NCBI GenBank assembly: GCA_018287875.1
Contig: JAGVVL010000013.1
Span: 248,001 to 312,000, forward strand
From: Nigrospora sphaerica
Taxonomy: Eukaryota; Ascomycota; Sordariomycetes; Amphisphaeriales; Apiosporaceae
Length of the DNA stretch: 64,000 nt
Direction: 5' to 3'
The notes under the pieces are model-generated. The model saw nothing but the letters and a program-made list of their open reading frames with translations. It searched no databases and was not told the origin of the DNA. Below, piece after piece: positions 1 to 64,000 of this stretch; the first letter of the stretch is position 1, and each line of letters starts with the position of its first letter. Made by a program: the position numbers and the translations under genes.

Positions 1-70
1 TGGAGGGGTCCCTGGTGGCTAGTGCAGTGCTCAGCCATCTTTCTTGACTTGGATCTTTTAAGGTCGTAAC
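1..70. repeat. Interspersed repeat, inverted copy at 12399-12467
   Basis: These 70 bases are nearly the reverse complement of 12399-12467; both contain the shared word AGTGCAGTGCTCAGCC and a GGATCTTTTrAGGTCGTAAC end. This marks an interspersed repeat running off the left edge of the window. The family is not recognised; position at the edge of AT-rich repeat remnants suggests a retroelement fragment. From 71 to about 680 I see no convincing gene. Confidence 0.6.
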
Positions 71-687
71 AAACATCGCTAAAGAATTTTATTTAACTTT
101 ATAATAAACGCTTTCGTGAGATATACCTTCTATTAAATCACTACAATAGGTTATGTTTTATTTATAGCATTGATTTAGGATTAAGTACTACGTTGGGAGC
201 TGATTCAGTTTTTAGTAATTGGGCTCATTGAGTCTTCCCGATTGACGAAATATATCCGATGAAAGGGACACTGCCGATTACTTACTTGAGCGCTGGCCTG
301 CTTTAGGCGTCTTTTTTCAACTGCCACCTGCCGTTTTCCCGGCCTGGGGGAATATCTGTGCCGCATATGGCTAGTAAAAACGCGATCCACAACGTGTCTG
401 GACACGCCGTATGCCTCCAACCAGTACCTTGGGCGACACTGCTTACTGGAAACCACAGATGGTCTCGGCTAAACACTTGGCGAGTCGGCGGGGTCGATGC
501 TACCTGCCAGATAGGGTAAGGCGTATGTCAACATAAGTCGATTCCGTCGTCAATCTCGACCCGGAGAAGGCGGTTGCCTGCAGCTAACCACGGTTGCCCC
601 TATCCTAGCGGTGCGATGACGCACTTGTTCTCTTAGTAGAAACGCCAGCTAGCCTGCATTCAAGTGACCGTTAAAGAAGCATAAGAG

Positions 688-1557
688 ATGGTCCCGCTGT
701 TGTCAACCATAACATCGAAGCTACAACCTGTGCTGGACTCCGACCTGATCACGAGAAAACATGTCCATAACGGTAATCACGACGGACCTCTTCTGCTCCA
801 CAGCGCCCCCAGCATGCGCATCGGGTTATACACCGGCATGTCTCACAAGCACATACACCCCCCGGGGCGGCAGTGAAACGAATGTCTTCAGGCCTGTAAT
901 TTCTACCCTATGCTGTCCCGATGGTCCGCACGAATTCATGCCCGGAAGCCTGTATGTATCCCCCGTCACCGAAACTCGAACGAAAGAGGAATATCAGCGG
1001 ACGGAACCGTGTTGCCCGAAATGACCAGATCCATGCAATAGGTACTATACCTGCGCCTACGACAAATCCGACGACTTCCCTCTCTGTCACCACGTCTTGA
1101 AACAGAACGAGACGTGGACCCTTTCCCAGGCCGCCACGTCGCCCACGGTTGTGTTAGACCTGCCAAGCACTCAAGTCTTGAGCGATATCACGCGGGCCTT
1201 TACCATGACGTCGGGAGATGACCATTGGTTGCCTGCCGTGGCCGCCTCCACCGCGCGACGCAACCCGGGGTGTCTCGGGCTGACCATTACTGCGCCGGGT
1301 TCCCCAACGTTCCCGATAATGACGGGCCGTCCCCAGTCGACTTCGGCCTCGGACGGCGACGACGACGGGCCCGAGACTACCGGCGGCGCCACCGGTGTTG
1401 CCACCGGGGCCGACGCTACAGGTGGTGCCACCGGGACTGATGCCACGCCCACCCCAGAGCCCACGACAGATGTTGCGAGCATGCAGGGCGGTGCCGCAAG
1501 CCTCAAACTTGTACTTGGCGGGCTCCTCGCGGTGGCAATGGGCTTAGGAGGACTTTA
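688..1557 (+). pseudogene. Putative GPI-anchored secreted protein, decayed or multi-exon
   Basis: Three plus-strand reading frames together resemble a common ascomycete type of extracellular protein with a Cys-rich front and a GPI-anchored, low-complexity tail. Frame 761-1024 has a motif pattern CASGYTPAC followed by CCP. A Thr-rich run (TIPAPTTNPTTS) lies near 1046-1099. Frame 1097-1557 ends in Gly/Ala/Thr repeats (ATGGATG) and then a hydrophobic C-terminal tail after a small-residue site (QGGAAS), as expected for GPI attachment in the ER. The frames do not join cleanly, so it needs introns not resolved here or has decayed. Function is unknown. It abuts a transposon remnant downstream. The family assignment rests on general pattern only. 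Confidence 0.35.
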
Positions 1558-1818
1558 AATGGTTTCCCGACAAGTCATACAAATAGAGGCGGCTGGAATG
1601 CCTTTGTCTGCACACTGAATGTTGCTTTGGGCACTGAAGATGATTTATTTTCTGTTGGAAGGCTCGGTCCATCCACTGGATATCATGTATGCAGAGGAAC
1701 TCTCTTCCCTCGTTACCGTCCGTCTTGAGAGGAATCTGAAAAATATCAGTTTGTTAGTATCGCTAGTCGGTCGACATAGGTCGGCTCATGTGCTGTCGCT
1801 ATTCTAAAGTAGTATTTA

Positions 1819-1909
1819 AGTTCTAGGACCCCCATTTGGGCCCCCCCCACATTTGGGCCACCAAAAAGTAGCCACCGAATTTCTAGCCGCTCGATATCTT
1901 TTCATATTT
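1819..1909 (+). mobile_element. 5' end remnant of a Fot-like transposon
   Basis: This segment matches the first 90 or so bases of the complete Fot-like element at 50711, including the inverted repeat start AGTTCTAGGACCCCCATTTG and the following subterminal part (GCCACCGAATTTC). It is preceded by TA, the expected target dinucleotide. The rest of the element is lost at the solo LTR starting at 1910, so the LTR appears to have landed within or next to it. Differences such as C to G in the terminal repeat show it is a diverged relative. Confidence 0.7.
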
Positions 1910-2481
1910 TGTTGCAGGTATAGGACTTATCCTATACCGTTCTCTGTCACTACGGACTAAGCTATGCACTTAACGAGAAGCTAGTCCTTTAACCGAGCCT
2001 ATCCTAAAGCTCGGGCCAGCCTACCCTGGAGCACGGGCCAGCTTACCCGCAAGCATGGCCCGCTTTACCCACAAGCGTGGCGTTCGCCACGCGGAAGCTT
2101 CTGTAAGGTTCCACGAGTTTCCACAAGTTTCTACGTGGCTCCCTGAAGCTCCCACGAGCCCCCATGAGGCTCCACAAACCTCTATAAGGTTCCATATACT
2201 TCTAAGCCACGTAATTACTTACTCAATCACTTACGCGTCCTCTTCTTTGTATTACTAAGAGGATAAGAGTTTAACGGGTATAAGTAAAGGCTGAATCTCC
2301 CCTCTTCGTGTATCTAGTCTGTCTAGAAGCAAGCAAAAAAAGCACACGAAATACACTCTCGTTCTTTTTGAAGAGAAGTTTCTTATTCTTCCGTGTTTCT
2401 TTATAGAAACGACCTCCGAGATCGAAAGAGCCCTTATAAAGGGATTGCTTCCTCTTTTCGATCAAACCACCACTTCCAACA
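1910..2481 (-). repeat. Solo LTR, subfamily A
   Basis: On the minus strand this 572-bp unit begins TGTTGGAAGTGGTGGTTTGA and ends CTATACCTGCAACA, the TG..CA form of LTRs. It shares the whole layout with the six other LTR copies of this window: a CCTTTATAAGGG palindrome near the start, an array of degenerate 10-bp units, a palindromic GTGGCG..CGCCAC core (2075-2092) and roughly 22-bp GGCCAGC units. No coding interior or partner LTR in the same orientation is adjacent, so it is a solo LTR. The flanking pentamers (TATTT and TATAA) do not match well. Confidence 0.75.
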
Positions 2482-3106
2482 TATAATAATAGGGGAGGTG
2501 GGTAATAGTGATGGTTTATTACTTAAGTAATCAGCTTTAAAGCAATATTTAAGAATTCGTAATTGCCGATGAAATCGCATCTACTAATACACTCTTATTA
2601 GTCTGCGGCCCTGTTTGCTATTCGGCCCGAGTTGTACTACTGTATTAAAGTAATTAACACCGCGTTCCCTAAGCTTCGGCAGGATCGTCACTTGAATCTG
2701 GGTTACTATTTATTATAATAACAAGGTTAGTAAATAAGTAAGCTTAATTAACAAATCCTAAACCTAAGACTGTAGCTTTTATAGCCTTAAATATGGTTTA
2801 GAGCGCACGTTGTAGGTGGTATACCCGTTATTACTTAACACCCGCTACTTAACACCAATATTTGGCTTTAACTTCGGTATAGCTACATTCAAGAGCGATA
2901 ATTAACGTTTTGCTCTATTATATTAGTAGTCAAAGTATATAAAGTGAGGGGAAATCAAACCCTTTAATACATTAGTTTCCAAGGGTATTTAAACTTCCCT
3001 CCTTTAACAGATCCTTAAATCTTATCAGTCTTCTTCAATACTGAATCCTATATATATTTAACTGTTAATTAAGAGGTTCACAGTTCAAGTCTATATCAGG
3101 GAGCTA
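2482..3106. other. AT-rich repeat-derived DNA without recognisable gene
   Basis: About 620 bases of AT-rich, stop-rich sequence. No frame gives a readable protein. It is most likely RIP-degraded retroelement DNA because both neighbours are transposon pieces, but I cannot name the source. Confidence 0.5.
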
Positions 3107-3446
3107 TAAAACAGACAAACCCTAGAGTAAGGGAGTCTAGTAGAAGGACGCAGTTGTAGGGTCGATCTAAACAGAGTGATTATAAGCCCTTATATTAAAT
3201 GCCACAAGCAAAGATATGTGGATAGTATTGATCAAGGGTCGCCGCAAGTGAGGAGGTAAAGAGTGAGGTTTAAAGTCAAGAGCAAAGGGAGTGTGTATTC
3301 ATGAAGCATGTTGGTTAACAGGTTGAATTGTGTTGTGTGTATGTCTGCGTGTCTCTCACATAGCTAACTGCGAACGGTTGAGCGTTTCTATTTAAAGTGC
3401 ATTGGCCTGATCAAGGTTCAAGCCATCATTCCCTATCTCCGTCTTA
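3107..3446. mobile_element. Short TG..CA element, copy 1 (RIP-altered)
   Basis: This 340-bp block is homologous over its length to 11354-11685 and in part to 13186-13487. Landmarks shared with the second copy include the left end (TAAAACAGACAAACC here), a hairpin of the CCAGA..TCTGG type degraded to CCTAGAG..AGTCTAG, GTGTGTATTCATGAAGCATG, and the right end GTCTTA (GTCTCA in the others). It lies in minus-strand gypsy pol sequence. The flanking tetramers (GCTA and ATAT) do not match, unlike the other two copies. It has no coding capacity. Confidence 0.7.
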
Positions 3447-3720
3447 ATATAGTTGCCACTTCTTCTTACTGTTTTTACCGGCCTTCTTTAGAACGAATAG
3501 TATAGGGTATTCAGTAGGCAATGTCGATAGTTCAATGTTACCTTTTATAAGGTTTTCTTTAAAGTATTCTTTAAATACTTTTTTATATTTAGGTATAAGT
3601 CGGTATATTAGTATATATTAAAGCTTGTGGCCTTCATTTAATGGTATTTTATGGGCCCATCTATTATCCTTTAGTAATTTTATAAGCAGTTTTCTATTAA
3701 ATAGGTCGTTGAACTCCTAG
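3447..3720 (-). pseudogene. RIP-degraded gypsy pol fragment (RT N-terminus)
   Basis: Read on the minus strand from about 3720 down, the translation gives NRWAHKIPLNEGHKL, then VFKEYFKENLIKGNIELSTLP and TEYPILFVLKKAGKN, with a TAA stop after the first block. This is the conserved entry into Ty3/gypsy reverse transcriptase (the family pattern is HKIPL..G, EYL..NL..G.I..S.SP, PI.FV.KKDG). The aligned order and stops caused by C-to-T type changes show a RIP-degraded copy. It breaks at the insertion of the short element at 3446. Sequence up to about 4230 is equally AT-rich and may be more of the same pol, but I could not read it with confidence. Confidence 0.65.
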
Positions 3721-4261
3721 TACTGTTTTAATACTTTGGGTCTTAGTTTTGACTTGACTTCCTTATCTTGCTATATCTTAAGATAAGCTCGAAGGGTTAT
3801 AGGCTTACTTAAGGGTCTTTGTTATTAACGCTTTTTAAAGGCTAAGTCTTTTCCTAATGTATTCTATTAAACTTACTTGGGTATTTAGTTAACTTTAAGA
3901 TTACTCTTATATAACTAAGGTATCCCTAAAATTATATTGCAACTTAATATATTGGTAATGTTATATATAAAAGTTTCTATTTTCTTAAATACGTGCATTA
4001 AAAGGAGCGCAGTCTCCTATAACACTTTTTTATAGTTATACACAAAGGGCTCTTTATTTTCCGCGTTAAGTTGGTAAGGGACGTCTTTCATTCTCTATAG
4101 TATTTGGAGTTTTATTAACGATTTCTAGAGAAACATAGTTTTCTTAGGCTCTGCTACTGATTAATATAGGTTCTTTATATCCCATAACCTATATTATTAG
4201 TACTAGTGGTTTATATTTATCGCGTTATCTTTACTTCTATAAGGGAGGAGGCGCTGGAGAG

Positions 4262-4390
4262 GTGCATCCGCAGGCTGGTCACCTGACCTGCGGTACAGAC
4301 CCACCGGCAGCCTACTAGCAAGGAGCGGGCGCACTGCTGGCGCCCGACCTGAACTTGAATTCTGCAAGAATCAGTCTTGCAGTGGAATTG
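4262..4390. other. GC-rich islet with three consecutive hairpins
   Basis: In otherwise AT-rich DNA lies a GC-rich stretch with three perfect stems in a row: CCGCAGG/CCTGCGG (4268-4274 with 4287-4293), CGGGCGC/GCGCCCG (4326-4332 with 4340-4346) and CTGCAAGA/TCTTGCAG (4362-4369 with 4375-4382). There is no open frame. It may be an untranslated part of a transposon or a structured RNA; its escape from the AT-rich drift around it is notable. No homologous copy was seen in this window. From 4391 to 4534 there is no feature. Confidence 0.5.
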
Positions 4391-4820
4391 AGCCTGCCCT
4401 TCGCTACCTTATACCTGACGGTGCCACTGTGATTCCTTTGGATTCTTACATTAAGTGTAAAAGTTCAATCTTTATAAACGTTATAATCTTAACCTTTAGC
4501 TAGCATTTTAAGAAATTTAAGTGTTAACATCTTTTGTTGGAAGTGGTGGTTTGATCGAAAAGTGGAAGCAACCCCTTTATAAGGGCTCTTTCGATCTCGG
4601 AGGCCGTTCCTTAAGGATAAAAGAACACGAAAGAGTAGGAACTTCTCTGAAGGAGAGTAGAGAGTGAGATCTCTAAGTTGCTTGCTTGCTTTCGAGACTA
4701 TGTACACAAAGAGGGAAGATTTATCCCTTATTTATACCCTTTTAACCCTTTATCCTCTTAGTAATACAAAAAGGGGACGCGTAAGTGGACGCGTAAGCAG
4801 TGACGTGGCTTAAAAGCACG

Positions 4821-4910
4821 TGGACGCTTATGGAACCTCGTGGGACCACGTGAAGGCTCGTGGAACCTTATGGAAGTACGTGGAAACTCGTAGAAACTTA
4901 TAGAAGGTTC
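4821..4910 (+). repeat. Nine tandem 10-bp units inside the solo LTR
   Basis: Nine consecutive decamers with consensus TGGAANCTCG and exact 10-bp spacing: for example TGGAACCTCG, TGGGACCACG, TGAAGGCTCG, TGGAACCTTA, TGGAAACTCG, TAGAAACTTA. The array recurs with variation in every copy of the LTR family in the window. Spacing equal to one DNA helical turn would present each unit on the same face. Confidence 0.85.
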
Positions 4911-4940
4911 CGAGTGGCGTAGGCCACGTATACAGGAAAA

Positions 4941-5006
4941 GTGGCCCTAGCTTTAGGGTAGGGTGGCCCGTGCTGTCGGATAAGGTGGCCCAAGCTTTAG
5001 GGCAGT
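4941..5006 (+). repeat. Three tandem 22-bp units inside the solo LTR
   Basis: Three consecutive 22-bp units each begin GTGGCCC and continue with a variant of TAGCTTTAGGGTAGG (4941, 4963, 4985). Subfamily A copies carry the same kind of array with GCTGGCCC starts. It lies between the GTGGC..GCCAC hairpin (4914-4927) and the LTR end. Confidence 0.8.
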
Positions 5007-5095
5007 CTCGGTTAAAGGACTAGGTTTTCGATAAGTGCATAGCTAAGTCCTTAACGAAGGATAACGGTATAGGGGTAAGCCCTATACTTTTAACA

Positions 5096-7325
5096 TCTTT
5101 TAATAGTGTTGTCTTTGTTTTTAAACGCTTTAATTAACGCGAGTGTGAATAAGCGAAATCTACTGTAAAGAGAAGTTTAATTAAGATGGGTGTATATTAA
5201 CACCTACATTATTAACACGCCTTTTAGCGTTAAAGATAACATTTAATGTTATTATTAAGCTTACATCTTAAAGTATAAGTTTAAAGTCCCTCTTTTAAGA
5301 CTATCCTTAAAGATGCCATGTTAAAAAGCTGCTTTTTGTATTTAAAAAGCTTTGTTAATAAGTTTTAAAAAGATAAAAAATTAAAGATCTTACTTATCTA
5401 TAAATAAATAATGTAAAAGATAGAGGAATCATAAAGGATTTTAAAAATTTACTTACTTTAATTAAACAATTATTTATTATCTATATGTTCGTGGTTAAAA
5501 ACAAGGGCATTTTTTATCTCTAGCGGTTAAAAGCGCTAGTGCGGTGGTGATGTGGTGCGATGGCCGGTACCCAAGCTTATCCTATTAAATCAACACGACG
5601 TGATTAGGTCGTTTAAAATCCCAGCGAAAGGTTATCGCCACCTATTGATTTTTGTCCCTATGGAGTAACGGCCGCAGTTAAGTGCTGAATACTTCTTTTA
5701 AAGGTTTTGGTCTAGCCTGTTAATGTAACGCGACCGAGTTAAGCATTTATCAGGCACTCGACGCTAATAAAAATGTGTCCGCGTATAAATGTGGTCTCCA
5801 TAGTCTTATAGTAGACTTATATTCTATCCTAACAGACTTTTAAATTGCGTGGTGAACTCATGTTCTATCTTAACACACTTGTAAATTATGGAATTATAGC
5901 GTAAACCCTGATCCGACTTATTAACGGCCAATATTCTAAGTTTAAAGGGTTAAGAGTACTTACCCCACGTTGATGATACCTACGGAAACCGTAGCACTTC
6001 GCTTTTTAATTACAGGCTTTATCCGCTACAGCGTGAACCTCACGAAATTAAACGTAGGCTGCTAATCGGACCTTACGATAGTTACGTTAATGTTGACTTA
6101 ATTACTGCGCCAGTCACTTCATGGTTAGTAAATACTAGGCTAGTATCTAGAAAGAGCCTTAGAACACCTCCTTTGTTACCTTAAAGAGAGCCTCGTTACG
6201 ATGCTATTCGTTAAAACAACTACCGTTAGGCGACTCTTCCTTAGCTAGTAGACTAGCTAGTAGACTAGCTAGTCAACATAGTGATTTCAAGCTTAATTAC
6301 TAACGGTCTTAGTGTTCCTAGCGTTGCTAGTAGATTGTTGCTTAGAGTGACGATGCTTAGCTTAACGCAGTTACAATTACTTTAATTCGCTATTTCCTCA
6401 GGCTCTACCTAGCTTATTTATAAATCCTAGCTCTAGATACGTTATGTACTTCGAATTCGCAGTGTCTTATTTGGCGAATACAATACTAGCCTATAACGAA
6501 CGATTTAATCTGTATTTCTCGTCTGAAATTCTAAAATACTAGTGAAGACACGCTAAATTCGCATTTTACCAGCCTATTAGGATAAAAGAGCGGCACCTCG
6601 TTAGGATGTTACTTGAGTACATCGAAAGGAAGTATCTTAGCGTTCTTAACCGATTAAGGAGTGTTGCCGAAGACGGAGATAATTTAAAATATTCCACTCG
6701 TTGGTTTGATAAGTTCGAGAGCCTAATTAGCAGTGTTCGTAACATCGGTGTCGTGTGGGGAGACGAATTAATAACGAAACGTCTTTTCGACATTACCAAC
6801 AACATTTGACGGGCGGATTTTGGAGGCGGTATCACTGATGGCTAAGTCGTTGAAGACTTGGGCTCAACTTCTTAGCCACTTTGCGGGGAGGCTCTCCATT
6901 CGTCACCTGTTTAATTGAAGCGACTAGCGCTAAGTCGTCTTAAATCTACATCATAAGAAATAAAAGAAGAAGGAGATTCCCTAGACAGCATTAAACTTGC
7001 TGTGGTATCTCTGAAGCCAAAGATGTATCCGAGTGACAGGTGTAAATCGAAGTGTAGGTTCAAGACCGAGGCCCACTAAGGGGCTAGCACAATAATGGGT
7101 GCGTGAGCTTACTCCTGAAATTGCGCACAGACAACGACGATCCTCGGGTGGCTGTTGAAAGTATGTAATTGCGGTTTAGCCAAGCAAGTCTGGTCTGCAA
7201 TGGATACTGCTTAATTCTAATGATACTAGCCTCCGTACCCTTAGCGGCCCTCTTGCAACGCAGTGTCCGACCCCAGGCGGATCCGCCACGCCCCAGACGG
7301 CAAAGGGGTTCAATATGGCCACGCC
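5096..7325. other. AT-rich region without recognisable gene
   Basis: The first 430 bases are extremely AT-rich; the remainder is moderately AT-rich with many stops. The only longer frame (6606-6809, 67 codons, ending ITKRLFDITNNI) has no family signature I know and may be a degraded retroelement piece. The stretch 6850-7325 lies downstream of the halogenase 3' end and shows nothing I can name. Confidence 0.5.
6244..6274. repeat. 12-bp tandem repeat
   Basis: About two and a half copies of GACTAGCTAGTA. The unit is itself rich in the palindrome CTAG. No function is apparent. Confidence 0.7.
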
Positions 7326-11185
<3,860 letters not shown>

Positions 11186-12071
11186 TGTTAAAAGTATATG
11201 GCTTACCCCTATACCGTTATCCTTTGTTAAGGACTTAGCTATGCACTTATCGAAAAGCTAGTCCTTTAACCAAGACTGCCCTAAAGCTAAAGCCACCTTA
11301 TCCGACAGCACAGGCCACCCTACCCTAAAGCTAGGGCTACTTTTCCTATATATTAGAACAGACAAACCCCAGATGAAGGGAGTCTGGTGGAAGGACTCGG
11401 TCGTAGGGTCGATCCGAACGGAGTGATTACGAGCCCTTATGTCAAATGCCACAAGCAAAGATGTGTGGATAGTATTGATTAAGGGTCGCAGCAAGTGAGG
11501 AGGTAAAGAGTAAGGTTTAAAGTCAAGAGCAAAGGGAGTGTGTATTCATGAAGCATGGTGGTCAACAGGTTGAATTGTGTTGTGTATGCGTCTCTCACAT
11601 AGCTAACTGCGAACGGTTGAGCGTTCCTATTTAAAGTGCATTGGCCTGATCAAGGTTCAAGCCATCATTCCCTATCCCCGTCTCAATATGTGGCCTACGC
11701 CACTCGGAACCTTCTATAAGTTTCCACGTACTTCAGTAAGGTTCCACGAGCCTCCACGTGGTCCCACGAGGTTCCGCGAGCGTCCATGTACTTCTAAGCC
11801 ACGTCACTGCTTACGCGTTCACTTACGTGTTCCCTCTTTATATTATTAAAAGGATAAAGAGTTAAAAGGATATAAATAAGGGATAACTCTTCTCTCTTCG
11901 TGTACATAGTCTCAGAAATAAGCAAGCAACTTAGACATTTCACTCTTAACCCCCTTAAGAAAAGGTCTTACTCTTCCGTGTTCCCTTATTCTTAGGGAAC
12001 GGCCTCCGAGATCGAAAGAGCCTTTATAAAGGGGTTGCTTCCTCTTTTCAATCGAACTAACACTTTTAACA
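11186..12071 (-). repeat. Solo LTR, subfamily B, split by a nested element
   Basis: Minus-strand LTR whose ends are TGTTAAAAGTATATGGC (left, plus strand) and CACTTTTAACA (right). Flanks AATTC and AATTG match at four of five bases, consistent with a decayed 5-bp duplication. A 332-bp TG..CA element interrupts it at 11354-11685. Many changes relative to 4535-5095 are of C-to-T or G-to-A type. Confidence 0.8.
11354..11685. mobile_element. Short TG..CA element, copy 2, with 4-bp target duplication
   Basis: A 332-bp insertion in the solo LTR, bounded by ATAT on both sides (11350-11353 and 11686-11689); removing it restores the LTR reading CCTATATATGTGGCC seen uninterrupted at 26240. The left end is TAGAACAGAC (a RIP-altered TGGAAC) and the right end CCGTCTCA. 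A hairpin with stem CCAGA/TCTGG lies just inside the left end. No coding capacity. Likely a solo LTR of a second retroelement family or a non-autonomous LTR-type element. Confidence 0.8.
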
Positions 12072-12398
12072 AATTGCCATACAAAGTGGTTTAGCTATAT
12101 CAACCGGATAAAAATAGCGGTTTTCTACTTATTCGAGATATTTTAACTAACAAAGCAAATTAAATGAATGTTTTAATAATAGGTGAAAAGAATCCGTTTG
12201 TTAACTACTATTAAGTTGGTTAACTAAGTAAAGATTCAAGCTCTTTTTGGTACGTCGATTTTAAAAAACTAAAACGGCTAAGTTAAACGATTAAAGAACA
12301 TAAAAGGTATAAGGAGGTAAAAGAAGATGGTGTCGCATATAAGGCGCAATTACTGCAGGGCAATTAACGGGTCCGTTTTTGCGCAACAAAACGTAAAT

Positions 12399-12467
12399 GT
12401 TACGACCTCAAAAGATCCAAGCCAAGAAGGTGGCTGAGCACTGCACTAGCCACTAAGCACCTCTCCA
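12399..12467. repeat. Inverted copy of the repeat at 1-70
   Basis: Reverse complement of 1-70 with few differences, sharing GGCTGAGCACTGCACTAGCC. The preceding bases (GCGCAACAAAACGTAAATG) continue what is probably the same retroelement. The rest of 12072-12698 shows no gene. Confidence 0.6.
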
Positions 12468-12698
12468 GCCACAAAAGAAACTATTATTAACAAGGCAAGC
12501 AACAATAGAAACAAGCCTGGCAAGGAACATTGCCTCAGTAAAGAAAGCATTGCTAAGATTAGAAAGACTTCATGATTAGGACAAGAGATCACGTGATAGA
12601 TATAAGGATCGAAAGCTATCTAAGCTATATATAAGAGTGGATATATAAGATCGCTAGCTAATTAATATATACACGGTATCAGAAAGGAAATAACTTAG

Positions 12699-12866
12699 TA
12701 TATAAGTTAAAAGAATTTCTTAATTTAATAGTCATTACCTTAATGATTAATCTAAGCATTAATCTTACTTATAAATAGGAGTAAACTTTTAACAACCTAT
12801 TATAAAGATTAAACTAGTTACTTAGTTTAGCACCCTTAGTTTATCAGTTACCTTGCGATTAGTGTT
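12699..12866. repeat. LTR-like repeat, second copy at 53812-53980
   Basis: About 170 bases aligning with 53812-53980: both run from TATATAAGTTAAAAG through CAGTCATTACCTTA (AGTCATTACCTTA here), CCTATTATAAAG, and AGTTA..TAGCA to a final CAGTGTTT or TAGTGTTT. A TATA-like start and shared abrupt end suggest the 3' part of an LTR from another family. Here it stops exactly where the solo LTR at 12867 begins. Confidence 0.5.
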
Positions 12867-13743
12867 TGTTGGAAGTGGTGGTTTGATTAAAAAGAGGAAG
12901 CAACCCCTTTATAAGGGCTCTTTCGATCTCGGAGGTCGTTTCTATAAAGAAACACGGAAGAATAAAGAACTTCTCTTCAAAAAGAACGAGAGTGTATTTC
13001 GTGTGCTTTTTTGCTTGCTTCAGGACAGACTAGTTACACGAAGAGGGGAGATTCAGCCTTTACTTATACCCGTTAAACCCTTATCCTCTTAGTAATACAA
13101 GGAAGAGGACGCGTAAGTGATTGCGTAAGTGATTACGTGGCTTAGAAGCATATGGAACCTTATAGAGGTTTGTGGAGCCTCATGGTGGAACCAAGAAACC
13201 CCAGACTGTAAGGAGTCTGGTGGAAAGACACGGTCGTGAGGTCGATCCCAAGGGACAATCAGGTGAGGATATCGTTGATCAAGATGATCCTTAACGTAGG
13301 GAAGTAAAAGAAGCTTAGAATAGTCACGAAAAATGAGCGTGAAGTACCGTACTAAGAGTAGCAGTGTATTAAAAGGAGGGGAAAAAGCGCTCTGGTCTTC
13401 TGAACTATGAACTGGGCTTCCGAGGCCTAACTTATACTTGTGTAAACCCTTGATCAAGGCTTACGTAAGAGCCCTGGCCCGGTCTCAATGGGGGCTCGTG
13501 GGAGCTTCAGGGAGCCACGTAGAAACTCGTGGAAACTCGTAGAACCTTGCAGAAGCTTCCGCGTGGCGTACGCCACGCTTATAGGTAAAGCGGGCCATGC
13601 TTGCGGGTAAGCTGGCCCGTGCTCCAGGGTAGGCTGGCCCAAGCTTTAGGATAGGTTCGGTTAAAGGACTAGCTTCTTGTTAAGTGCATAGCTTAGTCCG
13701 TAGTGACAGAGAACGGTATAGGATAAGTCCTATACCTGCAACA
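12867..13743 (+). repeat. Solo LTR, subfamily A, split by a nested element
   Basis: Begins TGTTGGAAGTGGTGG and ends CTATACCTGCAACA. Removal of the 302-bp insertion at 13186-13487 gives a subfamily A LTR closely resembling 1910-2481. It contains an exact 18-bp palindrome GCGTGGCGTACGCCACGC at 13561-13578 and the 22-bp GCTGGCCC units after it. Flanking pentamers GTGTT and ATTTA do not match, so the original duplication is lost or the copy recombined. Confidence 0.8.
13186..13487. mobile_element. Short TG..CA element, copy 3, with 4-bp target duplication
   Basis: A 302-bp insertion flanked by ATGG (13182-13185 and 13488-13491). It starts TGGAACCAAGAAACC and ends GGCCCGGTCTCA. A perfect hairpin, CCAGAC/GTCTGG with an 8-base loop, lies 15 bases from the left end. 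The ends and hairpin match the copies at 3107 and 11354 but the middle differs, so it belongs to a diverged subfamily. It is the least RIP-altered of the three and has no credible coding frame. Confidence 0.8.
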
Positions 13744-13877
13744 ATTTATAATATTAAGGCCAGCTTTACCTATAATATGCCTTACAGGACTATACCGCTT
13801 ACGGAACTCATATCGGAAACACAAAGCTTTGCTGCCCAATAATCCTAAACCAGAGGAAGGCTGATTAGAGGACTTCT

Positions 13878-14438
13878 TGTTGGAAGTGATGGTTTGATCG
13901 AAAAGAGGAAGCAACCCCTTTATAAGGGCTCTTTCGATCTCGGAGGCCGTTCCTTAAGGATAAAGGAACACGGAAGAGTAGGAACTTCTCTTGAGGGGGG
14001 TAGAGAGTGAGATCTCTAAGTTGCTTGCTTATTTCCGAGACTATGTACACAAAGAGGGAAGATTTATCCCTTATTTATACCCTTTTAACCCTTTATCCTC
14101 TTAGTAATACGAAGAGGAGACGCGTAAGTGGACGCGTAAGCAGTGACGTGGCTTAAAAGCACGTGGACGCTTATAGAACCTCGTGGGACCATGTAGAGGC
14201 TTGTGGAACCTCATGGAAGTACGTGGAAACTCGTAGAAACTTATAGAAGGTTCCGAGTGGCGTAGGCCACGTATACAGAAAAAGTGGCCCTAGCTTTAGG
14301 GTAGGGTGGCCCGTGCTGTCGGGTAAGGTGGCCCGAGCTTTAGGGCAGTCTCGGTTAAAGGACTAGCTTTTCGATAAGTGCATAGCTAAGTCCTTAACGA
14401 AGGATAACGGTATAGGGGTAAGCCCTATACTTTTAACA
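13878..14438 (+). repeat. Solo LTR, subfamily B
   Basis: 561 bp, same length as the copy at 4535-5095, from TGTTGGAAGTGATGG to CTATACTTTTAACA. Flanks CTTCT and CTCCT differ by one transition, fitting an aged 5-bp duplication. It lies 134 bases after the previous LTR in the same orientation, but the gap is too short to be an element interior, so these are separate insertions. Confidence 0.85.
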
Positions 14439-15548
14439 CTCCTTAAGTCACTAAGGCGAAGGCGGAAAACTGGGGGCTATTAAAGATACTAAACGGCTTA
14501 GTAGCTGCCCTAAGTTAGAAGCCTCACGATCACTAGATAGCTAATACGCCTTTGCAGAGTTCACAGTGAGTATAATAGTAGCTGTTAAGCTTAATTAATA
14601 CTATGCACCCTTTAAAGAGGATAAGGAAACCTTAATTAGGCGATTTTCAGATAACTACTTCCTAGAGTTTTTACGTTTATTAAGAGACAAGTACGTGGGG
14701 GACAACAGAGTTGAACCTTATAGCCACAACCCGCCCTCGCCTCCTCACCTTATTTTTCCACCTCAGTTATTCTCTTATAAGCTAAAACAAGAAAACAGTC
14801 CTTTAAAGCTAATAGAGCAGCTTAACACTATATATAAGATAGTGGCGTAGAAGGTATAACCTGTTAATAACTATCTGTTGGACATGACTATACTAGCTAG
14901 CTTAACGTTATAAAAGAACAAAGCAATATAAAAGATCGGAGATAGATTGCTGCCTAGACTAATAGAGGGGATAATAAGAAATATACAGCTAAGGTTCTTT
15001 ACTATAGGACTTAAAGAGCAGCTAACAGATAAGCGATAGACAGAGATCCTTAATTAGCTTAAATCCTAGGAGATAACTCCGGAAGAAATGGCTATCTTTA
15101 AGCAGATCCTTTAAAACTGAGAAGTATACTTAGCTTAGGATACTACAAATATAGGCCAGATTCGGCTAAAGATCTTACCTTTATATAAGATCAGGACTGT
15201 TCTATATATCGCGTGGTAAGTTAAGAACGTGCCGATCCTTAATACATCGATACTAAAGGCGATCAAGGTACTAAAGAAGAGACTAGCTAAAAGATAAGTA
15301 AAGGAATACTACAGACTATACCGAAATAGCTGGTTTATAGTGAGTAAGAAAGATAGAAGCGTAAAGCTAATTAACTTGACGACTCAGCTTAATAGAGTTA
15401 TGATTAAAGACGCGCTCTTACTTAAAAGGTGCAACGAGTTTGCTGAAGCCTTTTTGAACTATTAAATACTTACAAAACTCTTCTTTAAATACAACCACTA
15501 TTTATTTACAGAGAGGAGTAAAGATATGATAGCTTTTTTAACATCTTT
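14439..15548 (+). pseudogene. RIP-degraded gypsy pol (protease and RT part 1)
   Basis: AT-rich, stop-filled, but the 3' end reads clearly as Ty3/gypsy reverse transcriptase: from about 15307 YRLYRNSWFIVSKKDRSVKL, INLTTQLNRVMIKDALL, then the acidic segment ending RSKDMIAF near 15533. These are the conserved RT blocks of fungal gypsy elements (YRNPWF.VKKKDG..RLIN, N..T.RDA, D.RS.DMTAF in the family). The reading continues after the inserted solo LTR at 16110. The upstream part is probably the gag-protease linker but is too decayed to annotate. Stops are consistent with C-to-T changes. Confidence 0.75.
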
Positions 15549-16109
15549 TGTTAAAAGTATAGCGCTTACCCGTATACCGTTATCCTTCGTTAAGGACTTA
15601 GCTATACACTTATTGAAAAGCTAGTCCTTTAACCGAGACTGCCCTAAAGCTCGGGCCACCTTACCCGACAGCACGGGCCACCCTACCCTAAAGCTAGGGC
15701 CACTTTTTCTGTATACGTGGCCTACGCCACTTGGAACCTTCTATAAGTTTCTACGAGTTTCCACGTACTTCCATGAGGTTCCACAAGCCTCTACATGGTC
15801 CCACGAGGTTCTATAAGCGTCCACGTGCTTTTAAGCCACGTCACTGCTTACGCGTCCACTTACGCGTCTCCTCTTCGTATTACTAAGAGGATAAAGGGTT
15901 AAAAGGGTATAAATAAGGGATAAATCTTCCCTCTTTGTGTACATAGTCTCGGAAATAAGCAAGCAACTTAGAGATCTCACTCTCTAACCCCCTTAAGAGA
16001 AGTTCCTACTCTTTCGTGTTCCTTTATCTTTAAGGAACGGCCTCCGAGATCGAAAGAGCCCTTATAAAGGGGTTGCTTCCTCTTTCCGATCGAACCACCA
16101 CTTCCAACA
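15549..16109 (-). repeat. Solo LTR, subfamily B, inserted in gypsy RT
   Basis: 561-bp minus-strand LTR, from TGTTAAAAGTATAGCGC (plus-strand left end) to CCACTTCCAACA. Flanks TCTTT and CCTTT match at four of five. The gypsy RT reading stops at the left side and resumes at the right side, which proves insertion into that element. Confidence 0.85.
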
Positions 16110-16333
16110 CCTTTTAAAGTATCAAGATAGATAACGTTACCCTAAGGATTCACGAACTTACTAAGATATTTTATTCGAGTGATAGCTAGGATTCTGTTCG
16201 ATATTGTAAAAGAAAAGGCCTACTTTTTCTTCGACGATACGCTAGTTAAAAGACCAACTATATATTATCTTAATTAAGAGCTCTACCTTAGGGTTCGACG
16301 GTTTATCCCTAAGCACCTTGAAAACCTAGATAC
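16110..16333 (+). pseudogene. RIP-degraded gypsy pol (RT part 2)
   Basis: Continuation of the RT begun at 14439. The translation gives FTNLLRYFIRVIARILFD, then FFFDDTLVKRP where the family has the catalytic F(L/M)DD..VKGP, and RRFIPKHLENLDT at the end. Two stops (after KVSR and ITLP) replace Trp/Met or Gln-type positions. The reading is cut at 16333 by the chromovirus 5' LTR and does not resume after the 3' LTR. Confidence 0.75.
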
Positions 16334-16566
16334 TGTAAAGGGGCCGGGCGGGCGGATCGGCGGTGCGTCGGCGCGCCGGCGGGAAGCAAGCGCCAGGGCG
16401 GTCGCCGAAACGGCGGAGCGGCGCCACGTTAATCCGGGGCGCCCTTATGCAGAATCTGGCCGCGCCCGCAAACGGAGGGACGGCCAGATTGAAGTCAATA
16501 CAGCCAGCCAGTCATTGGAATTGCGTGCACATAGTCACCTCGTTCGATTCGTATCATTCCGTTACA
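16334..16566 (+). repeat. Chromovirus 5' LTR
   Basis: 233 bp from TGTAAAGGGGCCGGG to CATTCCGTTACA, same length and, as read, same sequence as 25503-25735. GC-rich in the first half. The TG..CA ends are inverted repeats (TGTAA/TTACA). Confidence 0.92.
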
Positions 16567-16602
16567 ATTCTTCAATCTCTACACCACGAGAACGAGCCGG
16601 CT

Positions 16603-17664
16603 ATGGCACCCGCTACCCGATCGCGCCCCGACAGCTCGACGCCCGGTCAAGCAAGCTCACCCCAACTTAGGGTTAGGAGCCAACGAGCCAGCCGCGCCGA
16701 GCAACGCGGCGATCCCCGGCGCCCTGACTACCGGAGCGGGCACGGTGGAGGGGCGCCCGTTCCCAATGGACGAAGGGCCCACGGGCGCGGACGAACCGCG
16801 ACCATCCGGCGAAACGGATCCAAGCCCAACGCCGGGACCCGACATGTCAACCCCTCGGAGTCCGATCTGTTCCGGGTCGCCACGCGGGAGAACGACCTTC
16901 TCCGCGCGCTGCTGAAGACACAGCAGAAGATGATCGAGATGATGACGGCGGACCGAGCCGACCGCCAACGGGGTCAAGGACTAACGCCGCCCAGTCGGAG
17001 CACGAGCGGAGAACCGCGCACGTACGAGAAGCCACCGACTTACGCATGCAAGAAGCTAGAGGAGGCCTCGACCCACGTGGAGATCCGAAGCTGGATCGTG
17101 GCGGTGGAACAACAAAACGAGAGCCGACCCGACCAGACGGATGCTCGCTATATCGAATGGGCCCTCACCAACGTGGACTACGCCTTGCAAAGCGAGTGGC
17201 GCACCCACGCCGAAGATCTATACCCGCAAGGGAAATACAGCGAGCAGGCCAAGTGGGCAGACTTCTTAAAGTTCATTCGACGGGAACACATCGACCCGGC
17301 TCAGAATATGCAGAGGTCAATGGCGGCGCTACAACGGATCCGGCAAACGGCCGACCAATCGCCGACACAGTTCTATAACGAGTGGTCCGCGTGGCAGCGA
17401 CGGGTTCGAGAGAGCATCGCAGGCCAGCCCCTCATCGCACACGAGTTCCTACTCAAGCTGCGACCGTGGCTACGGATGGACATCATTCGGGATAACGTTG
17501 CTATCACCGACGCCCAAGCGGTCGCCCACGAGGCGGAGCGTCGATGGCAGATCCTCTCCCTTATCAGCGAAGGGATCGCGAAGGGACACGCGACGGGACT
17601 CCGGGAGGAAGGAAGCGACCCCGGGCCGAGCACGAGTTTAGCGGGACCCGACAGGGGTATGTGA
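16603..17664 (+). CDS. gag: Chromovirus Gag
   Basis: Structural protein that packages element RNA. The ATG at 16603 (MAPATRSRPDSS) is the first in the gag frame after the 5' LTR; the frame itself is open back into the LTR. An Arg-rich N-terminal third is followed by a retrotransposon Gag core, with YALQSEWRTHAEDLYPQGKY near residue 210 and later QFYNEWSAWQRRV and AHEFLLKLRPWLR, motifs of the Ty3-type Gag domain. The frame stops at 17664 (after PDRGM), but a -1 shift just before leads into a linker and the zinc knuckle, so the stop is probably not the natural Gag end. Confidence 0.85.
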   Translation: MAPATRSRPDSSTPGQASSPQLRVRSQRASRAEQRGDPRRPDYRSGHGGGAPVPNGRRAHGRGRTATIRRNGSKPNAGTRHVNPSESDLFRVATRENDLLRALLKTQQKMIEMMTADRADRQRGQGLTPPSRSTSGEPRTYEKPPTYACKKLEEASTHVEIRSWIVAVEQQNESRPDQTDARYIEWALTNVDYALQSEWRTHAEDLYPQGKYSEQAKWADFLKFIRREHIDPAQNMQRSMAALQRIRQTADQSPTQFYNEWSAWQRRVRESIAGQPLIAHEFLLKLRPWLRMDIIRDNVAITDAQAVAHEAERRWQILSLISEGIAKGHATGLREEGSDPGPSTSLAGPDRGM

Positions 17665-17950
17665 ACCAGGCGGTGGTGCAACCAGCGTCGAAGGTTCGTC
17701 GAGGGGGTTCGGCCCAGGCGCCACCGAGAGGAGACCCCGCCCGAAGTACGTCCGTTGCTATAAATGCGGCGAGGGGGCCATATCCAGCGGGATTGTACGG
17801 CCAAGCCGCCGGGCAGGCAATCCCCGGCGGCGCACACCGGCGCTACACGAGCGGCCGGCGCGCGGATCCAGGCGGCAGAGGTGAAGCAAGAGACGCCCCA
17901 GTACCGATCCGACTCCGACTGGAGCGCGAGCGAGGCGGGAAATGTGTAGC
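17665..17950 (+). pseudogene. Gag C-terminal zinc knuckle, frame-broken
   Basis: The plus-strand reading RPKYVRCYKCGEG is followed one frame over by GHIQRDCTAKPPGRQ. Together they make a canonical CX2CX4HX4C zinc knuckle (Cys at 17756 and 17765). The break falls in a run of five G where six are needed. Zinc knuckles bind element RNA. The segment ends at a stop after SEAGNV near 17949. Confidence 0.75.
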
Positions 17951-17989
17951 TGAGCCGGACGGAGCGCAAGACGACTCAGCGGACACACA

Positions 17990-18361
17990 CCGCGCGACAG
18001 GGGTGCTAGGCGCGGCCATGCGCACCACGGGCCAGTTATGCGACGAACTCGGCCGAGCGAAGAAGCCGATTCGGATCGACCTGGATTCGGGGCCGAGGTC
18101 AACGTGATCGCAAAGCGGACGGCGGATCGAGCCGTCACGAGGGGTTGGGTTACGAAAGTCCCCATAACTCTGCCGCGACTTTTAGGGGTCGACGGGCAGC
18201 CGCTACGGTGCTATGGCGCCGTGGAAGCGGCGATAGAGATGCAAGACGTGCAAGGGCAGGTACGGAGGTTCACGCAGGTGTTCTTCGTCGTGCGCCGAGA
18301 TAAGCACGCGGCCCAGGTGCTACTGTCCCGCCCGGGCATGGGGCGGGAGGAATTACCTTAG
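17990..18361 (+). pseudogene. Chromovirus aspartic protease, frame-broken
   Basis: Retropepsin-type protease that cuts the polyprotein. The reading KKPIRIDLDSG stops being coherent in a run of four G near 18095 and continues one frame over as AEVNVIAKRTADRAV, so the active-site motif is DSGAE. Later blocks include VPITLPRLLGVDGQPLRCYG and VLLSRPGMGRE. Another shift near 18345 leads to ITLDTRKPDTFTF and the RT. No RIP-type stops were seen. Confidence 0.8.
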
Positions 18362-18393
18362 ACACACGAAAGCCAGACACGTTCACGTTTAGA

Positions 18394-20110
18394 GTGATGC
18401 AGTTCGTGGGGCCAGAGGAGTTCGCCCGCGAAGCGACCGAAGGCGAACCGGTGCTAATCGCCCAGCTAGCGAGGCTAGAGTTAGGTGACGCGTCGGCGAT
18501 ACCGGGGCTTGACGACGAACCGCCCATAGGGACCGTCGCGCTACCAGCCTGTTTAAAGGAGTACGAGGTCGTGTTTAGTGAGTCCGCAGCCGCGGAGCCG
18601 CCTATTTTAGGAGAGACACCGCACACGATCGACCTCATCCCCGGCGCACAGCCTCCACACGGACCTATCTATCCCCTCTCAGAACCGCAACGAAAGGAGC
18701 TCGAGGAGTACCTCGCGAAGGCGTTGGAAACCGGTCGCATTAGGCACTCCACGAGCCCGGCGGGGGCACCCGTGCTATTCGTGCCAAAAAGGACGGCAGT
18801 CTACGACTATGCGTCGATTACCGGGGCCTAAATAAGGTCACGGTAAAGAACCGATATCCGCTTCCGCTAATTAGCGAGCTGATGGATCAGCTGGGGTCGG
18901 CGAAGGTGTTCTCGAAGATGGATTTACGAGACGCCTATTTTCGCCTCGCAATCGCAGAGGGCGACCGCTGGAAGACCGCGTTCCGAACGAAGTACGGCCA
19001 CTTCGAGTATAACGTGATGGCCATGGGGCTCACGAACGCGCCCGCCACGTTTCAGGCCTATATGCAGAAGGCATTAGCAGGGCTCATTGACACCATTTGC
19101 GTGGTTTACCTCGACGACATCGTCATCTACTCGCAGGACGCGAAGGAACACGCGACGCATCTCCGAATGGTGTGCGAACGGCTGAAGGAGCACGAGCTAT
19201 TTGCGAAGATCTCGAAGTGCGAATTCTTTAAAGAGGAAATCGAGTTCCTAGGATTCGTGGTCGGCCGAGTAGGCTTAAAGATGGACCCGAAACGAGTGAT
19301 AGCCGTGCAGGAATGGCAGCCTCCTGAGTCGTACCGGGACATCCAAGTGTTCCTAGGGTTCACCAACTTCTATAGGAAGTTCATTGCGAAGTACTCGCAT
19401 ATCACGGCACCGATTACGGCGCTACTGAAAGGCATGGAGGCCGGCCGGAAGAAGGGCCCGTTCCAGTGGCCCCTGGACGCACAGAAGGCGTTCGAAGAGC
19501 TAAAGCACGCGTTCACTTCGGCGACGGTGCTCCGACACTGGGACCCGGAGAAAACTAGCAGGGTCGAGACAGACGCGAGTGATAGGGCAGTCTCAGGCAT
19601 CCTATCACAGAAACAAGGAGGTGGCGAGTGGAGGCCAGTCGCCTACTGGTCGCGGAAACTCACGGCGCCCGAGCTGAACTGGGCCACGGGCCAAAAGGAA
19701 CTGCTAGCGATTGTCGAATCACTCGAGCATTGGAGACACTACCTTGAGGGGCTGAGCGCCAAGTTCACGGTCTGGACCGACCACCAGGCACTGAAAGGGG
19801 TCGTGGAAGCACCGGCGAGAGACTTACGAGGCCGCCTCGCAAGATGGGTGTACAGGCTCTCGCATTTTGACTTCGATATGGAATATCGGAAGGGGGCCAC
19901 GAACCCGGCGGATCCGCTATCGCGGCGACCAGACTACATGGCTGGGGAGATCAGCTACCACGACGTGATTCCGTCACTAGCAATGAAACTGGCACTCGTC
20001 GACCAGCTGCCGGCCGAGGTCCGACACCAGGTGGCAAGGATCAGCACCACGAGAAACGTCGGGACCGCGACGTACGTGGGGGCGGTGCGGGCGATGGTGA
20101 CGCACACAGA
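18394..20110 (+). pseudogene. Chromovirus reverse transcriptase and RNase H, one frameshift
   Basis: RNA-dependent DNA polymerase with its RNase H. The first frame (18394-18831) reaches PVLFVPK and then breaks in an A run near 18786; the true reading resumes with LRLCVDYRGLNKV and runs open from before 18882. RT hallmarks: FSKMDLRDAYFRLAI, NVMAMGLTNAPATFQ and the catalytic VVYLDDIVIYS at about 19109. RNase H: VETDASDRAVSG near 19563 with the first catalytic Asp, ELLAIVE and VWTDHQALKG. The frame remains open to 20402, but after about 20100 its composition no longer fits and the integrase is in another frame. Confidence 0.9.
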
Positions 20111-20221
20111 CAAAAGGTCGGCGGGTGGCCAGGGGGGACGCGGTCCTTGCCCCGGTAACCCGGGCACAAGGCCAGGGAGGGCCACCCACGACGAGGCGCC
20201 GAGCAGTGATCGACGAGGCCG

Positions 20222-21208
20222 GTGGGGGGACAGGTGCTCCCGAGAGCAGTGGCTCGAAGCGTGGCAAGAAACGAGACCACTTGGGCGGATAAGCCCACTG
20301 AGGCGTTCTACCAGCTCATTCGGGGGCTACAACCCCAGGACCGGGACATCGCGGAACGAATGGAGAAGGCGCGGCAAGGCCAAGCTGCGGGGTACCACCT
20401 AGACGAGGAAGGAGCCCTCCGATTTAAAGGAAGGCTAGTCATCCCTAATGAGGGAGCGTTAAGGGCCCAACTACTCCACCAACACCACGATGACCCCAGG
20501 GCGGGACACCTAGGCGCGAATAAGACCTTAGAGCTGCTCACGAGGAAGTTCCACTGGCCCGCGATCGCCGAGGAGGTGCGACAGTACGCAGAGTCATGCC
20601 AGGAGTGCCAGGGAGCAAGGAGACCAAGGCACAAACCGTACGGCCTACTCCAATCCCTACCGCTACCCGAGGGACCCTGGCAAGAGATTAGCATGGACTT
20701 CATCACTGGGCTGCCGATCAGCTGCCGACCCGAGGGCGACGCCTGCGACGCCGTGTTAGTCATCGTGGACCGATTCACGAAGATGGCACTGTTCCTACCC
20801 ACGAGGAAAACCCTAACTGCGGCAGAGTTAGCCCATATCCTGTATAAGGAAGTGGAATGCCGGTACGGGACGCCCCTCGGGATTGTGAGCGATAGGGACT
20901 CCCTACTCACGAGCCGGTTCTGGCAAGAGTGGTGCGAGGCAAGGGCAACGAAACGCCGGCTGAGCACGGCGTACCATCCCCAAACGGACGGGCAGACAGA
21001 GAGAACGCACCAAACACTAGAGAAGTGGTTACGCACGTGTTGCGACGAGGCGACATGGGCATCCGGGCTACACGAAGCCGAGTTCGCCTATAATAACCGC
21101 CGCCACGACTCCATCGGGGTGTCACCGTTTGAGGCGCTGTATGGATTTCACCCGAGGATGACGGAGTTCGCCCCCAAGCAGAACGCTTTCGGAGCGCGGG
21201 CGTGTTAG
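20222..21208 (+). CDS. Chromovirus integrase
   Basis: Integrase that inserts the cDNA. The frame opens in the RNase H-integrase linker. The N-terminal zinc domain is visible as HHDDPRAGHLG followed by CQECQGARRP (HHCC). The catalytic core has DFITGLP (first Asp), GIVSDRDSLL (second Asp) and QTDGQTERTHQTLEKW (Glu). AEFAYNNRRHDSIGVSPFE is the conserved post-core block. A 1-base shift near 21195 separates it from the chromodomain frame, where ARAC-stop would otherwise end it. It is nearly full length for this domain. Confidence 0.88.
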   Translation: MGGQVLPRAVARSVARNETTWADKPTEAFYQLIRGLQPQDRDIAERMEKARQGQAAGYHLDEEGALRFKGRLVIPNEGALRAQLLHQHHDDPRAGHLGANKTLELLTRKFHWPAIAEEVRQYAESCQECQGARRPRHKPYGLLQSLPLPEGPWQEISMDFITGLPISCRPEGDACDAVLVIVDRFTKMALFLPTRKTLTAAELAHILYKEVECRYGTPLGIVSDRDSLLTSRFWQEWCEARATKRRLSTAYHPQTDGQTERTHQTLEKWLRTCCDEATWASGLHEAEFAYNNRRHDSIGVSPFEALYGFHPRMTEFAPKQNAFGARAC

Positions 21209-21804
21209 AACGGCTACAGAAGAGCCGAGAGGTCCGCGCGCGTATGAGAGAACACTGGGACGTCGCAGTGAAAGCCCAACAAAAGGGCTACGACCGAAGG
21301 CACCAGGACCAAGAGTTCCAACCAGGTCAGTGGGTAGGCCTCTCGACGAAGCGGTTCCGATTTAAGTGCGGTGCGAAGCTCGCCCCGACGTACATTCGGG
21401 TAAAGGTCACGGAGAGGATTGGTAAGGTGGCCTACAGGGTCGCCCTGCCCTCGCAGTACGAACGGATACACGACGTGTTCCCAGTGTCATCGTTGGAGCC
21501 ATGGACTGGCAAGGCCTCCGGGGACCATGAGGCACTCCCAGGACTGGTGGAGGACCAAGAGGAGTGGGAGGTCGAGGATATCCTCCGACACAGGACGACC
21601 GCCCGAGGGGCGGAGTACCTCGTGAAATGGATGGGCTGGCCGGTGGAATATAACACCTGGGAGCCAGAGGCGAACCTGGAGAACGCGCCGAAGATCGTGG
21701 CACGCTATCGTAAGCGGCGGTCCCACCGTAAATGGGACGACGATCGCCCTCCGAGCACAGGAAATCACGGAGTGGCGGGGCGCGAAGCGCAGCAGATCAA
21801 TTAA
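21202..21804 (+). CDS. Integrase C-terminus with chromodomain
   Basis: Last part of the pol product in a separate frame from the integrase core. It begins LERLQKSREVRARM, carries a GPY/F-like module (GKVAYRVALP, HDVFPVSSLEPW) and ends with a chromodomain: EWEVEDILRHRTT, EYLVKWMGWPVEYNTWEPE and NAPKIVARY. Chromodomains of this group direct integration to chromatin, often with methylated histone H3. The listed start is a GTG and only marks the open frame; the protein is expected as part of Pol. Confidence 0.88.
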   Translation: MLERLQKSREVRARMREHWDVAVKAQQKGYDRRHQDQEFQPGQWVGLSTKRFRFKCGAKLAPTYIRVKVTERIGKVAYRVALPSQYERIHDVFPVSSLEPWTGKASGDHEALPGLVEDQEEWEVEDILRHRTTARGAEYLVKWMGWPVEYNTWEPEANLENAPKIVARYRKRRSHRKWDDDRPPSTGNHGVAGREAQQIN

Positions 21805-21973
21805 CGAGGCCAGGGCCTAGAAGTACACGGAGCTAAGCCATGCAATTGCTGTGGAAGGTCGCACGCGGCATGCAGAGTAGGACGCAGGAGGTCCGCTAGG
21901 CGGCGTACGGGCGACGAGGATCCGCCAAAGCGCAGGACGCAGCGGATGAGGGGACGGCAAACTAGGTGACGCG

Positions 21974-24900
21974 TCAGGGCGACCTAGCGGCGAGACGGGC
22001 GAAGGCGTCGCGAAGGAGGGGTCCAGCCGAGGGACCGTGAGCCGCGTCGTCGGCGGCAGAGCGGCGACGTTTGGCACCTCGGGTCGACGAGGACGGCGAG
22101 ACGGCGGGCGGAGCGATGCCACCGAGGACGTTGATCCGTCGCAAGCCGAGTGACGAGAAGGCGCTGTTGTAGTACTCCTCCATTGCGGCCGGGGACCAGT
22201 CCTTAAACGGCAGGGGGAGGAGCCGCCGCCGGAAGGCTAGTCACGATCTCGGAGACGTACCGGGGTGTGTACCCAGCTCCAATGGGATCGGGGCGGGTAG
22301 CGTCGATCGGGAAGCGGCGCAGGACATGCGATCGTCCGCCGGCCTGGGCAAGCCGAGCCAGAGAGATGGCCAGCTCGGGGAGCACAACCAAGGACGTCAG
22401 CCGTCGCCGAGAGCGTGATGGTGGCCACGTCGAGGTTCTCAGTGTCTCGCGTGTGCTGAACACTAGGCGGCGCGGGATGGGAATCCCAGCGCATAGCCGT
22501 GTCTATCTCGCGGTTCGCCGAGTGGAGACTGAAGTGCCGGGCCCAAAGGACGTCCCGGAAGGCGGTAACGCTGACAGGGGGAGCGGGGTCAGGATACAGC
22601 TCGAGGATGCGGTTCATGGCCCGTCGGCGGGCGAGCGCCCATTGCTCGGCAGTCCAGTGTGGGTCCACGGACGGGCCGGTCGGGGCAAGAGCTTGCGCGG
22701 GTGGCGGCATTTGCGCCGACGCGTCAGTGCCCCCGAGACCATGTCAACATCGCCATCAGGGCTAGGGGAGCGGTCACCGCCGGTGTCGGAGCCAACGGAC
22801 AGGGCGTTGCCGCCGTCGGACGCATCTGGGTCGGCGACCGCGCTCAAGGGAGAGGAAGGGCCGCACGAGTCCAGACCGTCCACGACATCGGAACCAGAGC
22901 GGCTACTGTCCAGCGAGGAAACGTCGCGACCGCCGTCGCCGGGCATGCTGAAGTTTACCCGCTTAGGCGAAGCGAACGGGTCGTACTCGCCTTGCCATAG
23001 CCCGGAGAGGCGCTGTAAGTACGCTGGCCGTTCGCCGGCGACGAGAGGGGACGGCAGCGAGCCGCCGGACGAAGGCAAGGGGTGTAGACGTCGAAGCCAG
23101 GTCTCGAAACCGCGTCGGGCAGTATGGTAAACGTCGTACATTGCGACAGGATTATGGTGGCCTCCAACCTCGGAAGGGCGGGGGGGAACCAAATCGCGAA
23201 ACTCAATGAGTTTCTGGTCACGAGCGGACGAATGAGGTGGCTCGGCGACGGTCGTGGGGACCTGGTCGAACTTATGCCACAGTTCCAAGCGCGCGGCGAC
23301 GCAGTCGCGATACTCCTCCGCGGACCAAGGCTTCTCAGGCAGAGGACAGGTATTGGAGATCATCGTGAGATGGATCCGCCGCTCGGCCCGCCACTCCACC
23401 ATCGAGGAGGCGCCGCTAGCGGAGGGAGCACCGCTAGCAGAGCGGACGCCGGAGGCAGGGCTGGAGGGCCAGGGTGTCGCAGCACGAGTGGAGCGCTGGA
23501 CCCGAGAGGCCGGCGCAGAGGACATCGGCGCGTCCGACAGGGACGCAGCAGAGGACAGCAGGTCGCGATCCTCTAGCGCAGGCGCGCCCGAGCCACCCCG
23601 GCCGGAGGGGCCAGGACGGGCACTGGAGCCGGAAGGAGAGCTGCGACCGGACGGCGACTGGACGTACTCGCCATCGTCGTCAGTGTCCGCACCCAGGCTC
23701 GAGGCGTCGTCGTCAGAGTCCTCGTCGTCGGAAGGCGATTCATCGCCAGGCATCGCGGCGGGGACTGGCGTGAAGGGCGACGAAGGCCCGGCGGAGTCGA
23801 CTCGTGCGTCGGAATGGGATCGGCGGACAGACGCCTTGCTACCCTACCGGAAGTGTTAACTAAGGACCGGTCGCGTCAAAACGAAGACGGGGAGGACTCA
23901 CCGGGGTACGGCGACCAGGGGCGGCGGGACCTGCTCGAGCAACGCGGCTCTTACCATGTTTCTCCCGCCGGGCGTGGTTGACACCAAACCACGAATCAAC
24001 CCTCGCAGCACCTTTTTTCTGCGATCGTTTGAACCGACGCTGCCAATCGATATCCGATGTGGCCTCGCCCGCGAGAAAATGGTATCCAGGCGCCCAGCGG
24101 TACAGCTTGTCGTCGTAGTTGTCGACGGTTAGGCGATAAAGTTCCTCGCAGTGCGCGATAAGGCGGGACAGGCTATCGGCACTGCGATCGCCGACAGGAA
24201 GGGCGAGGGTGTATCGCCGCTGGTACTCCTCAGCACTGACAGGCTCCCGTTGGCCATGGGCGCCCTACCGGAACACGATTAGAACCAGTACGCCGACGCG
24301 GCGGCGAAAGGAGGGGAAACTCACGGCGAGGATGTCCGTTTGTAATTGGACGAACCGGCGCTGGCTCTGCGCCTCAACAACGGCGAGGGAGTTGGCGGCT
24401 TCGCGCTTTTTCTGTTCCTTGCGCTCCTGGAAGACGGCAATGTCCTCCTCATTGCAGCATAGGCGGAAAGCCATCGCCGCCTCGTGGTAGACCGTCTTGA
24501 GCGACCCATAGGCTTGGACGTATCGCCAGTTCCAATTGGAACTGCCCACCTGGCCCATGTGGGTACCGCGGTATTGAAGGACGCGAAGATGGGCGATGCC
24601 AGCGGTGAGGACGCGGCCGGCACCGACCAATTCCTCGGGAATCTAAACGCGTCAGCCATCGCAACACAGTCGCGGGCAAAGGGCAACACAAACGGCGACA
24701 CATTTGCGATGATCAATGGCGCAGATCCCGCACTTGCCGGCACCCTCACAGTTCAGAGAGGGATCAACAGCGCCGGTCGTGACACTGTTGCAACAAAAGG
24801 CATTGGGGCTAGAGGGGAGGGTTAGCAACGCCCGAGGCAGCCGAGCGAGGCCCGATAGAGCGCCGACCAGGATGCGGGACGCACAAGGAAACGACAAGAT

Positions 24901-25030
24901 CGTCGTCGGCGTTCCGGGACAAAGGGCCGCCGGAGTGTCCAAAACGAAAGACAGAGTGACAGGCGGGGAGGACCTCCCACTCGCGAATGCGGTTAAGCGC
25001 GTCCTCGCGCGAGTAGATCGGGTACAGCAT
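21974..25030 (-). CDS. Antisense spliced gene inside the chromovirus
   Basis: A minus-strand gene between pol and the 3' LTR. ATG at 25030 (MLYPIYSREDALNRI). Exons that join in phase: 25030-24885, 24808-24694, 24642-24325, 24264-23902, then 23843 onward. Introns: GTGCGT..GCTAAC..CTCTAG (76 bp), GTTTGT..CTGAC..TTTAG (51 bp), GTGAGT..CTAAT..GGTAG (60 bp), GTGAGT..GTTAAC..GGTAG (58 bp). The product has a Cys-rich motif (CEGAGKCGICAIDHRKC), a charged probable coiled coil (FQERKEQKKREAANSLAVVE), a Ser/Asp-rich middle (DDEDSDDDASS) and a KRRRS basic patch near the C-terminus, about 850-900 residues in all. After about 22740 the coding frame moves three times; introns fit two changes (TAG acceptor near 22468; AAG near 22195) and a G-run deletion the other. 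Function unknown; perhaps nucleic acid binding. The exact 3' exon structure is uncertain. Confidence 0.6.
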
Positions 25031-25227
25031 TGTCGGCGAACAGTCGAAGAACGAATGGATGAGGAACAGAGAGCGTCACGAAACACGAGACGTACGGGGA
25101 ATGGAGAGGTCGCCTGCCACAAGGAACGGGAACAAAGGAAAGCTGCAACCAGGCGCCGACCCAGGAGTTGGTATGGAGTACGGAGCTACAAACAAAGCCG
25201 AGCCCTCGGCGCCCCAGGCAGCAACAC

Positions 25228-25268
25228 GGGCAGCGAGGCAGCGAGGCGGCGAGGCGGCGAGGCCGCCG
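25228..25268. repeat. Short GGCGGCGA/GGCAGCGA tandem repeat
   Basis: A run of 8-base units of the form GGCAGCGA then GGCGGCGA lies in the stretch between the antisense gene start and the 3' LTR. This interval (25031-25502) is GC-rich and would include any promoter of the antisense gene. No TATA box was identified. Confidence 0.55.
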
Positions 25269-25502
25269 CGACAGAGAGCGCGACTGGAGACAAACACGCA
25301 GCGCGGGGCAGCGCCGCCCAGGCAACGACCGGCCGCCGATGGGCGGGCCAGCAGACATAACGAGCGCATAGGACAACCCCACGAAGGGCGGCGACCACAA
25401 GGTGGCGGGCCAAGGACCCACGCGGCGCGGCGCACCCGAGACCGCTCCACCGATAGGAATTCCACGGGCGCCGGAGACCGGGCCCAGGAATTGGGGGGGC
25501 AT

Positions 25503-25735
25503 TGTAAAGGGGCCGGGCGGGCGGATCGGCGGTGCGTCGGCGCGCCGGCGGGAAGCAAGCGCCAGGGCGGTCGCCGAAACGGCGGAGCGGCGCCACGTTA
25601 ATCCGGGGCGCCCTTATGCAGAATCTGGCCGCGCCCGCAAACGGAGGGACGGCCAGATTGAAGTCAATACAGCCAGCCAGTCATTGGAATTGCGTGCACA
25701 TAGTCACCTCGTTCGATTCGTATCATTCCGTTACA
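25503..25735 (+). repeat. Chromovirus 3' LTR
   Basis: 233 bp, read as identical to the 5' LTR at 16334-16566. Preceded by a G-rich tract. Downstream DNA (25736-26078) is AT-rich, holds no gene, and does not continue the gypsy RT that flanks the 5' LTR. Confidence 0.92.
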
Positions 25736-26078
25736 CGAGCCCTCTTTCCCTTAGTTATCTTTAATAATAAAAACGTTTAATAGTAATAGTTTAATAATAA
25801 GATGTTTAATAACGACGACTTAAGTAATAAAAGCTCGGCTTTAACGGCTTTAGCAACTTAAGTAATAAGATAACGCTATATTAACTATATAAGGTGTTTC
25901 TTTTATAAACAAAGCCTTAGAATTCTTAATAGTAGCGCTATTTAATTATCGATGGCCATAATAGCCATATTAATAAGCCTTTTCTTTTAGCGCACTGCTT
26001 ATAAATTCTTTAACCACTTAATGTCGGCCCTTTCTTAATGTTAAAGCGGCGGTTCGAGTTTATCTTACATATCACTTA

Positions 26079-26628
26079 TGTTAAAAGTATAGGGCTTACC
26101 TCTATACCGTTATTCTCCGTTACGGACTAAGCTATGCACTTAACGGAAAGCTAGTCCTTTAACCGAGACTGCTCTAAAGCTTAGGCCACCTTATCCTACA
26201 GCACGGGCCACCCTATCCTAAAGCTAGTGCTATTTTTTCTATATATGTGGCCTACGCCACTTGGAACCTTCTATAAGTTTCTACGTACTTCTATAAGGTT
26301 CCACGAGCCTCCACGTGGTTCTACGAGGTTCCACAAGCGTCCAAGTGCTTCTAAGCCACGTCACTGCTTACTTGTCCACTTACGCGTCCCCTCTTTGTAT
26401 TACTAAGAGGATAAAGGGTTGTCAGGGTATAAATAAGGGATAAATCTTCCCTCTTCGTGTACATAGTCTCGGAAGCAAGCAAGCAACTTAGAGATTTTAC
26501 TCTCGACCCCCTTAAGAGAAGTTCTTATTCTTCCGTGTTCCTTTATCCTTAAGGAACGGCCTCTGAGATCGAAAGAACCCTTAAAAAAAGGGTTGCTTCC
26601 TCTTCCGATCGAACCACCACTTTCAACA
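26079..26628 (-). repeat. Solo LTR, subfamily B, with perfect 5-bp target duplication
   Basis: 550-bp minus-strand LTR from TGTTAAAAGTATAGGGC to CACTTTCAACA on the plus strand. ACTTA flanks both sides (26074-26078 and 26629-26633). It keeps the GTGGC..GCCAC hairpin and the decamer array. It shows the uninterrupted target site into which the short element at 11354 inserted. Confidence 0.87.
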
Positions 26629-27360
26629 ACTTATTATTTTATAATGGCTATAGTTACCGGTAAACTAAAGTTTATAGCGGTGACACAAAAAGCAGAGAGG
26701 GTCAAACAGAAGGTGGTGTTCATGCTATCTGCTGCAGCGCTGGCGGCGCTGCTGGGATTATTTACTCTCGAACACACGGTCTCCACTTCATCGGGTGGCA
26801 GGGCCTTGACAGCTGCCTCAGATTGGCAGGGTCCCAGGTCCGTCACGTATCAAGCGGCCTAAAAACGGGCTTAAAGTGAAGCCCTCATAAAGTAGAAAAT
26901 GCTTCAGGGCTAGAAGTTAACTAACATCTATTTAAGAGACCGATTTAAGGCGCTCAATAACAGGCTAACTATATAGGCTGATGCTATGACTATAAACGTA
27001 TTAAACTAGCCAAAAAGATTAAATAAAGCCCTTTAAGCTTTAAAAAACTATCTTTAAACTCTTCAGAATAGCAAGAACTTGTCACGGTTTGAGGAACAAA
27101 AGATCTGTTAATAACCCAAGGGTTTTATTAAGATGTGAAAACTACAGGTGAAGAGAAAAAGAAGAAGAACAAGCTCCTCTCAGTCACTGTTTGGCAGGAA
27201 TATATCCAGCCAGCAGCGGTACGTACCGCCAGGCAAGCGGTAAGTCGTCTATGCGTTCCCATGCTCTTGTACCTATATACCTATGCCGTAATAGGACTTA
27301 AGAGAATTAAAGACATTTATTTTAATGAAAGATGGCCTACTATAGACTACCGGGGTCCGC
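26629..27360. other. Mixed AT-rich DNA with a GC-richer patch; no assigned gene
   Basis: A 90-codon plus frame (26593-26862) overlaps the LTR end and a GC-richer patch (26640-26870) that could be a fragment of a host gene, but neither strand gives a known motif. A plus-strand read near 26930 (RDRFKALNNRLTI with nearby stops) hints at a retroelement gag. A possible LTR-like start, TGTCACGGTTTGAGGAAC, is at about 27077. Nothing here can be assigned firmly. Confidence 0.4.
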
Positions 27361-27554
27361 TATATAAGCTATTATTATTGTTCTTACACCTAGCGACCTA
27401 TTTAGGCCATGAGGACCCCCTGCGTATCTAAGCCTAGGAAAACCGTTCCGGGCTGACGTCCGGCCGGATGAAAAACCTAGGTTCCGCTGCGTCGCACCGC
27501 TTCTATCTGCACTTTGACCTGCCATACCGAGATCGGGCTCAGCGCGCCCGCTTC

Positions 27555-30500
27555 CTAGCTGATGAGTTGATTCGCCAGCTGGAACATGTCCAGCCTTCCG
27601 GAGCGGAGTAGCCATCTCGCGATAATTCCTGCTTTTCCTGGGGTGTCGAGCATCCTGTCCGTGTCTATCGGTCCTCCTAAAGCTTGGACGAGATGCTCTC
27701 GTCTTTCTCTTTCCCGTGGGCAGAAAACGAGGATATGCCGGACGGTCTCCCTGCCCTGACCGCAGACGCACCAGGGGCTGTCGAAGCCCGGGACCCTGCG
27801 CTTAAAAAGGAAGTCTCGCAGCCCAATCTTGCCAGTCCTTGCTTGGACGAGGATGGAGCTCTCGGCCTTATGGAGTCCCTTATGGAGCTTGAGGACGTGC
27901 TTGCCTGGCGGTATCTTAGTTGCTGCCGGGGTCCGTGCTGTTCGATTTTGCTGCGCTTGTTGCCATCTTTGAAGCCAGTCTCTCTCCTTAGCCTTATGTG
28001 TTGAGTCTCCAGCTAGCCATTCGTCTAGCCACCTCTTACGATCGGGAGCGTCGGGGCCTTTCGGTCTGCGCCGGCGAGTCGGTCTTGTTAGGATCCATCT
28101 AGCTGCGCTATCGCACCTTGCTTGGATAAGTGATGCGATACGCGGCTGTTGGAGCCTCTCTTCCGATGCCGCCACCCTTCTGTTGAGCCACGTGTCTAAG
28201 GGGATACGTAAGCTTCCGTTTCTAGTACTGCAGTGGCCGTGGCTTTGAAAGCTCCTGTGACCTTTCGGAGGCACTCTGTCTGGACGTCGTTAAGTGCCTT
28301 GGCTCTATTTTTCGAGATCTGGCGGTGCCACTCTGAAGCTCCATAGCCTATCGCAGACCGTACGACGGCTGTATAGACTTGGCGGGCTCGCTGGAGAGAC
28401 GCGCCCCATATCGAGCTGGCTATCCGGTCTAGAGCATAGACCTGCGTCGCCATCTTCTTCGATATCGACTGGATGTGGACGTCCCAGCGGAGACGTCTAT
28501 CCACCTGGATGCCAAGGACGCGGCAGGAGTCTTCTGGTTCGATTTCGTGGCCTTCTAAGGCTATCTTTATGTCCGGACCTTTCCGTCTTCGAGAGAAGTG
28601 GACTAGGTGATATTTCTGGATTGCAAAGGTCATGCCGTGGCTGACTGCCCATTCTTTACAGATCCTGTGAGCGGCTTCCAGCCGCTCGCAAGTCTGCTCG
28701 GGGTCCAAACCGAAGCCCACGAGGTTCGTGTCGTCTGCAAAGGCTATAGTAGCTATTCCTAGTATAGCGCGGAGAGCCTTATAAAGACCGGCTGTATAGA
28801 GGCAGAAGAGGATGGGCGATAAGGGTGAGCCCTGCGGGACGCCTGCCGGAACTGGGATCTCGTCCGATTCCTGGCTGTCGAAGAATAGCGTAGTGGACCG
28901 GTTAGATAAGAAGCTTCGGATCCAGCTAATAGTCCATATAGGGACCCTTAGCGCTCGCAGGTTAGCGAGGAGCCTTCCATGGTCGACCGAGTCGAAAGCG
29001 CCTGAGATATCCAGCGAAAGAAGGGTTGCTACGCCTCCATACTTCCAGGCTGTACGGACCAGGTCCGTTAGCAGCCGCAAGGCCGTTTCCGTGGAGCGGC
29101 CCTTTCGGTTCCCCATCTGTTCGTCCGGGAGCAGCCCGTTTTCTTCCGCAAAGCTGGCTAGCCGTTGCGCCAGCAGGCTCTCGATCACCTTCCCCATGGT
29201 GTTAAGCAGCGCGATAGGTCTCCATCCGCCGGCTTGGTGATACTCGTTTGGCTGCTTTCCTGGCTTCCGGAGGATAACGGTGACTGCTTTCCGGAACGCT
29301 CTTGGATAGTATCCTATATGCCAGCACGCTTCCGCTAGGGAGGCCAAGGCCTGGAAGAGGGGCTTTCCTAGGCGTTTAAGGAATCCGTTCGGAAGCTGGT
29401 CTGGTCCAGGTGCCTTCCACTGGCCTGCCTTAGTAAGGACGTCTTGGACTTGTTCTGCTGTCACCTTGCTGTCCATATCGAGAGGCGCTGCGAGCTGGTT
29501 CGTTGTTCGGAAGCCGGTGTACGTAGCCTTAGGGAGGGGATAGAACCTCTCTCGGAAGGCCTCTGTTTTCTCCTTATGGGTCGTTGCTTCGCCACGCGGT
29601 GTGTAGAGTGTAGGGACTGCCGGGGGTAACGGCGGTGCTGCTCCTTCCGTTCTTGCCCATCTCGCGATATTCCAGACGCCAGCTGGCTGGCTAGACGCCT
29701 CGTGGAGCATATGTCTCCAGGACACCGTCTTGGCTTCTCGGATTGCTTTCTTCTTTGAGAGAGTTGACTGCCGGAGGGCTCGCCAAGCTACGTCCGTCCT
29801 ATCGGAAAGCCATATCCACTGGGCTCTTCGCTCCTTCTCTATAGCTTCTTCTGTCTCGTGGTTCCACCAGGCTTTTCCTCTCCCTTTAGAGTAGCGGAGG
29901 GGGGCAACTAGGTCGGCTATCCGGGTTAATTCCTTAGTTAACGTTTCAGTGTAGCTATCGATTTTTTCTGGTGTCTCGAGTCGCCCTGGCTGTGGTAGGT
30001 GTGCCGCTTCTGCCTTCGCCTGGTCATAGTCAGCTGTTTTCCAGCTGCGTCGTGGCCTGTCTTGGCGGTCTGTATAGAGTCCAGCCACGCGTATCACCTG
30101 GGGGAGGTGATCGGATCCAGCAAATGGGGCGTACCCGTCGTAGGCAGCTCGGAGATCGTCCGTGGCCCACGCTAAGTCGATCGTGGAGTCCATGCACCCT
30201 CTTCGAGTCCATGTCGGTGTTCCAGGGGGGGTGATCAGCTGGAGTCTCCAGGATTCTGCTAGCTGGAGCAGCTTGTTGGCTGCATTATGGGGTCGGACGT
30301 TGTATCCTCCCCAGACGGAGTGGTGGACGTTGAAGTCTCCCACGAGGACTGTTCGTCTTAGCTGGGGTTCGGCATAGAGGGCTTCGATAGCGGGTAGGTC
30401 CGATCTGCTGGTGGACCCAGGGGGAGGCGAGTATATGCAGACAACCGTTATAGGACCGTCTAGCAGCTGGATCGTGATATGGCACCTGTCTGGCTGCGCC

Positions 30501-30742
30501 TTGTAGGTCCACTGTGCTAAGGGGAACTTCTTGTTAATATATATGCAAGCTCTACCTCCCTCGGTAGCGTATAGGAGGTGGTACGGAGAGGATCTTGGGC
30601 AGTAGGTAGTCGGCATATGTGGGTTTCGCCAGGGCTCTTGGATAGCCAGTACGTCGTATTCTTTGGAGATGGCATCAACTGCCGGGATCTGTGCTTTCTT
30701 ACTTTTCTGCGTGTTCCAGTGTAGGATCCTTAGCGCTGTCAT
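27555..30742 (-). pseudogene. LINE 1 ORF2 (endonuclease-reverse transcriptase), one frameshift
   Basis: Enzyme of target-primed reverse transcription. Open for 848 codons (30742-28196) and then shifted by one missing C near 28200; the frame resumes and ends at 27555, giving about 1062 residues when the shift is counted. The apurinic-type endonuclease has WNTQK, QEPWRNP, VGDFNVHHSVWGG, STIDLAWA and GSDHLP. RT blocks are GWRPIALLNTMGK, LSLDISGAFDSVDH, PQGSPLSPILFCLY and the catalytic IAFADDTNLVG. After the shift, a C-terminal CVCGQGRETVRHILVFC matches the Cys/His motif typical of this LINE group. No RNase H motif was seen. ORF2 begins within ORF1's stop (ATGA). Confidence 0.92.
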
Positions 30743-32097
30743 GGTCGAGCGTGGATGCTGTTTAGTGTTGACTCCGGTGTTTCGATGTCCATGTTGTCTA
30801 TCTCTTCGTGGGTTCTACTGCGGGTTCTGCCAGTGCTTCTAATACGGCAGCTGGTTGCTCGACGCTTTCGCGGCTGTACTGTCTGCCAGTCCTCGGCTGT
30901 TGGCTTAGGGGGTTCTTGCGAGGGCAGTGCGAATCCCTTCGGTCTCGTGACATAAGCAGCCTTAGCGATCTGGACCTGCTCCTGGCGGACTGGACACTCC
31001 TTAGACCATGTAGTATGTGGTCCTCGGCATGCTGGACAGCAGTACCGGCTCTTATTCTCGGCTTCTGGGCATTCTTTATCGTCATGCTTTGTTGAAGAGC
31101 AAAGCCCACACCTGCGTGCATGGCGGCAGACACGGGCGATATGTCCGTAACGGTAGCAGTGGTAGCATTGCTTAAGCTGGGCTCCTTCGGCGAAGGGTTC
31201 GCATGGATAGTAGCTATACTGCCAAATAAGGCCGTCTCGACATAGCTGTTCCGCTTGTTGAACCGTGGGTACTGCAATATATAGGGCCGTGACCTTCCTA
31301 GACGAGTTCTTGGCGTTGCGAGGGAGCTTGGCCTCCAGGACGTCGATAGGGCCGCCGGGCTGGTTCCGGAGTTGGACTTCTAGCTGCCCTTAGTTCGTCT
31401 CTATGGCCTCCTTATTGATGCCATGGGCCACCACTAGGATCTTTCTCTTCTGGATAGAGGCGTTCTCTCCGAATGCCTCGGCGGTCCAGGCTAGGTCGGC
31501 CTCTAGGGCCTGTTTCTCTGCTGTTGATTTGCAGGTGACCGCGTAATCTCCGCTAGGGAGCTTCCTGGCTGCCACTGCTGCCTCTCTGCCTATTGCTACG
31601 TTAACTTTCCGTACGATCTCTTCGTAGGTGCAGCCTTCAGTTCCCGCGGCCTTAACCGTGACCTCCCGTTCGTGTCGAGGAGGTAGTGTCTTGGCTACCT
31701 GAGGAGCCCTAAGTGTAGGAGCGGCGGTAGGGGTAATAGCGGCTGCAGCGTATGTCTTAGGAGCTTTAATTTCCTTGTGGATAGCCTGGAGCGCGTTCTC
31801 GATATTATCGATGCGTCTTTCGATACTGGTCTGGCTATCTGGTTCCTTGGCTGCCGCCTCTAGGACCGGGATGGCGGCTTGTACGGCTGCGACCAAGGTC
31901 GCAGCGTCGGATTCACCGGCTAGGAAGCGTTTGAGGCGGTTTACGGTACCGCGTATAGCTTCTGGACTGCGTCCAGGTGTAGTGTTGCTGCTTGGCGATG
32001 GCGTTCGCGAGTCTGGAGGCGACGGCTCAGGCGGTGGGGCGGCCTGTTGGCGGCTCCCACCACCCGCGTTTTGTTTCACTGGTGGTGGATCGACCAT
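30739..32097 (-). pseudogene. LINE 1 ORF1 (Gag-like, zinc knuckles), one nonsense codon
   Basis: Nucleic-acid-binding ORF1 protein. ATG at 32097 (MVDPPPVKQNAGGG) and 1359 nt to a TGA that overlaps the ORF2 start. A TAA at 31390-31392 after EAIETN replaces the Gln codon still present in the 54976 copy (ETNQGQLG), as RIP would do. The N-terminal part is Pro/Ser-rich and then helical. The C-terminal part has three Cys/His knuckles: CYHCYRYGHIARVC, CGLCSSTKHDDKEC and CCPACRGPHTTWSKEC. Only the N-terminal 235 residues would be made without readthrough. Confidence 0.88.
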
Positions 32098-32216
32098 TTC
32101 TAGGGTAAATGAGGCCCCAGGAACAGTTTCCGGGCTATCCGGTAGGTTTTAGAGTCGTGGTTGTGAAGTTATCGCCGTGTGGGGTCAGTTTCGAAAAGTT
32201 TTTATATAAGCTATTA

Positions 32217-34159
32217 AGTTTAAAAGGCCCTTAACACTCTTAACGCTATTATTATAGAACTATAGTATAGCTAGGTGTAATTAAAGACTATATTAAAGAG
32301 AAAACTACCTCGAAAATAGGGTAGAGTTCTCCTTAAAGCCTAGTAAGCCTTCGTTAATATAGCAGACATTTAATAAGCTAAGGATTAGCTGTAACACAAG
32401 GCTAAGTCTTAGCGCCCGCGGCGCTCTATGCGCTGCTAGCTAAATAGACGGTCAGAATCACCCTAAATTAAACCAGACTAAGACAAGGAGATAAAGCATG
32501 TCGAGAAAGAGATATGCGTTCAATTTTAGCTATAGAGGCCTTATGGTGGCTGCAAAACACCATAGTACATAGAGTGGTGTTGATATTCTAGTGACGTGGC
32601 CCATACAGGGGGTGGCCCGTTCAGTGGGGTGTTAACTTAGTAGCTGTTTTGCTATAAAGCACCAGCTTAGCTGATGAGCGGTTTGCGAAACCATTGCTAA
32701 GTGGGGCAGAGCACGAGTACTTAATAGGCCCAGTGCTTATGGGTCTAAATGCACCACGACCCAATTCTGTGTGAGCACTGAGATTATTGTAGTTATTTTT
32801 ATTGTGAGCAAGCTGGCTAAGTGGGCCATTCGGCCTGCTAGGCCTAAGGAGGCAACTGGCCCGCCCTCGCTTAACCGGCATTCCTTATTTCTACCCGACG
32901 CCTTACGTTAATGTGGATGGATCGTCTGAAACCAGGGGGGCGGCGGAACCGGATTTCTAAGTGATTAACGAATGACGGCACGCTCGGCGCTGAACAGGGG
33001 TGGAAACCAAAGCTCGTGTTGCCCTAGATCCGCGCCGGCACGTGGGTCACGAATACTACATGATTGAACAGCATGGGGCAGGGGTTCGGCAGCAGATTCC
33101 CAACAGAATTCATTCGGCCACTAGAGCGCCGCCGCATAAAACGAGTAATAATGTAGGCACTCGTGCTCGCCACATACACTGATCATTTGGGTGAGATATG
33201 CCAGTTAGTGGAGTAGGTCGAGATGTATTCTGTTCGGCAACTGCTGTCAGGCCCTTATTCAGGGCTGAAGTGGTTTAGGGGTGGCTGCCACCGACTATGC
33301 TAAGCGTCAGGTTGAATAGGGATGGATGGATTGATGGATGGATGTATTATCGCCGCATTGGGACAGTATCCCGCCTCCCGACAGGTTGAACAGGGGCCAG
33401 AGGCCGCGCATAGCTCGGAATGGTCTAACCGAGGTCCGTCCGTCTCTTAAAGCGCGGACCACGTGTTGATCTGCATCGTCGGAGCGAATCCTCCTATTAT
33501 CGATAACACCTAGAGACCAATACCGCGACGTGGGACACGAGCCGAGGTGAGTCCGAATCGAACGATGGCGGCTATGACGGCCCGCCTGTATACGAGCCTG
33601 TCTTCATTCTGCGCGCCTCCATTAAGAGAGTAGTACAGTAGTACCCTCTCCTGATCCGAATCCCGACACCCGAGTCTAAGGGCATGTAACTAGATGGAGC
33701 ACATCCGAGGGGGAGCCTACCGCGGCCTAGGGGGCAAAGGTGGCGTAAGGAGGCTAAGTTCGACGCTAGCTGGGGTTTGCGCAGTGCTGCTCGGGGCTAC
33801 CCGTGTTGTATTTTGTACCTATAGCTAGTCAAACTACTATATTCGGTCCCTTGACTAGTCGTTCGTCTGTACATAGGGGACTAACACTGCGAGTTTATAG
33901 GGCACCGCCCTCAGTAGGGGACGATAGGGCGAATGGGTGTTGTTCTTAACGGTCTGAACAGCTATAGCGGGATCTGGAAAATCCTGGCGTATATATTCCC
34001 GTCAGGCTCGCGCTCATCGAAAATGTCCATCCCTAAGCCAACGCAGCACACTCATTTAACGCAGCCTAGCACACTCGCCTAACGCAGCAAACACTCGTTT
34101 ATGTAACGCAACACCAGTTTAGTCTTTACTAACCAACTAACCACCTCCCTACCAACACC
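32217..34159. other. Intergenic region, mostly single-copy in appearance
   Basis: The first 250 bases are AT-rich and continue the LINE target. The remainder has balanced composition and no credible gene. A GATG microsatellite is at 33321-33344. A TATATA at about 33990 and a 5' leader with repeats lie before the tyrosinase start. Confidence 0.5.
34036..34116 (+). repeat. Imperfect AACGCAGC repeats in the tyrosinase leader
   Basis: Four spaced copies of AACGCA(G/A)C, three followed by a CACTC-containing tail (ACACTCATTT, ACACTCGCCT, ACACTCGTTT), lie 50-125 bases before the ATG at 34160. They could act in the untranslated leader or promoter; no known binding site is claimed. Confidence 0.55.
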
Positions 34160-35306
34160 ATGCACGCCTCCACCCTCCTCTTCTCAGCTAGCCTCGTCGC
34201 CGCCGCCGCCGTGCCGCGCCAGGCCGAGGGTGCTTGCACCAACCCGCCCAAACGTGTTGAATGGCGGACCCTGGACCGCGAGGCCCAGCAGCACTACATC
34301 GACTCGGTCAAGTGCATGACGAAGAAGCCGTCGGAGATGGGTCACGAGGGCACGACGCGCTACGACGACTTCACCTACGTCCACACCACCCTGGATAAGA
34401 AAAGCATGTTGGCTCCTTCCCGAAAAGCTCGCTTTGTTTTTGATCTCGAGAGCTAACTGCGCCCAGTCCATGCCGTCGCTCAGTTCCTGCCCTGGCACCG
34501 TCTCTTCGTTCAGGCCTACGAAGATGCGCTCCACGATTGCGGTTTCAGGGGCGTGATGCCGTAAGCAGCGCCCGGTTTTGGCTACCCTCCCCCACTCTCA
34601 TCCGGTCCTGTACTCACATAAAGGATCCGTAGCTACTGGGACTGGTCCCTCGACACGGCCGACGTCACCAAGTCGCCTATTTGGGACGCCGAGACGGGCT
34701 TCGGCGGCAATGGCGACCCCGCAATCGACCCCATGGAGGGCAGCGCCAAGAAATGCCTTGTCGACGGGCCATTCGCAGGCCTGCAGGTTGCCTGGACCAT
34801 GCAGGGCCAGAAGCCTCACTGTCTTGCCCGTAACTGGAATAATGGCATTTCCTACCCGGGTGACATGTTCTCCGATAATTACAACAACAAGACCCTCGAC
34901 GAGATTGCCGCTCTGGACAACTACCCCGACTTCCGTTACAAGCTCGAGGGCCGTCCGCACGGCGCCATTCACTCGGCCATTGGCGGCGACATGGTGCCCG
35001 CCACCTCTCCTAACGGTGCGACAACCTGTTCCGGGTCTCCCCGAGGCGCTATAGAAAACTGACAACTCGTTTTCTACAGATCCCCTCTTCTTCCTCCACC
35101 ACACCCAGATCGATCGTCTCTGGTCTGACTGGCAGCAGGCTAAGCCCAAGGAGCGCACTATGGCTTTCGGCGGCCCTAAGACCACGGCTGATGATACCCC
35201 TGAGGCTACTGCTGAAGATGTCATGCCCTACCTAGGCCTTATACCCGATATCAAGATTAAGGACGTCCTGTCTACCCAGACCGAGCGCCTTTGCTATACC
35301 TACTAA
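34160..35306 (+). CDS. Secreted tyrosinase-like type-3 copper protein (four exons)
   Basis: Predicted phenol or catechol oxidase of the tyrosinase family, secreted. Exons 34160-34403, 34467-34560, 34633-35015, 35080-35306 join to 948 nt (315 residues). A signal peptide is evident (MHASTLLFSASLVAAAAVPR). The CuA site is H75, H83, H92 (YVHTTL, IHAVAQFLPWHRLF). The CuB site is HGAIHSAIGG plus DPLFFLHHTQIDRLW; PYWDW lies between. It has no C-terminal shielding domain, so it resembles short fungal tyrosinases. Intron 1 has a GC donor (GCATGT) with a GCTAAC branch; introns 2 and 3 start GTAAGC and GTGCGA. Each junction restores the conserved motif, which supports the model. No biosynthetic partners lie nearby. 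Confidence 0.92.
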
Positions 35307-37068
35307 GGAGCACCGGGCAATCCCCACAAAAAGGCAAAGAAAGCTAGTCGTGTAGTATTGGGTTGAGAAGATATGGGAAGCTATAGAAGGGGATTCATGG
35401 GGTCTTAAAATAATGAATTATCCGCTTCTTTTACTTTTAAATGTTTTGAGACATATACGAATAACTCCTATAGCTATCTGTTTGTCACTAGAAAAAACAC
35501 GCTGACCTATGAGGCCTGACCGCCATCGCGCCGTCTTTTTCGACTCTGCACTGATTAACCATATTCAGTGTGCATGCCTTAGTAGTTAATTGTGTGAGAA
35601 TCTTCAACGCGTTAAAGTTCCTGGTCTGCCTTGTCCTCGAAATTATGGCGAGTCTAGTAGCTGATTCTCATAGCAGGCAGCCGTCTGCTGGCCGAAATAG
35701 TGGCACGCGTGCCGGGCATAACCCGCGTCGGCCGAGTTACTAAGCGGGAGCCATAGCGCTATTCCTAGGGGGCTAAGGCATAGCGCCATAGTGTAGCACT
35801 TAAAAGATGTGTTAGTAAGTGTAACGCACATGGGCCTTCACTGTGGATAAAAAGCGGACGTCGTCGGATGTCGGTTTATATAGCATCTAGCATGATGCGG
35901 GAGACTTCAACCTCACATTGCCATGTCAGTGCGGTGCGTTAAGGACTGAACCGCCGTATTTAAATCCTTAAGAGGCGAGACGCTCTTACTAGCCACGTCG
36001 TCTAGAAAGGGGGTGTATAGAGTGTGGTTAATAGGTAGTTAAGCTCGTAATCTGGAAGAGAAACTCATGCACTCAGCCCGAGCTACTGGACTCAGTTTAG
36101 GTAGGTCTCGATTAATAAAAAGAACAGAGCGATAAGGAGTTCTGACCCGGCCTAGCGACGCGGACGAATAGACCCAAAAATGGATGCAGACGCCTGAGAA
36201 CCAGCCATGGTGGATTCGACGATGCATGTGATAATGGGGGGAATGGATCGAATGAAGCGGGAGCAATTGAAGGGAAATTAGCTAGGGCCATCACGTGACA
36301 TACCGCCACACAGGCGCGTCGTGATAGGACGATTTGCCGTCACTTCGAGACGGGTCCATCAACCTCATTGCTATTGGCGTAAACACTGCTAAGTGCCAAG
36401 TCGCACTGTAGAGGTCATAGGAAGCTGTCACGACGACGCAATTGATTAAGCCAGGAACCGACACACTACTGCCGCTTATCACAGCGTCGGTTTTCCCTCG
36501 CCGAACCTGAACTATCCTGCCTTGCGGGCCGGCGCCGTCATCAGAAGCACCGAGTTTGGTCAGGCTAAAAAGGAATCCTAAGTAAGCGGCGGCCCGGTGT
36601 TCGTGAATAGAGAGGTCGGCACCCCGCTGCCTCGGTCCCGACACTTTGTAATACGGCGTATCATAAACCTTAAGCATGGTCTCTTAGGTACATTCACCTC
36701 CCATGTCCAGGTCCAACACAAAGCAAAATAAGCGGGTCGGTGTGGCAAGCCCGAGAGAATAGAGATGCACGCAAAGGATGCTGCCAAAAGACCTAAGTGT
36801 AGTAGGAACATCTCATTCACTATAAACCACCAGCCCCAGAGTTATAGTAACCGTCACCTGTGAATAGGCACTTCGGACACTTGCGGCTGGGTGTATTTCG
36901 TCTCGCCCATGTATGTCGCTGGTGCAGTTGCTGTTGTGACACCCTGGATCTTGTTCCGATGCCTCCTTTTACAGCACCTATCAAGCCATTAATGATGTTA
37001 TTAGCAAGTGAAAATCACATTCTCTTCATAGAAGGAGTTGAAGAGGTAGAGTTCTTGCAAAAGGTAGC
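35307..37068. other. Intergenic region without recognisable gene
   Basis: Frames of 60-128 codons exist on the minus strand (for example 36291-36677) but none shows a known motif, signal peptide or supporting intron pattern. I see no repeat matching other parts of the window. Confidence 0.5.
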
Positions 37069-38817
37069 TTACCAGACTCCAGTGATGAAAGCGATGATCA
37101 GAAACCCCCCACCTAACCCTGCCCCCAAGCCGATGGCGAGGGTTTTTTCGACATATTTTCCTATCGATGGATCGTAGGGTGTGAGAATACCGGTAGTTAG
37201 GTTGATTTGCTTAACATTTGTCCCAAAGGTAACCGTGTTGAGCACCGAGAATTCGTTGATGGACGCAGTGGGCGCGAGGGTCTGGAGATATCTGGTCACA
37301 GACTGCAGGGAGGCGGGACACTTCATGAATCCAGGAAAAATGCAGGCTGTAGCCTCTTGCGTAACGATGGACGGTCTTCCTGACCCCTCTCGAGCCAAAA
37401 GTGGGCGCGTCTCCACGGCTTCAAAGGCCGCAACCGGGGTCGTGCGGGACGCCGCGCATACGGTGCCCATAGTGGTAGTGTAGATGGCAGTGCTGAAATC
37501 GACGCCGGCTCCCCATTCGTGGTTAAATGCGGCTGCCGTAGCGCCGGCTACAGCTCCGATGCCCAGCTGGTATACCTGCTCGATCAGGATCTTGCAGTCA
37601 TCCTCATCACCGGCGTTGTTGGCCATGTCGTCGCCACCAGTATTAAAGGTAATATTCGTCTCGAGCTCGGCCACTTTCACGTACAACGCCGTCTCAATAC
37701 CTGTGGATAGTGTACCATTATCGAATCCGGGGATATCAATCTCTCCTAGGGAGAACCCTGCGTGAGCGCTCAGGCGGAGCACGGCTTTAAAAGACGCGTC
37801 TCCGGATTCTATAACCACGGGTAAAAATTCAAATTGCCCCTCGTCCCTTAGCAACAGTTAGTTCAATGTTTCATTATGGGATGGGATTCAGCAGATTCTT
37901 AGATCCTAAAGACGGGGTCACTTACATGTTACTGTTAGTGACTGCCTCACCGAACAGAGTTAAAGTCATTGAAGGACCCTTGTCAAGTTTGATATGGAAC
38001 CCGCTGCTATGGTAATCGCAGTCTGGACACTCAGGACCAAATAAATGTGAAGGTGAGACCGAGCTTGATGTCGCCGATGCTAACACCCACGGGTGTTTTG
38101 GAAGAAAACATGTTCAGCTCGTATGTGACACCGTCACTCAACGCGACGTCTAACTCAGCATAGAGCTCGAGATCGTCAAACTGGAAAGTGAGTTTGTAAT
38201 CAGGAAAGGCCGGAAGACTGATGTTGAAGTCGAATTCCAACGGTGGGATTGCTTTGCCTTTCTTGTCGTTGTTGATGAGACCGACCAGGTCATCCATATT
38301 CATGGTGGAGCTGCCCAAATACTCAAGACCTGTCTCGAAGATCTCTTCAACGACATCCACCGTCTTGTTCTTGACATCTCCCACCATCTCGTCGAGGCTG
38401 AAATTCTCGTCAATGGTAAACATGGCAAATGCGGTTGCTTTGACGTAGCAGTTGGCACAGTTAACACTAAGACCGCCCCCTTTCTCGAGCGTGCCATTTC
38501 CATAGCCAGCCTCTTTGGGGAGCAGACCCGACCTGTTAGGGCCCACAAGGGTTAATGGTGTATACCCACAGGGTTCCAAACAGTTGAGCATTCTTCCAGC
38601 TCTTGGCGATCACCGTATCGTCGCTTCGGTAGACGTTTGGTTTCCCTCGGGTCCCGATTCTGGTAATGGCGCGTCGGAATGCATGTAGAGTATCCTGGTA
38701 TGAAGTTCCACGGGCGTTGCGAGTGCGAATAGCGTGTTCGGAGGGTAAAGTGCCTGGAGATGCTAGGGCGCAGCCGAACGCCCAAAATAGGACGAACTTT
38801 AGAGCAACGAACAACAT
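37069..38817 (-). CDS. Secreted/single-pass membrane protein of unknown function
   Basis: Minus-strand gene with at least three exons. The ATG at 38817 starts a signal peptide (MLFVALKFVLFWAFGCALAS). The second part (about 38553-38031) reads VNCANCYVKATAFAMFTID and continues with beta-rich repeats (LEFDFNISLPAFPDYKLTF). The third part (from about 37850) has EFLPVVIESGDASFK and ends in a hydrophobic span (LAIGLGAGLGGGFLIIAFI) at the C-terminus. Layout resembles ascomycete cell-surface proteins annotated with DUF7223-type domains, an assignment made from memory of their style. The intron near 37925-37840 is clear (GTAAGT, CTAAC, TAAG). The first intron would be only about 37 bp, and near 38040 the frame must move by one base (TFTFIWS-stop against FGPECPDCDYHSS), so it may be mutated or have another small intron. 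Confidence 0.65.
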
Positions 38818-40504
38818 GATTGAGTGGTCGCCTACTCAAGTCCGTATAAAACAATGGATGTTTACTAGGAGGGTGTAGCGCGGTGATAAGGGTATCTATC
38901 TTACTCTCTAAGTTCCGCACGAAACAACGGACGGATATATAGGTATATATTTCGGCTCCAACTTGTTATACGTCCTCCTTGTCAGCCTTGCCTGTCATGT
39001 TGGGACTCTAGGAAATACGTGGCGTTGCTTAGCAGTAATCTGTTGCTGCACTTCTAGCATAGAGGGGTAATTATAGAAACAAAAGTGCAACTATGACGAT
39101 AAAAGCAATCTGTACATCATCTACCTATGTTTACCTGAGGACAAATTCTTCAAACTGGACAGTAACATGAAAAGTTTTAGATTCCTCGGAGCTTGAAAGC
39201 CTGCATTTGATGCCTGTTGATTCTGAGAAGCCATAATCGAACACTTAGTTTTGCCCAACGCCGGCAGCTGTGGCTCTGCACGAGATTTAGCTAGAAAGGA
39301 AAGTCGTAATTTTTAAAGGATAAAAGCTATGTAGTACTGAGAAAAGCCAGTTTTTTTTTATTTTGTACACAGCCTTTCGTTTCTGTAGCCTTGAAGATTT
39401 CGTGACCCATACTATGCTCTCGCAACCTGAATTGCGCCTTGCCAGCTGAGACCAAAGAGCGGCCGAAGAAGCAAAAGCCCCCACGTGGACAGCTAGGCTG
39501 ACACGAGTTTCAGTAAGCTGAAAACGGCTCGGGAGCTTTTATGGGTCTGTAGACAACGGCAGAAAAGACTGGCACCGTTCTAGAGCTAGAAGAACGTTGG
39601 AGCTGCGGCTTGTTCTAAACGAAAATGCCTTGAGGAACGTGCTAGGCGCTCCTTCGCGTTCCGCACTGCAGAAGCTGGACCAGGAATTGCTTTTGATAGT
39701 GGGAGCCTACCACATGATCCTAACAACATGGCAGGACAATTTGGAGGGTAGGCTGAGCGCCTGTGGCGTCGGGCGATTCAGCTGTATGCAGTGCCAGGGT
39801 GCCACGGTGAGCCTTAAGCGGGAGAGGGTACAATGAAAAGGCGAATGTGATAAGAAATTAGCAAGGTTGGATCCGCAATGGACTTCTGAACTCGCCCGAA
39901 TTGCAATAACTTGGAGACTGGCGTTCTGGGAAGGCTTATGGATTGACCTATTGCTTCATTCATGTCGTGTGCTCATAAGCCGGATCGACGTAGTCCATGC
40001 GGACACGGGAAATGACGGTTCCCGGGAGCGGAGCGAAGGCCCTCTTGCCTATTTAGCTAGTGTTCCGCGTTAAATTTATTTTGTGAGGCATTATGAGGCT
40101 ATTCCCTGAATTTGCTTGTCAGGTCACGTGAGAAGCTACTGAGACCTGCTGTAGGTCTTCTGGAGCATGTGGGGAGCAATCCCCAGCTACGGAGCATAGG
40201 CTGCCATGGCTGGCACTTTTACTTTGATTTAGTGAGATAACATTGGACTTTTCCATTGCCACGCCTCCTCCAGTGTGATAGATAGTTAGTAGGATGTTGT
40301 GCCCTATGTCGGGATACCGAACGGAAGGAAGCGAGGGCCGGGTTCAAGAATATCGAACCGGGGCAGCTTAATCGTACGGCTGTCGCTCATACCGGCGCCG
40401 CAATTATGTCTCGGAGGACAAATATGAACAAGAATAAGTGAAGAAATTTGCAGGAGTCAGTATTCCTGCAGCCGACAATAGTTGCGTAAGGAAATAACAA
40501 GAGA
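38818..40504. other. Intergenic region with an interspersed repeat
   Basis: No credible gene. Small frames at 39597-39836 and 39867-40073 lack known motifs. A repeat shared with 48930-50130 lies at 40122-40280. Confidence 0.5.
40122..40280. repeat. Interspersed repeat, second copy at 48930-50130
   Basis: Shares GGTCACGTGAGAAGCTACTG (GAGGAGCTACTG in the other), TGGAGCAT.TGGGGAGC, TCCCCAGCTACG, CTGCCATG and CCACGCCTCCT with the second copy. The second copy is interrupted by a truncated LINE. The family is unknown; a palindrome GGTCACGTGA near the start is visible. Confidence 0.6.
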
Positions 40505-41485
40505 TCAGTGGCTGCCTATCCACTGTCGCCCGCTGGAATTTACCCATTCAGCATAATCATTAGGTTCCTGTCCCAGAAGCTCCACCTGCTGCCCATATTG
40601 TTCCTCTGTCATCTGGAAACCTTTCGCTGCAAAGGTCTCGTGCATCAGCCTCATATCACGACCACAGGCCGGCCCCAGCAGTGCGGTGAACGTATCTTCA
40701 CACTTTTGAAAGCCTTCTTCGTTGGCGGGGAGCACGGCAATGTCTTTCTGGAGGGCCTTGGACCAAAGCCGCGCCATATCAGAGCCCTTGAATGCTTGCT
40801 TGGACCCGATGGCGACGCTCTTGCGGTGCCATTTCTGCGAAGTGGCGTCGTCGTCGGCGGCGGCGATGAGTTGTTTGGCCGCCAGTGCGATGTCCCAGGG
40901 CGCTACACGGCTGATGCCGGCCTCGCCGAAGGGCACGTCGAGAAGGCCGGTTTCTAGCATGCTCTGTCTAGATCGAAAGTCGTTGGTGAAGAATAGACTC
41001 GGGCGCAGGATGGTCCATGTAAACGGCAGGTGGCGGTCGTGTACCAGCTTCTGCTCCACGAATGATTTGACGAGGACGTGTGCGGCTGAGCACCGGGAAA
41101 GGTAGCCCTGGATGCTGTCATTCGTGCCGAAGTCTACGCAGACCGAGACGTAGATATGCTGCTTGACCATGCCAGCGCGAGACAGGCAGTCTATACAGTT
41201 CAAGGTCGTGAATAGCTCGTCATCGCCCGTGACATTCAAAAAGACGGTATCGACACGATGTAAGGCGAGGACGCCCTAGAGCCAGGCCGGGTTTTTGATA
41301 GATCTCTCCTCGATGAATATGTTGGTTCCTAGTCGGCATGCCTGGTGCTGGGCGAGCTGGGCCTCTAGTTCGGCAGCGCGGCTCGTCGGTAGAACAAACT
41401 TGATCTTCGGATTGGAGGCGAGGAGACGAACAAGGTGCTGACCAATGTTGCCAGTAGCCGTTGTCGCCAAAATAACGCGTTGCAT
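40505..41485 (-). pseudogene. NmrA-like NAD(P)-binding protein, one nonsense codon
   Basis: A single minus-strand frame of 326 codons with one internal TAG at 41276-41278. The N-terminus MQRVILATTATGNIGQHLVR is a Rossmann dinucleotide site (the usual GATGxxG appears as TATGNIG). Later parts read HRVDTVFLNVTGDDE, FTWTILRPSLFFTND and GISRVAPWDIALAAKQLI, the pattern of NmrA/HSCARG and quinone-reductase-2-like SDR proteins that sense or use NAD(P)H. The stop lies in AWL-stop-GVLA, where a Gln (CAG) is likely, so a single C-to-T change disabled it. No intron is needed. The gene is probably recently inactivated or could be read through; it has no visible operon-like partner. Confidence 0.82.
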
Positions 41486-44244
41486 GGCCGTTTGTTAGAT
41501 TTTCAGCGTGGTAGAGGTGTTGATGTTTCAATTGAATGGACAGCCTGTGCCTCTTCCACGCCTTGAAATACCCAGCTTTTAGGAGTGCGTCAGGAGGGTT
41601 TCATCTTAACAGCACGCTGCGCTGTCCGTTTTCGTGGTGAAACAGCGTGTCTTTCACACTGCCCAACCGGATTCTGACAAGTACATTTCCGTCAGCCTGT
41701 TTGCTTATTTTTTATGTGATCCATATGTTTTAGGTTGTGCGATTGGTTTAAACAGGTCTCTGCAGGGGTGCGAATATACGAAGAGAGCATGCTAACCACC
41801 CTCGCAGATGCTTATACGGCGCTAGTATGTAAGGGTGTCAAGACCGATAGTTGTCCAAGCCAAGTACTTGCTATGTGCACGTATATGTTACAGTAGTGAA
41901 AAGGTCTCTCTTTTAATTGATTAAGTGGACGATGCCCTAAGTTAAGGCGTAATATAGACATTGCATGTTACCTCGGGGGTTGGCGTGCTTTGTTTCTCGA
42001 TTGTGCGTGACTTTCTAACGTCTAGGGCCTCCTGCACCGTCCCCGTCTCCTCACGAAGGGTCTCTTAAGCCGCGGCTAAGCGGGTAATCTATACTATGCT
42101 TTCATGCTGGCCCCCCAAGCTTCGCATCGCGGCTGGGAGATGGCCTTCCACAACCACCTAGCGGAGCTCGCCTTCCTTCGGGCCTTCACGGGCGTCGAGC
42201 TACAATTAGCGCACCATACCCGGATTCGAGGATTCCTCCGAAGCCACTCCCACTACGGAAACTTTCCCTGTCCCGTAGATCAGCAGGGCTGGAGGCGGGT
42301 AGAAGAAACAAACGGGGGCTTTTTCCAATCGACAGCGCCCGCGTGGAAGACAGTGTTTGAATTCACGCACAAATACTTCAACCTGTAGATCCGTCTGGGC
42401 CTCATCAGCCTGCGGCTGCGCCGCAGATCATTACGGCCATCTAGGGCTATTGCGTCATTTGTGACTACGACGAGTCGACAAATGTATCCTTCCTAGTATG
42501 CACGGAGCCGAAGGGAACACTAAATCCCTGTGGATCGGCGGCACCTACATTCAAACCCTTGATGGCAGCATTGCCACGAGTGAGTAGTTCGAATTAGGGT
42601 ATAGTGGGAATCTGGTTTAAGATTTCTTTTACAGCCTAGATGCGATATTGATACTAGTAATAACCAGGTCGTACTTAAGGTGTGCTGGACGGTGATTTGG
42701 CGTCAGTACTGGCCATGTGTCATGTATATATCACGGGTATCTTCTCTGTCCTCTAGTTCTTATCTCCCTCCCTCTTCCTCACTCTCTCTTTGATTAATGC
42801 GGCCAATCTCATCGTCATTAAACCAGATCATAACAGCGTTGGAGGACTCCTAGTCTCAATAAAGTATATCCATTTCTTCCCTATGGTCGCCGTATTACTA
42901 TAACCTTGTCGCTAAAAGATAGCGGCCGGAGAAGGTACTCGTGTCGTTGAAATAAGCCCAGCCTTCCAGCAGTGGTGCCCTGTCGAAATCACGAGGGAAC
43001 GCATTCGATGGACAGAGCCAGTCGAATGGAACTGGCCATGGAGTACGGGCGGCCGACTATTTTCCTCGTAGACGACGCGCTAGAAGACGGCAAGACAGCG
43101 GGACGATGACAATATGCAAGGTGAAACGAGCTGAAGAGGAAGTGGAGCGCGATGATGCGGTGGGGAGTACGCCGAGCTGATGCAACCTTGTGAAGCTGGA
43201 GCCGAGAAAATGCGGAAATGGCATCCAGGTATTAGTGTGAAGTCAGCAGCTGCATATAATCAGGAGGGAGTTGATTCCTCAGCCACAACAGCCATATCAG
43301 GTAAGGTTTCAATTGACCACTAGGCGGGCTTCACCGCCACAGCACGCCGATTCATCGAATCGCCTACACGGGGGTTCGCGCGGCAGATAGGGCCAATAAA
43401 ACGTCTACAACGCGGCCAGCATCCCGGCACGAACAAGTGGTAAAAAGAAGGAATATGTAATCCTTACCAAGGTAAAGAAATCCCGAACAGGCGCCGACTT
43501 CTAGCTTCTTTTGGTCGCTGATGCCTTCTTGTGTGTAATTGATTAAAATGATGTAACCTAGCGTTGCTGACTGTTGACCCGCTCATCACCAGCAAGTCCC
43601 TACAGAATCGCTTCCATTTGGCAATGATCGACAAAATCAAGTCCTTGGCTTTTATACCGGCAGGGACCACGGCTCCTGTCTTAGATGAACTGTGGATGGC
43701 ATTCAGCCGAGGCTGTATACCCAGACTTCGTCACCGGGTTCGGTCTCCAGGTGTCCTAAGACATGAATCTTTTCTTTGTGATGAAGAATCTTCTGTTAAC
43801 TCAGGACTTATTTCTTTACCTCAGTATCATTCGGGCTTGTCCCAAATATTCGAAAAACAAATCTGCCGATCTGTGCTGATAGCCTCCCTTGTTGGTTCGC
43901 GTCATAATTAGCAAACCAGTCCCCTAAAACCAGCCGACCGAGATATCGGTATTCCGGAAAGCTCTTGAACATGGATTAATGTTAAGTGTCTGGGGATGCT
44001 CGCTCTTGTCGTGGCGGTACAGATTCCACTAACACATCATACCCTTCCTGTGGCTTAGACACCTCTCTTTAACTACGTCATTTCAGTGTTGATTATGATT
44101 CCGGACAGTTGTAGATGTCTATCCGTATAAGTAGGTCGTCCAGAGTTGGGCAAGCCTTTATTCGCTTTATCAGCGTTTGGCGTAAAAGTAGAACGAGTGA
44201 TAAGCCCCGGAGCCAGCTTTTAGTAGCAAACGCGTATCTATAGC
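41486..44244. other. Intergenic region without recognisable gene
   Basis: 2.7 kb without a supported gene. Frames of 94 codons (42104-42388) and 115 codons (43564-43911) on the plus strand have no recognisable domain; the second may be a relic. No repeat from elsewhere in the window was seen. Confidence 0.45.
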
Positions 44245-45003
44245 CTAGTAGGGCGGTCCCGGATGCTCTCCATACGTCGGCCGAGGCTTAAAATGTTTCA
44301 GAATAAGGCTTCCATCGTCAATGAGGTCCAGTTTAAGGTTGATGAAGACTTCGTGGACAACCAAGGTATAATCGTACTTGATGCTTCTTATAGCTGCCGG
44401 TCGTCTTTGTAAGGTCGGTAACGGATACACGTTGTCCCCTGGATCTGTTGCACCCCGATCTCGCCATGTGGTTGGCGCGGGCGCAAACCAGCGGGGCCAC
44501 TTCCTGACGAGTTTATTCAGGACGCTCGCCATAAAATATCATCCATATCTTCTTGCTGTATTCTGTGCCAATTCCATCCATTCCATGGGCACGGGGCCAG
44601 GTTTGATACAACCCAACTGGTCGCATAGGCTGGAAGCATTAAAGGCAGTAGCGATCGAAATAGCAAAGGCCTCAAAGAAAAGCGCGTTTTGGGGGCAAAA
44701 TTGCTGCTGTATTGTCCAGACCCGGTGCCACCATCAGTTTTTCCGAGGTCAGATTGCGCATAGAACCCTCATAGCATCCTGGGATGAGTCATCGAATGCC
44801 ATACAATAGGAGGCATAGAAACTCGGTTGGCTTCTTTGTGGCTGCATGCTGCGATGTACCTGATAAAAGCAACTGCAACTTTGGCACAAGAGGGGGGCTT
44901 GTACCCCTCACGAATTCGCCCATCTATATCAAACATCGGGTGCAGCTAGAAAAGATTTGGTGCATATTTCGCATCTGGGACGCCTTTTCTTTGATGTTAA
45001 CAT
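44245..45003 (-). pseudogene. Heterokaryon incompatibility (HET) domain pseudogene
   Basis: Minus-strand translation shows the core of a HET domain, a module of fungal nonself recognition and cell death. From 45003: DVNIKEKASQMRNMHQIFSS, then CTRCLI-stop-MGE, where functional HET proteins have INxxDxxEKxxQVxxMxxIYSxAxxVxxWLGE. Further down, WWHRVWTIQQQFCPQNALFF matches the conserved (P)WWxRxWTxQE block. Several stops interrupt it, at least one of the TGG-to-TAG type. The last 95 codons (44532-44245) are open: they start MASVLNKLVRKWPRW and end YGEHPGPPY. The upstream part is lost or unreadable. Confidence 0.65.
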
Positions 45004-46896
45004 CGTGAATATAAGGCTATTCACAATTACTTGGCGTCGCCTACCAAGTCATATGGGGCATCCTACTAATTGAGATTCGCTTCAGAATACGTGTCCTTTG
45101 CTACTGTATTCATCAATATACTTGTAGACCACTATTAGTTAGTTTCTTTGAAGTGAACACATTACTCTGTCGCCTTCCACGTCCTTCATAGGGCGACAGC
45201 TACTATATAAGGTAGGTAGCGCTTTAGATGCAGATGACAGGTCAAGTCTAGTGGTGCATCCTCTGGCTCTGATATTCCAAATGATAACGGCGGCCGAAAA
45301 AATGGGGCGCGTCTTTGGTTACCAATTGCTAATAAAATCTGCTCAGTTCCGCCTTTCTGAGCGGCGAGGTATTAATGTAGGCAGCATCCGTGATATTTGG
45401 CAAACAGATAAGTCAAACACGCCCACGTGCGCGCCCATTCTCTTCAAAACGGGCGCTTGTCCGCCTCTTAGTGACTCGCCCGGCATGGGTAAGGCGTGTC
45501 GTGAGTGTGTACAGATGGTAGTGAGGCATGCAGAGCAATAGGTGTGTGCTGTTATTTCTGGGCGCCTAAAGTCTGTCGGTTAATATCGGCCGATTTCCGA
45601 ATATATTACTGAGCCTAGTAAGCAACCAGCTCAAGGTCCAGGGTCCATGGCCTGCAGCTGCAGGATCGGTCCACTTAAAACCGCTGGCGGACGTGCAATA
45701 GTCGTCCCGCGGCCAGGGCGGGGGACACCAGTGGGCAGGCCACGCTTGCCCCGTCCCTGGCTAGCTCAGACCACTATCCTCGGCCAACTCGGCTCGGCGC
45801 GCTTCTTGGCGCCTTTCTTGGCAATATTGATTGGCTCGCTTGATTCATATATTATCAATATATGATAGCTTGCTTGAACCGGTGAAATGCCCGGCCACGT
45901 CCTAGGCCCATGTAAAGCTGACAACCCCGCTTGGGCTGCACGGCTCGTATGCTTGAGCAAGGGGTCCATATTGGCGTGCACGAACATTCTGCAGCATTCA
46001 TTTGCGTAGGAGATGGGAAAATCGAGTTTCCCATCCACCCTGGGGGCATGATGTGGTTTAATCAAGGCATAGAAGCGAATATGGCCATGGTGAGGAAGCC
46101 AGGGATTGACTTCCAGTTTGTCTGTCCAGCACAAGGATCCAGTGCAGCAATACCGTGTAGCTACACATCGTATGTTCCTGCCTCCTACTGAATCCCGTGC
46201 CCAGGCCTGTTCTCTTCCGGCCTCAGCATCCTCCTCTCAGGCCAGCCGGGACGGCTCTGCTGCGCGCGTAGGAGAACGGTGTCACTCTCTTGGCGCTCCC
46301 TGGTAGCTTCCTTATCTGGACACGATTATTAGCCGAGCTGAGAATCAACTCTTCTCTAACGAACCTACATGTGGCACATACGCACCTAGGTAGCACTTCC
46401 GACCTCCGCGACGTTAACACAGCCAGCGCGCGCCTAACCTAATCCGAGTAGAAAGTGAGTGGCGGATATGGAACCCTTGTCAGATTTCCCATCTCAAAAT
46501 TTAGGCAATCCTACCATTCTTGGGCCTCTCTACCCCACGCTGTCCCCTTGCACATACGCGACTTCGTACACTCTTTGTATTGAAAACCCTTGCATATACG
46601 CACCTTGCATGATCCTACCCTATCCCTCCGTGCGGGTCGCTTGCAGGCGCAATCAACGTCTCTCTGCTCCTCACGAAACTCGTATACTCGACCTCTAAGC
46701 CAAAATTAGCGGGATGGATCTACGGGACCCTTTACTCCGCAGGAAGGGGGGCGCAAGCCGCCGCTGACCTTTCGGAAATCCCGCGCCTGCCTTTTCTTGC
46801 TCTGCCGGGGTGGGGCTTATCCTGTTCGACATGAGATGCAGATGAATTTACCATGTGAGGAATCCTCGCTATGATGGAAACCGAGGCAGAGGTGGG
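45004..46896. other. Intergenic region without recognisable gene
   Basis: Possibly includes further upstream remnants of the HET pseudogene to about 45080. Frames near 45251-45541 and 45931-46191 lack recognisable domains. No repeats from this window. Confidence 0.45.
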
Positions 46897-46904
46897 TATA
46901 TAAA
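46897..46904 (+). promoter_or_regulatory. TATA box of the small secreted protein gene
   Basis: TATATAAA lies 130 bases before the ATG at 47034, followed by a pyrimidine-rich leader with CACC and CTCC runs and a good start context (TTCAAGATG). This is the expected arrangement for a strongly regulated fungal gene. Confidence 0.6.
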
Positions 46905-47033
46905 GGTGTGCTCGTCGCCGCCGAATAGCCACCAATTTTTCATCCTCACCCGCAAGCAATCATCCAACTTCTCCAACCTACATTCACCTCCTCTACCTTC
47001 TCCTTTCGAAGAATTAACCCTCTCATCTTCAAG

Positions 47034-47462
47034 ATGCAGTTCTCCACCGTCTTCGCTTCGGCCGCCCTCTTCCTGGCCACTGGCTCGCACGCCTGGACCA
47101 ACGGCGTTGCTAACAACGTCTTCTACACCATCCGCGGCAGTGAGTAACACCCTTCCTTCTTGCCAAAATCTCTCTTCGCCTCCATGAATGGCAATGAGAG
47201 GGGATGGCTGTGCCAAAGGGTTCCAAGAAGATAGTAAACTAATTTTTCACCCTCCGCCGCCCAGTCTACGTCCACGAGGCTTGCACGTACGCCAACACCG
47301 ACACCATCCACTACAACAACTGCGCCTACTGGATTGACGGCGCTGGTAACCAGTTCCACGGCAGTAAGTTTATTCCTTTCTGGAACTATGTCAGGAACAG
47401 AAGATGTTGACAAGAAATTTCCAGAGTGCACCTCACGCCCCGGCCAAGTCCTCTGCCTTTAG
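47034..47462 (+). CDS. Small secreted cysteine-containing protein (three exons)
   Basis: Predicted 80-residue secreted protein. Exons 47034-47139, 47265-47363 and 47425-47462 join to 243 nt. The introns are GTGAGT..CTAAT..CCCAG (125 bp) and GTAAGT..TTGAC..TCCAG (61 bp), both inserted after the first base of a codon. MQFSTVFASAALFLATGSHA is a signal peptide. The mature part of about 60 residues holds four Cys (HEAC, NNCAYW, GKCTS, VLCL), enough for two disulfides, with many aromatic residues. It has no family I recognise. Small size, secretion, Cys content, a TATA promoter and isolation in a repeat-rich region fit an effector-like or antimicrobial protein, but that role is inference. The gene looks intact. 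Confidence 0.85.
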
Positions 47463-48231
47463 AAAGGACAGCGAGAAGTTTCAAGTGTTCGGGAGGATGT
47501 ATGGTGTTGGAAAAATCCTGGATGATAGTTGGGAGTCTAGCTTTTAAATTAACAGGTTAAGCACCACGCCACTTGTTTTTACGTGAATGTTCTTGGCGCT
47601 CTCCTTCCTTCCCGAATTGACCCTTGGAGCTTGAGGTAGGCTACGTGACTAGCGAAATATCATGCGCTGAATAAATCAGGGGATTAAGAAAGTATCTTGT
47701 TATTTTAAAATTTGTAAGTTAGTTTCTATAAGGAACCACGTAGTATCACCGTATCTTAAGTTCGACTTTATAAAGTTGTTCTCCCTTAATTTATGGAAAT
47801 GAAATCACTTTTTTAAGGAAGTGATGTTTTACCTAAGACCTTAAATATTTAATTACCTATATAAATAGTATAAGAGGTAGGGGGGTTCGATTAGAAGCAA
47901 AATCATGGGAGATACTAGAGCTAGAGAAATACAGCGGTTTCCTGCCGCCGTGTTTACTTATACACGGTAACCGGCGACGTCGTGGGAGATGAGATGAATT
48001 TCCGACTTGGACGGGGTATGCAACAGAGAAGTCGTAAGACTATCGTCCTTATAAGACGCAGAGGAGGACCAAACTACCACCATCCATCTTTTAACCCGAC
48101 CCGGAATCGCATCCTAAGCTTCGCCCCCGTTTTCCTTCCGTTCCGTACACATACCTCTTAGCTCCGCCCTCTTTCCCGTCCGCTTCACACACAAAACACA
48201 CCTCTAGCATCCGAAGCCATAATACAGATCA
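47463..48231. other. Intergenic region without gene
   Basis: AT-rich around 47690-47880 and pyrimidine-rich after 48110. No coding frame or repeat was recognised. Confidence 0.5.
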
Positions 48232-48930
48232 CTAGCGGGCCTCCCTTTCACGTCCTGTCGCGTTTGCCGTCATGTAAACCCGCTTCTCCTCCTCTTTCTC
48301 TTCCTCCACCAGCACCTCATCCCCTTCTTCCTTACAAAGATTACACTCCCTAATCGGGTGCCATAGAACCCAGTCAGGGTTCTCGGCCTCCTTATCGAGC
48401 AGCTCCCCGGCAGCCTCATCGACGGTAGCAGAGCGGCGGCCTACATCCCAGCCCTCGACGACAGCGACGGCAGCATTAAAGCGCCACGCGAGGCACCGCA
48501 GCTGTGAGGACTTGGCGCGGCCCTGGGGCATCGTGAGCCAGACACGCGCCGTCTACATCTCGACGTCGGGTAATGCCGGGTTAGCCGTCGGCTCCACGGG
48601 CCACAGCGCCGTTAGCCGCGCCATATGCGCCACGACAGCTGCCGTCTTGTCCCGGCTCTTATGCAGTGCCTATATGCTCCTGCATAGGTCCAAGACGGCG
48701 TCGCGATTGCCGCAAAGATGATGCCGCACCGCCTCGGAAGCCTTTACCGCCAGGCAGAACAGGGCCACCGTGGCGTCGACGTAGGCGAGGAGCGCGTCGG
48801 CGGCTGGCACATGGCCGCCGCGCCACAAACGACCGCCGGCACCGAGGTGCACTATGGGATGGCAACGGTGGCGGGCGACATTGAAGCGCAGGTGTGGCAA
48901 TATGAGGCCATCACTAGTTTCGCCTATCAG
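48232..48930 (-). pseudogene. Unknown protein pseudogene
   Basis: One minus-strand frame with good coding texture but at least two stops. Upstream part: ADALLAYVDATVALFCLAVK and VRHHLCGNRDAVLDLCRSI, then a TAG. Then DKTAAVVAHMARLTALWPVE followed by another TAG. The last 99 codons are open: PQGRAKSSQLRCLAWRFNAA, NPDWVLWHPIRECNLCKEEG and an acidic VEEEKEEEKRVY end. Stops of the TAG kind fit C-to-T or G-to-A change. The family is not recognised. The 5' end is cut by the interspersed repeat at 48930 and the LINE beyond it. Confidence 0.5.
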
Positions 48931-48978
48931 GTCACGTGAGGAGCTACTGTGACCTATAGGAGGCCCTGTGGAGCATAT
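48930..48978. repeat. Interspersed repeat, left part, split by LINE 2
   Basis: Matches 40122 onward (GGTCACGTGAGGAGCTACTG) and continues after the LINE at 49999-50130. The LINE target duplication is contained here. Confidence 0.6.
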
Positions 48979-49998
48979 TATTATTATTATTATTGTTCTT
49001 ACACCTAGCGACCTATCTAGGCCATGAGGACCCCCCGCGCATCTTAGCCTAGGAAAACCGTTCCGGGCTGACGTCCGGCCGGGTGAAAAACCTAGGTTCC
49101 GCTGCGTCGCACCGCTTCTATCTGCTCTTTGACCTGCCATACCGAGATCGGGCTCAGCGCGCCCGCTTCTTAGCTGATGAGTTGATTCGCCAGCTGGAAC
49201 ATGTCCAGCCTACGCGAGCGGAGTAGCCATCTCGCGATAATTCCTGCTTTTCCTGGGGTGTCGAGCATCCTGTCCGTGTCTATCGGTCCTCCTAGAGCTT
49301 GGACGAGATGCTCTCGTCTTTCTCTTTCCCGTGGGCAGAAAACGAGGATATGCCGGACGGTCTCCTGCCCTGACCACAGACGCACCAGGGGCTGTCGAAG
49401 CCCGGGACCCTACGCTTAAAAGGAAGTCTCGCAGCCCAATCTTGCCAGTCCTCGCTTGGACGAGGATGGAGCTCTCGGCTTTATGGAGTCCCTTATGGAG
49501 CTTGAGGACGTGTTTGTCTGGCGGCATCTTAGTTGCTGTCGGGGTTCGTGCTGTTCGATTTTGCTGCGCTTGTTGCTATCTTTGAAGCCAGTCTCTCTCC
49601 TTAGCCTTATATGCTGAGTCTCCAGCTAGCCATTCGTCTAGCCACCTCTTACGATCGGGAGCGTCGGGGCCTTTCGGTCTGCGCCGGCGAGTCGGTCTTG
49701 TTAGGATCCATCTAGCTGCGCTATCGCACCTTGCTTGGATGAGTGATGCGATACGCGGCTGTTGGAGCCTCTCTTCCGATGCCGCCACCCTTCTGTTGAG
49801 CCACGTGTCTAAGGGGGACACGTAAGCTTCCGTTTCTAGTACTGCAGTGGCCGTGGCTTTGAAAGCTCCTGTGACCTTTCGGAGGCACTCTGTCTGGACG
49901 TCGTTAAGTGCCTTGGCTCTATTTTTCGAGATCTGGCGGTGCCACTCTGAAGCTCCATAGCCTATCGCAGACCGTACGACGGCTGTATAGACTTGGCG
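48979..49998 (-). mobile_element. LINE 2: 5'-truncated copy
   Basis: About 1.0 kb of the same LINE family, minus strand, lacking everything upstream of the last part of RT. It is flanked by a perfect 17-bp duplication GGCCCTGTGGAGCATAT (48962-48978 and 49999-50015), showing a genuine truncated insertion, as is common in target-primed reverse transcription. It retains the ORF2 C-terminus (VYTAVVRSAIGYGASEWH, KVTGAFKATATAVLE, then the Cys/His end) with frameshifts near 49560 and 49420, the conserved 3' untranslated region and a TTA-type tail. Its C run at the common slip site has five C, keeping the frame. Confidence 0.9.
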
Positions 49999-50130
49999 GG
50001 CCCTGTGGAGCATATGGGGAGCGATCCCCAGCTACGAGTATATAGTCTGCCATGTCCGGCCCTTTCTTTTGTCCTTTCTAATGGATAACCTTAAACCTTT
50101 CGCTTCCCACGCCTCCTTTAGTGCGACAGC
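49999..50130. repeat. Interspersed repeat, right part
   Basis: Continuation of the repeat split by LINE 2, matching 40170-40280 (GGGGAGCGATCCCCAGCTAC, CCACGCCTCCTT). The next 220 bases up to LINE 3 show no feature. Confidence 0.6.
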
Positions 50131-50710
50131 AGGGACAAGGGCTAGACGCCGTTTTCGTGAATTAGGCGGATCGGACATCGCGGGAACCGTCGGCTATGGC
50201 GAAGCTGAGAGGATTCGAGATGAGCGGCCGGATGGAGTCAATTGTGAAGGACAGATGGATAGATCGAAATAGGCGCCATTCACATTTCAGGTCCGTAGAC
50301 GTGGCGAGTCATCAACCCTACCTCTCATATATATATGGTCAGGTATCCACGCCTGAAAAAGCTTTTTCGAAACCGACCCCACACAGCGATAACTTCACAG
50401 CCACGACTCTATAAGCTACCAGATAGCCCGGAAACTGTTCCTAGGGCTTCATTTAGCCTAGAAATGGTCGATTCACCACCCACGAGGCAAAGCGCGCGTG
50501 GTGGGAGCCGCCATAGGCCCGCCCCACCCCCCGAGCCGTCACCTCCGGACTTAAAAACACCATCGCTAGATAGCATTATAGCACTTAGTCGTAGTTTAAC
50601 GGAAGCTTACGTGGCCCCCTTAGACACGTGGCTTAACAGAAGGGTGGCGGCATCGGAAGAGAGGCTCCAACAGCCGCGTATCGCATCACTCATCCAAGCA
50701 AGGTGCGATA

Positions 50711-52571
50711 AGTTCGAGGACCCCCATTTCGGCCCCCCCCACATTTCGGCCCCCCAAAAACCAGCCACCGAATTTCCAGCCCCTCGACTTCTTTTTGAAT
50801 TTACTTTAGCAAATTTGCTTTAATCTATCCGAAACTTGGTATCTGCATTCAATTTCTTATTATGAAGCAATATTCAGAAGCCGAACTTTAACAAGCCCTA
50901 ACTGCTATTGCAGCTAGGGGTGGAATCAAGCAGACCTCTCGAGATTACGGCATACCGAAGTCAACACTGCAAAGCCGAATTAAAGGCCATCAACCTAGGC
51001 CCGAAGCCTTTGCAGACCAACAGAGGCTCAGACCAGTCCAGGAAGAGTTACTTACGAATTGGATCCTGACCCAAGCTGCCCTAGGGCTTCCACCTTCCCA
51101 TGCCCAAGTTAAGGAGTTTGCCGAACGTATCCTCCGGGCTCAGGGCGACAGCGAGCCACTTGGAAAGAGATGGCTGCAGGCCTTCCTACGCAGGAACCCA
51201 GCTGTACGGGTCCAGAAGAGCCGGTCTATCGACTCGCAGCGTGTTAATGGCGCCTCAATCGAGGTAATTCGCTTATGGTTCCGATATCTTCAGCTGCCGG
51301 AGGTCCAGAGGGTGAAGCCGGCTAACTGCCATAACATGGATGAAGCAGGACTCCTAGAAGGTGCTGGATCGAATGGTCTAGTACTTGGAGGTTCCGAAAA
51401 ACGCTCAGTCCGAAAGAAACAGCCTGGTTCTCGTGCTTGGACGTCATTCATTGAATGCATCTCTGCTCAAGGCCACGCCCTGCCCCCATTAGTCATTTTC
51501 AAGGGCAAAACGGTTCAACAGCAATGGTTCCCGGTCGATTTAAGCCAATTCAGAGGCTGGCAGTTCACTGCAACCGAAAACGGATGGATCACAGACGAAA
51601 CAGCGCTCGAGTGGCTCGAGAAAGTCTTTATCCCGAATACCACCCCCGAGGACCCTTCCGAGTACCGCCTACTTATTATGGACGGCCATGGAAGCCATAC
51701 AACGACTGATTTTATGTTCCAATGCTTCTCGCACCGGATTTATCTTCTGTTTTTGCCCCCTCATACCTCTCATGTCCTCCAACCTCTCGATTTAGCCGTT
51801 TTCAGTTCTTTAAAATCGGCATACCGGAAAGAGCTCGGATTTCTGACCCAGTTAACGGACTCTACGGTAGTTGGCAAGCGAAATTTCCTTACCTGCTATC
51901 AGAAGGCTCGTTTAGCTAGCCTTACTAGCCAGAATATCCGGAATGGGTGGAAAGCAGCTGGTCTCTGGCCAGTGAGTATGGCTAAACCGCTTCTAAGCCG
52001 GAATTTAATTCAAAATACACACCAAACAACACCCGACACAGTAAATTCGAAGGAATCCCACTCGAAAAGGGTCCTCTCAACACCTCCAACGAGATCCCAT
52101 ACTTCTATAGTGGTTTGGTCAACTCCAAAGAAGACGTCGGACTTTAAGGACCAAGTACAGCTTTCGAACCAGCTAGCGAAACACTCAACCACACAACGAC
52201 TACTCTTCCGGAAGATCCAAAAGGCCTTTGATAAGAAGAACGTCCAATTGGCTACTGCTCAAAGGCAAATTCAGGCCCTCGAAGCTAGGATTGACACTAT
52301 CAGACCAAGGAAGAGGAAGAAGGTGGATTTAAGCCCTAATTCGAAGTTCGCGAACATTGAAGACATCCACCGAGCTCAGTTAGCGGTCGGGGAGGTTAAA
52401 AATGGTCTAGATGAAGAGAGCGATAGCGAAAGCCTAAGTGAGGCCAGTTCCTGCATTAGAGTTGCTATTAATTAAGGCTGCATCTTAACTTCTATTGATA
52501 TGGCTGGTTTTAAGCGTGGTGTTTTTAGGGGGCCGAAATGTGGGGGGGGCCGAAATGGGGGTCCTCGAACT
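50711..52571 (+). mobile_element. Fot1/pogo-like DNA transposon
   Basis: 1861-bp element of the Tc1/mariner superfamily, pogo/Fot type. Inverted terminal repeats of about 45-50 bp start AGTTCGAGGACCCCCATTTC and read the same from the right end inward, including the eight-C run. It is flanked by TA (50709-50710 and 52572-52573), and removal restores the LINE word GCGATAGCGCAGC. It encodes one DDE transposase. Size is like Fot1 (about 1.9 kb). Ends look undamaged, so the copy could move if transposase is supplied. Confidence 0.93.
50862..52475 (+). pseudogene. Fot-like transposase, single early nonsense codon
   Basis: DDE transposase of 537 codons from the ATG at 50862 to the stop at 52475, with one TAA at 50889-50891, codon 10 (SEAEL-stop-QALTA), explained by CAA to TAA. 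The N-terminus has a psq-type helix-turn-helix (TSRDYGIPKSTLQSRI), then a CENP-B-like second DNA-binding part (LGKRWLQAFLRRNPAVRVQK). The catalytic core has NMDEAGLLEG (first Asp), IMDGHGSHTT (second Asp) and PLDLAVFSSLKSAY (third Asp). The tail is basic and coiled (LFRKIQKAFDKKNVQLATAQ). Everything after codon 10 is open; internal starts would lose the first DNA-binding helix region. Confidence 0.9.
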
Positions 52572-53315
52572 TAGCGCAGCTAGATGGATCCTAACAAGAC
52601 CGACTCGCCGGCGCAGACCGAAAGGCCCCGACGCTCCCGATCGTAAGAGGTGGCTAGACGAATGGCTAGCTGGAGACTCAGCACATAAGGCTGAGGAGAG
52701 AGACTGGCTTCAAAGATGGCAACAAGCGCAGCAAAATCGAACAGCACGAACCCCGGCAGCAACTAAGATGCCGCCAGATAAGCACGTCCTCAAGCTCCAT
52801 AAGGGACTCCATAAGGCCGAGAGCTCCATCCTTGTCCAAGCGAGGACTGGCAAGATTAGGCTGCGAGACTTCCTTTTTAAGCGTAGGGTCCCGGGCTTCG
52901 ACAGCCCCTGGTGTGTCTGCGGTCAGGGTAGGGAGACCGTCCGGCATATCCTCGTTTTCTGCCCACGGGAAAGAGAAAGACGAGAGCATCTCGTCCAAGC
53001 TCTAGGAGGACCGATAAACACGGACAGGATGCTCGACACCCTAGGAAAAGCAGGAATTATCGCGAGATAGCTACTCCGCTCGCGTAGGCTAGACATATTC
53101 CAGCTGGCGAATCAACTCATCAGCTAGGAAGCGGGCGCGCTGAGCCCGATCTCGGTATGGCAGGTCAAAGAGCAGATAGAAGCGGTGCGACGTAGCGGAA
53201 CCTAGGTTTTTCACCCGGCCGGACGTCAGCCCGGAACGGTTTTCCTAGGCTAAGATGCGCGGGGGGTCCTCATGGCCTAGATAGGTCGCTAGGTGTAAGA
53301 ATAATAATAATAATA

Positions 53316-53510
53316 TACGCTATAGCCGTTATTACCCTTACCGCCGCCTTAACGCTTAGGGCCCCCTAAATAGCTAAGACTTTACCTCCTCAATATAAAT
53401 AGGAGGTAATAGTTAAGGCTATAAGAATTAAAGGCCGCACTTACATAGAGATCGTATAAAAAGTTAACATTATAATAGGTAAAGAAATAATAATAATAAC
53501 ACAGAAGCTT
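53316..53510 (+). pseudogene. RIP-degraded LINE ORF1 fragment
   Basis: Translation gives LTAALTLRAP-stop-IAKTLPP and KGRTYIEIV-stop-KVNIIIGKE, paralleling ITAAPSLRAPQIAKALPP and EGRTYAEIVRKINTAAGRE of the ORF1 at 55088. Changes are transitions towards A and T. This older LINE copy appears to be the target into which LINE 3 inserted. Confidence 0.7.
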
Positions 53511-53811
53511 CTTATTACGGGCAACCCGAACTAACAAGCATATTATGGAAGCGGGTAAGCGCCCTTGCAGCCAAGACCTCGCCTACTACACCACCAAGCA
53601 AGGGATACTAGCCCCAAGGGCAAGCCACGACAAGGCCAGGTCATGTGACGGATCACCAGGCTTGGCACTGATCTAACGGGATGGATCAGTGGGGCCATTA
53701 GTGAGCCCCCGGTACAGGATCAGTAATGGTGTCAGTGAGCCAACACTAGAGGATCAGTTAGATTAGTGGTGATCTAAGGTAATCTAAGGTATCTGTAAGG
53801 GAATAGCCTGG

Positions 53812-53980
53812 TATATAAGTTAAAAGGATTTCCTATATAAACAGTCATTACCTTAGTAATTAATTTAAGCATTTATCTCACTTATAATTAAAAGTAACCT
53901 CCTAACGACCTATTATAAAGTTTAGACTAGTTCCCTAATTAAGCACCCTCAGTTATTTAATTACCTAGCAACCAGTGTTT
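53812..53980. repeat. LTR-like repeat, second copy of 12699-12866
   Basis: Aligned with 12699-12866 from TATATAAGTTAAAAGG to CCAGTGTTT. The 280 bases before it (from about 53530) contain GGATCAG repeats and may be the rest of the same LTR. From 53981 to 54512 a decayed minus-strand coding texture (VVKRKARVLVFSLVPILSGD) is visible but not identified. Confidence 0.5.
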
Positions 53981-54512
53981 AAGCTAAATAGATACTCTCT
54001 ATCTTTAATTATATAAAGCTTATACTACGTAGTACTTATGTATAGCGATTTGTTATATTTTAACTACTTATGCTTAGGTTAGTCACTGTCTACTACCTTA
54101 AATACTAACTCTCGATGTAACAGCACCTTAACCCCTAGCTATACCTACACTTGCCACGGGCTAGCAAGCCCTAGTAACTCCTTAACCGACTATATAGCCT
54201 GCAACTGCCAATGCTTCTTAAAAGCTTTATAATATAGTTAACGCTCTTTAATAGTGTGTTGCGACCCTCTAATATAAGAACATACAGCTTTAGTAGCAGA
54301 TCACCGCTAAGAATAGGGACTAGGGAAAACACAAGTACTCTAGCCTTACGCTTTACAACGGCAAAGATAGGAACGTCTAGATGTTCCTTATATAGGCTGA
54401 GGCCTACTTAAAGTACTACTTTACTAGCTTCCTTAATCTCTCCAATAAGGTCATATATATCGCTAAATACTTTTAAAGCAACGTCCTTATATAGTTTAAA
54501 CCTATAATAAGA

Positions 54513-54814
54513 TGTTACAGGTTAGGACCTGGGAGATAGGCTCAGGCGCACCTGGCCTGAGCGTCTCACGAACCCCTCATATAAGGCTCCGAGTAGGTCT
54601 CTCCATTCGGACGCTAGGCTAGTGGTCAAGACCTAAGAGAGGGGAGCTGAGCAGCGATCCGAACGTTCCGCTCCGAACGTTCCGATCCGGTCTCGCAAGA
54701 TTTAACGAGGCGCTGCGCCCGGCCTCCTGAGGAGGATTCTCTTCTCTCTTTCCCATCTAGAAAAAAAACAGCATTTGGCCCCTTTGATAGTGCTTCAAGA
54801 CTCAGCCCCTCACA
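54513..54814 (+). repeat. Candidate LTR of the gypsy element that precedes the split gag
   Basis: Starts TGTTACAGGTTAGGACC and may end CCCCTCACA, with gag-like codons beginning within 60 bases. It holds two adjacent palindromes CGAACGTTCCG (54659-54686). Orientation and boundaries are inferred from position only. Confidence 0.35.
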
Positions 54815-54829
54815 GAACCTTTAAAAGGA

Positions 54830-54963
54830 GGAGATTAAGGCAATTTTTGGAAGCTATAAGATATTCGAAGCTAAGCTTAAAGGCACCTTTAAAAGCCTAG
54901 ACGAGGTTTATATAACCGAACGACAGCTTATAAAGTATCAGTAAAAGGGATTCGCCGCTATAT
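54830..54963 (+). pseudogene. RIP-degraded gypsy gag, part 1
   Basis: The translation EAKLKGTFKSLDEVYITERQ, then LIKYQ-stop-KGFAAIYIAE, matches Ty3/gypsy Gag (family pattern F..KL...LG..DE...AE..L..L.Q.GSAA.Y...F). It is interrupted after the IAE codons by LINE 4 and resumes at 59831. Confidence 0.65.
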
Positions 54964-55087
54964 ATATAGCCGAATAAAAAAAAAAACTTCTCGAAACCGA
55001 CCCCACACGGCGATAACTTCACAACCACGACTCTGAAACCCACCGGATAGCCCGGAAACTGTTCCTAGGGCCCCATTTACCCTAGAA

Positions 55088-56446
55088 ATAGTCGATTCAC
55101 CACCCTCGAGGCAAAGCGCGGGTGGCGGGAACCCCCAACGTCCCGCCCCACCACCCGAGCCGTCGCCTCCAGACTCGCGTACGCCATCGCCAAGCAGCAA
55201 CACGGCACCTGGACGCAGTCCAGAAGCCATTCGCAGCACCGTAAACAGCCTTAGACGCTTCTTAGCTGGTGATTCCGACGTTGCCACCTTAGTCGCAGCC
55301 GTACAAGCCGCCATCCCGGTCCTCGAGGCGGCAGCTAAGGAACCAGACAACCAGACTAGCATCGAGAGACGCATCGATGCCATCGAGAACACGCTTCAGG
55401 CCATCCACAAGCACATTAAGGCTCCTAAGATATACGCTGCCGCTGCCACCGCCATAACCGCCGCTCCCTCACTTAGAGCCCCTCAGATAGCTAAGGCGCT
55501 CCCTCCCCGTCAGGAACGAGAGATCACCGTTAAGGCTACAGAGACAGAAGGACGCACCTACGCAGAGATCGTTCGCAAGATCAACACCGCCGCAGGGAGA
55601 GAGGCAGCAGTAGCAGCACGTAAGCTCCCTAGCGGAGACTACGCCATCACATGCAAGACAGCAGCGGAGAAACAAGCCCTAGAAGCCGACCTAAACTGGA
55701 CCGCCGAGGCCTTCGGAGAGAGTGCCTCCATCCAGAAGAGAAAGATCCTGGTGGTGGCCCATAGCATTAACAAAGAGGCCATAGAGACGAACCAAGGGCA
55801 GCTAGGAGTCCAACTCCGGAACTAGCCCGGCGGCCCTATCGACGTACTAGAGGCCAAGCTACCTCGCAACGCTAAGACCTCGTCTAGGAAGGTCACGGCC
55901 CTATATATTGCAGTACCCACGGTTCAACAAGCGGAACAGCTATGTCGAGACGGCCTTATTTGGCAGTATGGCTACTATCCATGCGAGCCCTTCGCCGAAG
56001 GAGCACAGCTTAAGCAATGCTACCACTGTTACCGTTATGGACATATCGCCCGTGTCTGCCGCCACGCACGCAAGTGCGGGCTCTGCTCTTCAACAAAGCA
56101 TGATGATAAAGAATGCCCAGAAGCCGAGAATAAGAGCCGGTACTGCTGTCTAGCATGCCGAGGACCACACACTGCGTGGTCTAAGGAGTGCCCAGTCCGC
56201 CAAGAGCAGGTCCAGATTGCCAAGGCTGCTTATATCACAAGACCGAAGGGATTCGCACTGCCCTCGCAAGAACCCCTTAAGACAACAGCCGAAGACTGGC
56301 AGATAGTTCAGCCGCGGAAGCGTCGAGCGACCAGCTGCCGTACTAGAAGCACTGGCAGAGCCCGCAGTAGAACCCACGAAGAGATAGACGACATGGACAT
56401 CGAAACACCGGAGTCAACACTAAACAGCATCCACGCTCGACCATGA
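55088..56446 (+). pseudogene. LINE 4 ORF1, start lost and one nonsense codon
   Basis: Same 1359-nt length as the LINE 1 ORF1. The start codon reads ATA (55088-55090) where LINE 1 has ATG, a G-to-A change. A TAG at 55823-55825 (QLRN-stop-PGGP) replaces the CAG kept in LINE 5. The three zinc knuckles are intact (CYHCYRYGHIARVC, CGLCSSTKHDDKEC, CCLACRGPHTAWSKEC). The stop overlaps the ORF2 ATG as ATGA. Function as for LINE 1 ORF1. Confidence 0.88.
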
Positions 56447-59400
56447 CAGCGCTAAGGATCCTACACTGGAACACGCAGAAAAGCAAGAAAGCACAGATCC
56501 CGGCAGTCGATGCCATCTCCGAAGAGTACGACGTCCTGGCTATCCAAGAGCCCTGGCGAAACCCAAATATGCCGACCACCTACTGCCCGAGATCCTCTCC
56601 ATACTACTTACTCTACGCAACCGAGGGAGGTAGGGCATGCATCTATATTAATAAGAAGTACACCCCAGCGCAGTGGACATACAAGGCGCAGCCAGATAGG
56701 TGTCACATCACAATCCAACTACCAGACGGTCCCATAACAGTCGTTTGCATATACTCGCCTCCCCCTGGGTCCACCAGCAGATCGGACCTGCCCGCTATCG
56801 AAGCCCTCCATGCCGAACCCCAGCCAAGACGAACAGTCCTCGTGGGAGACTTCAACGTCCACCACCCCGTCTGGGGAGGATACAACGTCCGACCCCATAG
56901 GGCAGCTGATAAGCTGCTCCAGCTAGCAGAATCCTGGAGACTCCAGCTGATCACACCCCCTGGAACACCGACATGGACTCGAAGAGGGTGCATGGACTCC
57001 ACGATCGACCTAGCGTGGGCCACGGACGATCTCCGAACTGCCTACGACGGGTACGCCCCATATGCTGGATCCGATCACCTCCCCCAGGTGATACGCGTGG
57101 CTGGACCCCATACAGACCGCCAAGACAGGCCACGACGCAGCTGGAAAACAGCTGACTATGACCAGGCGAAGGCAGAAGCGGTATACCTACCACAGCCAGG
57201 GCGACTCGAGACACCAGAAGAAATCGATAGCTACACTGAAACGTTAACTAAGGAATTAACTCGGATAGCCGACCTAGTTGCCCCCCTCCGCTACTCTAAA
57301 AGGAGAGGCAAAGCCTAGTGGAACCGCGAGACAGAAGAAGCTATAGAGAAGGAGCGAAGAGCCCAGCGGATATGGCTTTCCGACAGGACGGACGTAGCTT
57401 GGCGAGCCCTCCGGCAGTCAACTCTCTTAAAGAAGAAAGCAATCCGAGAAGCCAAGACGGCGTCCTGGAGACATATGCTCCACGAGGCGTCTAGCCAGCC
57501 AGCTGGCGTCTGGAATATCGCGAGATGGGCAAGAACGGAAGGAGCAGCACCGCCGTTACCCCCGGCAGTCCCTACACTCTACACACCGCGTGGCGAAGCA
57601 ACGACCCATAAGGAGAAAACAGAGGCCTTCCGAGAGAGGTTCTATCCCCTCCCTAAGGCTACGTACACCGGCTTCCGAACAACGAACCGGCTCGCAGCGC
57701 CTCTCGATATGGACAGCAAGGTGACAGCAGAACAAGTCCAAGACGTCCTTACTAAGGCAGGCCAGTGGAAGGCACCTGGACCAGACCAGCTTCCGAACGG
57801 ATTCCTTAAACGCCTAGGAAAGCCCCTCTTCCAGGCCTTGGCCTCCCTAGCGGAAGCGTGCTGGCATATAGGATACTATCCAAGAGCGTTCCGGAAAGCA
57901 GTCACCGTTATCCTCCGGAAGCCAGGAAAGCAGCCAAACGAGTATCACCAAGCCGGCGGATGGAGACCTATCGCGCTGCTCAACACTATAGGAAAGCGAT
58001 CGAGAGCCTACTAGCGCAACGGCTAGCTAGCTTTGCCGAAGAGAACGGACTGCTCCCGGACGAACAGATGGGCAACCGGAAAGGCCGCTCCACGGAAACA
58101 GCCTTACGGTTGCTAACGGACCTAGTCCGTACAGCCTGGAAACATGGAGGCGCAGCAACCCTTCTTTCGCTGGATATTTCGGGCGCTTTCGACTCGGTCG
58201 ACCATGGAAGGCTCCTCGCTAACCTGCGAGCGCTAAGGGTCCCTATATGGACTATTAGCTGGATCCGAAGCTTCTTATTTAACCGGTCCACTACGCTATT
58301 CTTCGACAGCCAGGAATCGGACGAGATCCCAGTTCCGGCAGGCGTCCCGCAGGGCTCACCCTTATCGCCCATCCTCTTCTGCCTCTATACAGCCGGTCTT
58401 TATAAGGCTCTCCGCGCTATACCAGGAATAGCTACTATAGCCTTCGCAGACGACACAAACCTCGTGGGCTTCGGCTTAAACCCAGAGCAGACCTGCGAGC
58501 GGCTAAAAGCCGCTTATAGGGTCTGCAAAGAATGGGCAGTCAGCTACGGCATGACCTTTGCAGTCCAGAAATATCACCTAGTCCACTTCTCTCGAAAACG
58601 GAAGGGTCCGGACACGAAGATAGCTCTAGAAGGCCACGAAATCGAACCAGAAGACTCCTGCCGTGTCCTCGGTATCCAGGTAGACAGACGTCTCCGCTGG
58701 GACTCCCACATCCAGTCGATCTCAAAGAAGATGGCCACACAGGTTTACGCCCTCCACCGGATAGCCGGCTCGACATGGGGCGCGTCTCTTCAGCGAACCC
58801 ACCAAGTCTATACAGCCGTCGTGCGATCTGCGATAGGCTATGGAGCTTTAGAGTGGCACCGCCAGATCTCGAAAAATAGAGCCAAGGCACTTAACGACGT
58901 CCAGACAGAGTGCCTCCGCAAGGTCACAGGAGCTTTCAAAGCCACGGCTGCCGCAGTACTAGAAACGGAAGCTTACGTGTCCCCTTAGACACGTGGCTCA
59001 ACAGAAGGGTGGCGGCATCGGAAGAGAGGCTCCAACAGCCGCGCATCGCGTCACTTATCCAAGCAAGATGCGACAAAGCAGCTAAATGGATCCTAACAAG
59101 GCCGACTCGACAGCGCAGACCAAAAGGCCCGGAAGTCCCCGACCGTAAGAAGTGGCTAGACGAATGGTTAGCGGGAGACTCGGCAAGTAAGGCCGAAGAG
59201 AGACTGGCTCCAGAGATGGCGAAATACGCAGCAAAATCGAACAGCATGAACCCCGGCAGCAACTAAGATGCCACCAGACAAGCACGTCCTCAAGCTCCAT
59301 AAGGGACTCCACAAGGCCGAGAGCTCCATCCTCGTCCAAGCGAGGACTGGCAAGATTGGGCTGCGAGACTTCCTTTTTAAGCGTAGGGTCCCAGGCTTCG

Positions 59401-59627
59401 ACAGCCCCTGGTGCGTCTGCGGTCAGGGCAGGGAGACCGTCCGGCATATCCTCGTTTTCTGCCCACGGGAAAGAGAAAGACGAGAGCATCTCGTCCAAGC
59501 TCTAGGAGGACCGGTAGACACGGACAGGATACTCGACACCCCAGGAAAAGCAGGAATTATCGCGAGATGGCTACTCCGCTCGCGTAGGCTGGACATGTTC
59601 CAGCTGGCGAATCAACTCATCAGCTAA
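56443..59627 (+). pseudogene. LINE 4 ORF2, nonsense codon and three deletions
   Basis: The endonuclease domain is open (56443-57318) with WNTQK, QEPWRNP, VGDFNVHHPVWGG and GSDHLP. A TAG at 57316-57318 (GKA-stop-WNRE) replaces Trp. The frame then shifts at about 57995 (one base missing, NTIGK), again at the C run near 58985 (four C instead of five) and by two bases near 59203 (EERL against ERDWL). Total length is 3185 nt, exactly four less than the 3189 nt of LINE 5. RT motifs remain, with FADDTNLVG at about 58442 and PQGSPLSPILF. The Cys/His end CVCGQGRETVRHILVFC is at about 59416. Confidence 0.9.
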
Positions 59628-59830
59628 GAAGCGGGCGCGCTGAGCCCGATCTCGGTATGGCAGGTCAAAGAGCAGATAGAAGCGGTGCGACGCAGCGGAA
59701 CCTAGGTTTTTCACCCGGCCGGACGTCAGCCCGGAACGGTTTTCCTAGGCTAAGATGCGCGGGGGGTCCTCATGGCCTAGATAGGTCGCTAGGTGTAAGA
59801 ACAATAATAATAATAATAATATAGCCGAAT

Positions 59831-59956
59831 TTCAGCAAATCATCTTCAAGTTAAATTAAGATAACAATACTTATATCGCCCAGTTCTACTACGGTCTTAA
59901 GGAAGAAATCAAGGACGAGGTCGTCAGAATAGATCGCTTTAGCAAGCTCTTTAAGT
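59831..59956 (+). pseudogene. RIP-degraded gypsy gag, part 2
   Basis: Translation QQIIFKLN-stop-DNNTYIAQ then FYYGLKEEIKDEVVRIDRF continues the Gag from 54963, matching the family pattern (F..I...L.WD.......F..GL.E..KDE..R.D.P). Trp appears as a stop. LINE 5 interrupts it at about 59957. Confidence 0.7.
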
Positions 59957-60151
59957 ATATTATTATTATTATTATTATTCTTACACCTAGCGACCTATTT
60001 AGGCCATGAGGACCCCCTGCGCATCTTAGCCTAGGAAAACCGTTCCGGGCTGACGTCCGGCCGGGTGAAAAACCTAGGTTCCGCTGCGTCGTACCGCTTC
60101 TATCTACTCTTTGACCTGCCATACCGAGATCGGGCTCAGCGCGCCCGCTTC

Positions 60152-63100
60152 CTAGCTGATGAGTTGATTCGCCAGCTGGAACATGTCCAGCCTGCCCGAG
60201 CGGAGTAGCCATCTTACGATAATTCCTGCTTTTCCGGGGGTGTCGAGCATCCTGTCCGTGTCTATCGGTCCTCCTAGAGCTTGGACGAGATGCTCTCGTC
60301 TTTCTCTTTCCCGTGGGCAGAAAACGAGGATATGCCGGACGGTCTCCCTACCCTGACCGTAGTCACACCATGGGCTGTCGAAGCCTGGAACCCTGCGCTT
60401 AAAAAGGAAGTCTCGCAGCCCAATCTTGCCGGTCCTCGCTTAGACGAGGATCGAGCTCTCTGCCTTGTGAAGTCCTTTATGGAGCTTAAGGACGTGCTTG
60501 TCTGGCGGCATCTTGGTTGCTGCCGGGGCTCGCGCTGTTCGGTTTTTCTGCGTTTGTTGCCGTCTCTGGAGCCAGTCTCTCTCCTCAGCCTTATATGCTG
60601 AGTCTCCAGCTAGCCATTCGTTTAGCCACCTCTTGCGATCGGGAGTGTCGGGGCCTTTCGGTCTGCGCCGGCGATTCGGTCTTGTTAGAATCCATCTGGC
60701 TGCGTTATCGCATCTTACTTGGATAAGCGTGGCGATGCGTGGCTGTTGGAGCCTCTCTTCCGAAGCCGCCACTCTTTTGTTAAGCTATACGTCTAAGGGC
60801 GATACGTAGGCTTCTGTTTCTAGTGTCGTGGCTGCTGTCGCCTTGAAGGCCCCCGTGACCTTACGGAGGCACTCGGTCTGAATGTCACCTAGTGTCTTAG
60901 CCCTGCTTTTCGGAATGTGATGGTGCCACTCTGAGGCTCCGTAGCCTATAGCAGACCGTACGACGGCTGTGTAGACTTGGCGGGCTCGCTGGAGGGACGC
61001 GCCCCATGTTGAGCCGGCTATCCGGTCTAGGGCATAGACCTGCGTCGCCATCTTCTTCGATATCGACTGGATATGGGCGTCCTAGCGGAGACGCCTATCT
61101 ACCTGGACGCCAAGGACGCGGCAGGAGTCTTCTGGTTCGATTTCGTGGCCTTCTAGGGCTATCTTCGTGTCCGGACCTTTTCGTTTTCGGGAGAAGTGGA
61201 CTAGGTGGTATTTCCTGACTGCGAAGGTCATACCGTGGCTGACTGCCCATTCTTTGCAGACCCTATGAGCGGCTTCTAGCCGCTCGCAGGTCCGCTCTGG
61301 GTTTAAGCCGAAGCCCACGAGGTTCGTGTCGTCTACGAAGGCTATGGTGGCTATCCCTGAGACAGCGCGGAGAGCCTTATAGAGACCGGCTGTATAAAGG
61401 CAGAAGAGGATAGGCGATAGGGGTGAGCCCTGCGGGACGCCTGCTGGGACTAGGATCTCATCCGATTCCTGGCCGTCGAAAAACAGCGTGGTAGATCGGT
61501 TAAACAGGAAGCTTCGGATCCAGTTGATGGTCCATATAGGGACCCGTAACGCGCGTAAGTTGGCAAGGAGCCTTCTATGGTCAACGGAGTCGAAAGCGCC
61601 TGAGATATCCAGCGATAGAAGGGTTGCTGCACCTCCATGCTTCCAGGCTGTTCGGACTAGGTCTGTTAGCAGCCGTAAGGCCGTTTCCGTGGAGCGGCCC
61701 TTTCGGTTCCCCATCTGTTCGTCCGGGAGCAGCCCGTTTTCTTCCGCAAAGCTGGCTAGCCGTTGCGCTAGCAGGCTCTCGATCACCTTCCCCATGGTGT
61801 TAAGCAGCGCGATAGGTCTCCATCCGCCGGCTTGGTGGTACTCGTTTGGCTGCTTTCCTGGTTTCCGGAGGATAACGGTCACTGTTTTACGGAACGCTGT
61901 TGGATAGTATCCCATACGCCAGCATGCTTCCGCTAGGGAGGCTAAGGCCTGGAAGAGGGGCTTTCCTAAGCGCTTAAGGAATCCGTTCGGAAGCTGGTCT
62001 GGCCCAGGTGCTTTCCACTGGCCTGCCTTACTTAAGACGTCTTGGACCTGCTCCGCTGTCACCTCGCCGTCGATGTCGAGAGGCGCTGCGAGCCGGTTTG
62101 TTATACGGAAGCCGGTATGCATGGCCTTAGGGAGAGGGTAAAACCTCTCTCGGAAGGCCTCCGTTTTCTCCTTATGGGTTATTGCTTCGCCTCGCGGTGT
62201 GTGAAGCGTGGGGACGGCTGGAGGTAGCGGCGGTGCGGCTCCTTCGGTTCTGGCCCATCTCGCGATGTTCCAGACGCCAGCTGGCTGGCTAGAGGCCTCG
62301 TGAAGCATGTTTCTCCAGGTCGCTGTTTTTGTAGTGCGGATCGTTTTCTTTTTCGCAAGGGATGCTTGCCGAAGAGCTCGCCAGGCTGCGTCTGTCCTAT
62401 CGGATAGCCATGTTCGCTAGGTCCGTCTCTCCTCCTCTATAGCTTCTTTTGTTTCATGGTTCCACCATGCCTTGCTTCTCCCCTTTGAGTAGCGGAGGGG
62501 GGCAACTAGGTCGGCTATCCGAGTTAGCTCCTTAGTTAACGTTTCGGTGTATCTGTCGATTTCCTCCGGTGTCTCGAGTAGCCCTGGCTGCGGAAGGTGT
62601 GTCGCCTCGGCCTTCGCTTGGTTATAGTCAGCTGTTTTCCAGCTACGCCGTGGCTTATTCTGGGGGTCGTTTTGAGGTCCAGCCACGCGTATCACCTGCG
62701 GGAGGTGATCGGATCCAGCATATGGGGCATACCCGTCGTAGGCAGCTCGGAGATCGTCCGTGGCCCACGCTAGGTCGATCGTGGAGTCCATGCACCCTCT
62801 TCGAGTCCATGTCGGTGTTCCAGGGGGGGTGATGAGCTGGAGTCTCCAGGATTCTGCTAGCTGGAGCAGCTTATCGGCTGCCTTATGAGGTCGGACGTTG
62901 TATCCTCCCCAGACGGGGTGGTGGACGTTAAAGTCTCCTACGAGGACTGTTCGTCCTAGCTGGGGACCGGTAAGGAGGGCTTCGATAGCTGGCAGGTCTG
63001 ATCTGCTAATCGATCCAGGAGGAGGCGAGTATACGCAGATGACTGTTATAGGACCATCTGGCAGCTGGATCGTGATATTGCACCTATCTGACTGCGCCTT

Positions 63101-63340
63101 ATAAGTCCACTGCGCGGGGGGGTGCTTCTTATTAATGTAGATGCAAGCCCTGCCTCCCTCGGCGGCATAGAGAAGGTAATACGGGGAGGATCTCGGGCAG
63201 TAGGTGGTCGGTATATGTGGGTTTCTCCAGGGCTCTTGGATAGCTAGGATATCGTACTCTTCGGAGATGGCATCGACTGCCGGGATCTGTGCTTTCTTGC
63301 TTTTCTGCGTGTTCCAGTGTAGGATCCTTAGCGCTGTCAT
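60152..63340 (-). pseudogene. LINE 5 ORF2, several nonsense codons
   Basis: 3189 nt from the ATG at 63340 to the TAG at 60152-60154, no net frameshift. Internal TAGs at 62417-62419 (ERRT-stop), 61082-61084 (RRLR-stop-DAH), 60785-60787 (LDV-stop-LNK) and 60440-60442 (SSILV-stop-AR) replace Trp or Gln. The catalytic RT motif reads FVDD rather than FADD near 61335 (GCA to GTA). Endonuclease motifs WNTQK, QEPWRNP, VGDFNVHHPVWGG and GSDHLP are intact. All changes suit RIP. It cannot encode a working enzyme. Confidence 0.9.
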
Positions 63341-64000
63341 GGTCGAGCGTGGATGCTGTTTAGTGTTGACTCCGGCGTTTCGATGTCCATGTCGTCTGTC
63401 TCTTCGTGGGCTCTGCTGCGGGCTCTGCCAGTGCTTCTAGTGCGGCAGCTGGTTGCTCGACGCTTCCGCGGCTGTACTGTCTGCCAGTCCTCGGCTGTTG
63501 GCTTAGGGGGTTCATGTGAGGGCAGTGCGAATCCCTTCGGTCTCGTGATATAAGCAGCCTTAGCGATCTGGACCTGCTCCTGGCGGACTGGACACTCCTT
63601 AGACCACGCAGTGTGTGGTCCTCGGCATGCTGGACAGCAATATCGGCTCTGGTTCTCCTTTTCCGGGCATTCTTTTTCCTCGTGCTTAGTCGAGGAGCAG
63701 AGCCCGCATCGTCGTGCATAGCGGCAGACTCGGGCAATGTGTCCATATCGATAGCAGCGGTAACACTGCTTAAGCTGCGCTCCTTCAGCGAAAGGCTCGC
63801 ATGGATAATAGCCATACTGCCAGATGAGGCCGTCTCGGCATAGTTGTTCTGCTTGTTGGACCGTGGCGACTGCGATATATAGAGTTGTGACCTTCCTAGA
63901 CGACGTCTTGGCGTTGCGAGGGAGCTTCGCTTCTAGGACATCGATGGGGCCGCCAGGCTGGTTTCGGAGTTGGGCTCCTAGCTGCCCCTGGCTCACCTCT
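63337..64000 (-). pseudogene. LINE 5 ORF1, partial at window edge
   Basis: C-terminal 220 residues of ORF1 with no stop inside the window. It retains the Gln codons that became stops in LINE 1 and LINE 4 (GQLGAQLRNQPGG). Knuckles: CYRCYRYGHIARVC, CGLCSSTKHEEKEC, CCPACRGPHTAWSKEC. It overlaps ORF2 by ATGA. The N-terminal half lies beyond 64000, so whether the whole ORF1 is intact cannot be judged. Confidence 0.85.

Follow-up and report, generated by a model that had tools for sequence, protein, structure and literature searches.

A predicted multi-intron antisense gene under purifying selection in a chromovirus of Nigrospora sphaerica, and its counterparts in related elements

What is the gene-like structure that lies on the minus strand of a chromovirus of Nigrospora sphaerica, between the end of the chromodomain at 21804 and the 3' LTR at 25503? 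Positions are those of the window, the whole 64,000-nucleotide stretch of DNA that was analysed. A preliminary description had read this interval as a spliced gene running against its carrier, and had offered two origins for it: a captured host gene, or a gene of the element itself that the sense RNA could not splice. The carrier is 9.4 kb long and is bounded by two identical 233-nt LTRs, with no obvious target-site duplication at its ends. Between the LTRs, reverse transcriptase, RNase H, integrase and a C-terminal chromodomain follow one another in the order that defines a chromovirus:

16334..16566, plus strand: 5' LTR, TG...CA, 233 nt, identical to the 3' LTR
16363..17664, plus strand: gag-like sense frame, 433 codons, called gag from its position only
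18882..20402, plus strand: pol, reverse transcriptase and RNase H (PF00078, PF17917, PF17919)
20222..21208, plus strand: pol, integrase zinc-binding and core domains (PF17921, PF00665)
21202..21804, plus strand: pol, SH3-like domain and chromodomain (PF00385, PF24626), where sense coding ends
25503..25735, plus strand: 3' LTR, with the purine-rich tract GGAATTGGGGGGGCAT just before it

Sense coding in the window copy is broken up over several frames, the integrase part of pol lying in a different one, and the gag-like frame, whose start overlaps the 5' LTR, has no match in Pfam. Opposite the antisense gene the plus strand is open in frames of 287, 201, 214 and 150 amino acids, and a Pfam search of the four returned no match for any of them.

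On the minus strand the following parts can be recognized, the branch-point-like motifs (GCTAAC, GCTGAC, TCTAAT and GTTAAC) having been chosen by eye:

25031..25502, minus strand: stretch from the antisense ATG to the 3' LTR, from its position the presumed antisense promoter and 5' UTR
24885..25030, minus strand: antisense exon 1, with the ATG start
24809..24884, minus strand: intron 1, 76 nt, GTGCGT...GCTAAC...TAG
24694..24808, minus strand: antisense exon 2, Cys-rich, CC-x13-C-x5-C-x2-C-x6-C
24643..24693, minus strand: intron 2, 51 nt, GTTTGT...GCTGAC...TAG
24325..24642, minus strand: antisense exon 3, charged, helical by appearance
24265..24324, minus strand: intron 3, 60 nt, GTGAGT...TCTAAT...TAG
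23902..24264, minus strand: antisense exon 4
23844..23901, minus strand: intron 4, 58 nt, GTGAGT...GTTAAC...TAG
22614..23843, minus strand: antisense exon 5, first Ser/Asp-rich and further on basic; in the window copy the frame stays open until the stop at 22614-22616 and is judged coding as far as about 22740
21974..22613, minus strand: more coding-looking antisense frames, not joined in the window copy

The five exons join in phase through four introns of fungal type, just as had been proposed, and reading through introns 2 and 4 meets stops before the acceptor. Two details of the preliminary description need correction: the upstream frames, three of which were said to end on an acceptor TAG, do so exactly at introns 1 and 3 only (two of four), and a length of about 900 residues is not established, the spliced exons of the window copy giving 723 codons with the tail to 22614 included. 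GC content at antisense codon positions 1, 2 and 3 is 0.67, 0.56 and 0.71. Towards the 3' end the reading becomes less certain. By eye, the coding-looking frame shifts at a G-run near 22738, where a RIP-mutated copy (L020) has one extra base, and the downstream frames, 22710-22237 and another ending near 21974, are not joined in the window copy, which lacks two bases at 22366 that are present in all 18 other near-identical copies and has one base at 22581 that is missing from 14 of those 18. At the other end, a pyrimidine-rich run stands ahead of CGACAATG within 25031..25502 (by eye), and this stretch may well have promoter activity. Since a stop-free frame of at least 409 codons arises in one of 200 dinucleotide shuffles at 65% GC, length alone is weak evidence for a gene; the strong evidence is selection at the level of codons.

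A search of the 51.6-Mb genome found copies at 22 places, of which 19, counting the window, are near-identical, one is 93% identical and two are partial at 85% and 71%. The gene shares features with the aORF-3R class, in that it lies on the opposite strand within the interval from pol to the 3' LTR, is present in most copies of the family (19 of 19 near-identical ones, and also the RIP-mutated L020) and has a coding sequence conserved by selection. All four donors and the acceptors of introns 2, 3 and 4 are exact in the 19 near-identical copies, and the acceptor motif of intron 1 is exact in 17, L016 and L018 being one base short upstream of the TAG. Intron loss was seen in none of the 19, which is what copying through the sense strand predicts, because the genomic RNA carries the introns in reverse and cannot lose them by splicing.

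The preliminary description had looked to the copies for conservation of both splice sites and frame; the splice sites hold (19 of 19), the frame as assembled does not, 17 of the 18 other copies carrying an indel. Exon 1 is free of indels in all of these 18, exons 2, 3 and 4 have them in two, one and eleven copies, and exon 5 down to 22740 in 17, so that exons 1 to 4 are indel-free in seven of the 18 and all five exons only in the window copy and L002 (2 of 19). However, 59 of the 65 indel events in exons 1-5 of the 18 copies fall in runs of at least four equal bases, for instance the A-run at 24013-24018 in exon 4, which is one base shorter in 11 of them, beside substitutions at only 6 sites in the whole 3.7-kb region. 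For this reason, and because young, barely substituted copies should not decay by indels alone, we read the run-length indels as noise of long-read assembly, although this is not proven. With so few substitution sites, dN/dS among the near-identical copies was dropped as a test of selection.

The usable comparison is with L021, the remnant at 85%, which extends from late exon 3 through exon 4 into early exon 5. Omega between the window and L021 in the antisense frame is 0.113 over 120 codons of exon 4 and 0.03 for a stretch of 32 codons that closes exon 3, and the differences at codon positions 1, 2 and 3 number 12, 9 and 48 (48 of 69 at the third position, p 9e-10). The other antisense frames give omega of 1.4 to 2.6 where it is defined, and two of the three sense frames of exon 4 give 1.6 and 2.2; the sense frame whose third positions coincide with those of the antisense frame gives 0.193, but 4 of its 120 codons are stops in one copy or the other. 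L021 keeps introns 3 and 4, the acceptor of intron 3 being CAG in place of TAG. Its antisense frame is interrupted by two stops, so the copy is dead, most of its divergence having been acquired under selection. The earlier note had named a dN/dS near 1 as the outcome that would speak against a gene, and in this one usable diverged relative omega is far below that value.

In other relatives RIP has to be allowed for. The 93% copy, L020, is unusable for dN/dS, because C>T and G>A changes make up 205 of its 235 substitutions, and 180 of those 205 stand in CpA or CpG contexts. When RIP-type changes are left out, L056, a heavily RIP-mutated relative compared over 565 codons of exons 1 and 3 to 5 pooled, shows 58, 44 and 95 changes at codon positions 1, 2 and 3 (p 1e-5). 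L053 and L055 lean towards the third position in the same way (p 0.02 and 0.04), and in L057 and L022, treated likewise, the share of third positions (6 of 12 and 18 of 45) is not significantly raised. L053, whose amino-acid identity is about 30%, has introns 2 and 3 in their old places (by eye) and stops further on. The antisense gene family is old, and on these patterns of substitution we regard the predicted frame as a coding gene shaped by purifying selection.

Is the gene peculiar to this family? The closest other pol lineage tabulated, here called the sister family, is 49-50% identical in the chromodomain region, and at each of its five loci an antisense match adjoins the chromodomain. 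As read whole in L061 and L062 and in part in L066, its gene is spliced from four exons and is unlike the window gene, yet it occupies the same place in the element. Its introns have the donors GCGAGT (or GTATTT), GTATGT and GTGAGT, CTAAC/CTGAC motifs and CAG or TAG acceptors, and they lie at the same three places in L066 as in L062. These two copies share about 60% of their amino acids in exons 2 and 4 and give an omega of 0.225 over the 268 codons of all exons, with 126 of 254 differences at third positions (p 6e-8), compared with 0.97 to 3.0 in the wrong frames of each exon. A third family (L063) has an unspliced antisense frame of 211 codons, sharing roughly the final 120 bases of pol. Two further families complete the sample of five, three of which carry an antisense gene: in L065 the roughly 2.5 kb next to the chromodomain match hold no antisense frame of 70 codons, and L064, whose first antisense frame lies only beyond a purine tract about 135 bp from the chromodomain match, was counted as having none. 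The earlier note had proposed to search other chromovirus 3' regions; counterparts of the gene exist in the sister and third families, and because related elements in the same genome carry them, the gene appears to be an accessory of these elements rather than a one-off. Anatomy, selection and copies together support the second of the two origins first offered, a spliced antisense gene borne by the element and unspliceable from its sense RNA.

The sequences of the products say less about their function. The window product starts with a Cys-rich N-terminus, continues with a charged and then a Ser/Asp-rich part, and has basic patches. The preliminary description had suggested searching its translated exons against fungal proteins, and protein searches yielded nothing: the spliced product had no homologue at E 1e-3 among 7,992 candidates scored, nor residues 1-320 at E 1 among 4,823 candidates scored, both searches demanding shared 5-residue words, and the 723-residue product matched no Pfam family up to E 10. 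When the products of the window, sister and third families were compared with one another by BLASTP, no credible match appeared, the best (E 0.023) lying in charged sequence. The third-family protein had 21 database matches, comprising one from Apiospora, 11 Pyricularia entries named "hypothetical protein" and nine unnamed; both genera belong to the Sordariomycetes. Its cysteines are spaced C-x2-C-x6-C-x9-C-x2-C-x7-C and precede a long helix, in accordance with the Zn2Cys6 consensus, C-x2-C-x6-C-x5-12-C-x2-C-x6-8-C. The predicted fold of this protein (mean pLDDT 72.8) has Gal4-type domains as its best, though weak, Foldseek matches, and a profile search of PDB sequences returned mainly coiled coils, with PUT3 at E 0.98. 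The window protein has the second half of the Zn2Cys6 spacing only and no Pfam match to place it among Gal4-type proteins. All three products share a layout, a Cys-rich N-terminus and then a charged part, and a half-motif, C-x5-9-C-x2-C-x6-7-C, inside which the sister protein has an extra cysteine; they may have a common origin.

Exon 1 of the sister gene poses a problem of its own, an in-frame UAG between the first cysteine pair and the next pair. The UAG is present in L061, L062, L066, L067, L069 and L070 (L067, L069 and L070 being partly RIP-mutated); L071 to L073, which are RIP-mutated, have UAA instead, L068, more distantly related, has AUU at the site and a UAG elsewhere, and L074 does not cover it. 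The codons on either side are constrained, with omega 0.194 over the 24 before it and 0.121 over the 40 after it. We considered the UAG as a splice acceptor or as part of an intron and think this unlikely, since constraint continues in the same frame on both sides and since L066 lacks the GT seen in L062 just before the UAG (by eye). The UAG falls in a hairpin loop that is strong in L066 (z -3.8) and weaker in L062 (z -1.5, with 8% of shuffles equally stable), and a paired change in the stem separates these two copies (by eye); the folds of the region differ in L067, L069 and others. RIP attacks repeats in the sexual stage. In filamentous ascomycetes, A-to-I mRNA editing is described as active in sexual development, where it converts UAG to UGG, as favouring hairpin loops and a U before the A, and as required by genes that include the DNA methyltransferase gene FgRID (PMC11156358). 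With the hairpin weak in L062 and the folds differing in L067, L069 and others, A-to-I editing is a guess, and readthrough is an equally good alternative. Recoding of the sister UAG should be taken as a lead, not a result.

How does the window gene compare with antisense genes that are already known? Zhao et al. are said to have described in 2011 (Virology 417:248) an antisense gene, brtn, in Boty-like chromoviruses of Botrytis cinerea. Outside fungi, HTLV-1 has HBZ, a spliced antisense gene that starts near the 3' LTR and encodes a bZIP protein acting as a nuclear regulator; we draw on it as an analogy only and claim no sequence relation. According to a 2020 review, the interval from pol to the 3' LTR is where antisense extra genes lie, that of Boty among them (PMC7264820), and the additional antisense gene of Boty is also covered in PMC8365987 and PMC4227169, the first of which gives brtn as missing from the last B05.10 annotation. 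As these sources present it, brtn resembles the window gene in being an extra antisense gene carried by a fungal, chromodomain-bearing Ty3/gypsy element; the likeness is one of position and description. In plants, antisense aORFs are described for Grande (gene23), RIRE2 and Retand, and the Grande gene is reported to have an antisense promoter upstream of it and a product that is nuclear (PMC7264820, PMC11963269). Retand, unlike the window element, belongs to a non-chromovirus lineage (PMC11963269), and its antisense products carry TRP28 (PF04195), for which the window protein has no match. Because brtn, Grande, RIRE2 and Retand precede it, the window gene counts as a variant of known antisense genes. 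The review describes the function of such genes as unknown and calls for attention to antisense and spliced transcripts (PMC7264820); the word "intron" is absent from the main text of PMC7264820 and PMC11963269. Among the titles and abstract openings listed in a literature search, none concerned a multi-intron antisense coding gene in a fungal chromovirus. Antisense genes in fungal chromoviruses as such were in print with brtn; what appears new here is the multi-intron structure, the measured selection and the recurrence across families.

Taken together, these observations lead us to think that the element probably carries a second, independent gene on its antisense strand, with its own promoter and a nuclear regulatory product. 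A promoter in the 470 bp beside the 3' LTR, or in the LTR itself, would drive the antisense mRNA, which the host would splice; transcription and splicing are both predictions from the sequence. The sense genomic RNA, with the introns backwards, would go unspliced through reverse transcription, and for that reason the introns would survive every round of copying. The product would be a nuclear accessory factor that regulates the element's transcription, its silencing state or its choice of integration site. Such a nuclear accessory role seems the likeliest one for the window product, and a comparable nuclear regulatory role has been proposed for the Grande antisense products.

Could the spliced antisense RNA, rather than a protein, be what matters? 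Convergent transcription would yield complementary RNA, and a long non-coding transcript might pair with the genomic RNA, feed RNA interference or regulate the element otherwise. In barley powdery mildew, Blumeria hordei, long reads show spliced antisense lncRNAs of Ty3 and Ty1 elements, and these are reported as non-coding, without meaningful peptides (PMC10648671), whereas the window codons show selection. Mostly synonymous change in one frame and exact exon frames in two families are not predicted by a non-coding role, and we regard this explanation as quite unlikely, although an antisense RNA may have a role alongside the protein.

That the gene instead came from the host, was captured recently by this element alone and is carried as antisense passenger DNA also strikes us as improbable. 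In its favour, host loci typically hold genes rich in introns, no homologue borne by an element emerged from the protein searches, and an isolated open fragment (L055, C7:680890), 41% identical to part of exon 4, was assigned to no element. But L055 is short, and the scored genome matches include no intact stand-alone paralogue; the antisense codons are under purifying selection, RIP-mutated remnants exist, and L053 shares two intron positions at only about 30% identity. We set recent capture, the first origin suggested for the gene, aside because of the counterparts in the sister and third families and these old remnants.

Very improbable, in our view, is a different transposon inserted inversely and then fixed in the element: it would account for a foreign, intron-bearing block, but neither the spliced product nor the tested frames contain a Pfam domain, transposase and reverse transcriptase included, and unrelated-looking genes occupy the same place in other families, which points to a niche and not to one insertion. 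Least credible of all is that the frames arose by chance in a non-coding, GC-rich 3' region, mirror a sense gene or belong to a gene that is already dead. In favour of this, a 409-codon frame at 65% GC is unusual without being extreme, plus-strand frames of 150 to 287 amino acids exist, and in the assembled sequences 17 of the 18 other copies have indels in exon 4 or 5. Against it, the low omega belongs to the open antisense frame while the sole low-omega sense frame holds stops, splice signals are kept between sister copies about 60% identical in amino acids, the four plus frames match nothing in Pfam, and the indels lie in base runs with hardly a substitution around them. Chance origin is refuted for exons 3 and 4 by the selection test and may apply to 22613-21974.

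For the biology of LTR elements, an independent antisense gene of this kind means that the function of antisense extra genes can now be tested within one fungus, and that a multi-intron antisense structure cannot be erased by the element's own copying. It also suggests that spliced antisense transcripts of fungal transposons need a test of selection before they are labelled non-coding. Going further, one may speculate, with considerable doubt, that an antisense multi-intron gene is standard in chromoviruses of this fungal lineage, that such genes encode fast-evolving nuclear anti-silencing proteins with Cys clusters, and that the sister protein is completed only when its UAG is recoded by A-to-I editing in the sexual stage. 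A recoded UAG, if real, would tie retrotransposon expression to fungal mRNA editing, and the element would be using the editing clock of its host to time an anti-silencing factor to the stage when RIP attacks.

Exon 1 of the spliced antisense gene carried by the sister family of chromoviruses is interrupted by a stop codon that recurs across loci:

L062:1801-1592, minus strand, exon 1 with an in-frame UAG

This UAG is kept in frame in L061, L062, L066, L067, L069 and L070, UAA stands at the site in the RIP-mutated L071-L073, and the codons flanking it on both sides are constrained. Hairpin prediction places the UAG in a loop in L066, the prediction being weaker in L062. The codon is a candidate site of A-to-I editing or readthrough.

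A further antisense frame lies in the third family (L063), and a frame assigned to no element resembles a segment of the window gene's exon 4:

L063:2923-3555, plus strand of the locus, frame of 211 codons antisense to pol, its cysteines spaced as in Zn2Cys6 proteins and its product including a long helix
L055:4858-5463, open frame of 201 codons with about 41% identity to a portion of that exon

Homologues of the former are multi-copy hypothetical proteins in Pyricularia and one in Apiospora, possibly a retrotransposon gene overlooked in the annotations of these genera. The latter may represent either a remnant or a domesticated exon.

The chromovirus in the window is bordered by repeats, and a non-LTR retrotransposon frame adjoins it:

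15545-16113 and 26075-26632, direct repeat pair (84-88% identity), one on each side
14000-14438, inverted further copy of this repeat
28196-30742, (-) strand, frame open without a break over 848 codons, encoding endonuclease and reverse transcriptase domains

The chromovirus may have inserted within an older repeat. Differences between it (16334-25735) and its 18 near-copies are chiefly one-base length changes within base runs, and pol is broken across several frames, which together point to noise in the long-read assembly of this genome.

RIP mutation distinguishes one more distant copy:

L020, C5:1941000-1949000, 93% copy, RIP-mutated at CpA and CpG

Whereas L020 is mutated, 19 copies are untouched: RIP is, or formerly was, active in this lineage, and the recent burst of copies escaped it.
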